Assembly (NCBI GenBank): GCA_958299035.1
Contig: CATQJL010000001.1
Span: forward strand, 79,195,594 to 79,259,593
DNA: 64,000 bases
DNA from: Cylicocyclus nassatus
Lineage: Eukaryota; Nematoda; Chromadorea; Rhabditida; Strongylidae
Direction: 5' to 3'
The position numbers and the translations under genes are program-made. This document shows, piece after piece, positions 1 through 64,000 of the stretch (position 1 is its first letter; every line of letters begins with the position of its first letter). The notes beneath the pieces were generated by a model. It saw only the letters and a program-made list of their open reading frames with translations, did no database searches and was not told the DNA's origin.

Positions 1-718
1 GAAATAACCTTGTTCCGTTCCATATCCGGGCAAATTGCTCTTTTTGCGCTTGTCCATTTTCTTCCATTTTTGCCGAGGCCTGCTTCATGTGTTCTAGAAG
101 GCGCTGCGTAGTCTCGCATCTGTATTGAAAGGGTCATGGACAGGTCTCTAGAACACATGAAGTAGGCCTGCACAAAAATTGCAGAGAAGATGGACGAGCG
201 CAAGAAGGTTCATCTTCCCGGATACATGATGAGAACCTCGTTCTATCCTCAACTCCGCTTCAAGTTCACAACTTTTCTCATCACAGGGAGAAGTGGGATA
301 GAAGAAAGCAAGGAGAAGCAACGATATGGAAAAAGGAAAGGGCGGAGAATGCCCACGAAACTCATCAAAACAAAAGAACCTCAATTTATGCAATTTCAGA
401 ATTGCTCCCTAATTCATAACAGATGGCTATGGAAACTACGCAGGGGTTTCCTGGAACAAATGGAATAAGTCTGTGTAAAAATAAAGCGAAGAGAAAAATG
501 GACGAGCTCAAGAACACACATTTTGTCGCATACGCAGAACAGAAAAGCGCTCATTCTTCAACCCCGCTTCGAGCTCGAAGTTCTGCTGATCAAAAAAAAA
601 CGGGGTAGAAGAATAAGGCCAAAATGAGGGAAATCTGGAAGAAATTTTTCAACTCCCGCCGTTCAAAACGCGTGCGGGGCGCAACAGCGCATGCAGCACA
701 GTTGCAGCCCAGGCTTAG
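1..718. mobile_element. Partial copy of a palindromic (PIF-like?) DNA element
   Basis: This segment matches parts of the complete foldback element at 61576-62820. Shared stretches include the phrase around 84-165 (CTAGTCTCGCATCTGTATTG-like, then the CTAGAACACATGAAGTAGGCC block) and the CTCCCGCCGTTC / GTGCGGGGC / GCATGCAGCACAG block near 650-705. The right end is degraded (CCCAGGCTTAGG) and the left end is outside the window. The short open frames here are parts of the repeat. Confidence 0.65.
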
Positions 719-721
719 GAA

Positions 722-850
722 CCGAGCTGGTCTGATGGATTACATTTCGTCATCGGTCGATATCGGCCTATCGATTTTTTGCAAACTTTGAGTTACAGCT
801 GTAAGAGTTGGCACAAGGGTTAAGCAGCAGTATGCGGCATAAATTATCAA
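722..850 (+). mobile_element. Degenerate Helitron-like fragment
   Basis: It contains TTCGTCATCGGTCGATATCGG, a TATCGATTTTTTGCAAACTTTGAG stretch and GAGTTGGCACA in the same order as the Helitron-like copies at 9632, 20153 and 24069. Both ends are missing and the sequence is diverged, so it is an old remnant. Confidence 0.5.
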
Positions 851-2599
851 TTTACATGTGTATATAAACGTAATATCTGCAATTAGAGTCATCTGTAACC
901 AATCGCGGCGATATTTGGCCAAAATATGCGATCTTAAAATTTCGAACGATTTTCATGAGGACGTGAGTTCGTCAGGTCACAGTTCGGCGACCAATACAGA
1001 TAAGGGCCCAGTTTAAGCATGCTCTAAGAGCACTGCCTCTAATGATTTCAAGTTACAAAAAGGAGCAGGTAAGCTGTCCAATAGGCACGCGCAAAGGGCA
1101 GACAAACTTAGGAACTTGCGTAGTATCGCAGCATTCCTCTCAGCATAACTCTGCCAAAAGAACTTCTGCTGCACTGAGGGCACTATTTCTGTAATCAGCG
1201 AGTCCGAAAACCTCTATGGGCGAAGTTTCCGGTCAATCCAAGATCATCAATATTTTAGCCAAAACCCTCGGCGAGCTTTAAAAGAGCCTAGAACGAGAAA
1301 AAATCAAAGAGCCCGAATTCTTCGCAAAACTTGCGCATAGGGGTTGTTTAGCCTGCTGACTACGAAAAACACACCTACTTTGCAAATTGGCGTCTTAATG
1401 TACGGTTACGGTAACGAAAATTTAAGAGACATCGATTTTTTCAAAATTAAACGGCCTCTCTTTCCCTATGGAAAGGGGATCCTTCGCTACTCACTAGTAC
1501 GTGATAACCTACGGGGACAGCACTATTAAATAATGCTTACATGATTCGCCATGTGTGTTCTTCGCTGAGTTACAATACTACGAATACCCGTCCTCACACA
1601 AAAATCGAGCAGATTGAAAACAGAATAGTACGAGAGTGCAGTACATCAGAAGATTCATCTTGACGAGCTGAGCATCATGCTCTCTTCGGATTTGTATTTT
1701 ATGCAATTTGAAGGAAGTTATGAAGAAAAAACGAAAAAAACGCGGATCGTAAGTTTTTGCGTTTTCTGTCGAATAATTAGTGTGGGTACTGTATAATTGA
1801 ATGCAGTATGAAGTGTGGCGCAACCCACTCTTCACTTCCGTTACATTTCCATATGAATCTGTAAAAAAGTTTCTTATGATCAAATTATAATGTAACCAAT
1901 AATGCCATTTTAGCCTGCCCTTCATCATAAACTAGGTCAAAACGTTGAAAATGAAGGTTTTTCAAAGAACTGACTGATTAGTAAAGTAGAGGCTATGAGA
2001 CAGCTATTTCCGTATCAGATCTGTGACCATTATCCAATTAAAAAATTACGCAATTCTCTAAATGACCTAAACATGAGCAATCTGTATTTTATTGAACTTG
2101 TACTACTTCGAACTCAAAGTCTGAAGTTACTGACTCAACAGTATAGTTGAAAAAAAAAACGTTGAACTTGGATCCGAATAGATAGACATTCCTGGCAATC
2201 ATAAGCTGATGCGTTGATAGCTACTTAGGCATTCAATTTTGCCAATTGCTCGAAAAGAGGCAACAGTGGCGTTCAATTAAAATTGGCTAACGCCAAATAA
2301 TATCTTTCCCTTGTGAGATTTGTGGAAAGGCTGAGGAATAAAATCACAAACATATATCTGTAGTTAACAAGGAAATGGTCAGATACTGAAGTGATCCAAA
2401 GCAGCTGCATACCATTAGATGCTGCATAAAACGCTGACTTCGTATCTGTATTCCATATGTGTTTAGCGCTTATGTTGGTGGAGTTATGAGCCGTTAAAAG
2501 CCGTTATTTTGCTAGGAAATTGTACATACAAAGCCCATGTTCGGTTAAATGCTGGGCCAATGCATGCAGCTGGGCACCATATATTCTTATAATTTAGAG
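851..2599. other. No recognisable feature
   Basis: No domain, repeat end, RNA gene or convincing exon was recognised here. The minus-strand frame of 116 codons at 1578-1928 has no signal, motif or paralogue in the window and is treated as chance. Confidence 0.5.
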
Positions 2600-4120
2600 G
2601 TGGGTTGAATGGGAAACACTGTGCTCAAAACCGCACCTTCTATGTAGGGTCTTTTCGCTATAAAAGTGCTGACAACTTTGTTACCAAAGATCCTAAGCAG
2701 ATACGGAGACACAACGAGAGGATCTTCGAAACTATTGCCCAATATGCCTGCCAAGCGTGCTGTACAAGCTTTTCACGAAGATTATTCTCGCTCCCTAGAA
2801 AATAAAGACAATGATATTCTGAGAAGTAAAGAATTATTTTGGACAAAATTACTTATGACAGCCATGCCGTTTGGATTTAATGATAATATTAAGGGCTATG
2901 GCAACTTATCTATGATTAGTAACCCACTTAGCCACAAAAGTAATCATCCTTTTTTCAGTCTGAACATAACTAAAGTCAGAAGTAACCGTGGTAATAAAAG
3001 ATAGAAAAAAAACAAAGTAAAAAAGGGAGCTCATTCTATAGTAGAAGAAATACAACAATTGCTTGCTATTAATCCTTCATATTTTGTCCTTTACAAAATA
3101 CTGAAAAATAAAAATAAGTATTACATTAGTTCACTTATTAACCTCGTTACACTTAATACTGCAACTCTGAACATTCCTACTCATTACAAGCAAGCACTAT
3201 GCTGCATATTGTGTCATTATCACTTTAACAGAGAAAAATCTATTAACCAAAAACCTAATTTCATTAATATCAGGCTTCCTTATTATAGTACAGTTCTCGA
3301 TGAGATTAGCATCAATAAGCTTATCAACAATAAAGATATAATACATTTAATTAAAGAACATAGCCAAAAATTTTATAAACGTATCAGAGTCATTTATAAA
3401 TAGAATAAACACGTTCCCACAAACACATTTAATTACAACAAATTTCTCAATAGTCTCCTAAACCTCGATATTAGCAACATGCCATGTGACTGCAATTCAT
3501 ATAAACAATTTGTAAATCCTAATTTCAACCATGTAGTAACAGGAAATATTAATATTTTTGAAAGAGCACCTATTTATGAGATACTAAGCAGGAGAACAAA
3601 ATTCCGTTACTCCCCTAACATTAGTCCAAAACAGATTTACAATTTATGGATTAATTTGCTCAAGACAATCACAAACAAACATAAAACTAGACATTCCTTA
3701 TCTGATACTACTTCCAACATAATACTAGAAACACCAACCCAGTCTTTTGTTAGAATCAAACATAAATCAAACATCAAACATTGTTATACCCTAAAAATAA
3801 AAACTTAGCTCCTCCTCTCCTCAATATTAGGCAACTACAAAAATTCTTTATCTTTTGCCCACAAGATAAAGCCAGTTCTAATTATGGTATTATTTGTGAA
3901 AAGCTATATCTTTCCATCCTAACTAAAGAAATGAATCTTCAAAATGACGTACAAGACCCACTAGTATACGATTTTTTGGGTGAAATTAATGTGCAAGATA
4001 TCATTAGAAAACATAACAACCTCGCCATTGACCTTCACCTAAAACCAAATGTTGACGGAATTATTCCTAACATATATTGCATCCCTAAACTTCATAAAAA
4101 TCCAATAAAATTCAGATTTA

Positions 4121-5398
4121 TTAGGTTGATTCATAATTAATGCACGTTTTGAATTTCAACCGCAATAAGTCATACACTTTTCATTCTTACATGGGCTTCT
4201 AATTACCATTGGATAGAGCAAAGCAAGCTCTACAAGATGGCGCTCATATCTTTGCGCCAAGCTCAATCCACGGAGAGTTCGAACTCAAAATCTAAAGATT
4301 TCCAAATGCCCAAAAAATCGAAAAAAATCAGATCTTCGTCCAAATAATTTCTACGGACCTCCCACTCGCTCACATCAATACTATCGATATCTGATATCCA
4401 TATGTGCGATTGCCGTATTTTTTCCTTGACTAGAAATTGAGAAAACGAAAATTTCCCTGATTTTCTCAAAGCAATGCTGAGCCGTTTTTGCATATGTAGT
4501 TCTATACTACAGGCCTAGGTAAGCATAACTGTAGGTTTTCAGCCTATTTCGAATGGTACTTTTCGAGAAATGTCGATTTTAGCACTGAAACTGAAACGAA
4601 AAAATCCGAATTCGTTATTTTTCGAAAACTACCGCTTGGAATGGGCTGAAAACCTACAGTTATGCTTACCTAGGCTTGTAGTATAGAACTACATATGCAA
4701 AAACGGCTCAGCATTGCTTTGAGAAAATCAGGGAAATTTTCGTTTTCTCAATTTCTAGTCAAGGAAAAAATACGGCAATCGCACATATGGATATCAGATA
4801 TCGATAGTATTGATGTGAGCGCAGGGCTCGGCACGAGCTGGCACCAGGGAATTTTGAAAACGAAGTCCCCTTTGAAATTTGCCAATTTTTACGAAGTCCC
4901 CCTTGACTTTTGGGAAATTTTACGAAGTCCCCTTTGATCCTCAACGATATCCCCCCTAAAATCCTAAAAAAATCCCCAAAATCCCCCAAAAAACGAAACG
5001 TCGACTAAAAAAAAAAAAAAAAAAAAAAAAAAGGTCGCCGCCGCCAATTTTCCGTATGTCTTCGCCCACAAAAACGAAACCCCCTTTGCTTTTTGCCCCA
5101 AAAACGATATCCAGCTTGCCCCGTTCCAGCTGGTGCCAGGCCCTGTGTGAGCGAGTGGGAGGTCCGTAGAAATTATTTGGACGAAGATCTGATTTTTTTC
5201 GATTTTTGGGCATTTGGAAGTCTTTAGATTTTGAGTTCGAACTCTCCGTGGATTGAGCTTGGCGCAAAGATATGAGTGCCATCTTGTAGAGCTTGCTTTG
5301 CTCTATCCAATGGTAATTAGAAGCCTATGTAAGAATGAAAAGTGTATGACTTATTGCGGTTGAAATTCAAAACGTGCATTAATTATGAATCAACCTAA
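4121..5398. mobile_element. Mariner-type foldback element, nested with further palindromes
   Basis: The ends are TTAGGTTGATTC and GAATCAACCTAA, flanked by TA on both sides (4119-4120 and 5399-5400), which is typical of Tc1/mariner insertion. The arms (about 4121-4373 and 5147-5398) are near-perfect inverted copies and no transposase is present. Between the arms lie a second palindrome (4374-4814) and a third, looser inverted pair (about 4822-5146, CTGGCACC / GGTGCCAG) bounded by a direct GTGAGCG repeat (4815-4821 and 5147-5153). A run of A follows at about 5009-5032. Confidence 0.85.
4374..4814. repeat. Inner near-perfect palindrome within the mariner-type element
   Basis: It starts ATCAATACTATCGATATC and ends with its reverse complement, GATATCGATAGTATTGAT. 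The arms continue inward through CATATGTAGTTCTATACTAC and CCTAGGTAAGCATAACTG to a short centre near 4590. It looks like an independent foldback inserted in, or part of, the larger element. Confidence 0.8.
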
Positions 5399-5561
5399 TA
5401 TAATAACTGGTGCAAGCAACAGCAGTATTAAGCCTTTATCAGAAGAACTTATGCGCATTTTATGTTTCATAAAAACACCTTTAAAACTCTATAAATATAG
5501 TATACACCAACAAAAATTGCTTACCAACGTACTGGTCCATCAATGACATTAATATCTCATA

Positions 5562-7100
5562 CAGTGCTGGCCATAGCTATAAAGCCACCCTGAAAATCAC
5601 TGTAATTTGCTCTCTCTTGTTCGAAATTGTCTGAAAACCACTATTCTGTGTGCAAACTAACGTTGTGTCATTGACCAGAACGGCTCCCAATTTCATTGGT
5701 TTTGACCGGAGACAAATTGAAGAATTTAAAAAAAGGGGTTCTCAAGGCTGGTCACAGCTATAAAGCCACCTCTCATTTCCAATCAGTACTACGTTTTTTA
5801 AACCTGAAATTTTTTGTACATATGCAACATCAAAATATTAAACATTTCTCATGCTTGGAAGCAGTCGCCTTTTCAAAAAGAAGATTCATCCTGCATTTTT
5901 CGCTTCAAAATGTATAAAAAGTTATGATGTTTGGAAAAACTGCCTTTTCACTGAATTTTGAAGCACTTGTTTGACTCGGATGAAGGCTCTATGTTTTGCC
6001 GAGCCTTTGCAATGAATATGGCGAAAGGCGCTTTAGTTAACATTGCGTAGTCGCTGATAATTGAGCCTCTACCCCACCTCCAGGTAGATGAGTTTTCAAA
6101 AAGCAGAAATTGAGTTCTAATGCCCGAAAAGCTTGTCACGTGCTCAGCAGTCGCCTGTACAACATAGACTCGTGCACATAGCTTGAACGTCATCGCAACT
6201 CTCAGGATTTTGGTTCCTCCTTGAACGCGTTTCTTCCAAAAATGAGTGGTGCACTCTGCCTGATTATGACACACTCTAACCTCTCCATCGAGCGGAAAAC
6301 CGCTCAAAACTTCAAAATTCTAGTATTCCTGACAGTTTTGTAAGATTTGACTTAAAGAGGAGTTTAAAGCAGTAAAATTTAAAGTCATGTGAGATACACT
6401 GCGCACAACCGAACTGCAGACAAAGCGTTCTAACTTCATTGCGGCAAATAGGTCTTTGAAAACCTGGCGGCTTCTGCATGAGCACGTCGCCATGCAGACA
6501 AGGTGTCAACTTTCAATCGAAAATTTTCGCGCGTCAGAAATCGAGTTTTGCGTCTCAGAAGCGTGCTTACATCACGGTAAGATGAGGCTCGTTTATCAAG
6601 ATCAGCGATTACGCAATGTTGAGTCCAGCGCTTTTCGCCATATTCATTGCAAAGGCTCGGCAAAACATAGAGCCTTCATCCGAGTCAAACAAGTGCTTCA
6701 AAATTCGGTGAAATGGCAGTTTTTCCAAACATCTTAACTTTTTATACATTTTGAAGCAAAAAATGCAGGATGAATCTTCTTTTTGAAAAGGCGACTGCTT
6801 CCAAGCGTGAAATGTTCAATATTTTGATGTTGTACATATATGTACAAAGAATTCCAGGTTCAAAAAACATAGTGCTGATTGGAAATGAGAGGTGGCTTTA
6901 TAGCTGTGACCAGCCTTGAGAACCCCTTTTTTTAAATTTTTCAATTTGTCTCCGGTCAAAACCAATGAAATTGGGAGCTGTTCTGGTCAATGACACAACG
7001 TTAGTTTGCACACAGAGTAGTGGTTTTTCAGACAATTTCGAACAAAAGAGAGCAAATTACAGTGATTTTTAGGGTGGCTTTATAGCTATGGCCAGCACTG
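5562..7100. mobile_element. Tc1-type foldback element (1.54 kb palindrome)
   Basis: The ends are CAGTGCTGGCCATAGC and its inverse GCTATGGCCAGCACTG, with TA on both sides (5560-5561 and 7101-7102). The CAGTGCTGGCC terminus resembles Tc1-family ends. Both halves mirror each other over about 700 bp around a centre near 6330. There is no transposase, so it is non-autonomous. It sits inside the RT part of PLE copy 1. Confidence 0.85.
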
Positions 7101-7871
7101 TACATTCTTAGTAACATAGTAGACACTAATCTACAACTCTATTCCGCAGACTTCACAAACATGTTTACTAATATTCCACATGACGTTATCTTGAAAAACA
7201 TAAACGCTATACTCAGAATATGTTTTAAGAATAGTAATAGTAAGTACATTGTTAGCAAAAACAAAAGTTTACATTACTCTAGTACACCTCTGAATGGAAC
7301 AAATTTCAGAAATTATAAAATAGAAGATATAATGTATCTTACTCAATTCCTCTTAGAAAACAGCTACTGTAAAGTTGGAAAGCACATTTTCAAACAAAAA
7401 ATGGGTGTCCCACAAGGTAGCAGTGTTAGCCCAATATTAGCAGATTTGACTTTGTCATATATGGAATATTCTTGTGCTTCTAACCAGAAAAAATCTCATA
7501 GACTTTTCATACCTTTTAGGTACATGGATGACCTACTGGTCATACACAACATGGAGCAATCACAAGTACAAACAATATTACAAAATACTTATAAAAATAT
7601 TCTTGAACTAAAAAGCACCAACAGTAGCATTCTCGAATGTAACTTTCTGGACTCAAAAATATGTATAGTTGAAGACAGAATTATTACCACTCAATATAAC
7701 AAAACGGACAGTTTCAATTTTAAAGTTAACAAATTTACTCATTCAAAATCACATATCAGTCTGAATGTCAAAATTGCAATCATTTACAGTGAAATTTTGA
7801 GAATTTATAGGACTTCTACAAAATTTGAAAACTTCGTTGAAAGACTAGAATTACTTATAGATAACTTTTAG

Positions 7872-9631
7872 CTTTACAATACACTCCCAATCATTTCTAA
7901 CGCCATGATCAAATGAGTAAAAATAAATGCATATCATATAAGTATTTGCATCTACAATCGTTCAAAAACACTAAAACCTTTGTTATTGAAATGCTCACAA
8001 AATTGCAACAAAGCTCAATTTTTGATCTATTTGCTCTACTCCGCATGTATAAATACCCCCCTAGACCTATCCATCTCAGTACACCACTCTTCCCTACTGA
8101 TGAGCCTCGGGAGTGGTTCACTCTATAGTAACCTGTATAGGAGTAGAGGCGAAACAGGCGTAAAGAACCCATCTTATCAATACTTACTATTTACTGCCTA
8201 CTTCAAAAAAAAAAATCTGGGAAACTTTTAAATCTGAACGATTTCGCAAGAGGAATAGACGAATGTTTGCACTTTAGAGTAGTTTTCCAAACTAAACTTT
8301 TCATCACCTAGAGAAACAGTAGAATAGACCAAAGAAACAAGCCTTTAGACACGGCACTTCAAATTGCAATTTTGTTTGGTAATAAAAAAATACGGTTGTG
8401 CCGCTGACTGGCCCAAAAAATGCGCGAAAGTTTTTTTACACAAAATAAGTTTATAGTAGGTCCTCTATCTTCTTCAATATGTTCTTGATGGTGAATAGTT
8501 TCAATTGTTATATTGTGCTGTAAGGTTCTTGTAGATGATATAATTTATTGACATTTCGGCAGGACGCTGTCTTCAAAGGGAGTGGCGTCAATCACATTGA
8601 TATACGCCCCTGCCGCCAATCTCATCACTTGCCACTTGAAGGCGAAGGCTACGCTTTAAGTATATAACCGTTGCTGTGGCTTACAAATGCTCGGATGTAC
8701 TTGGTCGAGTGCGGTGACAAATGAGCACCAAGGCCACTGCGGGGCTGCTTACGTAGGGCACACACTTATAGTTTACAGTACAACAGATAGGGAGACGGCC
8801 TTTCTGAACCGCTAGCATTAGCAGCCTAATCACTGCGCGCCTCTGATTGGTCCGCGCCGCCGCGGCGCTTGGGTAGACGAGAGCCATGCTGTCAGGCATC
8901 TTCTTGATAAGAAGGAATCAAACAAGATTTCGAGTTTTCCATGGAACTCAAAAATGTTATACGCGACCGGCTTAGATTAATTCTTCAGCTTACACATGTA
9001 GATTTCATGGTGTTTTGAAATGTGGGAAGGGCGAAGAAATCACGAAAGGCCAGCAGAAAAATGCGTCTTTTCCAAATTTTTCTTCCTAATCAAACATCGT
9101 CACTATCGTAATTCGTGTGCTTCGCTTGCTTTGGAATACTCAGAAATATTTGAAAACTTTGACAGATCATAAGAAAGGCGGAGTAGTTAGCGCCGCCCGG
9201 GGGAGTAATTAAGCTAGGACGAAGGGGTTCAGAAGGGCATACACCCCAACAGATAGCATGAATTTACTCGCTACAGACAATTCCTTTTTTTGCTATTTAA
9301 TTTGGGTCTGTAAGAAAGAATTTAAGAGTCTTCCAAAGCCTCTGCGGAAATTAGCTGTTTGTGGGCCAAGATTTTGCATATGATATTGTGATCAACATCG
9401 TTATGTTCAATCATCCTACACTTTCCCAATGGACTATTTATGGTTTGCCCCTTTCTGCTAGCTAGAACCTTTTTTTGCTAATCAAACCTTTCTCTATATA
9501 TTGATGAATCGGCCGGCCACAAGGTGTGCGTATCAACGAACATCTATCGTCGACATTGTCATAAAATCTTAAACGCCGTCTCAGACACCGTGTTTCTCCC
9601 TGGCAGCGACGAAAAGTGCGCACCAAATCAA
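7872..9631. other. No recognisable feature
   Basis: The first part may include the 3' untranslated end of PLE copy 1. No exon, RNA gene or transposon end was recognised in the rest. Confidence 0.45.
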
Positions 9632-10707
9632 TCTTATATATAAAGCTGAATGTCTGTTTGTATGTATGTCTGTCTGTCTGTATGTCTGTCTGTCTGTGTG
9701 TACGTATGTTCCGAATAGAAAATTCCATTTCTGAACCGATCCGGACCAAACTTGGCACACATACACTACGGGCCCCGGCGGGTGTCATAGGCTACTTTTC
9801 GTCATCGATCGATATCGATTTTATCGATTTTTATCGATTTTTTTTTGCTGAGTTCACCTACGGGGCTGGGAGTTGGCACAGGGGGGTAATCGAGCATGGG
9901 GATTCCGAATACAATATTGGTTTTCAGGATTATCGATTACTTTTATCGATTTTATCGATTTTTTTGCAAAGTTTGAGCTACGGGGCTGGGAGTTCGCACA
10001 GGGGGGTAATCGAGCATGGGGATTCCGAATACAATATTGGTTTTCGGGATTATCGATTACTATTATCGATTTTATCGATTTTTTTTGCAAAGTTTGAGCT
10101 AGGGGGCTGGGAGTTGGCACAGGGGGGTAATCGAGCATGCTGATCACCCCCAAGGGGGTGATCAGCATGCTCGATTATACTCCTGTGCCAAATTCCAGCC
10201 CCCTAGCTCAAATTTTCAAAAAATTGATAAAATCGAAAAAGTAATGGACGATCCTGAAAACTAATATTGTGTTCGTAATCTGCATGCTCGATTACCCTCC
10301 TGTGCAAACTCCCAGCCCCGCAGGTCAAACTTTACAAAAAAAATCGATAAAATCGATAAAAGTAATGGACGATCCTGAAAACTAATATTGTGTTCGTAAT
10401 CAGCATGCTCGATTACCCCCCTGTGCAAACTCCCAGCCCCGCAGGTCAAACTTTACAAAAAAAATCGATAAAATCGATAAAAGTAATGGACGATCCTGAA
10501 AACTAATATTGTGTTCGTAATCCCCATGCTCACTTCCCCCCTGTGCCAACTCCTAGCCCTGTAGGTGAACTCTGCAAAAAAATCGATAAAAATCGGTAAA
10601 ATCGACATCGATCGATAACGAAAAGTGGACTGTGACACCCGCCGGGGCCCGAAGTGTATGTGTGCCAAGTTTGGTCCGGATACGGCGGAGCCGGGTAAGC
10701 CAGCTAG
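9632..10707 (+). mobile_element. Helitron-like non-autonomous element, complete
   Basis: It starts TCTTATATATAAAGCTGAATG after an A and ends GCCGGGTAAGCCAGCTAG before a T, as expected for Helitron A|T insertion with a CTAG 3' end. A (CTGT)-rich tract follows the 5' end. The interior is a tandem series of units of about 120 bp carrying ATCGAT motifs and GGGCTGGGAGTTGGCACAGG. The series runs forward to about 10150 and then in reverse orientation, meeting at GATCACCCCCAAGGGGGTGATC-type sequence. The subterminal block with TTGGTCCGGAT is also inverted at the two ends. No Rep/helicase is encoded, and the open frames in it are repeat translations. Confidence 0.75.
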
Positions 10708-10958
10708 TATATGTATACTATCGACTGCATAAACAATTGGTATATGATCTCAGTAAAAGTGCATTTGTCAATGCAGATATAAACTAAATGCAGATGTAAA
10801 GAAGACTGGGCAACCTATACTACATTATCGCTGAGGAATAAGAGGAGTCACTATGCCAGCAAGCATTTTTGGATCGAGTAAACAGGTTGAAATCTTTATG
10901 CCACCAGGTTCATGATGCAAGATCAACAGTACCACAGCATAAATTTTACATATGACTT

Positions 10959-11358
10959 TTACAAAGGGCGCCCACCACGACGACCTCCATGCCTCTGACG
11001 CACCTGTTCTCTGTACGCTTCTGCTGCTTTCTGCAATGGAATGTTTGCACTGTGTAAGCTCTTCTATCCATCTCGACCATCACGGATAAGGCTTGCCTTG
11101 TCTTCAGGCGGCAAACTGTTCATCCATTCATGCATCTTCTCTCGGAATGCTCCCCTGCCTTCTGGTAACGGCTAAATAAGACGGATAATTTACAGATGCA
11201 AATTATTTATGCTTAGCTTAATTCAGTGCCGCTGAATTGTTCTGAGCTGCGGTCATAAATTTGTGAGGACATTGACATCTAGAAGCTCACCTCCATCATT
11301 TGACGTAGTTTGGTCATGCTGGCAGCACTTACTCCCGGAATGCCTTGTTCGAGCATTT
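10959..11358 (-). CDS. Small secreted-protein family, paralogue A (exons 2-4; first exon not found)
   Basis: Three exons on the minus strand: 11291-11358 (68 nt), 11097-11171 (75 nt) and 10959-11030 (72 nt, ending TAA). They read through motifs shared with paralogues B-D: GIPGVSAASM with KLRQMM, then PLPEGRGAF with EWMNSLPPEDK, then KAAEAYREQVRQRHGG with a Gly/Arg-rich end. Intron phases are 1, 0 and 0 as in the paralogues. The second intron's donor reads AAG|GCAAGC, a GC-AG intron. Acceptors are AATTTAG, TATTTAG and ATTGCAG. No signal-peptide exon was found within 1.5 kb upstream, so the copy may be incomplete or have a distant first exon. The family function is unknown to me. Confidence 0.6.
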
Positions 11359-11869
11359 CTAAATTGATAATGAAGAAGCAAAGTTCAGTGTTGATACAAG
11401 AAGCTTTATGCACCTCTATGCATAACGACCTAATCCAAACCCCAAGTAAGTACAGATTTTGGTATTTTTGGTATTTAGTATCTCTTTTCCCACCAAAGGA
11501 TCATGTCGACGTCTGGGTCGTACAGCTGACTTCAACATTCCACATATGAAGTCACCTATAGGAAAATTTTATACAGCGCCACTGTAATGTTAGTCGATTG
11601 AAAAATTATTTAATAGATCTAGAAAGTTGTTGAGCAGGGTTTCTTGCATGCTGATATCATTACACAACCTTTAAACCTTTAGAGGTAAGGTAATCAAATT
11701 TTTTGCTAGATACCGAAAAAAACACTGCAGAGTATACTTGGCACAGCTTATAAACGTAGTCACTAAAGTTAGTTTGATATTCTGTCGGCAATTCTGGAGG
11801 TAAATGTGGTTTGCAGTGTCAAGATGGCTACCTTATTTCTACAGTATCAAAAATTATACTTCTTTCACG
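11359..11869. other. No recognisable feature
   Basis: This is the upstream flank of paralogue A. I looked for a signal-peptide exon here on the minus strand and did not see one. Confidence 0.4.
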
Positions 11870-12265
11870 CGTGGCTTAAAGGCAGCGGCTTGGCAGAATG
11901 ACAACTTTGGGATATTCATCGTTCTCGGCTCTCCTGGATGAGCTCCAAGACTGTGCTTTGCATCTTCAAAAGATATCAATAACCGGCTTTTCCAAACGTG
12001 AAAAGCGCTGTTCGAGGGCGGCCCGCGTAATTGCCTTCTAGAGATTGCGATTGGCTCGTGAGTGGAGATACTGTACCCACCGTACCACAAGCCAATCGCG
12101 CTCTAGAGGGCAATTACGCGGTCCGCCCTCAAATAGCGCTTTTCACACCTGGAAAGCGGGTTATTGATATCTTTTGAAGCTGCAAAGCAGTATTGGACTT
12201 AGCTCATCCGAGAACGATGAATATCTCAAAGTTGACATTCTGTCGAGCCGCTGCCTTTAAAACAC
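11870..12265. repeat. Foldback repeat of about 400 bp
   Basis: The arms are inverted copies: GGCTTAAAGGCAGCGGCTTG at the left matches AGCCGCTGCCTTTAAA at the right. GCGATTGGCTCGTGAG and CAAGCCAATCGCG lie near the centre at about 12075. No target duplication was identified. Confidence 0.75.
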
Positions 12266-12494
12266 TCATAGAGAGACCAATGCCTTCCCTATTTCTACAT
12301 TAATGAAAGAAATATAGGTGATGCGCAATTTTGCAAAAAAGCCAGCGCTACAGAAAGTACCTAAAGGTCGGTAAAACTCCCTGTTGAAAGAGAGCTTGAT
12401 CAAACAGAGTGTACTAACTTTTGCACACTCTCTTTATATAGCATAGATCACTGTAGGAAATATGGTATTAACATAATTTTGACTTTTTGCAAGC

Positions 12495-12690
12495 TTTACC
12501 TGTCAGCTAAGGGGCTGGGAGTTTACGCAGGTGATCGGGTGAGGGAGTGAGCGCACTGATTACCAGGAATATACTAATATGAACCACCAAGGATTTTATA
12601 GTATTTACAATTTACGAGATGGTTTGTTGGAAATCAGCATAGGAGGATGATTGAGCATGCTGATTACGAAAGCACAGTGAGACAGGGATG
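12495..12690 (+). mobile_element. Degenerate Helitron-like fragment
   Basis: It contains AAGGGGCTGGGAGTT, GATTGAGCATGCTGATTACGA and nearby phrases found in the tandem units of the Helitron-like copies. The ATCGAT blocks and both ends are missing. Confidence 0.45.
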
Positions 12691-12942
12691 TAGCATATAA
12701 ATGTGACACAGGGGATAGGGGACTATATGTCGCCAATAAACTTTCCTCGGGCAAGCAGCTGGTACAAATTTGTGTGCCTTAGAGTGTAGGGCTGCACCCA
12801 GATGTTCGCATGCCCCCCCCCCACCCTTTTCGGCGACATATAGTTCTCTACCCTGAGACAGGGACAGGGAAATGTTTTGTAGAAGTGGGACTACATGGTA
12901 GATTCATTTTATTTTGATACCGAGCGAAGCCAGACATACTGA

Positions 12943-14874
12943 CTAGCTCACTATAACTTTTACTTTTAAAGTCTTGGATAAGTTTTCAAATATAAAATAG
13001 TGCTTACTTCTATGTCTATTACGTCTTCGCTCTCGGTGAGCTTGTGCAGCTGCCTAGAAAGAAATTATGAAATTTTTACTGAGTTGTAAATCAACCTCAA
13101 CACCTTCTCCGCTGGCGGTAAGCTGTTCTCCCATTCCAAAAATCTTCTCCTAAACTCTTCGCGTCCATGAGGTCGAGGCTGAAATAAAATTGAACACTTA
13201 TAGTTTTGTTTGCCTTGGTAAACCAAAATCTGGCACTTATCAGTTTGATGGAATATTTTGCATCTCAAATGCTGTATGTTCTGTTTCACTAGACCTGAGG
13301 AGGCGCCAAACTAGCCAGCTGCCTGCTTCAGCCTACCTTAGGTTCACCAGGACGTAGTGCAACTAGTAAACTGATGTTTGGTGTCACGTTGAACGGAAAT
13401 CGGGGGTGGCGTCTGCAATGTTTGCAACGATTGCAGTTTTGGAGAGATGATGAAGAGGGCTCACAATATAAGAGAATGATGAAACGCCCCCATACCATCA
13501 TAAAAATTTTGTAATGAAAAAAATTGGAGACCCCGACACAATTTGTCAGCGACCTTGAATGTCAGAGACTGCGCCGCCTCTTGCTGAAGCAATACGAGTC
13601 AAGGCTAGTCTGGTGCCCATCTGAGAAATTATGTGGAAAAGAGTCAAACACTTTAGGTCTCGGGCTGAGTTCACGCGATATCCTCGCGATACACTCGCTA
13701 CAGACAAATGTTACGAGCAAGCTGATCGACATGCAATGAACTCGTAACAGTTGTCTTGTGGCGTTTGAATCGCGAAAATCGCGTAAACTCTGTCCGAGGT
13801 TTTACACGTTCCTTGTAGCGACTAGGGCTTTGTGCTAAGTCGGCCAAAGTTTGAAGAATAATCTCTTTGATATCCATCATTTCAACCTTAGCTTACAGGT
13901 AACTTTCAAATTTTTACGTACGTTGAAAAACAAATCTAGTAAAAATAAGAGCAAATATCTTTGAAAATGCAAAACTCTTTGATTTTCTTGATTGGCTTCG
14001 CAGAACTCAAAAAATTCTGTGCGACTGGTTTTCGACTTTTATCATTTCGAACTCGCAAACATTAAAAGACCCACGAAATTTGATGAAATTGTTTTATTCA
14101 GTGATTGACATCCGTATTCATGATTCCCCTCGCCCTACTTAAATCTAGTACTCTAATATTTTGAAGTACACTAATTTTTTTCTGCAGATTGACTAATGCG
14201 AACACGTTGAAAGAAATTGCGACCTAAAGGCCACGCTGTGTTGCTGTGCCTTGCGAAATCGTAGGCGTTCAAAGGTCTTGTTTACTACAATTTTCTAAAA
14301 TCCTGGCGAAAAAATACATAAGAAGTAAAGCATGTTGGTCTTACTCTAAAGTCACAAAGTCTCGGCCGAAATGGTCAATAACAATTTCGAAAATCCAAAA
14401 GGAAACAAAGAAGAATGTTAGCGCTACTTTGGCGACATTGAATGAAAATAAAGAAATTGCAATAATGGCAGCTGGTACAAAGAAAATGGACTGTGAACTT
14501 TAGAGGTGGTCGTCTGTTCTTGCTGTTTATATTCTTTTTTATCTAGAGTCAGAATTTAAAACGGTACAAATTTCTGTGCTGATCTATAATGGCAGCTGGT
14601 ACAAAGAAAGCTTTTATGGTTCAATAGTTTCCTTTCAAGATCTTTCCATACTGTTTTAAAGGATAAAGTAATTAGAATCAGAATGGTTTTTAGCCTTACG
14701 TTCATGATTTGGTGAAGTTTTTCCATGTTGGCCGCACTCACACCAGGAATATCTCTGGTCCAGCCACCTTAAAGATATTGTAGAGGGCAATTAATCAAAT
14801 TGTCCGTAAAACCACGTCTTACGTCTTGCAGTAATCACCGTGACGAGAGCAAGAAACGCGAGTATTTTGAGCAT
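12943..14874 (-). CDS. Small secreted-protein family, paralogue B
   Basis: Four minus-strand exons: 14823-14874 (52 nt, 17-residue hydrophobic signal beginning MLKILAFLALV), 14700-14767 (68 nt, DIPGVSAANMEKLHQIMN), 13104-13178 (75 nt, REEFRRRFLEWENSLPPAEK) and 12943-13053. Phases are 1, 0 and 0, with donors GTAAGA, GTAAGG and GTGTTG. Intron 2 is about 1.5 kb, much longer than in paralogue D. The last exon can be read to TAG at 12943. However, a strong donor (GTAAGC) after 13008, at the same place and phase as in D, suggests an unseen fifth exon. The mature protein would be short, charged and rich in Arg, Glu and Gln, presumably secreted. I do not recognise a named family. Confidence 0.65.
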
Positions 14875-15459
14875 CTTTGCCTTCGTGTATCTTTTGGTTA
14901 AAGCCTCTGAATAAGATTAATGTAAAGCCTTTTTGAAAATAATTTGTATGCTTTTGTTGGCAAAATATAAGTACGACTTATCCAAGCGACAGTTTGAACT
15001 ATAAACTCGAAAGGTCCAATTAATAGTGGAGGAAGGAACAAAACAACTTTGTCCAATATTTTATGAAAGCTCAGAAGAAACAATCAAGCTAGGCTTTGAG
15101 TGCTATGATTCTGGCAACCATGAATTCAGAAGACAAATTGAAATTACGTCCACTCGCTAGGCGAAATCACTGTCGAATGGGAATTGTCAAAGGGTGGAGT
15201 AAGTTCGACAACAACCCTCTTTTTTACAGCTTCCACATGGCAGTAATGTTATTCCGCAATATTTTTAATTATGTGCGTGGATCATTGTATAGGAAAAGCA
15301 GTTTTACATGATTTTTATCATATTTCATAAAGCTAAAATGCTGACAATTTTTGTGATCGGGAATGGACGGAAGCTGTATGTTTTTTGAAAACTGTACCAC
15401 AATCCAAACTGTTACTATATATTAACACGCACCTGCGTATCTCAAACAGTCTAAGATTT
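14875..15459. other. No recognisable feature
   Basis: Upstream flank of paralogue B, likely including its promoter. No clear promoter motif was seen. Confidence 0.4.
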
Positions 15460-15925
15460 CAAACTGACAAGGGAAGCGTCTTTAGTCAAAGTGGCCTTTC
15501 CAAATGAGTCCTACACCACTGTGAAGAGCATTAAACGCTGATTCCAAATCTGGTTTCCCTATCTGCCAAGCGCCCCTGGGCGCCGAGCTATGAGCGCTTG
15601 GAGCAAAAAATGAACGCAGAATCTATAACAGTAATTACAACATTTTCTGCGCTCAAATAAAACGTTGAGTATAAGGGTATTATACCTAAAGTATTCATCA
15701 AGCGAAATGCTCCGATGATGAACACCTGACCATTTGAGCAGTCTTAGACGATTTTGTTCCAGTTGTCCATTAAGTTTTTCGACTTAAAAAATGCCCATAA
15801 CTCGGCCTTCAGAAGAGCTTGGCAGATGTGAAAGACGGATTTGGAATCATCGTCCGATGCTCTACAAAGTGATATAGGTGCATGTGGAGAGGCCACTTCG
15901 ATTATTGACGCTTCCCTTGTGAGAT
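15460..15925. mobile_element. Foldback MITE with ACAAGGGAAGCGTC ends
   Basis: ACAAGGGAAGCGTC near 15468 is inverted as GACGCTTCCCTTGT near 15907. Inner phrases mirror too (GATTCCAAATC / GATTTGGAATC, CAAAGTGGCC / GGCCACTTCG). Related single arms occur at 23650-24060 and 58915-59110. No target duplication was identified. Confidence 0.65.
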
Positions 15926-17946
15926 TTCTCAGAGGATATACGCAATGATAACCATCAATCATCAATAACTGTTTTACCTTGAGAAAAAGAGTTCTAAACT
16001 TAATCACATATTCTTGCAAGAACGCAGCAAACACGGTTTTACCAATGACGAGCCCCACCCCCCCCCTAAAAAATGTCTCGCGAAATTTTTGGAATCTGAC
16101 TCAAATGGGTTATAAGAATGTGCAAATAACTTGCTTTTGCTTGAAAATAGTTAATATTTTTTCAAAAATTTCAAAATTTAATTTAGCTGCAAAAGAAATT
16201 TTGGAAGCGTGACTGACATTACGCCCCTTTTTCGAAAAGTCGGGTCACTGGGTCCGCTAAAATTTAAGAAAACATACCGAAAATTTTTTCGGAGTGCGTG
16301 GTTGACACCACGCACCTTCACTAAAAAACCCTCTCTCTTCCCCCCCCCACCCCTCCCTAAACGGGAATCCTGGATAAGCTACTAATTTTATTTTCACTTT
16401 TATTGCATTCTACCTGATCTTCTGTGGTACGTCTCAAAGGTTGCTGCATTTTCTTCTTTTTTTTGTAACATAATTAACAGTTAAAAAATAATATTTATAG
16501 CAGTCTTATCCGCCAATAGTTGCCTGTTTCACAAGTGAGTAAGAAAGTAAGCGCTTTGTATTTTCACTTCTTCAATAATCATTTATATGAAGATGGTTGA
16601 CCCAAAGACCTATGAACTTTGCGCAAAAAACAAATTGAACACTTCGATCGCTTAGATTTTGTGTACTTATTGGTGTAAATAACAAGTTTAGTCTTCTGCG
16701 TTAATTTTGTCTCATTTATCTCTTCAAAATTGCACCACTCAAGATCACATCATCACTGTTAAGAGCGCTAAGCCATACGCGTCGCATTCCATCGTCACTG
16801 CTGTACTTTGCTCAGGGTGTTCCCGATCTTTCAGTGACAGCAAACTTCACGTTCTTATACAGTTTTTCAAAGGGTGACAATTGTCGTTAAAGGCCAATAA
16901 CCATAACAAAGATTCCTCTCAAACGAAACAAAGCAATACAGCGAATTCGCTATTTTTTTGTGCACCCTTTCAGATGATTCACCGGGACTTCCGCAGGACA
17001 AGCAAAATCGCGGTTTCGCAGAATTTTATTCCTAAGAGTGGAATCGTTGAAAATGAAAACTTCCAAATTTTTCGCTTCCAGAATGGCCAAAAGCGGGAAC
17101 TCCTGCAGGTCTTTTTGCAAAGCGCTGCGGAACTTCCGAAAAACGTCAGTGGTTCCAGCGCTTTGTCATGCCAGTAGTTCCGCAGGTTTTTGTGTGTTGT
17201 CTCGCACGATGTTGCTCCGCCAACAACTAGAGCGCATTAACAAATATGTCATCCATAGTGCTGAGGGTAGTAAATGGTATTGCAGTCAATCGAGTAAGGT
17301 TCAAATCTCGCTTAAGTGTTCTCTTTTGCTGTTGTGGTTCTATTCTTCGGAACTTCCGCAGATGACCCGGCGGAACTTTCCGAACTTTCCTAAAGGTTCC
17401 GCGGAAGTTTCAATCAGCTGTTTGAACTACATGCACTTGAATGCGTAAGTCACATTCTACACTCACTCTATTTTGTGTTTCAAACATTTTGTAAAGATTT
17501 TTTTATCGTTGATTCGTTGACCGCACGGACTGCTCAAACGCGGCGCACCCGCGCGGCGCGGCTAAAATGTTGTGAGAGCACGATTTGTACAATGGTGGGT
17601 TTGTATTGGGGCACGCGTTTTACCTCGCGGCGCGTGCTCCGTAGTGATGTCCAGTCCGTACGGTCAACGAATGAACTATATGTTGTTATCAAAGCCGTTT
17701 TTGGAGTACCGATTCGCACGCATAAACGCAAGCACAGGGGGCACGATGTGGAATGGTCATTGGAGGAATCTTGGTGTGTGTTGTATGTTATCTCGTAAAA
17801 AAGATGTAGATGAAAAACAAATCTCAATCAAGCCTTTTTTTGATGTGTGACACAAAAATCGTTTCATTTTTATTTCATAAGCAATAATGCGACAAGTGCA
17901 AAAATGCTTTATCACAAGCACCTGATCCACTGCCCGGATATGGATT
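15926..17946. other. No gene recognised; local GGAACTTCCGC repeats
   Basis: The stretch holds short C runs (16056 and 16340) and repeated GGAACTTCCG motifs near 17120-17400 that also appear near 19507. Overlapping frames on both strands at 17475-17850 have no recognisable domain and no splice context. Confidence 0.4.
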
Positions 17947-18345
17947 TTAGAGAGGAGGAGGAGGTGGAGGACCTCTATGTCTTTGACGCATCTGTTCTCT
18001 GTGCGCTTCTGCTGCTGCCTAAATTTTTTAGTTTTATGAGCTAAGCATCTGGATCAGCGATTTCCAGAAAATTTGTTAAGGCAATAACGTACCTTATCCG
18101 CAGGTGGCAGACTGTTTATCCATTCGTCCATCTTCTGCTGAAAAGCTTCTCTTCCTTCCGGTAGAGGCTGAAATTTTAAAGTTGACTTTTACAAATTCAA
18201 CTATTTTTGCTTGATAAAGGACAATGTGCGCAAACTCACATTGCGTATAGAGTAATTTCCAACTTGAAAAAACTCACATTCATCATCTGACGTAGCCTAT
18301 CCATACTGGAATCACTCACACCTGGGATGCCTCTTTGAAGGAGTT
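17947..18345 (-). CDS. Small secreted-protein family, paralogue C (exons 2-4; first exon not found)
   Basis: Minus-strand exons at 18278-18345 (68 nt, GIPGVSDSSMDRLRQMMN), 18093-18167 (75 nt, PLPEGREAFQQ and EWINSLPPADK) and 17947-18018 (72 nt, AAAEAHREQMRQRHRG then five prolines, ending TAA). Donors are GTGAGT and GTACGT; acceptors are TTTAG, TTTCAG and TTTAG. Exon 2 begins in phase 1 like its paralogues. A and C form a subgroup: both have a Leu-rich start to exon 2 (LLQRGIPGV or MLEQGIPGV) and a short last exon. No signal-peptide exon was seen between 18345 and about 19600. Confidence 0.6.
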
Positions 18346-20152
18346 CTAAACGAGGTCCGTAAAACTCAAAAATTGCTCTATACAGCTAAATTCCTTCAAT
18401 GAACAAGAATTCTTAGGATTTTACAGTTTATCGTCCCAACTTGATTTTCTCCATTCTCTGGGCATGGTACTGTGGCCTTAAGTAGCCTTTTAGAACCGTT
18501 TTGTAGCTGGTCTCACTATAAATCTTGCTCGTTTTCATCTCATTGTTGTATCTGGATTCCTATTGCTTTAAAAAGTATTTAGATGGAAGCAAGGTCTGAA
18601 AATGAAAGCTTTCCCATGCCTTGTTCTGCTGTTCCCCTATTTTTCGCCTCCGTTTTCCTCCACATATTTTTCCGGAAATTCTTTTTTGCTTTTCATTGAG
18701 TCACTGCGTCTTTGATATAGCTAGCGTCTTGATACAGACTGAACAATTGTTAACACGTTGACGACGAGCTGTTTTTTTGACGTCTGTCCATGTGGACGAA
18801 CCGTTTCCGGGCATTTTTACGGCCGGTTGCATGTATGTATGTACCCATCTATGCGTGAGGTACAAAAATGCAAGTGGGCGAGGTAGCTCCGCCCACTTTT
18901 CAAAAGCTGGAAATTGCTCAAAATCAATAAATTCGTTAAAATTCCAGCATTTTTGAAAAGTGGGCGGAGCTTGCCACTCAGGGGTGGGGCTTGCGTAATG
19001 GGAGGCAGGGTCAAAATTAAGATTATTCAAGGTTCCCTAGTCATCTACGAGCTTTTCTATGCGATTTGAGAACGAAAAAAGTTTTTTGTAGAGGGCAACG
19101 GAGTGGGCGGAGTTTGCCAAAGGAGGGGCGGGGCCAACATGAAAAACTTCTGAGCCTAAATTGATTATTTGTACACAAATTGGAACCATTGCGCACAATC
19201 GAACTGATGTTTAGGGTGTCGCGCACCATTGCGCGACACTGACGTCAACGATTTAAGTGACTGATTGTGAGATCGCCAATTATGCTAAATCTGGGTTTTT
19301 GGGTTTTTCAGCCAATTTCTTTCCATAATCATACTACTCGATTTTGTTTTTAGCGAGGAGCAAGATTGAGACGGGAAACGTCAAAATCTGCAAGGGCGAA
19401 TATTAGAAATGCTCAAAACATGCTACATCTCGTTCAACACTGCGGTTTGCTGCTGTGCGTGCATCACGAGTCAGTTCAACACATCCAAATGCTGTACTGG
19501 AACTTTGCCGGAACTTCCACTCAGTACGAACGCAGCCTAAGGAAGTTAGCTCCTCAATAATAGCTGGTATGTTGACCCATTGACAACGATGTGGACAATC
19601 CGTGGCCCGTGCTTTTGCTGCCAGGGACGATGTGAACCGTCGATGCCCACAACTGTTGCAAAGTCATATCCTTTGCAGGTCTCGTATTTTTCCCACAGAC
19701 TAATATTTTCTCCAATTTTTTTGCATTCTTGGGACCTGTAGACGACTTCGTCTTTAAAAAAATGTTTGTAAATAGTTGCTTAAAAACAACGTTGCATCTC
19801 GTAAACAACCACAAAACATTTCCCCACCAAAAGTGTTGTATAAAATCAACGTTTCGAGAACATTAGAATCAAAAATTAGATTTTTATGTAGAACATGCTT
19901 GTAGAAGAGCTACAAGATTAAATTTTATTCAAAAATGTGGGAAAACTCTAGAAGTTATGACTTTGTCTCGTCAAGTATAATACCTATACTATTGCGACTT
20001 CAGAAAATAGTACAGAGAACACGTGCTGCGATGCGTTTAAACGAGAAGGTTACCCAGTTGTACTGACAAATTGGAAAGAGATGCGTATTATCGGAAGCGC
20101 CTGCAAATGCTAATTCCAGGTTTGCTTTTTACATTTTTTTCCTTATCGAATA
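18346..20152. other. Non-coding stretch with a short GC-rich palindrome
   Basis: At 18888-18975 AGCTCCGCCCACTTTTCAAAA is inverted as TTTTGAAAAGTGGGCGGAGC, and related GGGCGG motifs recur at 19100-19135. No exon, RNA gene or transposon end was recognised elsewhere. Confidence 0.45.
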
Positions 20153-20986
20153 CTAGCTGGCTTACCCGGCTCCGCCGTATCCGGACCAAACTTGGCACAC
20201 ATACATTTCGGGCCCCGGCGGGTGTCACAGTCCACTTTTCGTTATCGATCGATGTCGATTTTACCGATTTTTATCGATTTTTTTGCAGAGTTCACCTACA
20301 GGGCTAGGAGTTGGCACAGGGGGGGAAGTGAGCATGGGGATTCCGAATACAATATTAGTTTTCAGAATTATCGATTACTTTTATTGATTTTATCGATTTT
20401 TTGCAAAGTTTGAGCTACGGGGCTGGGAGTTTGCACAGGGGGGTAATCGAGCATGCTGATTACGAACACAATATTAGTTTTCAGGATCGTCCATTACTTT
20501 AATCGATTTTATCGATTTTTTGAAAACTTGAGCTAGGGGGCTGGAATTTGGCACAGGGGTGTAATCGAGCATGCTGATCACCCCCCCCTTGGGGATGATC
20601 AGCATACTCGATTACCCCCCTGTGCCAACTCCCAGCCTCCTAGCTCAAACTTTGCAAAAAATCGATAAAATCGATAAAAGTAATCGATAATCCCGAAAAC
20701 CAATATTGTATTCGGAATCCCCATGCTCGATTACCCCCCTGTGCGAACTCCCAGCCCCGTAGCTCAAACTTTGCAAAAAAATCGATAAAATCGATAAAAT
20801 CGATATCGATCGATGACGAAAAGTAGCCTATGACACCCGCCGGGGCCCGAAGTGTATGTGTGCCAAGTTTGGTCCGGATCGGTTCAGAAATGGAATTTTC
20901 TATTCGGAACATACGTACAGACATACATACAGACAGACATACAGACAGACAGACAGACAAACAGACATTCAGCTTTATATATAAGA
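20153..20986 (-). mobile_element. Helitron-like non-autonomous element, complete
   Basis: Read on the minus strand it starts TCTTATATATAAAGCTGAATG (right end, 20986) and ends with GGCGGAGCCGGGTAAGCCAG then CTAG (20153-20156), inserted between A and T. The interior has ATCGAT-bearing tandem units in head-to-head halves, as in the copy at 9632, meeting near 20580-20600. Confidence 0.75.
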
Positions 20987-21384
20987 TGTGTGCATGCAAA
21001 ATTTTAACACTCTAGTCTAGCTCTATCAGAACCTAATCTAAAAGAGTGTTTCATAAATAAAACATCTTTCAGAGTAGTTTAAACCTCGCCAAAAAATTAA
21101 AATTGTTGTGATTTTATAGAGATCAGTGTACTCTTTCAGTACGTTTGACCGTTATCATTAGCACTCGAATTATTTCAGGAAGGCTGTTTTTTAATTAGCG
21201 CACTCGCTTTTCCCTTACCGAAATCCAGTCTCAGATCTCAGGAGAAATATTTTGACTCAAGATTGAGGATGAGAAGTAAAGATTACCCGTTTGAATCAGC
21301 TTAACCAAGCACCAACTTAAACTTTTCTAGTGCGAAGTTCTAAAAAAATAAAGTATTGGATATTCTCGCAAACAGTCACTACAT
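20987..21384. other. No recognisable feature
   Basis: Nothing recognised between two Helitron-like copies. Confidence 0.4.
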
Positions 21385-22080
21385 TCGTAATCAACATGCT
21401 CAGTTACCCCACTGTACCAAATCCCTGCCCCGTAGCTCAAACTTTGCAAAAAAATCGATAAAATCGATAAAAGTAATGCACGATTTCAAAAACTAATATT
21501 GTATTCGTAATCAGCATGCTCGATTACCCCCCTGTGCCAAATCCCAGCCCCGTAGCTCAAACTTTGCAAAAAAATCGATAAAATCGATAGAAGTAATGCA
21601 CGATTTCAAAAACTAATATTGTATTCATAATCAGCATGCTCGATTACCCCCCTGTGCCAACTCCCAGCCCGTAGCTCAAACTTTGCAAAAAAATCGATAA
21701 AATCGATAAAAGTAATGCACGATTTCAAAAACTAATATTGTATTCGTAATCAGCATGCTCGATTACCCCCCTGTGCCAACTCCCAGCCCCGTAGCTCAAA
21801 CTTTGCAAAAAAATCGATAAAATCGATAAAAGTAATGCACGATTTCAAAAACTAATATTGTATTCGTAATCAGCATGCTCGATTACCCCCCTGTGCCAAC
21901 TCCCAGCCCCGTAGGTGAACTCTGCAAAAAAATCGATAAAAATCGATAAAATCGATATCGATCGATGACGAAAAGTAGCCTATGACACCCGCCGGGGCCC
22001 GAAGTGTATGTGTGCCAAGTTTGGTCCGGATCGGTTCAGAAATGGAATTTTCTATTCGGAACATACGTACACACAGACAT

Positions 22081-22115
<35 letters not shown>

Positions 22116-22134
22116 TTCAGCTTTATATATAAGA
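21385..22134 (-). mobile_element. Helitron-like element, 3'-truncated
   Basis: The 5' end (TCTTATATATAAAGCTG, minus strand) and CTGT tract are at 22134. Inward there are five tandem units of about 120 bp, all in one orientation, each with TTTTGCAAAGTTTGAGCTAC-type sequence and an ATCGAT pair. The inverted half and the CTAG terminus are missing. Confidence 0.75.
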
Positions 22135-22757
22135 AGATTTTTGGAAAGTAGTTATGTTAAAAACCTATCGTTGTACTCATTATACGTAGATCGTTTTTAT
22201 TTATTTATTTACTTATTCAATGCGCACAAGGCGTGCCATATTTGAACAAAACCACCAAAAGCCCAAGTCCAGCTCTCAGAAGTGTTAAAAATAGAAGGGA
22301 ATAAGCTTGCTTGGACCTTGTACGAATGTATTGAATCTTGTAATGAAATATTGAAACATTACATTGATTATACGTTTTGATCCGCTCCTGACTTTTTACC
22401 TACATCAACTGTAAATCTAATGACTCAGAATTTCAAATACTTACAAACTTACTCTTCATTTTCCGCGGATAAGAAAAGCACATTAAAAATAAGCGTTCGA
22501 AGGCGTTTCTAATGGTATGCATCTCTGACCAATTTGCATACACTTTGATTTGACTGGCACAGCGGCTGGAAGGCATAGCTTCATGACCTATTTAACGCTA
22601 GGTAATGACCAGAGAGCAAAGCGCGGGAGAGACGCAGACTGCGTCGCGGGCGTGAGTTGCCTTAATTAGGTCACAAAGCCCCGCCCACCAGCCGCTAAGC
22701 CAGTTGAATCAAAGGTTTTTTTCGAGTCTAGTATATCACTAGCAGAGTAGTGGTATG
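22135..22757. other. No recognisable feature
   Basis: Downstream flank of paralogue D. If D has a fifth exon it should lie here, but I could not place it. Confidence 0.35.
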
Positions 22758-23387
22758 CTATTCTGCTTGCTTTTTTGAACAAGCAAACGTCGTGTACTCA
22801 TCAAAATGGGGTGTAACAAATATACCGTGGTCAGTAAGCTTACCAGCATGACGTCTTTCAAACATTTGTTTTCTGTGATTTTGCACTGCTGTCTGTAAGG
22901 AAATTTTTTGAAAAAAAGAAGGCAAGGATTTTCACAAACCCTCTCAGCTGCTGGTAAACTGTTTTCCCATTCTTGCATCCTCTGTTTAAACTCTTCGCGC
23001 CCATTCAGACGAGGCTAAAAAACAGTAAAATATTGCTATGACTTATCGCTTACACAGAAAAGGAATAGGACAAGCAAATTGCAGTGAAAAACCATCAGGT
23101 TTCCTGAAATCATTCTCTATCGTGGCTGCTAGTGGCTAAAGCAATCGCATTGAAAAAAGAGAAAACTTTTGTTTCAAGAGTCAATCTTATGCTGCAAAAA
23201 TAGAAATGACATACGTTCATCATCTGACGTAATCTTTCCATGTTGGCTGCACTTACACCAGGTATGTCTCTCATCTCGCCCGCTAAAACATTCAAAATAA
23301 GTCCATCACCACCATCTGCTCAAGAAAAATCCTACGCCTTGCTGCGATTCCAGTGGCAAAAGCAAAAAGAGCTAGTAGTTTCAACAT
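22758..23387 (-). CDS. Small secreted-protein family, paralogue D (best-preserved member)
   Basis: Four minus-strand exons: 23336-23387 (52 nt, signal peptide beginning MLKLLALFAFATG), 23215-23282 (68 nt, DIPGVSAANMERLRQMMN), 22940-23014 (75 nt, REEFKQRMQEWENSLPAAER) and 22758-22892. Introns are short (53-200 nt). Phases are 1, 0 and 0, and exon lengths equal those of paralogue B for exons 1-3. The last exon reads on to TAG at 22758. A strong donor (G|GTAAGC) after 22841, in phase 1 as in B, makes a further exon likely, so the C-terminus is uncertain. The predicted product is a small secreted charged protein of unknown role. The conserved core is DIPGVS...RLRQMMN, then EWENSLP. Confidence 0.7.
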
Positions 23388-24068
23388 CCTGTAGCTGGTT
23401 CCCTGATTAGACCTAGAATGTAAAAATTAACCATGTAAATCGCTTGCTTCCGTACTGGTATAACTTTCGTACGTTAAAGTGGCAAAAAAGAGAATTAGCC
23501 CATTTTGAAAGATTTAAACAATATCCTGATCAGTTTCTTATACCATGCCAAAAATTAACAGAGACATATCAGTTGACGTTGCTGTAGAAAAAGCTGGTTG
23601 AGAAATATTTTAAGACTCAGATTTCAAATAAACAACTAAATCAGAAATCTTACAAGGGAACGGTACTTGGTCGAAGTGGCGTTTACACATGAAATGTATA
23701 CTATCTTATAGAGCATGCAGTGCTGATTCCAAATCTGCCCTTGTCTGCAAAGCGCTTCTGGGAGGAGAGTTATGAAAAGTTTTCGATACGAAATCTCGAA
23801 AACACAGCTACAATAAAAGCATTCAGAACTTTGATTCGTTAGTTCAGAAGGGGCCATATTTACTGCCAGGACCATTTATGCAATAAATACCTTCAATCCA
23901 ACAAACTCATGTCAGTCATTACTCCTTTCAAGCGCCGAAAAGATCTCAACAGCTGTTTTTACCTTAGACAAATCACTGAATTTTTATCCCAAAAATTTCC
24001 AGAACTCCCAACCCAAAAGCGCTTTGCAGATAAGGAACGTAGATTTGGAATCAGCGTTTTATTCTCTA
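23388..24068. mobile_element. One arm of the foldback MITE family (about 23650-24060)
   Basis: ACAAGGGAACGG at 23653 begins an arm with GATTCCAAATCTG (23725) and CTGCAAAGCGCTT. GCGCTTTGCAGAT and GATTTGGAATCAGCG near 24017-24056 give the inverted partner, cut short by the Helitron-like copy at 24069. The 23388-23640 part is the upstream flank of paralogue D. Confidence 0.55.
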
Positions 24069-24899
24069 CTAGCTGGCTTACCCGGCTCCGCCGTATCCGG
24101 ACCAAACTTGGCACACATACACTTCGGGCCCCGGCAAGTGTCACAGTCCACTTTTCGTTATCGATCGATGTCGATTTTACCGATTTTTATCGATTTTTTT
24201 GCAGAGTTCACCTACAGGGCTAGGAGTTGGCACAGGGGGGGAAGTGAGCATGGGGATTCCGAATACAACATTAGTTTTCAGGATCGTCCATTACTTTCAT
24301 CGATTTTATCGATTTTTTTTGTAAAGTTTGACCTGCGGGGTTGGGAGTTTGCACAGGGGGGTAATCGAGCATGCAGATTACGAACACAATATTAGTTTTC
24401 AGGATCGTCCATTACTTTTTCGATTTTATCGATTTTTTGAAAATTTGAGCTAGGGGGCTGGGAGTTGGCACAGGGGGGTAAACGAGCATGCTGATCACCC
24501 CCTTGGGGGTGATCAGCATGCTCGATTACACCCCTGTGCCAAATTCCAGCCCCCTAGCTCAAGTTTTCAAAAAATCGATAAAATCGATTTAAGTTATCGA
24601 TAATCCTGAAAACCAATATTGTATCCGGAATCCCCATGCTCGATTACCCCCCTGTGCCAACTCCCAGCCCCGTAGGTGAACTCAGCAAAAAAATCGATAA
24701 AAATCGATAAAATCGATATCGATCGATGACGAAAAGTAGCCTATGACACCCGCCGGGGCCCGTAGTATATGTGTGCCAAGTTTGGTCCGGATCGGTCCAG
24801 AAATGGAATTTTCTATTCGGAACATACGTACACACAGACAGACAGACATACAGACAGACATACAGACAGACAAACAGACATTCAGCTTTATATATAAGA
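24069..24899 (-). mobile_element. Helitron-like non-autonomous element, complete
   Basis: CTAG at 24069-24072 with the inverted CCGGGTAAGCCAG end, and TCTTATATATAAAGCTG on the minus strand at 24899. The flanks are A and T. It has head-to-head ATCGAT-bearing units meeting at GATCACCCCCTTGGGGGTGATC-type sequence near 24494-24514. Confidence 0.75.
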
Positions 24900-27193
24900 T
24901 AAGATAGTACATTCCGTATGGGAACCCCAATTCGACAAAGTATCCTTTCGGGTGATATAGAACATGCGTCAATTTCTTCTTTGCCATTTTTTGGTAAACA
25001 AAATTTTACTTCATAATAAATTATTGTAACCATGTTGATCCTTATCCAAGAAACAGACGACTTATTGTGATGTAATAAGTATGTAATTTCCGACTTGTAT
25101 ATTTTGTCGCTGTATCTCTTTATAAAATCGATCTTTTGGACGCAGTAAATTTTTGAACGTTTGGTTTGAGAGAGCATCTTACTCTGGAATGAAGAAGGAT
25201 AGCTTGGACTCCCCTAAATATGCAACAGATGGTCGCTAACGTTACATCTCCAGGCAGGATGCCTGTCGATTTTTCTTGAAAACGGAATAAAAAAAGCGAG
25301 ATTTCTACTATGAAATGTCCTAATTCAACTCCTCTTTCGCTGCGTACAGCGAGAGTTCCACAATCGCTTGTTATCATTATACGACGAATGAAGGTCACGG
25401 TTCAAACTGCTTTGATATTCTTTAAAGTTTCAAAGCAGTTTGAAACTTTGAAAAAGTGAAGTTTTTGAAGCTCAGAAATTATTTGAAGTTTACTTCCATG
25501 TTTTTTTGTAACACAACTCTCTCGCATGAACCGTAGATTCGCTAATAATTTCTGCTCTCACTTTCCTAGGCTGATTTTGAGCAAGAGAGTAAGGAAAATT
25601 TTTTTGCTTTGTTTCTTTTTAAGGTTACGAAGCGGAAATGAGCCACCTCAAAAGAAACGGAATGCACAAGAAAGGAGTTTTCAAATAATTGCAAGAATTC
25701 AACAACAAATCATGTAAACGTTCGAAGCAGCGCTTAAAAAAAGGCGTAAAAAATGATTTCATTCCAACCTTATAAATGCAAAACCACCGTTTACGGCTTT
25801 TACTCAAAGAGACTCTAGATATTTGAATGCGTACCCATTTTTTTAATGCAAATATTATGGAAAAAAAATTCAAAATCAATCATGAGTTGTTCTGAAAAAT
25901 CCGTATTTTCATAAACTTTGGGCTATCTTAACATATTTGCTCCCTTACGGTTTTTTGAAAGGAAGAGTCTTCCTCCTTGTATTTATCTTGATAAGCTTTC
26001 ACTTTACATTCTTTGCGAAGATAAAACTGGAGATAGAAGACTATTTAAGACATGATCATTTTAGGTTACGCTGCCAAATATTTGGAACGCTACAGAGAAG
26101 CCTGAACTTTTCAGTACACAGGTTTTATGACTAATTCTTTGCAACCAAACAAAAGGTTGCGCTGTTTGAACGCTTCCAAGAAGTTATGGATTTCAAATCT
26201 ACAACAGAAAAAGTCGAGATTGATTGAAATCACTTTTCTCTTAGATTGCAACTCTTTAAGGAGACATCTAGGCTAAATTTTCTCAGCCACAATAAGTATA
26301 TCAAGGAGCCTGAATGCTCTTTTTTTTTCTATTTTAATCTCTGCAATTAATGCAAGATAGAAGTTTATCAAGACATATTTGCAAAGAGGAAACCCTCTTT
26401 TTTTTATGAAAATCACAAAAAATCTATAGGGGTCTTATGAAAACTTACAAAATTTCAAAAATGAACAGCAGATCTATCGGGACGACCCAATATCTTGTTA
26501 TTGTCTACTGCTACGTCAATCTCACAATAAGTTTCCTGTGTTTAAATATGAATCCATGCGACACGCTATCGATTTGTAGGGTCGTTTCATAAAATCGTGG
26601 AGTTTTCATAAGCTAATGAAATGACAGAATTTATCATAATGCAGTCAATAATGTATAATATGTGTTATTGCACATAAATTTCGCCATTTTACCATCATAG
26701 ATTCAGTCAAGTCTTGCAAAAACTTAAAAAGTCTGGTACTTGAATGTCGTCACTCTTGAACTCCTCTTCTGAATTGAAGCGAACGCATTCACGCACTCAT
26801 GTGGTTTGCAGTAGTTCAGAGCAGACGATAATTTTTCAAAGCGAAAGCCTATCAAGACATTGGATGTTAATGTACCTTCCGATCAAACCTTGCAAGACGA
26901 TATGACAACGTTCGAGCTATACTTTGTCACGCAGAAAAACCGCTGGACCTGTCTAGCGGACTTTTTCTGCAGCATGGGTTGTTCATGCTTTGAAGTTGAG
27001 CCGCGCAAATTATTTATTTTATTTTATTTTAATCAAACGCCCATTGGCGTTCCTCCTCTGGTTCACTTTCGTCCTCTTACGTCTCATATGGGCGTATGGA
27101 ACTCTATTCCCTGAATTCGACGAAAATCTGTGTTAAAGGCTTCTTCTTATAAAAAGAAAAGCGCAGGTAGTGAAATTGCTCCTTTTTGCTATT
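24900..27193. other. No recognisable feature
   Basis: A+T-rich stretch with no exon, RNA gene or transposon end that I can support. A short inverted pair (CAAACTGCTTTGA / TCAAAGCAGTTTG, about 25405-25445) is present. Confidence 0.45.
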
Positions 27194-27641
27194 GGCAATG
27201 ACCAGGCAAAAAGTCAATATTGAGATTTTGTGTTTACCTGGGCCTATTCGCTATGATGAATCCAAAAATCCACACTGGAGTGCGCGAAAACGGCGAAAAA
27301 GGGGCCTAACGGAGAAGGGAAATTGCAGGTGGCGGGGGCGTTACACTGTGACGTAACTCTTCCAGGCTCTAGTAGCGATCTTGTCTGTTTCGATTTTATG
27401 TCACGTGTTTGCAGTTGGCTGATAATGATGTTAGGGCGACTAGTGGGAAGCGAGAAGATCGTACTTGAAGCTGGGAGATTGACGTTACAATGCGAATAAC
27501 CCCGTCCACCTGCGATTCTCCTCCTGCCTAAGAGCCTTTCCTCGCCGTTTTCGCGTTCTCCGTTGAGTTTCAAATTTAGCATGGCGAATAGGCCCAAGTA
27601 GGTACAAAATCTCAAAAATGACTTTTTGCCTGGGCATTGCC
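27194..27641. repeat. Imperfect palindrome of about 450 bp
   Basis: GGCAATGACCAGGCAAAAAGTC at the left is inverted as GACTTTTTGCCTGGGCATTGCC at the right. GGGCCTATTCGC mirrors GCGAATAGGCCC. The centre is diverged and no target duplication was identified. Confidence 0.65.
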
Positions 27642-27955
27642 TTTGAAGGCACGGTCTACTACTGAGTTAGGGATCTTAAGCTTTTAGCAGCTTATTATAG
27701 TGAGGCCCCCTATCAGGCCAATGCTCAAGTCGCGGCGAAAAATGTCGCGCAGGTAGCAAAAAAATTGCTTCGGAATAGCGAAGAGATATGAGGACCCCAG
27801 GTTGGCACTGCCCCTCCAGTACTACCCGCCCATCCGTGCGCGCCCATCTAATAACCGTTGCGGAGAATCGGGGGTGCTCCGGAAGGAAGATTGTTGGGGT
27901 CTTCGGGGAATCTCGACTTGATATTCGAAATCAGGGACATGAAAAGACTCCGGAA

Positions 27956-29482
27956 CAGAGGTGCGATAGACGGAGCCGAGTCTCTGCCTACCTTCACTTT
28001 TGAGTTGGTACCGGGTGACCACCTTCACTTTTGGGTGTTTGAAAATTTTTTTTGCTGAAGCTTAAAAGAAGGAAAATAAGCAAAAGGAACGCAAAAGAAA
28101 GTATTGAGAGCATACATCTATGTAGTGGGTCAATCTAGGTAATAACCGCAGAAAACAAGTATTTTGAGTGATAAAATAGCGAAATCATGCAAAATTTCCA
28201 CTTTATAAATTCGGTGGTTGAAGATGTCAGCAATTGCGACTTCATAAATTTCGAAGTGTAAATGGTGCTCTATCAGATAGTGAAAAAATTAGGTCGATTT
28301 GTGCAGTGGCCGCCGAGAACGAGAATTTTGAAAAATTAAGCGCAATTTTAGGTTACTTATTGACAGCTGACGTTTAAACTCTTATAAGTCTGGAATGTGA
28401 AGGTGTGCAATGTTGCATCTTCACAGTTTTTGTAGAGTAAGAATAGCTCTAACGGACTATGCCTTAGCCGTACCGATCCATTGAGATACCGCCGAGATCC
28501 AGGCTCTTAAAAAAACAGGTAAAAAACCGTTTTTTGAATTTCAACAGCTCATAACTTCTTCAGAATTGCATGAATCATGTTGCGACTTCATATGTTGGAT
28601 TCTTCTCATCAAGAGCTTTCAGATGATGTATAAAATGTAGGGATTTCGCGCTTCTCACGGCATATGCCCGGGGGTGGAGACTTTTCACCCCAAAGTCTCC
28701 ACTGGCGGTCTCCGGCTAATACATTAACATGGGCGAGGTGGAGACTTTGGGGTGAAAAGTCTCCATCCTGGGTTAGAGCTGCAAAAATCATTGAACTCTC
28801 CACATATTCTCTATCATCTGAAAGCTCTTGATGAGGAGAATCCAACTTATGAAGTCGCAACATGATTCATGCAATTCTGAAGAAGTTATGAGCTTCGAAA
28901 TTCAAAAAACGGTTTTTTACCTGTTTTTTCAAGAGCCTGGATCTCGGCGGTACCTCAATGGATCGATACGACTAAGGCATACTCCGTTAGAGCTATTTTT
29001 ACTCTACAAAACCTATGAAGTCGCAACATTGCACACTTTCACATTCAAGTTTTGTATGAATTTAATTGTCAGCTGTCACTAATAACCTAGAATCGCTTAA
29101 CTTTTCAAAATTCTCGTTCTCGGCGGCCACTGCACAAATCGACCTAATTTTTTCACTATCTGATAGAGCACCATCTACTCTTCAAAATCTATGAAGTCGC
29201 AATTGCTGACATCTTCAACCACCAGCTTTAGAACAGTGGAATTTTTGCATGATTTTTCGCTATTTTGTCATTCGAAATACTGGTTCTCTGCGGTTACTAC
29301 CTAGATTGACCCGCTACATAGATATATGCTCTCAATACTTTCTTTTGCGTTCCTTTTGCTTATTTTCCTTCTTTTAAGCTCCAGCGAAAATTTTTTTTTA
29401 AGCCCAAAAGTGAAGGTGGTCACCCGGTACCAGCTCAAAAGTGAAGGTAGGCGAAGACTCGGCTCCGACTATCGCACCTCTG
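27956..29482. mobile_element. 1.5 kb near-perfect palindrome with CAGAGGTGCGATAG ends
   Basis: The left end CAGAGGTGCGATAG followed by GGAGCCGAGTC is inverted at the right (GACTCGGCTCC, CTATCGCACCTCTG). The arms run about 700 bp each to a centre near 28715 (GTGGAGACTTTGGGGTGAAAAG and its inverse). The CAGAGGTG terminus resembles some hAT elements, but no 8-bp duplication is visible, so the superfamily is open. It encodes no protein. Confidence 0.75.
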
Positions 29483-31436
29483 GGCTTGATACATATCTGC
29501 TACAACGAGGGCGGCGAAGTCTTAGCTAGTTGACGCTGCAATCGGCTGGTTTTAGGTTGCATGTTAAGTGTAAAACCATTCAAAATTACTGCTTTATCGT
29601 AAATTTCCGTCACTTTAAAAGAAAAACTTAGCCAGATAGAGGAATGGAATAGCACGAGTGGTTGTAGGAATAGCTTTGCGGGTTCTTTTACAAGATCGAT
29701 CTCATATTGAGGTTGAAATTCAGAGCAGATGTGCGAGCGTATCATTTTAATGCTGATAAAGAGAAACTGATGCACCCTCGGTAATATTCATATATGATTT
29801 CTCAAAACAGAGTTAGATTGGCACTTTTATTCCAGAAATATCATCTCTGCCCTACTACGGCGCATGTTCCTATGGCGCGCGAGCAGGCAGAGGCGGAACA
29901 TGAGAAAGACGAAGAGATCGAAAGGGTGAAAGTCAACTTGAATTATGGATTGAACTTCAAATGTTGATCTAGACATCACAAATTTGTTCCGGTTAGAAGC
30001 AGTGGCTCGGCAAGACCAAACATCTAAGGTTGCTTGCACCCCAAACATGATAGCGGAGCACCTCCCAGCGCACAACATGCTGCCCCTGCTTAGGAATTTG
30101 TCCCCAAACTCGGTTCTCAACTATTCTTGCACGCGCTCGGACGAGCTTGCGTTATTCTTCACACCGTCAGAGGCGACATGCCGCAATACTGTAAACATGA
30201 AGGTGTCGCAACGATTCAACGTCTCTATTCATGGTGGGAAGCGTTCCACTCGTCCAAATTCAAAATGAAAGGTTTTGAAAAATGCTAGTTTTCGCCATTT
30301 TCGCGCTCTGCAGGGTGGGTTTTCGGAATCAGCGCGTCCAATTACCCCAGGTAAGCGAAAAACCAACAAGTTGAGGATTTGGCGAGCCACTGCCTTCTTT
30401 TTTAGTGATTTCATGAAACCTAATAAATAGGTTCTAAACTTTTATCCATTTGAAACGCGTAACGGGGAAACCGAGAGCATCCGTGCGGGCAAAATCGCGC
30501 ATGCGGGCCACTTTGTGGACCAATATCTCGCTTAGAAGGGTCCAAATCGAGACGGACACGTCAGGGAAAGTCTACCATATGTGGAGACTCGCGCTACCCA
30601 CAGTTTTGGTTAGACACTGCCTCTTAAGCTCATACGTTACGTATTCGTGCGACTTTTTCACCCCGTGCACGATGAGCGAGTGCATGAAATCGTTTGTATG
30701 CTGTGTTAAACTCTACATCATCAATATTTAGGCTTGCCTGCTACGGCTTACAGCATAGTTATGTGGGCGAAGCAAGTGGCTTTAAAAAGAAATGGGGATT
30801 CAGTGAAATAAACGTTCGTATCATTGTGCCTTACCAGCATTGCATGCCATAAACATCGTACGCCCCGCACTGGCAACCCTTAGCTCAAAAGCAAAAGACG
30901 ATAATTTGGTCTCACTTTGTGGCATAACGCTTGTATGAAAACAAAATGCTTGGCATAGTGCTCGTGCCGACCCTGTGTCAGATTTCAGGCTATTAGTTAC
31001 TATGACCTTATTCGACATCGAATCGAGAAGTTGTGCTCTTTAGAGCCTTTACACAAGATAAATAGGAGCTCAAAAGCTTGTCAAAACAGTTTTCAAAGCA
31101 TGAATCCGAAACTTTTCTGAAATATCTAAAGAGCTCTCTGCCTTCTCACAATACAATAAGCTTGTAATCAGGGTCAAGCGTGGGGTGTAACAGGCCACAC
31201 CTGGGGGTCGTAATGAGGAGTCAAAAGAAGAGGGGGTCGTAGTCGGGTATTCTGATATTAATGATAACATGGTATTTGTGAGCAGCTTGTCAGGAAAACG
31301 CATTATGCGAAAAAGCAGATGAGGAATACCTTAGCATGCCAAAGATGTGCTACGAAGCTTAACGATTATCATATTTATAACAAGCATGTCATTCAACAAC
31401 AGACAAAGTTGGAGCTAATTCTGGAGTTTCAAGATG
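29483..31436. other. No recognisable feature
   Basis: Several frames of 60-100 codons are present with no motif. Near 31150-31250 a GGGGTGTAACAGGCCACACC phrase resembles text at 51725 and 61055, so part of this may be an old dispersed repeat. Confidence 0.4.
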
Positions 31437-31545
31437 CTAAGTCACTTAACACATTGACGACAATACGACCCACCGATGGGTCGTACGTGTACTGCCATTT
31501 CGGACAATACGACCTACCGGTGGGTCGTAAGATTCCTGAATCTTT
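31437..31545. repeat. Short dispersed repeat with ACGACCCACC / GGTGGGTCGT palindromes
   Basis: It begins ACTTAACACATTGACGACAA and holds two copies of a CATTTCGGACAATACGACC-type block with an inner palindrome. The same text in opposite orientation occurs at 51305-51418, ending TTGTCGTCAATGTGTTAA. Confidence 0.6.
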
Positions 31546-32170
31546 ATCTTTTTCAATTTTTTTTAATTTAATTTAATTTAGTACCCAATTTTGGGGATTT
31601 TTCTTATACTTCTTGCTATTACTATTCTCATATTGCTCCTTTACACTTACTCTTACTCATTTTAGTAGAATTTTCTCTACAATAAAACACTCAGGGTTAT
31701 AGCCCACATACACTTCAAAAACTCTACTTTTCAATTATAAACTTAAAAAATTTTGAAATCTAGCAGAGTCGTAAATGTGTAAAATTACTCTATTCTACAA
31801 AAAAGAAACTTTATTCACAATTCTAGCTATACATATGACAAATCAACTCATTCAACTTCATTCTCCAGATCCTATAATAAATCGTCATAATTTCATATCA
31901 AATATAAAATTTCAACCAATTAACTTACTTCTCCTTTGTCTTCATCCAGATTTGGATACACAAACGTTCCTCTTTTAATATTACCTTCCTTAATCACCAT
32001 ACAACTCAAACTGAATATTCACTATCACACCATTACCTCTACCGCCTTTTTTTCATTTTCAGTGAGAAGACTTTCGATAGAAATTCCGTTCCAACTCTCC
32101 ATATTGGCATTCATGGGAATAGCCAAGACTGCTGGACGTATTGGCTAATATATAACCATTATTATAAATA
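31546..32170. other. Start of the A+T-rich block; no gene recognised
   Basis: Composition changes here to strongly A+T-rich and stays so to about 39660. No supported gene lies in this part. Confidence 0.4.
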
Positions 32171-32172
32171 TA

Positions 32173-32909
32173 TTAGGTTGGTCCGAAAGTTCGTTCGCAA
32201 CATTTTCAAAAAATCATAACTTCCTTCCCTCACAATGATTTTGCGCAATTAGATTTTTATTAGAAAGCGTAAGGCATGTAGTTTCCAATAGTCCTCTGGA
32301 GACTTTCCAGCATGTTCAGGTTGCAGAGATAAAAATGAAAGAACGAAAACATCCGAAATTCGGAATTTTTGAGAAACAATTCCAAAAATCTAGAAACTGC
32401 GCGATAAATTCCAGAAAAGCCATTATCCTAATTTTTCTTATATTTGATTACTAATTGAGTCAAGTTTGTGCTGATCGAGCTCTTCTTTCAAAAGTTATGA
32501 TTTTTTGAAAAAAAAAATGCCGAAAAATCAATTTCTTAGGAATTCTTAAAAAAGTGATTTTTCGGAATTTTTTTCAAAAAATCATAACTTTTGAAAGAAG
32601 AGCTCAATCAGCACAAACTTGACTCAGTTAGTAATCAAATATAAGAAAAATTAGGATAATGGCTATTCTGGATTTTATCGCGCAGTTTCTAGATTTTTGG
32701 AATTGTTTCTCAAAAATTCCGAATTTCGGATGTTTTCGTTCTTTCATTTTTATCTCTGCAATCTGAACATGCTGGAAAGTCTCCAGGGGACTATTGGAAA
32801 CTACATGCATTACGCTTTCTAATAAAATTTTAATTGCGCAAAATCATTATGAGGGAAGGAAGTTATGATTTTTTGAAAATGGTGCGAACGAACTTTCGGA
32901 CCAACCTAA
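32173..32909. mobile_element. Mariner-type foldback element (737 bp)
   Basis: The ends are TTAGGTTGGTCCGAAAGTTC and its exact inverse, flanked by TA on both sides (32171-32172 and 32910-32911). The arms mirror each other to a centre near 32540. The terminus is of the mariner type. No transposase is encoded. Confidence 0.9.
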
Positions 32910-33835
32910 TATAAATATAATATAATTTATATTCAAAAAATTACCTCCATGCTACCTATCTTAAGCATACTCTTGTACAAACGTATCTCTATGGGCCTTT
33001 TGCCCTTCCTGACGTAGTTTTCACGTATTTGCTTTCTCAGATAAAGGCTAAAAATTCTTGATTATTACTACAATTTTGACTAAAATCATAAATTTATGTA
33101 CCCCAAATGGTCTTGATCAGTTAAAGTTAAAGTTTTCTCTCTACTAATAATTATAGCCTCTCCATTTCGTTGATTATAGTCATAAAGATTCTTCTTTCCT
33201 TCACCCATAAAGAATTTCCAAAAACAATAACTGATTCTTGTCTAAAAATGCATGGCATATAACATTATAATAATTTTACTAACAAATGTGCCTACTATTT
33301 TAATCACTAACTAACTCACTCTTATTGCCATTGTTTTCACCGTTTTTCCAGCCGGGGCAGGCCAGGAATGCCAATTACCTTTTAACTCAACCGGAGCTCT
33401 GGTATGTGATATTAACTCTTGTCAATACAGATTGTACACCCCCTTACTCTAAAACCTTTTCGGCAAATTCATCTAGAATTGTATCTAGATTTCTTCTCTT
33501 TGTATTCTTCAGTCCACTTATGCGTATCCAGTCTATCAAGGATCTTCTATTAATCCTCTCTTGATACGCTTCAAATTTTGCCTTATCCGACAAATTTTCC
33601 ACCATCTGTAATAGTGCAAACTTTCACTTTGTCAACCACCCAGGAAATAGTTAACTTGATACTGTGGATTGTGTGCACAGAACCTTTCCACTTCTGTGCA
33701 CAAGTCCATTTTTATAATTATCACTATAAATAGACACTATATGGGGATGCTGGATGGTACCGCATTTCACGAATAAACACTACATCACGGATTACATAAA
33801 GTAACGGGAACATGTAACATCCTAATTCACAGATC
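32910..33835 (-). other. A+T-rich stretch with one possible minus-strand exon (33444-33605)
   Basis: At 33605-33444 on the minus strand an ATG directly follows TATTACAG and opens 53 codons to TAA. The translation is charged and helical-looking (MVENLSDKAKFEAYQERINR at the start). That composition is unlike a chance frame in such A+T-rich DNA, but there is no family match and no second exon that I can place. Otherwise nothing was recognised. Confidence 0.25.
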
Positions 33836-35600
33836 TAATGAAACATACTACATTACAATTAGTGTAGACTATCCTTACTCCTCACATTTTCTATTGTACG
33901 ACCAATTGGGTCGAACTGTCAAAACGACAGTTTTTCTTCTCCATTCCTCTCTTACTTCTGTTCTACCACTCTCTTTCAAGCCTTTTTATTCATGCCTTTT
34001 GCTTAACGACCAATTTGGTCGAACTGTCAAAGCGACAGTTTTTCTTCTCCATTCCTCTCTTGCTTCTGTTATACCACTCTTTTCCATACTTTTCTATTCA
34101 TGCCTTTTGCTTGACGACCAGTTTGGTCGAACTGTCTAGATAACAGTTTCACTCTGCACTGGCTTTTACATACTCTCCAGCTCAGCAATTTCTTGGTTTA
34201 TTTCTAATGACTTGTTAACCAATGTGCATAAACAAATAGAAATAAACAATGAATCTCATAACTTGAAATATGGGTGGTACTACATAAAAAAATTTTAAGT
34301 TACTGAGAGTACATACCACCACAAGAAGAACCAGTCGAATAAAATGAAACCAACCGTTATTAGTAACATTAATACCAAAACACACTTGTGACTTCATTCT
34401 ATTATTTCTTCAAAACTAAGTGGTAGTTTGAATATATCAGCTTAATAATATTGCATTACAATCAATACATCTTTTCAAACTGTCTTCAATATTGCACTTC
34501 ACATTCTTTGAATACAATTCATAGATCTAATGAAACTATAACATTACAATTAATATAAACTATCCCTACTCCTCACAATTTCTATCAAACGACCAATTGG
34601 GTCGAACTGTCAAAACGACAGTTTTTCTTCTCCATTCCTCTCTTACTTCTATTCTACCACTCTTTTTCAAACCTTTCTATTCATACCTTTTGCTTAACGA
34701 CCAATTTGGTCGAACTGTCAAAACGACAGTTTTTCTTCTCCATTCCTCTCTTGCTTCTGTTCTACCACTCTTTTACAAACTTTTCTATTCATACCTTTTA
34801 CTTAACGACCAATTTGGTCGAACTGTCTAAATGACAGTTTCACTCTACATTAACTTTCATATACTCTCCAACTCAACAAATTCTTAGTTTATTTCTAATG
34901 ACTTATTAACCAATATGCATAAACAAACAAGAAATAAACAATGAATCTCATAACTTAAAATGTGAATAGTACTACATAAAATTTTCGTAATTTCAAGAGT
35001 TACTGAGACACTATAAACTTCAGTACATACCACCACAAGAAGAACCAGTCGAATAAAATGAAACCAACCGTTATTAGTAACATTGACACAAAACACACTT
35101 GTAACTTCATTCTATTATTTCTTCAAACCTAATTGGTAGTTTGAATATATCAGCTTAATAATATTGCATTACAATCAATACATCTTTTCAAACTGTCTTC
35201 AATATTACACTTCACATTCTTTAAATACAATTCATAAATCTAATAAAACTATAACATTACAATTAATATAAACTATCCCTACTCCTCACATTTTCTATCA
35301 AACGACCAATTGGGTCGAACTGTCAAAACGACAGTTTTTCTTCTCCATTCCTCTCTCACTTCTATTCTACCACTCTTTTCCAAACTTTTCTATTCATAAC
35401 TTTTACTAAACGACCAATTTGGTCAAACTGTCTAAATGACAGTTTCACTCTACACTAACTTTTACATACTCTCCAACTCAACAAATTCTTAGTTTATTTC
35501 TAATGACTTGTTAACCTATATGCATAAACAAACAATAAATAAACAATGAATCTCATACGCTTAAAATATGAATAATACTACATAAAATTTTCGTAATTTA
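33836..35600. repeat. Tandem array, three units of about 700 bp, each with internal repeats of about 110 bp
   Basis: The phrase ACGACCAATTGGGTCGAACTG starts at about 33898, 34589 and 35302. Inside each unit a variant (GACCAATTTGGTC or GACCAGTTTGGTC) recurs about 110 bp later, once or twice. Each CTGTCAAAACGACAG forms a small inverted pair and is followed by TTTTTCTTCTCCATTCCTCTC. The array lies directly upstream of PLE copy 2. Open frames here are translations of the repeat. Confidence 0.8.
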
Positions 35601-36181
35601 AAAAGTTACAAAAGCAAATAGACAGCAAATAAACAACTGCAGTTACAACATGTTAACCTTACGCATACACTTCAAATACCAATGTAATTTTTTCTTTTTC
35701 TTTTTATTATATTTACTTTTCTAATCATAATAATAGCATTAGTTTATACTGATATAGATTCTATTACTAATTTACAACATTAATAACATTAAACATAAAC
35801 TAATAATATCAATATAATCTAATAGTATAATTATATTTATACAAAAAATACTATATTTAGATTAATGCTATTTTTCCTAATATATCATAACCACAAATTT
35901 ATTTATCAAATATATTTACTTATTATAAATTAATTACAAATAACCAAAGTTAAAATAGGTAAGTTTATTTTTGTTATACCGTAAGATATTGTTTTATTGC
36001 AAATACCTTACAAATTCTTTGATAAGAGGGCCATACCTCTTGTTCTAAAAAAATAGGGGGACACCATGATGGGTGAAACCAGTGGGGATGTGGGGACCTG
36101 GGGGATACCCCCCCTGCGACTCCATGGGTCCCGTTTACTCATTTGTAAACCAAAGTTATCAAAACTCACTAAACAAAAACA
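35601..36181. other. A+T-rich leader with a G-rich island
   Basis: Mostly A+T. From about 36053 a G/C-rich stretch (AGGGGGACACC ... GGGGGATACCCCCC) begins and leads into the hairpin series at 36182. It is probably the 5' part of PLE copy 2. Confidence 0.4.
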
Positions 36182-36265
36182 GGGTCGGTCATGAACCCTG
36201 GCAGCAGCCCTGCCAAATCATTATCTCCCACACTTCCTAGGGTAAAGACCTGCCGACTAGGAAGT
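36182..36265 (+). promoter_or_regulatory. Three consecutive hairpins upstream of the PLE copy 2 ORF
   Basis: GGGT/ACCC (36182-36198), TGGCAG/CTGCCA (36199-36215) and ACTTCCTAG/CTAGGAAGT (36231-36265) can fold in series. PLEs are known to carry self-cleaving ribozymes in their flanks, but no hammerhead core is visible here. The role is inferred only from position and pairing. Confidence 0.4.
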
Positions 36266-36351
36266 TATTTAAGTGGTCTCGAAAAACTACGTCTTGCAAT
36301 GCTGATAATTATTATAAACAAACACATTTTCATAAAAGTAAGGTTAACAAA

Positions 36352-39128
36352 ATGTACACACTAGACAATTTTGGTAACAATAACATCACAACTGCATGTT
36401 GTTCTAAATGTGTCATTTGTAAACAAATGGATCACAATCCATATATCATAAGTAATTCTACAAAATTAAAAATATACACATTCTGCACAAATAACAGCAA
36501 TTGCAAAAATAACAATGTCATCTATTGCATCACATGTAATGAATGCAATAAACAATATGTAGGTTTAACAACTAGAAATTTAAAAAGCAGGATAAGAGAA
36601 CACTTTTATCATTTAAAAAAGAATGTATATAACTTTCTATATAATCACTTCAAAACATGCACAAATAGAAGTATAACAGTTCAAATACTAGACAGTTTAG
36701 AAAACAATAAAGACAAGAATGTTTTGATAAATAAAGAACTATTCTGGATTAAATTACTCAACACAGCATATCCATTTGGATTAAATGACAATATTAAAGG
36801 ATATGGAAATATATCCAATATTGATAATCCTCTTTTACAAAAAGAAACACATCCGTACTATAGTTTAAAAATAACTAAAGACAGAATACGTAGCCAATAC
36901 AGGCATAAAAATAAAAATAAAGAAACGCTAAATTCATTCTTGAATACTATTAATAGTAAAAGCACACTACAAGATTTATTTCAATATATCCATTCATTGA
37001 AAAAAAGTTTCATAAAACAAGTAATTACAGCATGTTTTGATCCCACATTTCTAATGAAAATTGAACAAAATATAAAAATAACTGTTCTTAGTATACTTTG
37101 CAAATTCATGTTCAATTGCAACAAAAAAGAAAAACAAAATATTAATTATAACAATACCAACGTTGAATATATCCATAATATACTAGACGAAATTAACCTT
37201 AATAAAATTATTAATAATAATTACATAAAAGACATTCTCAAAAATAGAAAAATAAATTACAATCCATGCAGACTTGTATATAAATACAAAAATCCAATTT
37301 CTATGCAAATTTTCAATTACAATTCCATTCTTGCTAAACTTGATACAAACGAAATAAATCAAATTCTTACTCAAAAATGTAAATGTAAAGAATTACAGAT
37401 GGCACAATATATTGATAACAATCATGGACATATCATTACTGGAAACCTTGAAATAATTGAAGACAAACATTTAAGATCCATAATGAAAAAAGGTACCAAA
37501 TACAGGATACCTAACCATGCCAGTAAAAAAGAAATAATAGATTGGATCCAGTCAACGGTTCAACTCATTATGAATACTTACATTAAGAAATACAAACTTA
37601 AACTTGAAGAGCTTAAAAACATAGAAACTTTTCTTTTAAAAAAATTAAAACTTAGATTTAAACCACTTCTTTATAAAACCAGACTAGAAAGTAAACAAGA
37701 CCCAAATGAACAAAATTACAATTTTGAATGTAAATACATAAAAAACCTTAAAAATCAATTTGTAATTTGTCCACTTGATAAAGCAAGTAATAACTTCGGT
37801 ATTATTTGTAAAAAACTCTACATACAAACAATAATGAAAGAATTAGGAATTACGTCTGATAAGAAAAATGAAGTTCTGAATGAAAATGAAACATATAATT
37901 TATATGAAAAAGAAAATGCTAATGACATAATAAAAAGACACATTGACTTTTGCAAAAATAACAAATTACCACTACAAAATATTAACAACATACCATTACT
38001 ATACTGTGTACCAAAACTCCATAAAAACCCTACCAAATTCAGATTCATCACTGGAGCTACACACAGTAGCATTAAACCCCTTGCTTTAGAATTACAATAT
38101 GTATTTCAACACATAAAAATACATTTTAAAAACTATGTACAAGCAATTAAATATAAAAAACAAAATTCATATAATTATTGGTCAATAGACAACACTAATA
38201 TAAGTGATAAACTATCCAGTATCAACATGAATAAGTTACAATTATACTCAGCTGATTTTCAAATATGTTTACTAGCCTACCACATAACATAATAAAAAAC
38301 AACCTCAAAGAACTTCTCAAATTATGCTTTAAAAATGCAAACAAAAAATATCTAACTTATAATGGATTCAATAAAATATACTACACCGATAATATAAACA
38401 CAAAATCTAACTACGGAAACTACACCATTTCAGATTTATTGTATTATATTGATTATATTCTTGATAACAGTTTTTGCAGATTTAGCACATACATTTTTAA
38501 ACAAAAAATAGGTGTGCCACAGGGCGGTAATTTTAGTCCATTATTAGCAGACTTGACACTATCTTGGTATGAATACAAGTATATAATTAATAAAGTAAAT
38601 AACAATAAACAACTTTTTGCATTTCGTTATATGGATGATCTATTAATCATACACAATAGCACAGAACATACAGTTCACAATATGATCAAAAACATATATG
38701 ATAACAAACTAAGTTTGGAAACTACTCATACAGATAATTTGCAATGTAATTATTTAGACTTACATATTACAATCATTAATGACAAAATCATAACCAAAAT
38801 GTATAACAAAACTGATAGTTTCCCTTTTCAAGTAAAAAGATTCATACACATTAGTTCTGGTGTATCCAAACACATTAAAAACGCAATTATTTACACAGAA
38901 ACTTTAAGAATTGCCCGTACTTGCACTTATCTTGACGATTTTATCAAAAAACTAATACAGTTACGAAATTTACTTATTTGCAATGGATACAATGAAAATA
39001 TGATTTACTCAAATATTTTCAAATGCTTACATAAAAATAATTTTATACTATATAAATACAAATTTTACAATTATGATAAATTTAAAAAATTATTACACAT
39101 TCTACATCATAATCTACACAAATTATAG
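36352..39128 (+). pseudogene. Penelope-like retroelement, copy 2, with N-terminal GIY-YIG-type endonuclease (one frameshift)
   Basis: It encodes the RT and endonuclease of a PLE, which integrates by nicking DNA and priming reverse transcription. The first frame (36352-38292, 646 aa) holds a Cys-rich start (C16, C17, C20, C23, C45, C51). A GIY-YIG-like domain follows (VIYCI at 56, YVGLT at 69, Arg 80/82, ELFWIKLLNT and PFGLNDNIKGYGN at about 128-150). Then come a long linker, DKASNNFGI and PKLHKNPTKFRF (RT fingers). The second frame (38265-39128, 287 aa) has MFTSLP, GVPQGGNFSPLLADL and the catalytic FRYMDDL. Copy 1 is in one frame at the join, so a single lost base near 38262 best explains the break. 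An N-terminal endonuclease is the permuted order reported for the Hydra/Naiad-type PLE clade. The coding strand is extremely A-rich. Confidence 0.85.
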
Positions 39129-39705
39129 TTAATTAATACATGTCATACACCAATCTATAACTATACAAAATCATTCAATCCTAATCAATATTACATATTT
39201 TGAATCAATATAGTTATTTAAATATAAATCTACTATAAACAACCAATTCAGTAAAGTAGTGCATCAAAATGAGTTATGTCATAATAAATAAATTCAACTA
39301 CAAAAACACTAGCATGTTTCATTTTATTCTTTCATCTACCAATATGGTCACTACTCTACTATATAGTATATAATCAACACAAATGATATTTCATATATTA
39401 CTATTGTTATATATAATATATATTATAATATAAGACGGAGTATATAAAAAACGTAAGTTGTCAAATTTTACAACAATTTTTATAAAAAAATTTTTGTCTA
39501 AAAACTGTTTTAAAATATACACAGGACTCATGAACTCTCCTTCCTTACTGAGGAGTTCCGGGGAGAGTTCTGAGCTCCTTTACTCCGTCTAAGGAAAGGA
39601 ACGAAACGGAGTATTCCAAAGAACCTTTTTTCTTTTATTTTTTTTTCTTTTATTAAGATGGAATTCTAAGGTTCTGGTATTGAATGGGGACACCTAGGGG
39701 AAGTT
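39129..39705. other. A+T-rich 3' flank of PLE copy 2 with a structured GC-rich island
   Basis: At 39530-39625 several competing pairings exist (ACTCTCC/GGAGAGT, GTTCC/GGAAC, ACTCCGT/ACGGAGT) and ACGGAGTAT is directly repeated at about 39434 and 39615. The island mirrors the hairpin-rich island upstream of the ORF. The rest is low-complexity A+T. Confidence 0.4.
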
Positions 39706-39709
39706 CCAG

Positions 39710-40227
39710 TGTAATGGCAACGTGCAGTAATAACTATTCTATCGCCGGATATCGAGAAGGTTATCAACATCGTACTTGTATAACGTCAACAACGCGGCAA
39801 CAACGACAACGACGCTGACACGATGCTGTGCAAACTGGTGCCAGGCACAATTGTTTCATATTTGTAAATGATACCGCGATATTAATTGTGTATAATGTCT
39901 TTGATCGAGGGAGTTGGAGCTTAATTAATTTTGGGCTCACATAAATACCTTAGCCACCAAGCAGTGGACGGACGGATGGTTGGCCGACTCATTTTTTCCT
40001 GAATTTCATTTCTTCTATGAGATTTCTTCTCTCCCTCTATAGCTGTTCCTTTTCTAATGCATCTTGTAGGTTAGATTTCTTGTAGTCGTCTTGTAGGTTG
40101 TAGACCTCTGCTTGTCTGATAAATCTTTAGTATTAATCTCTAGTAGTTAGGCCCCTCTAGCCGCATAGTTAACCCCGGGGCCAATCCTATCGAACTCGCG
40201 AGCGACAAATACACCTCCGGGGTTACA
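39710..40227 (+). repeat. 5' LTR
   Basis: Begins TGTAATGGCAACG and ends CCGGGGTTACA. CATAAATACC near 39950 is a possible TATA-like box. Identical to the 3' LTR apart from one base. Confidence 0.95.
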
Positions 40228-40245
40228 TGGAGGTTCCGGCGAGAT
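40228..40245 (+). promoter_or_regulatory. Probable primer-binding site
   Basis: TGGAGGTTCCGGCGAGAT starts immediately after the LTR. The initial TGG would pair with the CCA end of a tRNA. I could not assign the tRNA. Confidence 0.6.
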
Positions 40246-40775
40246 GGCTTCGTCCCCTTCCTTCTTTTCCCCCCCCCCCCTCCCCCCTCCCTTTACCCAC
40301 TTCTTCTTCTTTAATTAATATCTCAGCATTTTTTGTCAGCACCCCTCCTTTTCCCGCGAGTAATAAACAGTAGTTACAGTAGATAAGAAAAGCGCTATAG
40401 CATTGCTGACGTCTCCCATTTTTCTACAGGGGTAAAGAACAAAACCCGATCGGGCAGCGCGTCCGCTCGCGGACATAAATTGTTTCAATAATAAGGTCGC
40501 GCTGTAATTCAATTTTGTAAGAGAATCCCGCTGTCATTAGTATAAATTCTATCTCGTGATCCCTTTCCCCCCCCTCGAAGTCATCATGCCGGAATCCGCG
40601 GTTTATCTGTTAGTAATTAGTACTCGGTCGTCCAACCCCACCCCATTTGTAAGCCTTGCATCCACGATATTGTAAACACTTCATCTCAACTCAGCATTCA
40701 TGTTTTGTCCTATTCTCACATATATCACCCTTTCAATATTTCGTAAATTATCCAAAAAAAAAAACCATTCTTTAG
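40246..40775 (+). promoter_or_regulatory. Untranslated leader of the LTR element
   Basis: About 530 bases with C/T tracts and no long ORF. TTTTTCTACAG at about 40422-40432 is a good nematode-type acceptor and could be used by a leader intron or trans-splicing. Its use is not shown. Confidence 0.4.
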
Positions 40776-41483
40776 ATGCCATCCGCAACAGAATCAACTC
40801 CTAGCTCTAGTCCAATAATATGGGAAGACTTAACAGTAAACGGATCATCTGAAGTATTGCGAAGTCCAATAATGAGCAGCTCAACATCGTCGCGCTCTCC
40901 AAGCCCAGTACCGTGGCGTTCGCCACTACGGCCTATTTCCAATCTTAGTATGCTTCCCATAAATAGGCGAGTAAGACGTGTCAGAAGAAGAAGAACATCG
41001 CGAGATCATTTTGGCAACGCCTTAATGCAACCTTCTAGGGTTGAAACCATCTACTGGAGCTGTCTCAGACCTATAATAACTCGTCGAGGGTCCGATCTGA
41101 TAAGGGTATATCATTCTGTCGAAAATTTTCACAGTTCAGTACGACCACACCCAAGAGACTTACCGCCTATCGATCCATCAACGCGGTGCACTATCTGTCG
41201 TACGACAGAACACCTTTTTCACCAGTGCCAGAGCCTACAACCATTATGGCTTAAATTCACCCACATTATTTACTACCAGTTTTGTCACAGATGTGCGCAA
41301 GTTCATAGAGAGTTCTCATACGAAAACTGTCCAACGCCTCTGCGTTGTAATATCTGTCAGCTAGTAGATCACCCTGCGGTATTATGTACTTCAAGATCAT
41401 ACGTCATTATACCGGTCGACGACGAAAACCAAGAACTCAACAACGCGCCAAGATCACTTACACCTTCTAATGATGCCTTTTGA
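40776..41483 (+). CDS. Leader ORF: zinc-knuckle protein (235 aa)
   Basis: An ATG-started frame with a Ser/Pro-rich start, an Arg-rich patch (about residues 65-73) and two perfect CCHC zinc knuckles (C-x2-C-x4-H-x4-C): CTICRTTEHLFHQC at about 138-151 and CNICQLVDHPAVLC at about 190-203. A further Cys/His cluster (CHRCAQVHREF) lies between them. Such knuckles normally sit at the C-terminus of Gag and bind packaged RNA. The main Gag ORF of this element has none, so this protein may supply the nucleocapsid function. A donor GTAAGA at 40971, after codon 65, is in phase with an acceptor at 41752. Spliced RNA would therefore join the first 65 residues to the polyprotein, while unspliced RNA makes this protein. 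Confidence 0.75.
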   Translation: MPSATESTPSSSPIIWEDLTVNGSSEVLRSPIMSSSTSSRSPSPVPWRSPLRPISNLSMLPINRRVRRVRRRRTSRDHFGNALMQPSRVETIYWSCLRPIITRRGSDLIRVYHSVENFHSSVRPHPRDLPPIDPSTRCTICRTTEHLFHQCQSLQPLWLKFTHIIYYQFCHRCAQVHREFSYENCPTPLRCNICQLVDHPAVLCTSRSYVIIPVDDENQELNNAPRSLTPSNDAF

Positions 41484-41752
41484 ACAGTATTTGGTGACTC
41501 ATCCTTCTGTGGGCGTGATATATGTGGCATAGGAATAACATGTTTATTTGTTTTCACCTTGACGACCATAGCTACCTGTGAATTGTAGTAAAATTTTGTA
41601 ATCTCCTCAGTGTAGACAAGGAAATATATATAGACAAGGGCTAATCCACTTATGGAAGGTCGTCAACGTGATTCCTTTATGTCATATCACGTTCCTTTGA
41701 TAATCTCGTTAAATGTTCCGTAATTCACAAGATTCTCTAATCCTATCTACAG
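41484..41752 (+). other. Gap between leader ORF and polyprotein; possible intron end
   Basis: The polyprotein frame is open from 41741, and CCTATCTACAG ends at 41752. No ATG occurs in the polyprotein frame until 41963. Both points fit a splice acceptor at 41752. Confidence 0.45.
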
Positions 41753-44700
41753 CTGGCTCCACCGCAACGAATAACAACAAGAAAATCTCTTACATCAAGA
41801 TTATCGTCTTCGCGGTTGATAAGAAAAGACGAAGGAAGGAGGAAAACGCTTTCAGAAGAATTCCAAGAAATAGTGAGAAACGCGGCCAACGCAGTAAGAA
41901 ACGAAAACAAGTCATTCCACTTTAAGAGCGAACATAAGCCACCCAAATCCAAGATTGTACTCATGTCTGTAGAAGATAATCCTATCTATAGATCTTTTAA
42001 GATTCTCAACGAGCGCGTAGAGAAGTTCTCTGGGGCTACTGATAGAACATTCGAAGAGTTCCTAGAGGAATATAGAGATATAGTCAGTCGCTTCAAGATT
42101 ACGCATGCAGTTGCAAAGAGCTTGCTCCCTATGTTCCTGACCGGGTCAGCGAAAATCAAGTATAACAGCATAGATAATATAAACGACCTCACTTGGGAAC
42201 AACTGGTAACAGAGCTAGCAACTAGATGTAAAAATGAAGCACTTTTGAGCAACGTTCGGGATGAGCTTCATGGGCTCACCCAGGGGAAAGACACAGTCGG
42301 TGATTTTGCTCGTAAAGTAATGGCTAAAACAAAGCTTGCATACCAAGGGCAAGATAGAGGACTAGTTACGCAACTCGCAATAGACTTCTTTATTAAGGGT
42401 CTTCAACCAGACATTAGGAAGGCCATTCGCCGCTTGCCTAAGCATGAAGAGTTTGAAGACGTGGTAACTAGCGCCGAAAAGGAAGCGCGCATACTAGAAC
42501 AAGAAAGACGGGAAGATCAAGAAGTACTCAGATCTATAAACTCCTTGATAACTGACGATAAGATAGATAAGCTGCAAACTCAACTAAACAACTTGACCCT
42601 GGGTACCAACTTTAGTTGGAATAAAAGGGCTAACTGGGGACCGCCTAATAATATCCCAAGAGGCCGAGGTCGGGGTAACCGGCGTGCAGGTTTCGAAAGA
42701 TCACCAAATTTTGAGAATCGAGGAGGATTTAGTAGAGGTTTCTTTAGACCTAGGGGATCAGGACCTTTCTTGCCTCCAAGAAACTACCCTTCATTTCCCC
42801 CAAACTTTTATTACCCTCAATCGTATCCCTTACGACCACCGTACTATCCTGCTAATCAGCCTAGAGCCTCGGCTAGACCAAGGAGACTGCCAATCGCGCC
42901 AACTACTAATCTCTTTTGTTTAGCCTGCATTTTCGTCATCCTTACTCCATCTGTAACAGGTGATTTCCAGGTTTGTGGAACATCACAATTCGCACAGGTA
43001 TTGTCATTACCTAAACCTGTGGCTTGTCACGTATCTGCTGAAGAGCCAATGATACGTACGAAGGTTCAAGTTTTCAATACCAAAAATGATCCGTTACAAG
43101 TGACAGGTGTCAAGTGTTTCAAAGACGTTATCAAAATTTCAGTATATAACATCCTCTACATCCGAATTTCATACTCCGTTATCGAACGACTACGACTTCC
43201 CGTTTCTGCCGAAGATTGCCGGTTAGCCAAAGTAACGTACATGATTCGAGGGCATATTTTGCATCAGGTCACAGAAGGACTCTATATGACTTCCGAAATT
43301 GAGGATATCAACGCTTCTTTGCCACTTTTGGGTTCAGCCACCCATTTGCGTAGCCTGTACTCTATGGAAATTGGAGAGATAGCGTCGTTTGATGGCCGAT
43401 CAGTAGTCAGTTTCTTAGGCGATTTGAGGAATTGTTCTATCAAGGATGGGAAATGCCTTACTCCAGATGCAGTCGTGATATGGGAGCCAATACAGACTCC
43501 TCCCTTTTGTAAACTTGAACTTATAGGCATATATGACGGACTCGTAACTAGCTCTTACGTGGTCATTCTTGAGAACGAATTAACCTTTGAGTTTCACAAT
43601 AACTTTTATGCTCAAGCAAACCTCGTAAGACACTGTAGTATTCAAGGTGTTTTTCTGACCAGTTCCAATCAACTTTTAGCATTTCCCCAGATTCCACCCG
43701 GTTTATCTGTGCAGGACTTTCTAGCGAGTTCACGTCGACGATCGAAGCGGGGTTTGCGGAAATGGATAGACGCCGAGGGACATATCTCTTCGTACGAGCT
43801 GATCCCCAAAGAAGTTGTACCATTGATCGCTAGACTCTACTTCATAAGAGAATTGCAACAAGTACCACCATTCCATGTTACACCCATTTCAGAGCCGATC
43901 CTCCTACAAGAGATTAAGCGATGGAATATTTCCAACACAGATTTTCAGCGAAGGATTCAGCTTTACGCTGAAGAGGCGCCGCACATCAGCGCCCTACGTA
44001 CAGTCAGATACGGAGAATACAGGAAGAAGCAATTGGATTTATTCAAGAGAATCCGTCGGAGTAGAGCTCTAACCTACGCCGAATTCCAAATCCGCCAAGA
44101 TCTTGAGCGCGGTATTTCTGACGTATTTGACGAATACTTAAATGAGGAATTTGGCCGACTAGATCTGCAATTCGATCCCAGGAGGGCTCAGAATGCTACG
44201 GTTCCATACTTCGAAGAATCCCGTCTAGCTCTCATTTCGGTCGATGCAACACCATTCTATGCCTTTCAGTTACCACGGACGACTTCGCGACGAATCGATG
44301 CACCTCTGAAAGCAGTGCCAGTAACAACACCGTCACCTCCGTTGTTTCGCCAGACAACAGCAAATTCGATGCTATCTACCACATCGACTACACAACCTAA
44401 GCCTAAGCCAACCCGCACCAGACTGCACCCTTTGCCTGCAGACGATACCACGCCGTTACCAAGATATCGGGCTTCCCGCACCAGATTCCACCCTTTGCCT
44501 GCAGAGGATACCACGCCGTCACCCAGATATCGGCCTTCTCGAAATAGCCCTCAGACCACCTCAAATGATGATCTCTCCGCGCGAATTGATTTCAACAACA
44601 TCTGCGCAAGACAGTACCAAGAAATACGACAGCTTCGTGCATTCCGATTGGTTGACCCCACATGGATGGTACGAATGCTGTTGGACCGCGATGATGTCGC

Positions 44701-47700
44701 CGCAACTGTCGAGAATGACGAGCTTTACGTTTCAAAATGTAAACCAATAACATCATTCGAGATCATAGAAAGCCATGAAGTGAACGGCACTTGTTACACT
44801 TCGACTCCCGTGTTAATAGAAGGCGGTGAGTTATGGTTTTCCGTCCCCGGAACCAAGGATCTCGTCCAAGAATCCTCAACAACTCCCTGTCCTTTCATGG
44901 GTAACGTCAAAACTAATAATGTCCAACATTTGTTATCCCCGATGATGATGATTAATCAGAAAGCTAGACCATTTTTGTTCGGCCCTCCTCCTACGTTCAT
45001 AGAAGATTCACGTCGCTTTACACAAGATTATCTGCGCTATAAAAGGGGTCTTTTGGAAGATGCGCTTTCACATGCGCAAGAGGCAGGTAGAAAGGTCGGC
45101 CGCGGCCTCCGTTCTATCTACGAGGCTACCACTGCCAAATTATCGGAAGGGGTTAATGCTATAAAATGGTCTGTCCTTTATTTCCTTCTATGGATTCTGA
45201 TCCCCTTGATTATTATCGGAATCTTAGTGCTCGCCTGTTGCTTGTACATAAAACTGTATATGGTGAGGAGAACGGCAGGCACTGCGGCAACGGCAATGAT
45301 TGAGTTAGCCTCCTCCTTTTCAGGAAAGAAGACCACAACCAAAGAAAAGAAGAAAGGCAAAAGATCCAAACACGAAGTAAACACTGTATTAGTACAAGAA
45401 GAAGCCTCCCCAACGGAGGAACTTCTGTTCGTGCCACGGATATACTCTATCGACTATCGAAATACCAAACACTATCGACTACCTTATATAGAGATCCAAC
45501 TTCGACATTGTAGACGCCCTCCAAACGAGCCTTTTCGGCCCCTAGTAGCTCTTATAGATAGCGGAGCATCAGTTTCTTATGGACGCAAATCGGAACTACT
45601 GAAGAGAGGCGCTAATGTGCACAAGAAAAATGTGTCAAAAATTGTCGCGAGAGCAGCCAACGGTACAGACGTCCCATTGATAGGCCCTTTCTGCTTCACG
45701 GTAACTATCGCGCACGGGTATGAAATTTTGCATGGCTTATACGCCGCAGAAGACCATGATTGCCCCGCGCCTATCTTATTAGGGTCGGATTTCATCTCTA
45801 GGCTTAATCAATCTGGCCATGCGCTCACCATCGATCTACACAACAGCTCATTGACTGTGGGAGATAAGACTGTTAAGATGGTACAACTCAATACTCTTTC
45901 CGGGTCCAACAAGCAACCCCATGGAACATCGGATGTTAACCAAGTTTGCTATAGAGTTCGGCTGACTAACAATATCTTATTACCAAAACGATCTAAAAAC
46001 ATCGTGCCGGCTATAATTGACGGGTATTTTTCTACTCGACCTCTTGACTTCCTTATAGAAGATAACTTGAGAGAATACCCTCAGTTTTATGTCGTAGGAA
46101 GATCCTTGGTAACACCAATGTTCGATGGCCTTTGCAACATTCTGATAATGAACCCCTCGTATACCGATATACATCTGTTTCAAGGGATGAATATAGCCTC
46201 CGCTACGCCTCTACCTGAATCTACTGCCCAAGTGAGCGCCGTAGATATCAACTCGAGATATCCAGTTCGTAAAATGGCAGTGCCACCTGAAACCGATTGG
46301 GAAGAAAGAATGCCACGTTTCCCCGTAATGAAGCTTAACTATGACGTAGTCAATGAGATCGATTTCTCTGCTAGCGTGTTAGCATCAGGGGACCTAGAAG
46401 CACTCAAAGGTTTGATGCGAAAACATGCAAAAGCCTTCGTTGGCCCAGACGGACACCTAGGACATTACAATGGACCCATCAGGCACAGGATAGACTTGGT
46501 AAGAAACGCGGACATACCTGCTCGTAAAATCTATAGAGTACCGCTAGAGAAAAGACGAGAAATTCAAAGGCAGATTGAAGAAATGCTGAAGGAGGGCATC
46601 ATCAGGGAAAGCCACTCTCCCTTCTGCGCTCCCATTGTCCTGGTTAGAAAGAAAGATGCAAATAGCTGGAGGTTCACTATTGACTTTCGTGGGTTAAATG
46701 CCATTACCAAAGTTCAGCAATCCATCTTGCCAAATATACAAGATATCGTTGACCTATGTGCCAACCAATGTCTTTATACGTCCCTAGACTTTGAGCAAGG
46801 ATTTTTCCAAATCCCACTAGAACGGTCGCATTGTGAACGAACTGCGTTCGCCTGTTTTCTTGGCACGTTTGAGTTTGTACGAATGCCCATGGGATTGAAG
46901 GGTGCACCCGCAACCTTTCAAAGAATCATGGAGGATTTTAAAAGATTTCTCCGAGCGCGCGTTTTCATATACATCAATGATTTAATTATAACATCTGAAT
47001 CGCCGCGAGAACATCTACAAGATATAGACGAAGTGCTCACTAAGATTGAGCAAATAGGAATGAAGCTTAAACCTTCAAAATGCGAGTTCGCAAAAGACAA
47101 AATCAAATTTTTAGGTTTTGTATTGAGTAAGGAAGGAATACAACCAGATCCCGACAAGACTAAAGCCATCAATAACTACCCACGCCCAAGCAATGCGTCG
47201 GAAGTTCGAGCCTTCATTGGAATGTGCTCTTTCTTTAGACGTTTCATTCGGAACTTTGCAACGATAGCCGCACCCCTATTTGTTCTGATTAGGAAAGATG
47301 TTCCATTTCACTGGTCAGAAGAATGCCAGAATGCGATGACACGGCTGAAAAGAGCCCTAACATCGGCACCTATTCTAGTAGCACCACGCCTTGGAACGCC
47401 TTTCATAATCGAGACAGACAGTTCAGGGAAAGCTTTAGCGGGTGTGCTAAAACAAAACCAAAATGGGGAGGTAAAAGTAATCGCTTATGCTAGCCGTACC
47501 TTGAATTCTCAAGAAGCTCGCTATCCAGCAATCGAGCTAGAGGCCCTAGGATTAGTGTTTGCCGTACAGAAATTTAGACCATACATTGATGGTGCAAAAT
47601 GCACGGTAATAACAGATCACGCGCCGTTAAAAGCGTTACTACATCGTAAAGACTTGATAGGACGCCTAGCTAAGTATCAAATCATTTTACAAGAATATGA

Positions 47701-49045
47701 TATCGATATTGTATATCGCCCAGGTAAAAACAATATCGTTTGTGATACTCTTTCTCGTTTTCCGCCGGTGAACGCTATTCCTAGCATAGACAACAGGGAT
47801 GAAAACCTAATTTCAATGGAAGCCGTGAGAAAAGAGCAAGACGAAACTCTATGGATATCTGACTATAAGCGAGCCCTAGCCGAAAACTCTGACGTACCCG
47901 AATTATCAGAGTATCTTCTTCTTGATAATATACTCTATAAAATTCCAGTCAGACTTTCTCAAGAACCTCAGTTGGTACTCCCAGAAAACACTCAGGTAGG
48001 AAAAAAATTAATCCAAAATCTACATGCCTCCCAATTGGGTACGGCTCATCTTGGAATCAAAAAGACTCATAGCGCAGTGGCCAAAATCGCCGTTTGGAAT
48101 AATATGTACCAGGATGTGACTTCACACGTTTCGACTTGCAAGCTTTGTCAAATCAGAAAAGATCCTGCTATGTACAGGATTACAGAACCGATGAGTTTAT
48201 TTAAATTAGTTACACGACCTTGGCAACGAGTACATTCAGACTGCATCGGACCACTTCCCCTAACTTTGAATGGAAACAAATTTATTATCGTTTTTGTTGA
48301 TTCATTCTCAAAGTACATAATCGCCGAACCAATCCCAGATCAAAAGGCGCTGACCGCTTGCGACATTTTCATAAAAAGACTAGTTGCGCGTTTTGGCCCT
48401 CCAAATCTACTAGTAACTGATCAAGGATCTAACTATTCAAGCGAAGATTTCAAGAATACCCTCAAGTTGTTAGGAGTAGAACATAAAACAAGTACACCCT
48501 ACCACCATCAAAGTAATGGTCAAGTCGAACGAGCAAACCGAACTTTAGAAGAACTTATTTCTATCGCCAGTATGCAATACACTGACACTTGGGATAACTT
48601 ATTGTTTTTAATAACACACGCATATAATAGCAATGAGAACTCGCAAACCAAATATTCACCTTTTTTCTTGGTTCATGGATATGAGTCTAACAACCCTTTC
48701 CGACTAGCCCTACATCTTCCTACCAGGAGATATCTAGACGAAGATAGCTATGTAGAACAACTTACTTCCATTCTCAAGAACGTATGGAAACACGTAACTG
48801 AAAACCTTAAGTCATCACAATCTACTCAGAAGCATCACTACGATCTTCGAAAACGTGTTAATCCGGCCGATTATAAAATTGGAGATTTGATTCTAATCCG
48901 CAAAGAAGTCGGATCAAAAATTGCAGATCGTTTCGAGGGTCCCTATGAAATTTTGGAGATAAGCAAACCAAATGTTACAATTCGCGATGGAAAACGAATC
49001 CGCACTATCCACGTAAATAGGACAAAGCTTTATAAGGACGCTTGA
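41753..49045 (+). CDS. Gag / envelope-like / protease / RT / RNase H / integrase polyprotein
   Basis: Residue numbers count from 41816; the first ATG in frame is 41963. Gag helices lie at about 70-210, followed by an RGG-rich basic region (about 282-320) and PPYY (341-344). A hydrophobic signal-like segment (about 366-382) opens an envelope-like region. It has Cys-rich ectodomain sequence, a furin-type RRRSKRG site (640-646), a Thr/Pro-rich stretch and one membrane span (about 1118-1148). Then come the protease (LIDSGA, Asp 1248) and the RT (motif A LDFEQGF, Asp 1658; motif C YINDL, Asn 1721-Asp 1722 where YxDD is expected). RNase H follows (ETDSSG, Asp 1868; VITDHAPLKAL; CDTLSRFP). The integrase has H2070/H2078/C2108/C2111, catalytic D2142, D2202 and E2238 (D-35-E), and a GPY motif; there is no chromodomain. 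An envelope-like part between Gag and protease is not the usual order. I could not assign the ectodomain to a named glycoprotein family. Confidence 0.95.
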   Translation: MAPPQRITTRKSLTSRLSSSRLIRKDEGRRKTLSEEFQEIVRNAANAVRNENKSFHFKSEHKPPKSKIVLMSVEDNPIYRSFKILNERVEKFSGATDRTFEEFLEEYRDIVSRFKITHAVAKSLLPMFLTGSAKIKYNSIDNINDLTWEQLVTELATRCKNEALLSNVRDELHGLTQGKDTVGDFARKVMAKTKLAYQGQDRGLVTQLAIDFFIKGLQPDIRKAIRRLPKHEEFEDVVTSAEKEARILEQERREDQEVLRSINSLITDDKIDKLQTQLNNLTLGTNFSWNKRANWGPPNNIPRGRGRGNRRAGFERSPNFENRGGFSRGFFRPRGSGPFLPPRNYPSFPPNFYYPQSYPLRPPYYPANQPRASARPRRLPIAPTTNLFCLACIFVILTPSVTGDFQVCGTSQFAQVLSLPKPVACHVSAEEPMIRTKVQVFNTKNDPLQVTGVKCFKDVIKISVYNILYIRISYSVIERLRLPVSAEDCRLAKVTYMIRGHILHQVTEGLYMTSEIEDINASLPLLGSATHLRSLYSMEIGEIASFDGRSVVSFLGDLRNCSIKDGKCLTPDAVVIWEPIQTPPFCKLELIGIYDGLVTSSYVVILENELTFEFHNNFYAQANLVRHCSIQGVFLTSSNQLLAFPQIPPGLSVQDFLASSRRRSKRGLRKWIDAEGHISSYELIPKEVVPLIARLYFIRELQQVPPFHVTPISEPILLQEIKRWNISNTDFQRRIQLYAEEAPHISALRTVRYGEYRKKQLDLFKRIRRSRALTYAEFQIRQDLERGISDVFDEYLNEEFGRLDLQFDPRRAQNATVPYFEESRLALISVDATPFYAFQLPRTTSRRIDAPLKAVPVTTPSPPLFRQTTANSMLSTTSTTQPKPKPTRTRLHPLPADDTTPLPRYRASRTRFHPLPAEDTTPSPRYRPSRNSPQTTSNDDLSARIDFNNICARQYQEIRQLRAFRLVDPTWMVRMLLDRDDVAATVENDELYVSKCKPITSFEIIESHEVNGTCYTSTPVLIEGGELWFSVPGTKDLVQESSTTPCPFMGNVKTNNVQHLLSPMMMINQKARPFLFGPPPTFIEDSRRFTQDYLRYKRGLLEDALSHAQEAGRKVGRGLRSIYEATTAKLSEGVNAIKWSVLYFLLWILIPLIIIGILVLACCLYIKLYMVRRTAGTAATAMIELASSFSGKKTTTKEKKKGKRSKHEVNTVLVQEEASPTEELLFVPRIYSIDYRNTKHYRLPYIEIQLRHCRRPPNEPFRPLVALIDSGASVSYGRKSELLKRGANVHKKNVSKIVARAANGTDVPLIGPFCFTVTIAHGYEILHGLYAAEDHDCPAPILLGSDFISRLNQSGHALTIDLHNSSLTVGDKTVKMVQLNTLSGSNKQPHGTSDVNQVCYRVRLTNNILLPKRSKNIVPAIIDGYFSTRPLDFLIEDNLREYPQFYVVGRSLVTPMFDGLCNILIMNPSYTDIHLFQGMNIASATPLPESTAQVSAVDINSRYPVRKMAVPPETDWEERMPRFPVMKLNYDVVNEIDFSASVLASGDLEALKGLMRKHAKAFVGPDGHLGHYNGPIRHRIDLVRNADIPARKIYRVPLEKRREIQRQIEEMLKEGIIRESHSPFCAPIVLVRKKDANSWRFTIDFRGLNAITKVQQSILPNIQDIVDLCANQCLYTSLDFEQGFFQIPLERSHCERTAFACFLGTFEFVRMPMGLKGAPATFQRIMEDFKRFLRARVFIYINDLIITSESPREHLQDIDEVLTKIEQIGMKLKPSKCEFAKDKIKFLGFVLSKEGIQPDPDKTKAINNYPRPSNASEVRAFIGMCSFFRRFIRNFATIAAPLFVLIRKDVPFHWSEECQNAMTRLKRALTSAPILVAPRLGTPFIIETDSSGKALAGVLKQNQNGEVKVIAYASRTLNSQEARYPAIELEALGLVFAVQKFRPYIDGAKCTVITDHAPLKALLHRKDLIGRLAKYQIILQEYDIDIVYRPGKNNIVCDTLSRFPPVNAIPSIDNRDENLISMEAVRKEQDETLWISDYKRALAENSDVPELSEYLLLDNILYKIPVRLSQEPQLVLPENTQVGKKLIQNLHASQLGTAHLGIKKTHSAVAKIAVWNNMYQDVTSHVSTCKLCQIRKDPAMYRITEPMSLFKLVTRPWQRVHSDCIGPLPLTLNGNKFIIVFVDSFSKYIIAEPIPDQKALTACDIFIKRLVARFGPPNLLVTDQGSNYSSEDFKNTLKLLGVEHKTSTPYHHQSNGQVERANRTLEELISIASMQYTDTWDNLLFLITHAYNSNENSQTKYSPFFLVHGYESNNPFRLALHLPTRRYLDEDSYVEQLTSILKNVWKHVTENLKSSQSTQKHHYDLRKRVNPADYKIGDLILIRKEVGSKIADRFEGPYEILEISKPNVTIRDGKRIRTIHVNRTKLYKDA

Positions 49046-49203
49046 TGTAATTATTCATGTAGTGTTTACATGTACAAAACTACAATTCTTTTATTGCGGG
49101 AGGTGATTAAAAAAAACAATAAGCTGATCAGCCGGGAGGTGTTTTTTTTTGTCCTTTTGGGTACCATTACAGAGAAAAAAAAGGTATCAAAAAAAATTGA
49201 CAG
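49046..49203 (+). other. Short untranslated stretch after pol
   Basis: Contains two GGGAGGTG repeats (49098 and 49133) and T/A runs. It may hold poly(A) signals for the antisense transcript; none is certain. Confidence 0.35.
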
Positions 49204-49660
49204 TTAAATAGCCGTCTCCAAGGGAGGAGCAGAAGGCTCCACCGTGCGAGGAGAATAAGCAGGCGGAGCCTGCGGCTCCTCCCTCGGAGCCGGAGGAGTT
49301 GCATGTCCTCTTGCATGGCGGCTAATCACTCGCGACTGATTCCATTCTTTGTAACGTCGCCACACGGCGTATGCCAGCAGCAACAAGAAAAAGATGGTTG
49401 CAGCTGTAAGAGAAAAGAATGGTTTCATAGTTTAACTTTTTACAGGAAATGCTGCCTCTTTTTTTGCATGAACAGAAAAAAAACCCACCAATGCTAAAAC
49501 CCGAAATGGCTGAAGCTTCAGCTGGGTGATTAGCAGAGGTGTCTTCACAAAATTTATTTTCAGTTGCCTCGTAACAGATGCAAAAAACGGAGCCGGAGTC
49601 CTGGTAACACACTCCACGGTCGAAACAACGAAATGGGCAGTAGCTCCTGTCAACGATCAT
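49204..49660 (-). CDS. Antisense gene: EGF-like, single-pass membrane protein with PPAY and PSAP motifs
   Basis: Minus strand, two exons: 49489-49660 and 49204-49403, separated by an 85-nt intron (donor G|GTGGGT, acceptor TTTCTCTTACAG). Lengths 172 + 200 nt keep the frame and give 123 aa. The ATG at 49660 lies one base after TTTTCCAG, a typical nematode cis- or SL trans-splice acceptor. Exon 1 has six cysteines spaced 3-5-8-1-8 (C8, C12, C18, C27, C29, C38), an EGF-like pattern. Exon 2 has a hydrophobic span (ATIFFLLLLAYAV), then a basic stretch and a tail with PPAY and PSAP. PPxY recruits NEDD4-type ligases and P(S/T)AP recruits TSG101 in viral budding. No cleaved signal is seen, so a reverse signal-anchor topology (EGF outside) is inferred. 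Without splicing, exon 2 could start at its own ATG (49428). Confidence 0.6.
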
Positions 49661-49842
49661 GCTGGAAAAGAAAAGCCTCTCTTACCGACAATACATTTAC
49701 AAAAGAAGAATACAAAAGAAGATAAGAAGAAAAACTGACCTACAGAGAGCCGGCTAGTTCTAAGATCAATGCCAAAGTGGATTATCCAACGATCGATGTA
49801 TTTCATCAACTTGTCCTTTCGCCTTGTCATCTTCAAGACCAG

Positions 49843-49911
49843 TGACTCAACTCCACTATAATAATGACGTCATCATCGCCTTACCGGCTCCACCACTATC
49901 TGATGACGTCA
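49843..49911 (-). promoter_or_regulatory. Putative antisense promoter: two CREs, TATA-like box, AP-1-type site
   Basis: Palindromic TGACGTCA occurs at 49904-49911 and 49865-49872. Read on the minus strand these are followed by ATTATTATA (about 49857-49865) and TGAGTCA (49843-49849). The order CRE, CRE, TATA-like, AP-1 points into the antisense gene starting about 180 bases further on. Confidence 0.5.
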
Positions 49912-50181
49912 TTCTCGTCTCGCCTTACTACCGTATCCCTGCGATACAGTAACTTCGCGTCCAACATTTCCCTGTCATTTTTTTCCTGCAATATTTGCTG
50001 TAGATTATTCAGATTGTATTACAAATCATCCGTTCGCCCTTTAGGTGGGCTTCAAAAAAAAAAAAAACAACATCAAAACAAAAAAAAAGAGAGCTCCAAC
50101 CCTCTCCACATCCTCTCCATTACTCTAGCCGTTCGTTGCGCAAGCACAGCGGCTCCTCAAGATCCGAGACGGATCTTCTCC
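49912..50181. other. Sequence before the 3' LTR; A-rich tract
   Basis: Includes A runs at about 50054-50090. The plus-strand frame of 145 codons here crosses into the LTR and has no motif. Confidence 0.4.
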
Positions 50182-50192
50182 GAAGCGAAGGA
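50182..50192 (+). promoter_or_regulatory. Probable polypurine tract
   Basis: GAAGCGAAGGA lies directly before the 3' LTR, where plus-strand DNA priming is expected. One pyrimidine interrupts it. Confidence 0.5.
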
Positions 50193-50710
50193 TGTAATGG
50201 CAACGTGCAGTAATAACTATTCTATCGCCGGATATCGAGAAGGTTATCAACATCGTACTTGTATAACGTCAACAACGCGGCAACAACGACAACGACGCTG
50301 ACACGATGCTGTGCAAACTGGTGCCAGGCACAATTGTTTCATATTTGTAAATGATACCGCGATATTAATTGTGTATAATGTCTTTGATCGAGGGAGTTGG
50401 AGCTTAATTAATTTTGGGCTCACATAAATACCTTAGCCACCAAGCAGTGGACGGACGGATGGTTGGCCGACTCATTTTTTCCTGAATTTCATTTCTTCTA
50501 TGAGATTTCTTCTCTCCCTCTATAGCTGTTCCTTTTCTAATGCATCTTGTAGGTTAGATTTCTTGTAGTCGTCTTGTAGGTTGTAGACCTCTGCTTGTCT
50601 AATAAATCTTTAGTATTAATCTCTAGTAGTTAGGCCCCTCTAGCCGCATAGTTAACCCCGGGGCCAATCCTATCGAACTCGCGAGCGACAAATACACCTC
50701 CGGGGTTACA
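50193..50710 (+). repeat. 3' LTR
   Basis: 518 bp, TG...CA, followed by CCAG. One difference from the 5' LTR by eye (A at 50601). Confidence 0.95.
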
Positions 50711-52830
50711 CCAGTAAGAGTGGTCTCGGGCCCGGGATACTGTAATGTAATGTTACGGTAGGCATCCGTAGATAGAGGTAAGGCACAGATTTTAGCTCGA
50801 ATTTCTCGCAGAGTAGTGTTGTTTTTGACAATTCAAATTGACATGCACAAGAAATACAGGGAGAGCATGAGACTGATGCCAGCCCATCAAAAATTATCGA
50901 TTTTATTGATTTTATTGATTTTCCGCATTGTTCATCCCAAGAAGCTCAAACCTTGCATATATAGGTTTTTTAGATGCTGATTACGAAAATGATAGTCTCA
51001 TGTTTTGATACCGCCTTCTTACATCAGTTTCTTGATTCTTAAAAAAATTCTACCGTACTGCTACCGTAGTCGCACTGTGGGAAAGTGGTGAACAAAGTGG
51101 ACGCTATAATCGTGATCAGCATGTGAAATAACCCCAAAACACAATTTTTCAAGAAAATTCATGATGTTGGGTTCGTACAGAGTACCACCGTAATCTTACC
51201 GTATACTGCCAAAAACTGAAACAAATCATATTTTGATAATCAGCGCCTTCGATAACCCTTGTGGGGATATTCTCAGAGACATGTTTTGAATTTCTTACAA
51301 AAAGACTACCATTTCGGACAATACGACCCACGGGTGGGTCGTAAGTTTGGCAGAGCAAAAAAGGCTCCTGTCCGAAATGGCAGTAATCGAAAAATCGGTC
51401 TTGTCGTCAATGTGTTAAATGAAAATGATCATTTTCCAACATGATTCGCTATGTTTCAAAGGTGAAATAGCTACCAGTTTTTGCACTCATTGCGGGGCAC
51501 TACTCCTTTTGCCTACCTCAGAAATTCCGCTTCAAAAGACCTCGAAACTGTGGAAATAGAAGCCAACCAAAATCTGGTTTTTCCCATTTTTTGCTGATGG
51601 CTGTGCTTTCACCAAATATTAACCAAAGCTAAGAAGAAGGACCAAGCTATTCCTGTGGAATCTACGAGATTCAGGCTATCGATTCATATAAATACTGTTC
51701 CCTAAAAATGTTTTTTTGATATAGTTAGTGGGGTGTGGCACAACCCCTCAAAAACTGTGGCCGCCACAGTTTTTGAGGGGTTCGCAATTAGAGGGGGGGG
51801 GTTGTAACCAGTGATCGTGGCCACACCTCTTGCTTGACCCTGCTCATAATGTAAAAAGTACTTGAAACTTTGGTGTTGTCTGATTTGAACGACGACATTG
51901 CAGCAGCGATGAGTGAATTTACAAAGTATGTTTCGAAATAGTTGTATAATCATAAGCCGCAAAAGCTTGTGCTACTGACCATTTTGAAGTTCAAAATATC
52001 ACTCTCGAGGTCTAGGAGTACCGTTCCTATGTAACACTTATTTTTCACCTTGTAAAGAGAATTAGCAGTATAATGAAGAATCCTTTGATAAAACTGAATC
52101 CTGGTCTTAAAAATTCCAGAGAATGTACGAATAAAGTGTACATATTTGAGTTCCAGAATTTTACTTATTGTCGTACTACCTGCTTTCAGCACGCTTCGAA
52201 CAAATCTAATCGCTGAGCACGTTTCTTTGTAAGTAAAGCACCGCATGAAGATATGGTAACGTAGAAATGCTATGGATTATACGGAAACTACTATAGTGTA
52301 GACCCCGGCCAGCTTTCCATAGGTACCTGCGCGACGCATCCGCAACGCACGCCTTCAGCGCGCCTCGTCGATGGAATTCCTTGCTTTTCTCTCATTTTCT
52401 TGTTTTTGTTTTATTATATTCCCTCTATTTCAGGTATAAACAATTCGCATAAGACGAGGTTTCACGTGCTCTACTAGGCCTGAGAGCTTCGGTCTTGAGC
52501 ACTAGTCTTGTGTTTTTCCCTTTCTTTTTTAAGAGATTGAGATTTGAGCTGTATTCTAAGGGGATGTTTTTCTAGAAGCTTTTGTACTAAATAAGAGTCC
52601 CTCTCGATTTGATTTTTAGAGTGTAGACAGTGTATCAAGTCAAATTGAGCCTTTCGAGAAGCCGGTAGGGATTTGTTTACGGAAATATCCACATTTTTCG
52701 AGCTATTTTACCATTCTATTAAGTTTACGAAAAGGAACGTTTTGAGAATCCGGTTGTTCTTTGTCTGCTCTACTTATTACCGCTTTTCCTTCGGTGCAGA
52801 TCTGAAGTTTACAGCCACTGATTGAATTGA
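50711..52830. other. Non-coding stretch with small repeats
   Basis: 50900-50990 has ATCGATTTTATTG and GCTGATTACGA phrases, a faint Helitron-like trace. 51305-51418 is a second copy of the ACGACCCAC repeat seen at 31437. 51735-51780 is a short palindrome (AACCCCTCAAAAACTGTGG and its inverse). No gene was recognised. Confidence 0.5.
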
Positions 52831-53273
52831 GACCCCGGCGGGTGTCATAGGCTACTTTTGGTCATCGATGGATATCGATTTTATCGATTTTCATCGTTTT
52901 TTTTGCAGAGTTCACCTACGGGGCTGGGAGTTGGCACAGGGGGTGTAAGTGAGCATGGGGATTCCGAATACAATATTAGTTTTCAGAATTATCGATTACT
53001 TTTATCGATTTTATCGATTTTTTGTAAAGTTTGAGCTACAATGCTGGGAGTTTGCACAGGGGGGTAAGCATGGGCATTCCGAATACAATATTAGTTTTTT
53101 CAGGGCAGGGAGTTGGCACAGGAGGGGTAAGTGGGCATGCTGATTTCGAAAACAACACAGGGAACGGGAAAAGAAGTGTAGAAGTGGGCACAGGGAAAGG
53201 CTGTACAGGGATAGGGCGGGACCTTTATTACAGTATTTTCACAGGGCCGGGCGGAGCCGGGTAAGCAAGCTAG
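52831..53273 (+). mobile_element. Helitron-like element, 5'-truncated
   Basis: Starts within the subterminal block (GACCCCGGCGGGTGTCATAG), has two degraded ATCGAT units and ends CGGAGCCGGGTAAGCAAGCTAG at 53273. The TATATATAAAGCTG end and CTGT tract are missing. Confidence 0.65.
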
Positions 53274-54007
53274 TAATATATATAGTTCAAAGGCTGAGTC
53301 TCCTAGTTTTTATAAAAGCAATTTGAGCTAATTCGTCCTCTTCATCCTCTTCAATCTAAGTAATAGATGTGAAATACAAACACTAAAAGCGAAAAACGAG
53401 ACAAACGAAATGTTGGCTAGCTGCTAATCTTACCGTTTTAATTGAAGTGAGATTTCTTAAGTGGCGAAGAAAAAGTAGTGAATTGTATTGTGTGCAAAAA
53501 GTGTGGCATAAGACAAAGTCAACCATGTCGAAAATCACCACTTCAGCTGGGTGGCTCATTTGGCAGCCTCGGAAGTCGAATTTTTGAGGGAATTTTTTGA
53601 CAAGGTAATGACGAAAATAAGCTTTGTAGGGCCTTTATCTTACGTCTACGGTAGGTAAAAGATGATTGAGAGGGGTTTTGCTGAGACACAGTTCTGGACG
53701 AGACGGCCGTAACGGTCGTATGCCACACTTCTTGCTCTGCCACACTTCCCCGATTGCAACCGGGAGAGAGAGTGACCGGAAGAGACAAAAATAAAGCTTG
53801 GTTCGGCTTTGTGGTTTATTTCATAATGTATCGGCAGCGCCGGAGAAAGCCGGGTACGTCATCTGTTTACCTATAAAGAGGCCTGGTTAAGGGTAAAACA
53901 CGCGCAAAGAATCAACGTGACATTTTACTGCTAAAGGGAAAGTGTGAAATAGTTAACTCTTTAATGGAGAACAGCTCGCGATTGGCACTCTCAGAAGTGA
54001 AACCACT
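53274..54007. other. No recognisable feature
   Basis: Near 53832-53855 GGCAGCGCCGGAGAAAGCCGGGTACGTCA resembles a Helitron-like 3' end but is too degraded to call. Confidence 0.35.
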
Positions 54008-54515
54008 TTGAGAATTCATTTGTTTCTATTAGGAACATGCTTGATACTGTCAGCTTTTGGTCAAGAGAGGTTTGCGGCGAATAGGCAACATGAAAATGTA
54101 AACAACTTTATAGAGGACAAGCAACTGAATATGCAAAACTTTAGGAAACTAGCAACCCTACGGGTCGCTATAGGGTTGGAGCAGATACATTAGTATTTGT
54201 AAAGTTAAGACTAATATTCAAAACCTCGCCTTCTTCTCCTTTTTTTGAGAAGCTTAATTATTTAAGCTTTGAAAACGGGCACACAATTACATCATGTCAT
54301 TCTTATCGGAATACCGCAAGAGATTGCTTTATTTGTTGCTTATTGCTAAGTCAAAACTGAACTATAGCGATGCATTTCTCTGCAGTGTAAATTCTTTTCA
54401 GACTGCGAACTTCGACATTCACCAAAAATGTGTGGACTACAATGCTCTTTGCTCGAAACAGTGCTCAGCCCTCGGAGGTGTCTACCCTAGTTTTAACAGC
54501 ACTATAGTTGCATAG
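54008..54515 (+). CDS. Possible small secreted protein gene (fragment or pseudogene)
   Basis: 54008-54190 opens with a signal-peptide-like stretch (IHLFLLGTCLILSAFG) followed by a polar segment. Its frame starts with TTG, and I see no ATG exon. From 54402 an exon following ATTCTTTTCAG reads to TAG at 54515 with four cysteines (KCVDYNALCSKQCSALGG). The two parts could be exons of one secreted cysteine-bearing protein. The joining donor is unclear and the missing ATG suggests decay. Confidence 0.3.
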
Positions 54516-55288
54516 ATGGTCTTTATTTTGGTCTTCATTTTTGAAAGTAAATGCATTTACTGTGGTGTAAATTTCTTTCAAATTTAGATCAAGATTTTTA
54601 TTGGATTTCAACAAATTGTGTGGGCTTCCTTGTTTAAAAGAATGTACGCGAAAAACGTTTACTTTAACTTTAGCAGGATCACGAGAGCATGCTCTATCTT
54701 GTTCTCGAGAACAAATGCATTCTTACAATTTAAGCTCCCTCTGTAGCTGTAATCTCCCCCATAAATAGGGATTGTCTTGAAATATACCCAAAATTGTGTA
54801 AAATGCGAAGATTTTGTCCCCGGAACAACAATAAGAGCGTCTGATAAATGTTGTAACAAAGGCAAGGGGATCTGAGAATGTTCACAACAGAAGTGCGAGA
54901 GGAGGATGTAGGTGTCAGTGATGATAAACAAGACCATAGCAAAGAAACACCCTGATGATGATTTTGAAACAATTCGTCACTTGCATACGATGGAAATGCT
55001 TTAATCCACGATTTCAAAGTCACCTCATTCCGGCCGCTGCCTGCGCATCTTTTCTACATCACACGTCTTTGATTTGGCATGTATAGATCTTTGCGAGACG
55101 GTATGATGTTTTGCGCTTCTAGAATGATAACGACTTTTCTAACGCAACGCTATAAGGAGGCGTCAGAATGAGAGATAAAGGACATGTTACCGTCTCGCCA
55201 AATGTTTACAGTTCAAATGCTGTAGGCATCTAATCAGTTCAACAGTTTCTCTCCTTTCCTCCCTGTCGAGAATTGCTAATTGATTCTA
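54516..55288. other. No gene recognised; short inverted pair
   Basis: TTTGCGAGACGGTA (about 55090) and TACCGTCTCGCCAAA (about 55189) form an inverted pair about 110 bp apart. Nothing else was recognised. Confidence 0.4.
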
Positions 55289-55330
55289 TTAGGCTGCTGC
55301 ATAAGTTCTGTCCAATTTTCTTCCTTATGT
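55289..55330 (+). mobile_element. Mariner-like terminus, isolated
   Basis: TTAGGCTGCTGCATAAGTTC after TA resembles mariner ends. No matching opposite end was found. The following 1 kb has only short broken frames and could hold a decayed transposase, which I could not confirm. Confidence 0.3.
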
Positions 55331-56943
<1,613 letters not shown>

Positions 56944-58486
56944 GAGTTGTCCTAGATGGTAACTGCTAGTCATTATAGAGTTCTTAATGGATCTGTAATC
57001 TCAAAATTTTCGTACTAAAGTATGTCGACTTGAAAAAAAATATTTGATAAGAAGACCTGTAAAAAATTTGAATGGAGGTCCACCATTTTAATGACAATTT
57101 TTATATTACGTGTTTCGGGGACTCCCTGGGAAATGTACGAAAAAAATTTAGGTACCTAGAAAAATTACTGACGAAATGTCCTATTTTTGGAAATTGTCAT
57201 TACAGTCTGTTCCAATCCCGAGCAGGCCAAATTGGCATGGCGAGAATCCGTGTCGCAAAGGTATTGCGTTACGTCTACGGCTAGCTAGTCTGCTCTCTCC
57301 TCAATCTCTTCGCTTTCTGCGACAACAAACCGCTAACCTTCAGCACTGCGACGCGCAACAGCCGACGGTTCGGCCTGATCTCGACAGGGGCAGACTGTAC
57401 ATCCTTACAGAAAAGTAGTGTCGAATGCAGGTTTGGTGGCTTAGAATCATACAAATACTACAAAACAAAAGTTTTCGCCTACCGCTGCTGCGGTCATTGG
57501 TGCTTAAAACGCCTAAACTGAGTCAAAGTTTTTAACACTACATTATAAGCCATACTCTATGCATCCTTAAAAAGCAAGATCGTTTTTATGTTTCAAAATA
57601 GCTTTAGACTCAATACCCCTTGACTAGTCATCTTGTACAAGGTTTTGAATACAACTGAACCTTCTCGGATGCGTCGAGCACTAGTGAAAATTGGGGTAAA
57701 AGGCTTGACCGTTTTGTGGTTCGGCTAAAAAAATTAAACTGATAGTCTGCGAAGGACATTTTCTACCTAACTTCCTGTGGTGCAAACCCAACCCACCTGT
57801 ATCTCTCAACTTGGCCAAAGATTAGCATTAACTGGCTCGTAAGTTCTTTTTTATCTATCTAACCAGATACAAAAGTAGAACACCAAGTTGCTAAGAACGC
57901 GTTTACACTTCGAACTATGCAGCTTTGAAAACTGTAAGCCGAGCACCATAGTGCTTCAATGTACGAGGGTATCAAGGGCCAGAGAAACATCTGTAAAATA
58001 TGATCAAAATATTTGAGTAAAATTATTATCAAATACAATCATATGAAAATTTAGTTATACTTCGCCCGCGTTTTATATCCTGTTGATATTGATGTGCACA
58101 AACCATTACCAAGCAAAAACCGTTGTACCGTGAATTAAATATCATTAACACGGCAACTACGCGAGTGGAACGGTGTTCAAAAAACGGTGGTTTGAGAAAG
58201 GGAGCGGTTGCATTGCTGACCTTGTTTCAGCTTCATACTGGTGTTATTTCTTTAACGTAATGGGTGTTTGATCGAGTTTTTGCTTGAACAAAGGACGCAA
58301 TCATTGAGGGTTAATGGTTCGGTACAAAAACGCTGAAATTATATAAGAGCTCTACAGATGACAGTAGAACTGATTTCATATAAGCTTTCTCCTTGTAATC
58401 CTCAGGCTCTTCTGAGCTTGTACAAATTCATTTAAAAGTGCGTGTATCTGTTTACTGTGACATATCTTGAAAGCCGCATACCTTAG
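56944..58486. other. No recognisable feature
   Basis: No exon, RNA gene or repeat end was recognised. Confidence 0.4.
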
Positions 58487-58515
58487 GTCGTTCCAAAAGT
58501 TCTTCCGTTTTTCCA
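58487..58515 (+). mobile_element. Mariner-like terminus, isolated
   Basis: TTAGGTCGTTCCAAAAGTTC resembles the mariner-type end at 32173. No partner end was found nearby. Confidence 0.35.
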
Positions 58516-58914
58516 ATCTATCATTAAAAAAATAAATGGGATAAAGATGGGTTCAACTTTAAAAAATATACGAGCAGTTTTGCTTCTTCTGTTTAGAAGT
58601 CATGCTTTGAGATATTTGCTTTTGTAGTTACTAAGATCAGAAATTTGGAACATGTCCAAGTTTGGCAAATTCTCACACTTTTCATTTTGAACTTTTAGAG
58701 AGTCTTGATGACAACTGGACAGAGCAAGCACGTACAACACTGTAAATTTTCTGGCTTCTGGTTACTGCGGAGACACTATAGCTATCAAGGTGTCGTCGGT
58801 GTCGTGCTTCATCGCTTTAACTAGGTCGAGATTCGACATTTCCGCTGCTCGGCGCAAATTGCCTACTCCTAAACCACCAGGCCACGGAGAGCACTCGCAC
58901 CGAAACCATTCTGC

Positions 58915-59115
58915 CACACTGACAAGGGAAGGATACTTGATCAAAGTGACGTTTCGATACGAAATGTATACTATCTTGTACACCATGATTCAAAATCTTT
59001 TTGATATCTGCGAAGAGCTTTTGAAAGGGAAGTTACGGGAATAATTTGAAACAAAAATTTGAACGCGCGACTACAATAAATTCATAGAACTGTAGTGTAT
59101 GCGCTCAAATGGGGA
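58915..59115. mobile_element. Single arm of the ACAAGGGAA MITE family
   Basis: CTGACAAGGGAAGGATACTT, then CGAAATGTATACTATCTTGTA, parallels 23650-23700. It also holds the ATCTGCGAAGAGCTT phrase of the family. The inverted arm is missing. Confidence 0.5.
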
Positions 59116-61575
59116 CTTGACTACTGCCAAGGCGCATTAATTAATTGATATCTTCAGTCTGATAAGGTTTGAATAGCGAAAACTTTTTACCTCTTTCAAT
59201 TAATGTCAAGCGGGAAGGTGAAGAAATTATTGAATTAAATTGTTGACCTGAAGTCAGTCATAACCTTAGTATTTTTTGTATCCAAAACATTGAAAGGAAC
59301 AGAATTGTTACAGCAGTGTACAATCACTTTATGCTTTCTTTCTTATCAACGTCGGTACAATTTCAGGTAAGCAGTAAAAAATAACTTTCCTTTAATTTTT
59401 TCGAAATCTTTTGCTGGTCAATCAAGTTCAACTACTAGTGGCATTCGGCCAGTGTAGAACAATAACATTAACTCAAATCTCCTGTGGTACAATTACTTTG
59501 AGGAAGGGCTTTACAACTCTGTCGCATTCTAATACGTGCCTTCTGCAAAACAGTGTTTTGCCCATGCAAATTTAATTAGAAGATGCCGCTAGGGTCTTTT
59601 ACACATAAAAACAGCAAAACAAACCATACACTTCCAAGAAAACCCTACAATTTCTGGAAGACGAAGGTAAAAGTAGAAAAGTGTTTGTAGATGCACAAGG
59701 TCGAACTCTGCAAAGAACAACTTCTATTCCATGAAGAGCATATCAGAGATATATCTACCTTTCTTGAGACAGAGCTTGAAAACCAGGCACTTGGTGAATT
59801 TTTACCGGCAAATATCGATTGCAAATGCGTACACGCTTGTTGCTGAGCACCCTTTTTTACAAAGTATAACTGAGCACTCTTTTTTACAAAGTATAATTGT
59901 ACTTAATCACCTATAAGCGAGTTTTTCGTACAATTAATCAAAATTAGACTGCTCCTTATCACTATAATCACCTTTTCTGCTTATCATTACTCCTGAAAAA
60001 TCTTTTCTTCAACCATTTCATTAATATCCCTTTTAATCGAATAATGGAACACTTATGAGAGTTATGTTGTCTGCGTTCTTCTTGGCAAGCACAGATCTGG
60101 TTCTAAACATTCTTTTCTTAGTGTGTTCATCTCCGAAAAACTGCCGAACTGTGACAAATTACGTCCAACACTCAGAACTTCTACTTACATAGTCGGTTTT
60201 TCACGATTGACGCTCAAAAACATTGAGGTGCTCAAAATCGTAACACGGAGGTGAAGCTTTTACAGTACATAGAGGCATGTATCTTCTCACTGAAAGCAGC
60301 GATCTTGTTACGACCGACAACAACTTTAACAATACACTTTATAAGTGTACTCTTTTGATTAATATTGAAACTCATTAATATTTTGAAAACGAATTGAGGC
60401 CAAAGGGCATGAGTTCAACAAACAGCTTTTTATGAAAGTTTCTAGCTTCCTTACAAGAACTTACCATGAAAAGGGTCCCACATGCACGTTTGTTAGATCA
60501 TCTCCTACCTAAAAGGTGTCTTATTTGCGCACGATTTGAACAAAATTTTCAAAAAGATTAGTGCTAAATGTAAATACCCATTTTAAGATACCATGGTTTG
60601 AGTAGAAGTAGAACAATCATTACTTTTCTGGTCCATAATTTTCATTATTGCTCAGACAGTGCGTCATCTTTTTCGTCTTTATGCAATTTGGACTTCAATG
60701 AGACTTATAGATAGGTGAGATTCCCGTGATGCCTGATTTGCATTTCTTACATGAAAACTTACGAAACACACAAAGCTTGATACAGTTTCACGCGACTCTA
60801 ATAATAACTCAAACAATCGGGATAGGTGGGTGTCGGAAGAAGATTTGACCAACTTTTGCACTACTCTCGCACAATTTTCTAATATTGTTCACAAGCTTTT
60901 GCAAGGCCGCTGATTTTCGATTCGACGAGGAAACTGCAATCTATTTGCAATAAATCTGGGCTAAATGTGATTGACAAGCGGCATCAGAAAAGCGAGCCTT
61001 AATGCGCAAGGTGGACAATGGGCACTTTTGAGTGACAGCCAGTGTCAAATGTGGGGTGTGGCATGTGGCATGTTACACCTTGGGGGAGAAGTCGTATTGA
61101 GGGGTCAGGGAGAAGTGAAGGCGTTGGCGAGGTGATGTTAGCGATAACACTAAATTCGTTAACTGTGACAGATAGGCAACAAGGAAAATAAGCACATGAT
61201 GTTTTGGCCTACCATCGTATACGTACAACAAGTGTGATAAATAAATCTTAGAAGCATAAGAGCATCGTTTTCGTAAATAGAATCAAGAACTTTATAGGCC
61301 AATCTTCAGCGAATTCTGAGGTTTCCAAATGTTGCCAAGCTAGTGGGATGGTCGTTTTCGAATACGTCAACTTTGTTTCAAATTTGAGTAAACTATTTCT
61401 TTTTGCACTCAAAAGCAAAACCTCACCAGAATTTGGTTGTCGAGATTTTTGCTTGTTACAAGCTTTTTCGCTTCTGTCTTACTCAATGCTGGTCCAAACT
61501 CACTTGAAACGCACGAAAACCTCGTTTTTTGAAAGCTCTGCAAAGCTGCGGAGGCGTTGTGCCCTTTCAACCTAA
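59116..61575. other. No recognisable feature
   Basis: About 2.4 kb without a supported exon. 61055-61090 (GGGGTGTGGCATGTG, TGTTACACCTTGGGG) matches the phrase near 31190. Confidence 0.4.
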
Positions 61576-62820
61576 GGCTGGGTTCCTACTGATTCCCATG
61601 TTCTGGAACTGTTCCCGCACAGTTCTCGCACTGTGCTGGAACTGTGCGGGAACAGTTCCAGAACTGTGCTGCATGCGCTGCAGCCGCCCCGCACCGATAT
61701 GAACGGCGGGAGTTGGAGAATTTTGACCGTTCTCAACGGTCTTTCTTTCGAATTTCTCTCATTTTGGCCTTATTCCTCCACCCCGCTTCCATTTTTGATC
61801 AGCCGAATTTCGAAACTCGAAGCGGGGTAGAAGAATGGGCGCATTTCTGCTCTGCGTATGCAGACAAAGTGAGTGTTTTTGTGCTCGTCCATTCTCTCTT
61901 GATTTTGGTTTTGATTCTTGCTCGTGATTTTTGCTCAAGACAACTTCATTTTTTCCAAGAAGCGGCTGCTAGTTTCCATAGCCATCCGCCACGAATTAGG
62001 GAGTAAGAGCAATTCTGAAGTTGCATGAATTGGGATCTTTCTCTTGCTTTCAATGGGGCGTTCTCAGCCTCCGTTTTTCCATATCGTTGCTTCTTCGTTC
62101 TTTCTTCTACCCCGCTTCTCCTGGCGATGAGAAAAGCTGTGAATTTCAGGCGGGGTTGAGGATTGAACGCAGTTCTGCTCCACGTATTCGAGAAGATGAG
62201 CCTTTGTGCGCTCGTCCATTCTCTCATCGCTAATTTGGTTCAGATCTACTTCATTTGTTCCAGCAAGGCGCTGCCTAGTCTCGCATCTGTATTGAAATTG
62301 GCATAGACAAGTCTCTAGAACACATGAAGTAGGCCTAAACAAAAATGGAGACAAGAGACAAGTCCCAATTCATGCAATTTCAGAATTGCTCCTAATCCCT
62401 AATTCGTGGCAGATGGCTATGGAAACTAGCAGCCGCTTCCTGGAAAAAATGAAGTTGTCTTGAGCAAAAATCACGGGCAAAAATCAAAACCAAAATTAAG
62501 AGAGAATGGACGAACATATGAACGCTCATTTTGTCGCATACCCAGAGCAAAAATGCGCTCATTTTTCTACCCCGCTTCGAATTTCGAAGTTGGCTGATCA
62601 AAAATGGAAGCGGGGTGGAGGAATAAGGCCAAAATGAGAGAAATTCGAAAGAAAAACCGTTGAGAACGGTCAAAATTCTCCAACTCCCGCCGTTCATATC
62701 GGTGCGGGGCGGCTGCAGCGCATGCAGCACAGTTCTGGAACTGTCCCCGTACAATTCCAGCACAGTGCGAGAACTGTGCGGGAACAGTTCCAAAACATGG
62801 GAATCAGTATGAACCCAGCC
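61576..62820. mobile_element. Palindromic DNA element (PIF/Harbinger-like?), 1245 bp
   Basis: The ends are GGCTGGGTTCCTACTG and CAGTATGAACCCAGCC, with TAA on both sides (61573-61575 and 62821-62823). A 3-bp TAA duplication is typical of PIF/Harbinger elements, so the superfamily is inferred from that. The arms are inverted copies of about 500 bp (e.g. GAACTGTGCGGGAACAGTTC and CTCCCGCCGTTCATATCGGT). No transposase is present. Partial copy at 1-718. Confidence 0.75.
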
Positions 62821-64000
62821 TAACCTTCGCCACAGTGGCAGGAACACCATGGCGGTGGGCGTCAAGTGGATGAACGTGTTGAAAGTCGTAAAGGAAGACC
62901 GGGAGCGTCGGTCGTGCGGGAAAAACGCGCTTTGCGAACTTCTTTGAGGGTAAATTTCTTGGCGTAGAAGAGCCTGGATCGCGCTGGACCTGAGGCGCTC
63001 GCATGTTCAAGCGGTCCACCAACAAAATACGAGGACGTGTCAAGTTTAGGAGGTGCACTTTCCTGACTTGAATCCTTCACCCTGATTGTCCTACTTTATA
63101 TGAACATAACATTTATGACTGGAATCTTTATTATCTATATATGTAAGGTTAAAAGATGGGAAGGGAAACCACCGGTTACCCGGTTAGGCACAGCTTATCT
63201 GAAGTTGCTGGGCACCGACCAGTTGGCGTGGGTACTGTCGGACCATCCAATTAGTCTGCGTCTCGACAGACGTTAGAATATTTCCCTTCTAAATAAGCTC
63301 CAAACTGTGGTATAAAGAGCAAGTAATTTTGTTTGTTCCATTCCAGAGGTGAGCAGTCAAGCTCAAATGACTTTTATGAAAGTAACGAGATTTGAACGAT
63401 CGAATGATTTATCCTCGCCGCCTTCCCTCGTGGTTCACAGTGTAGCGCAGACTTAGCATGTTACCGTAGCTCAAAATTTTTGCAGTATTTTCCACTTGCA
63501 TAAATAAGGAGAGAACGACCATATCTTTTTCTAGGTAAAGCAATTTTAAACGGAATTAATGCTGTGTAGAGAAGAAGGTTTAGCGATGAATTACAAAAAA
63601 TATACAATACAAAAAATACAGAATACTTTGAAGGTAAGTCAATGGTTGGCAGCTGCAGCTTTTCTGGGGTTTGCCTCACAACACTAACTTCACTAACTCA
63701 TCTACAAAAATCTTTTCAGCGAACGAGTTACATAAAGTTCGATAGCCAAAAATTCGTAGTTTTTGTAAAATTCAGCAACTTCTATGTTCCCTCTTTTCTT
63801 GACCCTAACATGTTAGTTGTGTAGTGAGTAGGTTAGTATGCCAGCCGAGTTTAGTAGATTTTATTGTCAGTAGTTGCGGCTTAGAAGTGTTCAAACTGAA
63901 TTTGTTTTCTTTCCTCTGAGCCATAGTTGATGAAAGCACAGCAACTGTAAGCGAAAAATGGGACAAATGAAGATTTGGCTCGCTTTTATTTTAATATTTT
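62821..64000. other. No supported gene; a GC-rich block at 62825-63080
   Basis: The block at 62825-63080 is clearly more G+C-rich than its surroundings and has overlapping open frames on the minus strand (72 and 84 codons) without recognisable motif. It could be a decayed exon. The rest shows nothing recognisable. Confidence 0.35.

Follow-up and report, generated by a model that had tools for sequence, protein, structure and literature searches.

In the available text of two studies on plant Ty3/Gypsy elements (Retand, Grande with its gene23, and RIRE2), additional ORFs are described on the antisense strand, between pol and the 3' LTR (PMC11963269, PMC7264820). Retroviruses also carry antisense genes, including HBZ of HTLV-1, which lie on the minus strand on the 3' side of the element, according to the part of a review that was available (PMC10186651). 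In the accessible sections of the corresponding accounts, Cer1 presents a sense-strand spliced accessory gene reaching between pol and the 3' LTR (PMC10309623), and the LTR elements of bdelloid rotifers present varied small ORF3s, some of them with transmembrane domains (PMC5408684). Among the matches listed in our literature search, with subscription papers mostly outside it, we found no antisense EGF gene in a retroelement.

The window analysed here (the whole stretch of 64 kb of DNA from the nematode Cylicocyclus nassatus) contains a complete LTR element spanning positions 39710-50710 (Table 1). Its domains follow the Ty3/Gypsy order (Retrotrans_gag, RVT_1, RT_RNaseH, H2C2, rve), with a weak match for the protease in the long frame (E = 0.06), and its Gag contains a PPYY motif. 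The accessory ORF upstream of gag matches no Pfam family above cut-off; weak relatives of it are found in three of the related loci described below (L055, L059, and L075). An env-like region (42900-45350), with a hydrophobic leader, an RRRSKR motif, and a membrane span, is located inside the gag-pol frame. It matches the Pfam family Monjiviricetes_fusion with E-values of 1.4e-4 and 3.4e-4, below the family cut-off, and a structure model of one piece of it (44396-45349) was of no use (pLDDT 52.7). An env after gag is also present in the related copies L041 and L067; no env between gag and pol in a Gypsy element was found among the matches listed in the literature search, and the canonical retroviral layout, with env downstream of pol, is absent from the window element. 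At the single mismatch between the two LTRs (40118/50601), the 5' LTR reads GATAAA and the 3' LTR reads AATAAA; the LTR poly(A) signal of this copy is therefore confined to the 3' LTR. Elsewhere in the window, the translations of two frames (7086-7871 and 36241-39128) read as what we take to be Penelope-like RTs, one with a presumed GIY-YIG-like stretch. No relatives were detected in viral contigs searched with the antisense protein and with RT, env, and IN pieces, nor in genome contigs searched with RT.

Table 1. Features of the LTR element and of its antisense gene, in positions of the 64-kb window.
Feature	Position	Strand	Basis or detail
5' LTR, 518 nt	39710..40227	+	1 mismatch to the 3' LTR; TSD CCAG (4 bp)
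Accessory ORF, 235 aa, Cys/His knuckle-like repeats, upstream of gag	40776..41483	+	ORF list
Long open frame (stop-to-stop): gag, env-like region, PR, RT, RNase H, IN	41741..49045	+	ORF and Pfam
AATAAA, 108 nt past the antisense stop	49090..49095	-	Motif
Exon 2: membrane span, basic flank, Pro-rich tail (PPAY, PSAP), TAA stop	49204..49403	-	200 nt
Hairpin with 32-nt arms, 84% complementary, holding the tail-coding region	49212..49293		z -6.6 (+), -8.6 (-)
Phase-1 intron, GTGGGT...TTACAG (GTGGGT...TCTTACAG)	49404..49488	-	85 nt
Exon 1: MIVDR, EGF-like module (six Cys), and stalk	49489..49660	-	172 nt
Acceptor-like TTTTCCAG, one base (C) before the ATG; putative trans-splice or 5'UTR acceptor	49662..49669	-	Sequence pattern
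Putative antisense promoter block: two TGACGTCA (49865, 49904), one TGAGTCA (49843)	49843..49911	-	Motif pattern
3' LTR, 518 nt	50193..50710	+	Pairs with the 5' LTR

The initial annotation of this DNA had proposed a two-exon antisense gene in the usual env position. Its location between pol and the 3' LTR is correct, but the term does not suit this element, whose env-like region sits between gag and the protease. The gene model itself was recovered exactly, to the base: once joined, the two exons give 123 codons followed by TAA. As had been described, the translation contains six cysteines in an EGF spacing (C-x3-C-x5-C-x8-C-x-C-x8-C), a single hydrophobic span (mean Kyte-Doolittle value of 2.42 over 17 residues), and both PPAY and PSAP in its tail, and a single base separates the end of TTTTCCAG from the ATG. 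The donor GTGGGT is presumably weak by consensus; it is replaced by GTAGGT in a diverged and broken copy (L011), and 12 of the 17 modelled relatives have GTGAGT or GTAAGT. The motif TGACGTCA occurs three times in the 64-kb window, two of which are in the putative promoter block. Codon usage gives weak support to the gene (log-likelihood of +2).

We then compared these features with random expectation. In 1000 dinucleotide shuffles of 49046-50192 (one- and two-exon models of 60-250 aa), neither a loose EGF pattern nor the two late-domain motifs together were obtained (0/1000 in each case). In the whole 64-kb window, the loose EGF pattern was found in 34 of 2027 models (6 of the 34 from the antisense gene region), and only one of the 2027 models, the antisense gene itself, combines all four features. 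As the motifs were picked after the fact, the comparative evidence outweighs these shuffle tests. Chance or low complexity is an unlikely origin in view of the shuffles, and above all of the comparison across families.

An unspliced ORF of 74 aa (49428-49204), with its ATG inside the intron, is also open in the window copy, and exon 2 is listed with an open frame of at least 75 aa in the near copies. A second, unspliced product may therefore exist alongside the spliced gene; the spliced model was preferred because the relatives share the intron. Two possible sources of a signal peptide were rejected: upstream extension, where the frame of the ATG hits a stop after few codons, and a possible 5'UTR exon, in which no in-frame start was read by eye.

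The DNA of 49204-49660 was used to search the host genome (514.7 Mb, 369 contigs), and at least 11 copies were identified, i.e. the window, nine copies at 99% identity, and one at 91%. Stops and frameshifts are not found in most sister copies: the nine near-identical ones are all open in both exons, and the diverged, rearranged copy is broken. Exon 2 is unchanged in all nine, while exon 1 displays two changes, S22F in L005 and a silent one in L009. Exon lengths are constant among the 10 near-identical copies (window included), and the intron varies between 85 and 90 nt, with GTGGGT and TTACAG kept. Variable columns amount to 2 out of 372 in the exons versus 18 out of 775 in the rest of 49046-50192 (P = 0.03, Fisher test), and indels to 0 versus 11 blocks, mostly in homopolymers. 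Both LTRs were found at the expected place in six of the nine near copies, with 0-1 mismatch (in one case also a gap column) and 4-bp duplications; no 5' LTR was found at this place in the three others. The family is young and, therefore, the near copies alone prove little. In the 91% copy (L011; C316:60659900-60662200), inverted pieces of the accessory ORF and of the LTR start are fused to the 3' part of the element, with a fusion point at about 49255, inside the hairpin loop. Over the 105 codons compared, this copy shows 6 synonymous and 11 non-synonymous changes (23% synonymous under a uniform expectation) and thus no overall constraint; the synonymous share is 5/7 in exon 2 and 1/10 in exon 1.

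To broaden the comparison, the genome was searched with the antisense protein. From the 70 matches at E ≤ 10, 22 came from known copies and 48 from elsewhere, and 45 of these 48 start within residues 1-5, i.e. in the EGF exon. We fetched 36 loci, covering 42 of the 48 matches; these loci were picked by similarity to the antisense protein, a choice that favours conserved copies. A related EGF exon lies antisense to a related integrase in 24 of the 36 loci; the distance from the end of the integrase to the EGF match is 340-672 nt, similar to that in the window. The integrase pieces have another orientation in L064 and L057, only gag or env pieces were found in L041 and L070, and L075 has weak matches to gag and to the accessory ORF. 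No element gene was detected at E ≤ 0.01 in L053, L054, L056, L063, L065, L072, and L074. The 22 integrase cores of sufficient length, among them those of the window and of the rearranged L064, group into 8 clusters at 90% identity and into 5 at 80%. Next to the integrase, four loci (L052, L055, L059, and L071) have a pair of EGF matches separated by about 700 nt, of which the distal match is degenerate in L071; in L053, two EGF matches are 3.8 kb apart, with no integrase in the fetched stretch. The distal genes share 55-84% identity with each other and 48-58% with the proximal genes, which vary widely among themselves (41-89%).

For hand-picked representatives, the distances between EGF genes are correlated with those between integrases, both for the pol-proximal gene (10 elements; r = 0.70, with 1 of 2000 permutations as high) and for the distal gene (9 elements; r = 0.71, with 2 of 2000 permutations as high). 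At the sequence level, the EGF gene is inherited together with the integrase.

We also searched for relatives of the integrase, and 150 of the 1241 candidates were scored. At least about 90 matches have an identity of at least 51% (counted by eye among these 150), and about 30 of them are within about 4 kb of a match to the EGF protein. Six integrase relatives lacking a first-pass match were sampled over the 1.65 kb past the integrase match, and none displays a recognisable EGF exon: the best E-value of the antisense profile was 0.034, for a sequence that is not EGF-like on reading. One of the six, L082, does have a span of the exon-2 type, similar to the one in L059. Nor was the EGF gene found in two elements from a more distant clade. 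Although widespread, the gene has apparently been lost, replaced, or blurred in part of the integrase clade, or was never there. Its antisense location past pol recurs across families in the 24 loci mentioned above; the 3' LTR on its other side was checked in the window and the near copies. Three related elements with no recognised EGF gene (L078, L079, and L080) contain, downstream of pol, a frame of about 230 aa on the sense strand, and the second half of this frame includes LPAY or LPPY. Finally, L065 and L072 (C223:75997469-76010824) carry EGF/membrane genes located 8.7 kb apart, and a gag, pol, or env belonging to this lineage was not found in the fetched stretches; a frame that we take to be a LINE-type RT lies between them (L077). 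These two genes are possibly host genes, domesticated copies, or remnants.

The architecture of the gene was compared using models built for 30 genes, 29 of which gave a model and 18 of which were kept (the window and 17 relatives). The 12 others were dropped because they were broken, unclear, without a model, or duplicated (L042, L046, L047, L052 proximal, both genes of L053, L054, L058, L059 proximal, L063, L073, and L074); the model of L046 was good and was only dropped as a duplicate of L044. Near-duplicates persist among the 18 kept models (L060/64/67 and L066/68/71). All 18 present a phase-1 intron of 53-134 nt adjoining the start of the membrane span; the position is partly built in, since model scoring favoured a span near the junction, and the phase was unscored. 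The products are 111-131 aa long. A [CT]AG is found 0-1 nt before the ATG in 16 of the 18 models (all except L065 and L072), an AATAAA within 250 nt past the stop in 8, and a CRE-/AP-1-like (bZIP-like) site 183-271 nt upstream of the ATG in 9 (using loose patterns, without shuffle control). Such sites suggest a putative location for the promoter. HBZ is itself a bZIP protein, and no bZIP domain was detected in the window protein (no Pfam match at E ≤ 1).

The EGF-like nature of the first exon was examined in an alignment of 21 distinct, hand-picked peptides, from which broken ones were left out except L041. Five of the cysteines and a single glycine are shared by all the peptides, and the first cysteine by 20 of the 21. 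In the HMM search for EGF domains suggested by the initial annotation, 11 of the 21 members match PF00008 (Pfam EGF) at E ≤ 1 (best 3.6e-5), and the window protein remains below every Pfam EGF cut-off (13.4 bits against EGF_Teneurin, for a cut-off of 24.3). EGF_Teneurin matches 10 and hEGF 8 of the 21 members (E ≤ 1). The PROSITE EGF signatures are absent from the window protein. No match to the TRP28 domain was found at E ≤ 1, either with the window protein or with the EGF-exon peptides. Compared with the PDB, the EGF profile has its best matches in a mastigoneme protein (4.5e-4) and a Notch EGF chain (5e-4). The predicted structure of exon 1 has a low pLDDT (60.4), with short strands at 16-21 and 24-29, and its best Foldseek match is an EGF chain of Notch-1 (E = 3.3); several of the Foldseek matches are Notch EGFs, none of them significant. 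At the sequence level, these comparisons together support an EGF-like module in the antisense protein family.

Selection was then estimated on 31 EGF exons, i.e. that of the window and 30 from 26 loci. Broken, partial, or near-duplicate sequences were left out (L041, L047-L051, L056, L061, L070, L076, and the second matches of L071 and L075). Among the 43 pairs with 5-30% nucleotide difference, 37 have a finite dS and 6 are saturated. The median dN/dS of the 37 pairs is 0.11 (lowest 0.02, highest 0.30), for pairs that are not independent and cover about 37 codons, with the codon-position count as the only control. Along the antisense frame, differences at the three codon positions are 0.097, 0.082, and 0.284 for pairs below 30%, and 0.383, 0.348, and 0.607 for all pairs. 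Judging from these substitutions, the EGF exon is under purifying selection across several element families. For exon 2 (11 pairs), dN/dS values are 0.04/0.18, 0.03/0.12, 0.04/0.10, 0.04/0.08, 0.26/1.31, 0.58/1.33, 0/0.02, 0.11/1.25, and 0/0, with, between families, 0.87/1.54 for L069 versus L045 and 0.65/1.00 for the window versus L060. This exon is thus less constrained between families. With its dN/dS, its common phase-1 intron, and its divergence alongside the integrase, the gene is strongly supported as genuine by the sequence comparison: it runs antisense, is split by an intron, and encodes an EGF-like module together with a membrane span.

The two late-domain motifs have another distribution. 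Both occur in 282 of 200,000 shuffles of the 47-residue tail. PPxY and P[ST]AP are each present in only 1 of the 18 kept models, that of the window, and in 1 of the 29 models obtained; a PTAP appears in one further gene, under another splice model only. An SAPP(L)E-like end is common to the window, the L060 cluster, and L065. Furthermore, the tail is encoded within a hairpin, absent from the initial annotation, that is strong in 4 of the 18 models (window, L060, L064, and L067; z from -3.6 to -9.0), against z-values from -2.4 to 1.2 in the 14 others (mononucleotide shuffles). When the arms were shuffled with their pairing kept, both motifs appeared in 1 of the 108,108 open trials (of 200,000), and the hairpin alone therefore does not create them. 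Given the 1/18 counts and a hairpin limited to the window and the L060 cluster, the late motifs are at most a feature of the window family.

The reading that we favour, with a probability of about 0.7, is that the gene encodes an N-out, single-pass surface accessory protein with an EGF-like module, expressed from its own promoter and acting at the cell surface in binding or signalling. Transcription would start from the integrated DNA by this promoter, possibly driven by bZIP factors in the window family, and the mRNA would acquire, immediately upstream of the ATG, either a spliced leader or a 5'UTR exon. The intron would outlive retrotransposition, since in the retroelement cycle the template for reverse transcription is the sense RNA, which lacks the splice signals of the opposite strand. 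The EGF-like module is predicted to be outside and the short tail inside, with no cleaved signal peptide. The positive-inside rule relates the charges flanking a span to membrane topology. As no signal peptide is evident and acidic residues precede the span while basic ones follow it, N-out is the simplest reading, and surface display would rest on type III (N-out) insertion. Once outside, the module might bind a host receptor or the envelope-like protein of the element, and so change the signalling, the spread, or the re-infection of the expressing cell; in the window family, the tail may have additionally acquired contacts of the Nedd4 and Tsg101 types. More tentatively, and with the odds somewhat against it, the elements could carry one or two dedicated surface ligand genes, antisense and spliced, with their own stress- or signal-responsive promoter, which would manipulate host EGF-/Notch-type receptors for the spread or activity of the element. 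If true, this would be a retroelement-coded growth-factor-like signal.

The two functions put forward at the outset, a link between particles and ESCRT and the presentation of an EGF-like ligand, do not fare equally, the second being the better candidate. The proposal of a general ESCRT link is not sustained, with each motif in 1 of 18 models and a Gag that already carries PPYY. An adaptor whose main job would be to recruit Nedd4-family ligases and Tsg101/ESCRT at the membrane for the budding of Gag particles could draw on the shuffle count of the tail and on an exon 2 invariant in the nine near-identical copies; confined to the window family, with a tail lying within a lineage-specific hairpin, such a role is improbable. 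We would give a somewhat better, though still low, chance to a protein that binds the envelope-like protein of the element or its receptor, clears it from the surface, and limits re-infection of the same cell, in the manner of superinfection-exclusion proteins or of Nedd4 adaptors such as Commissureless. Both this element and two of the fetched relatives do have an env-like region, and the product is predicted to be membrane-bound and inherited with the element, but the sorting motifs of the tail are not conserved. We infer that a surface EGF-like accessory role ranks first and a budding role low.

Readings without a function for the protein are less likely still. The hairpin, with strongly negative z-values on both strands, could suggest that the region acts as an RNA (hairpin or antisense regulatory transcript), the frame being a by-product. 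It covers the tail only and is strong in just four models, however, and the third-position excess and the dN/dS of 0.11 are found in the EGF exon, outside the hairpin; this codon pattern largely refutes a non-coding region, to which we give almost no weight. A phase-1 intron beside an EGF module is characteristic of host genes for extracellular proteins, and the isolated genes L065 and L072 would also be compatible with a host EGF membrane gene that was recently captured and is of no use to the element. The correlation of EGF with integrase distances and the persistence of selection across families speak against such a passenger, which we regard as very unlikely. Recent idle carriage is thus unlikely, and an old capture may nevertheless be the origin of the gene. 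For the favoured surface protein, a direct test of gene function is possible, because copies of different ages are present in one genome.

Compared with the plant antisense ORFs, the gene has the same location and is also kept across families, and an own promoter has been reported for gene23 (PMC11963269, PMC7264820). In the available text, however, most of the plant proteins have a TRP28 domain, for which DNA binding is predicted, or are located in the nucleus (GENE23), whereas an EGF-like membrane protein is found here, with an intron and in an animal genome. Like HBZ, it is a minus-strand gene toward the 3' side of the element (PMC10186651); HBZ is made from a 3' LTR promoter, according to the available part of the review, whereas the present gene encodes an EGF/membrane protein and the bZIP-type sites are in the DNA, within the element and outside the LTR. 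Unlike the antisense EGF gene, CERV of Cer1 is a sense-strand gene, and its product has a nuclear action, as far as the accessible account goes (PMC10309623). The rotifer ORF3s likewise add an ORF for a membrane protein past the pol of an invertebrate element, but the available part of their description contains no mention of EGF, and its single use of 'antisense' concerns small RNAs (PMC5408684). The Atlas virus of hookworm (PMC9094657) and the mosquito BEL-Pao elements with a chuvirus glycoprotein (PMC7642597) are, in the text available, likewise complete invertebrate LTR elements with a captured glycoprotein. Both are BEL-Pao elements, with a Gag-Pol-Env order in Atlas, whereas the present element is of Gypsy type, with an env-like region between gag and the protease and an antisense EGF gene; neither antisense nor EGF is mentioned in the available part of the Atlas account (PMC9094657). 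With the EGF modules of Notch and of coagulation factors VII and X, the protein shares the six-cysteine spacing and the C-x-C, but it has a single module and no signal peptide. Antisense coding would have a use of its own, as an intron invisible to the genomic RNA can survive copying. The known antisense genes of plant retrotransposons and of some retroviruses are regulators or have no assigned function in the accounts available; an antisense, intron-bearing gene for an EGF-like membrane protein, selected across families and doubled in some elements, suggests that a mobile element signals to cells from outside.
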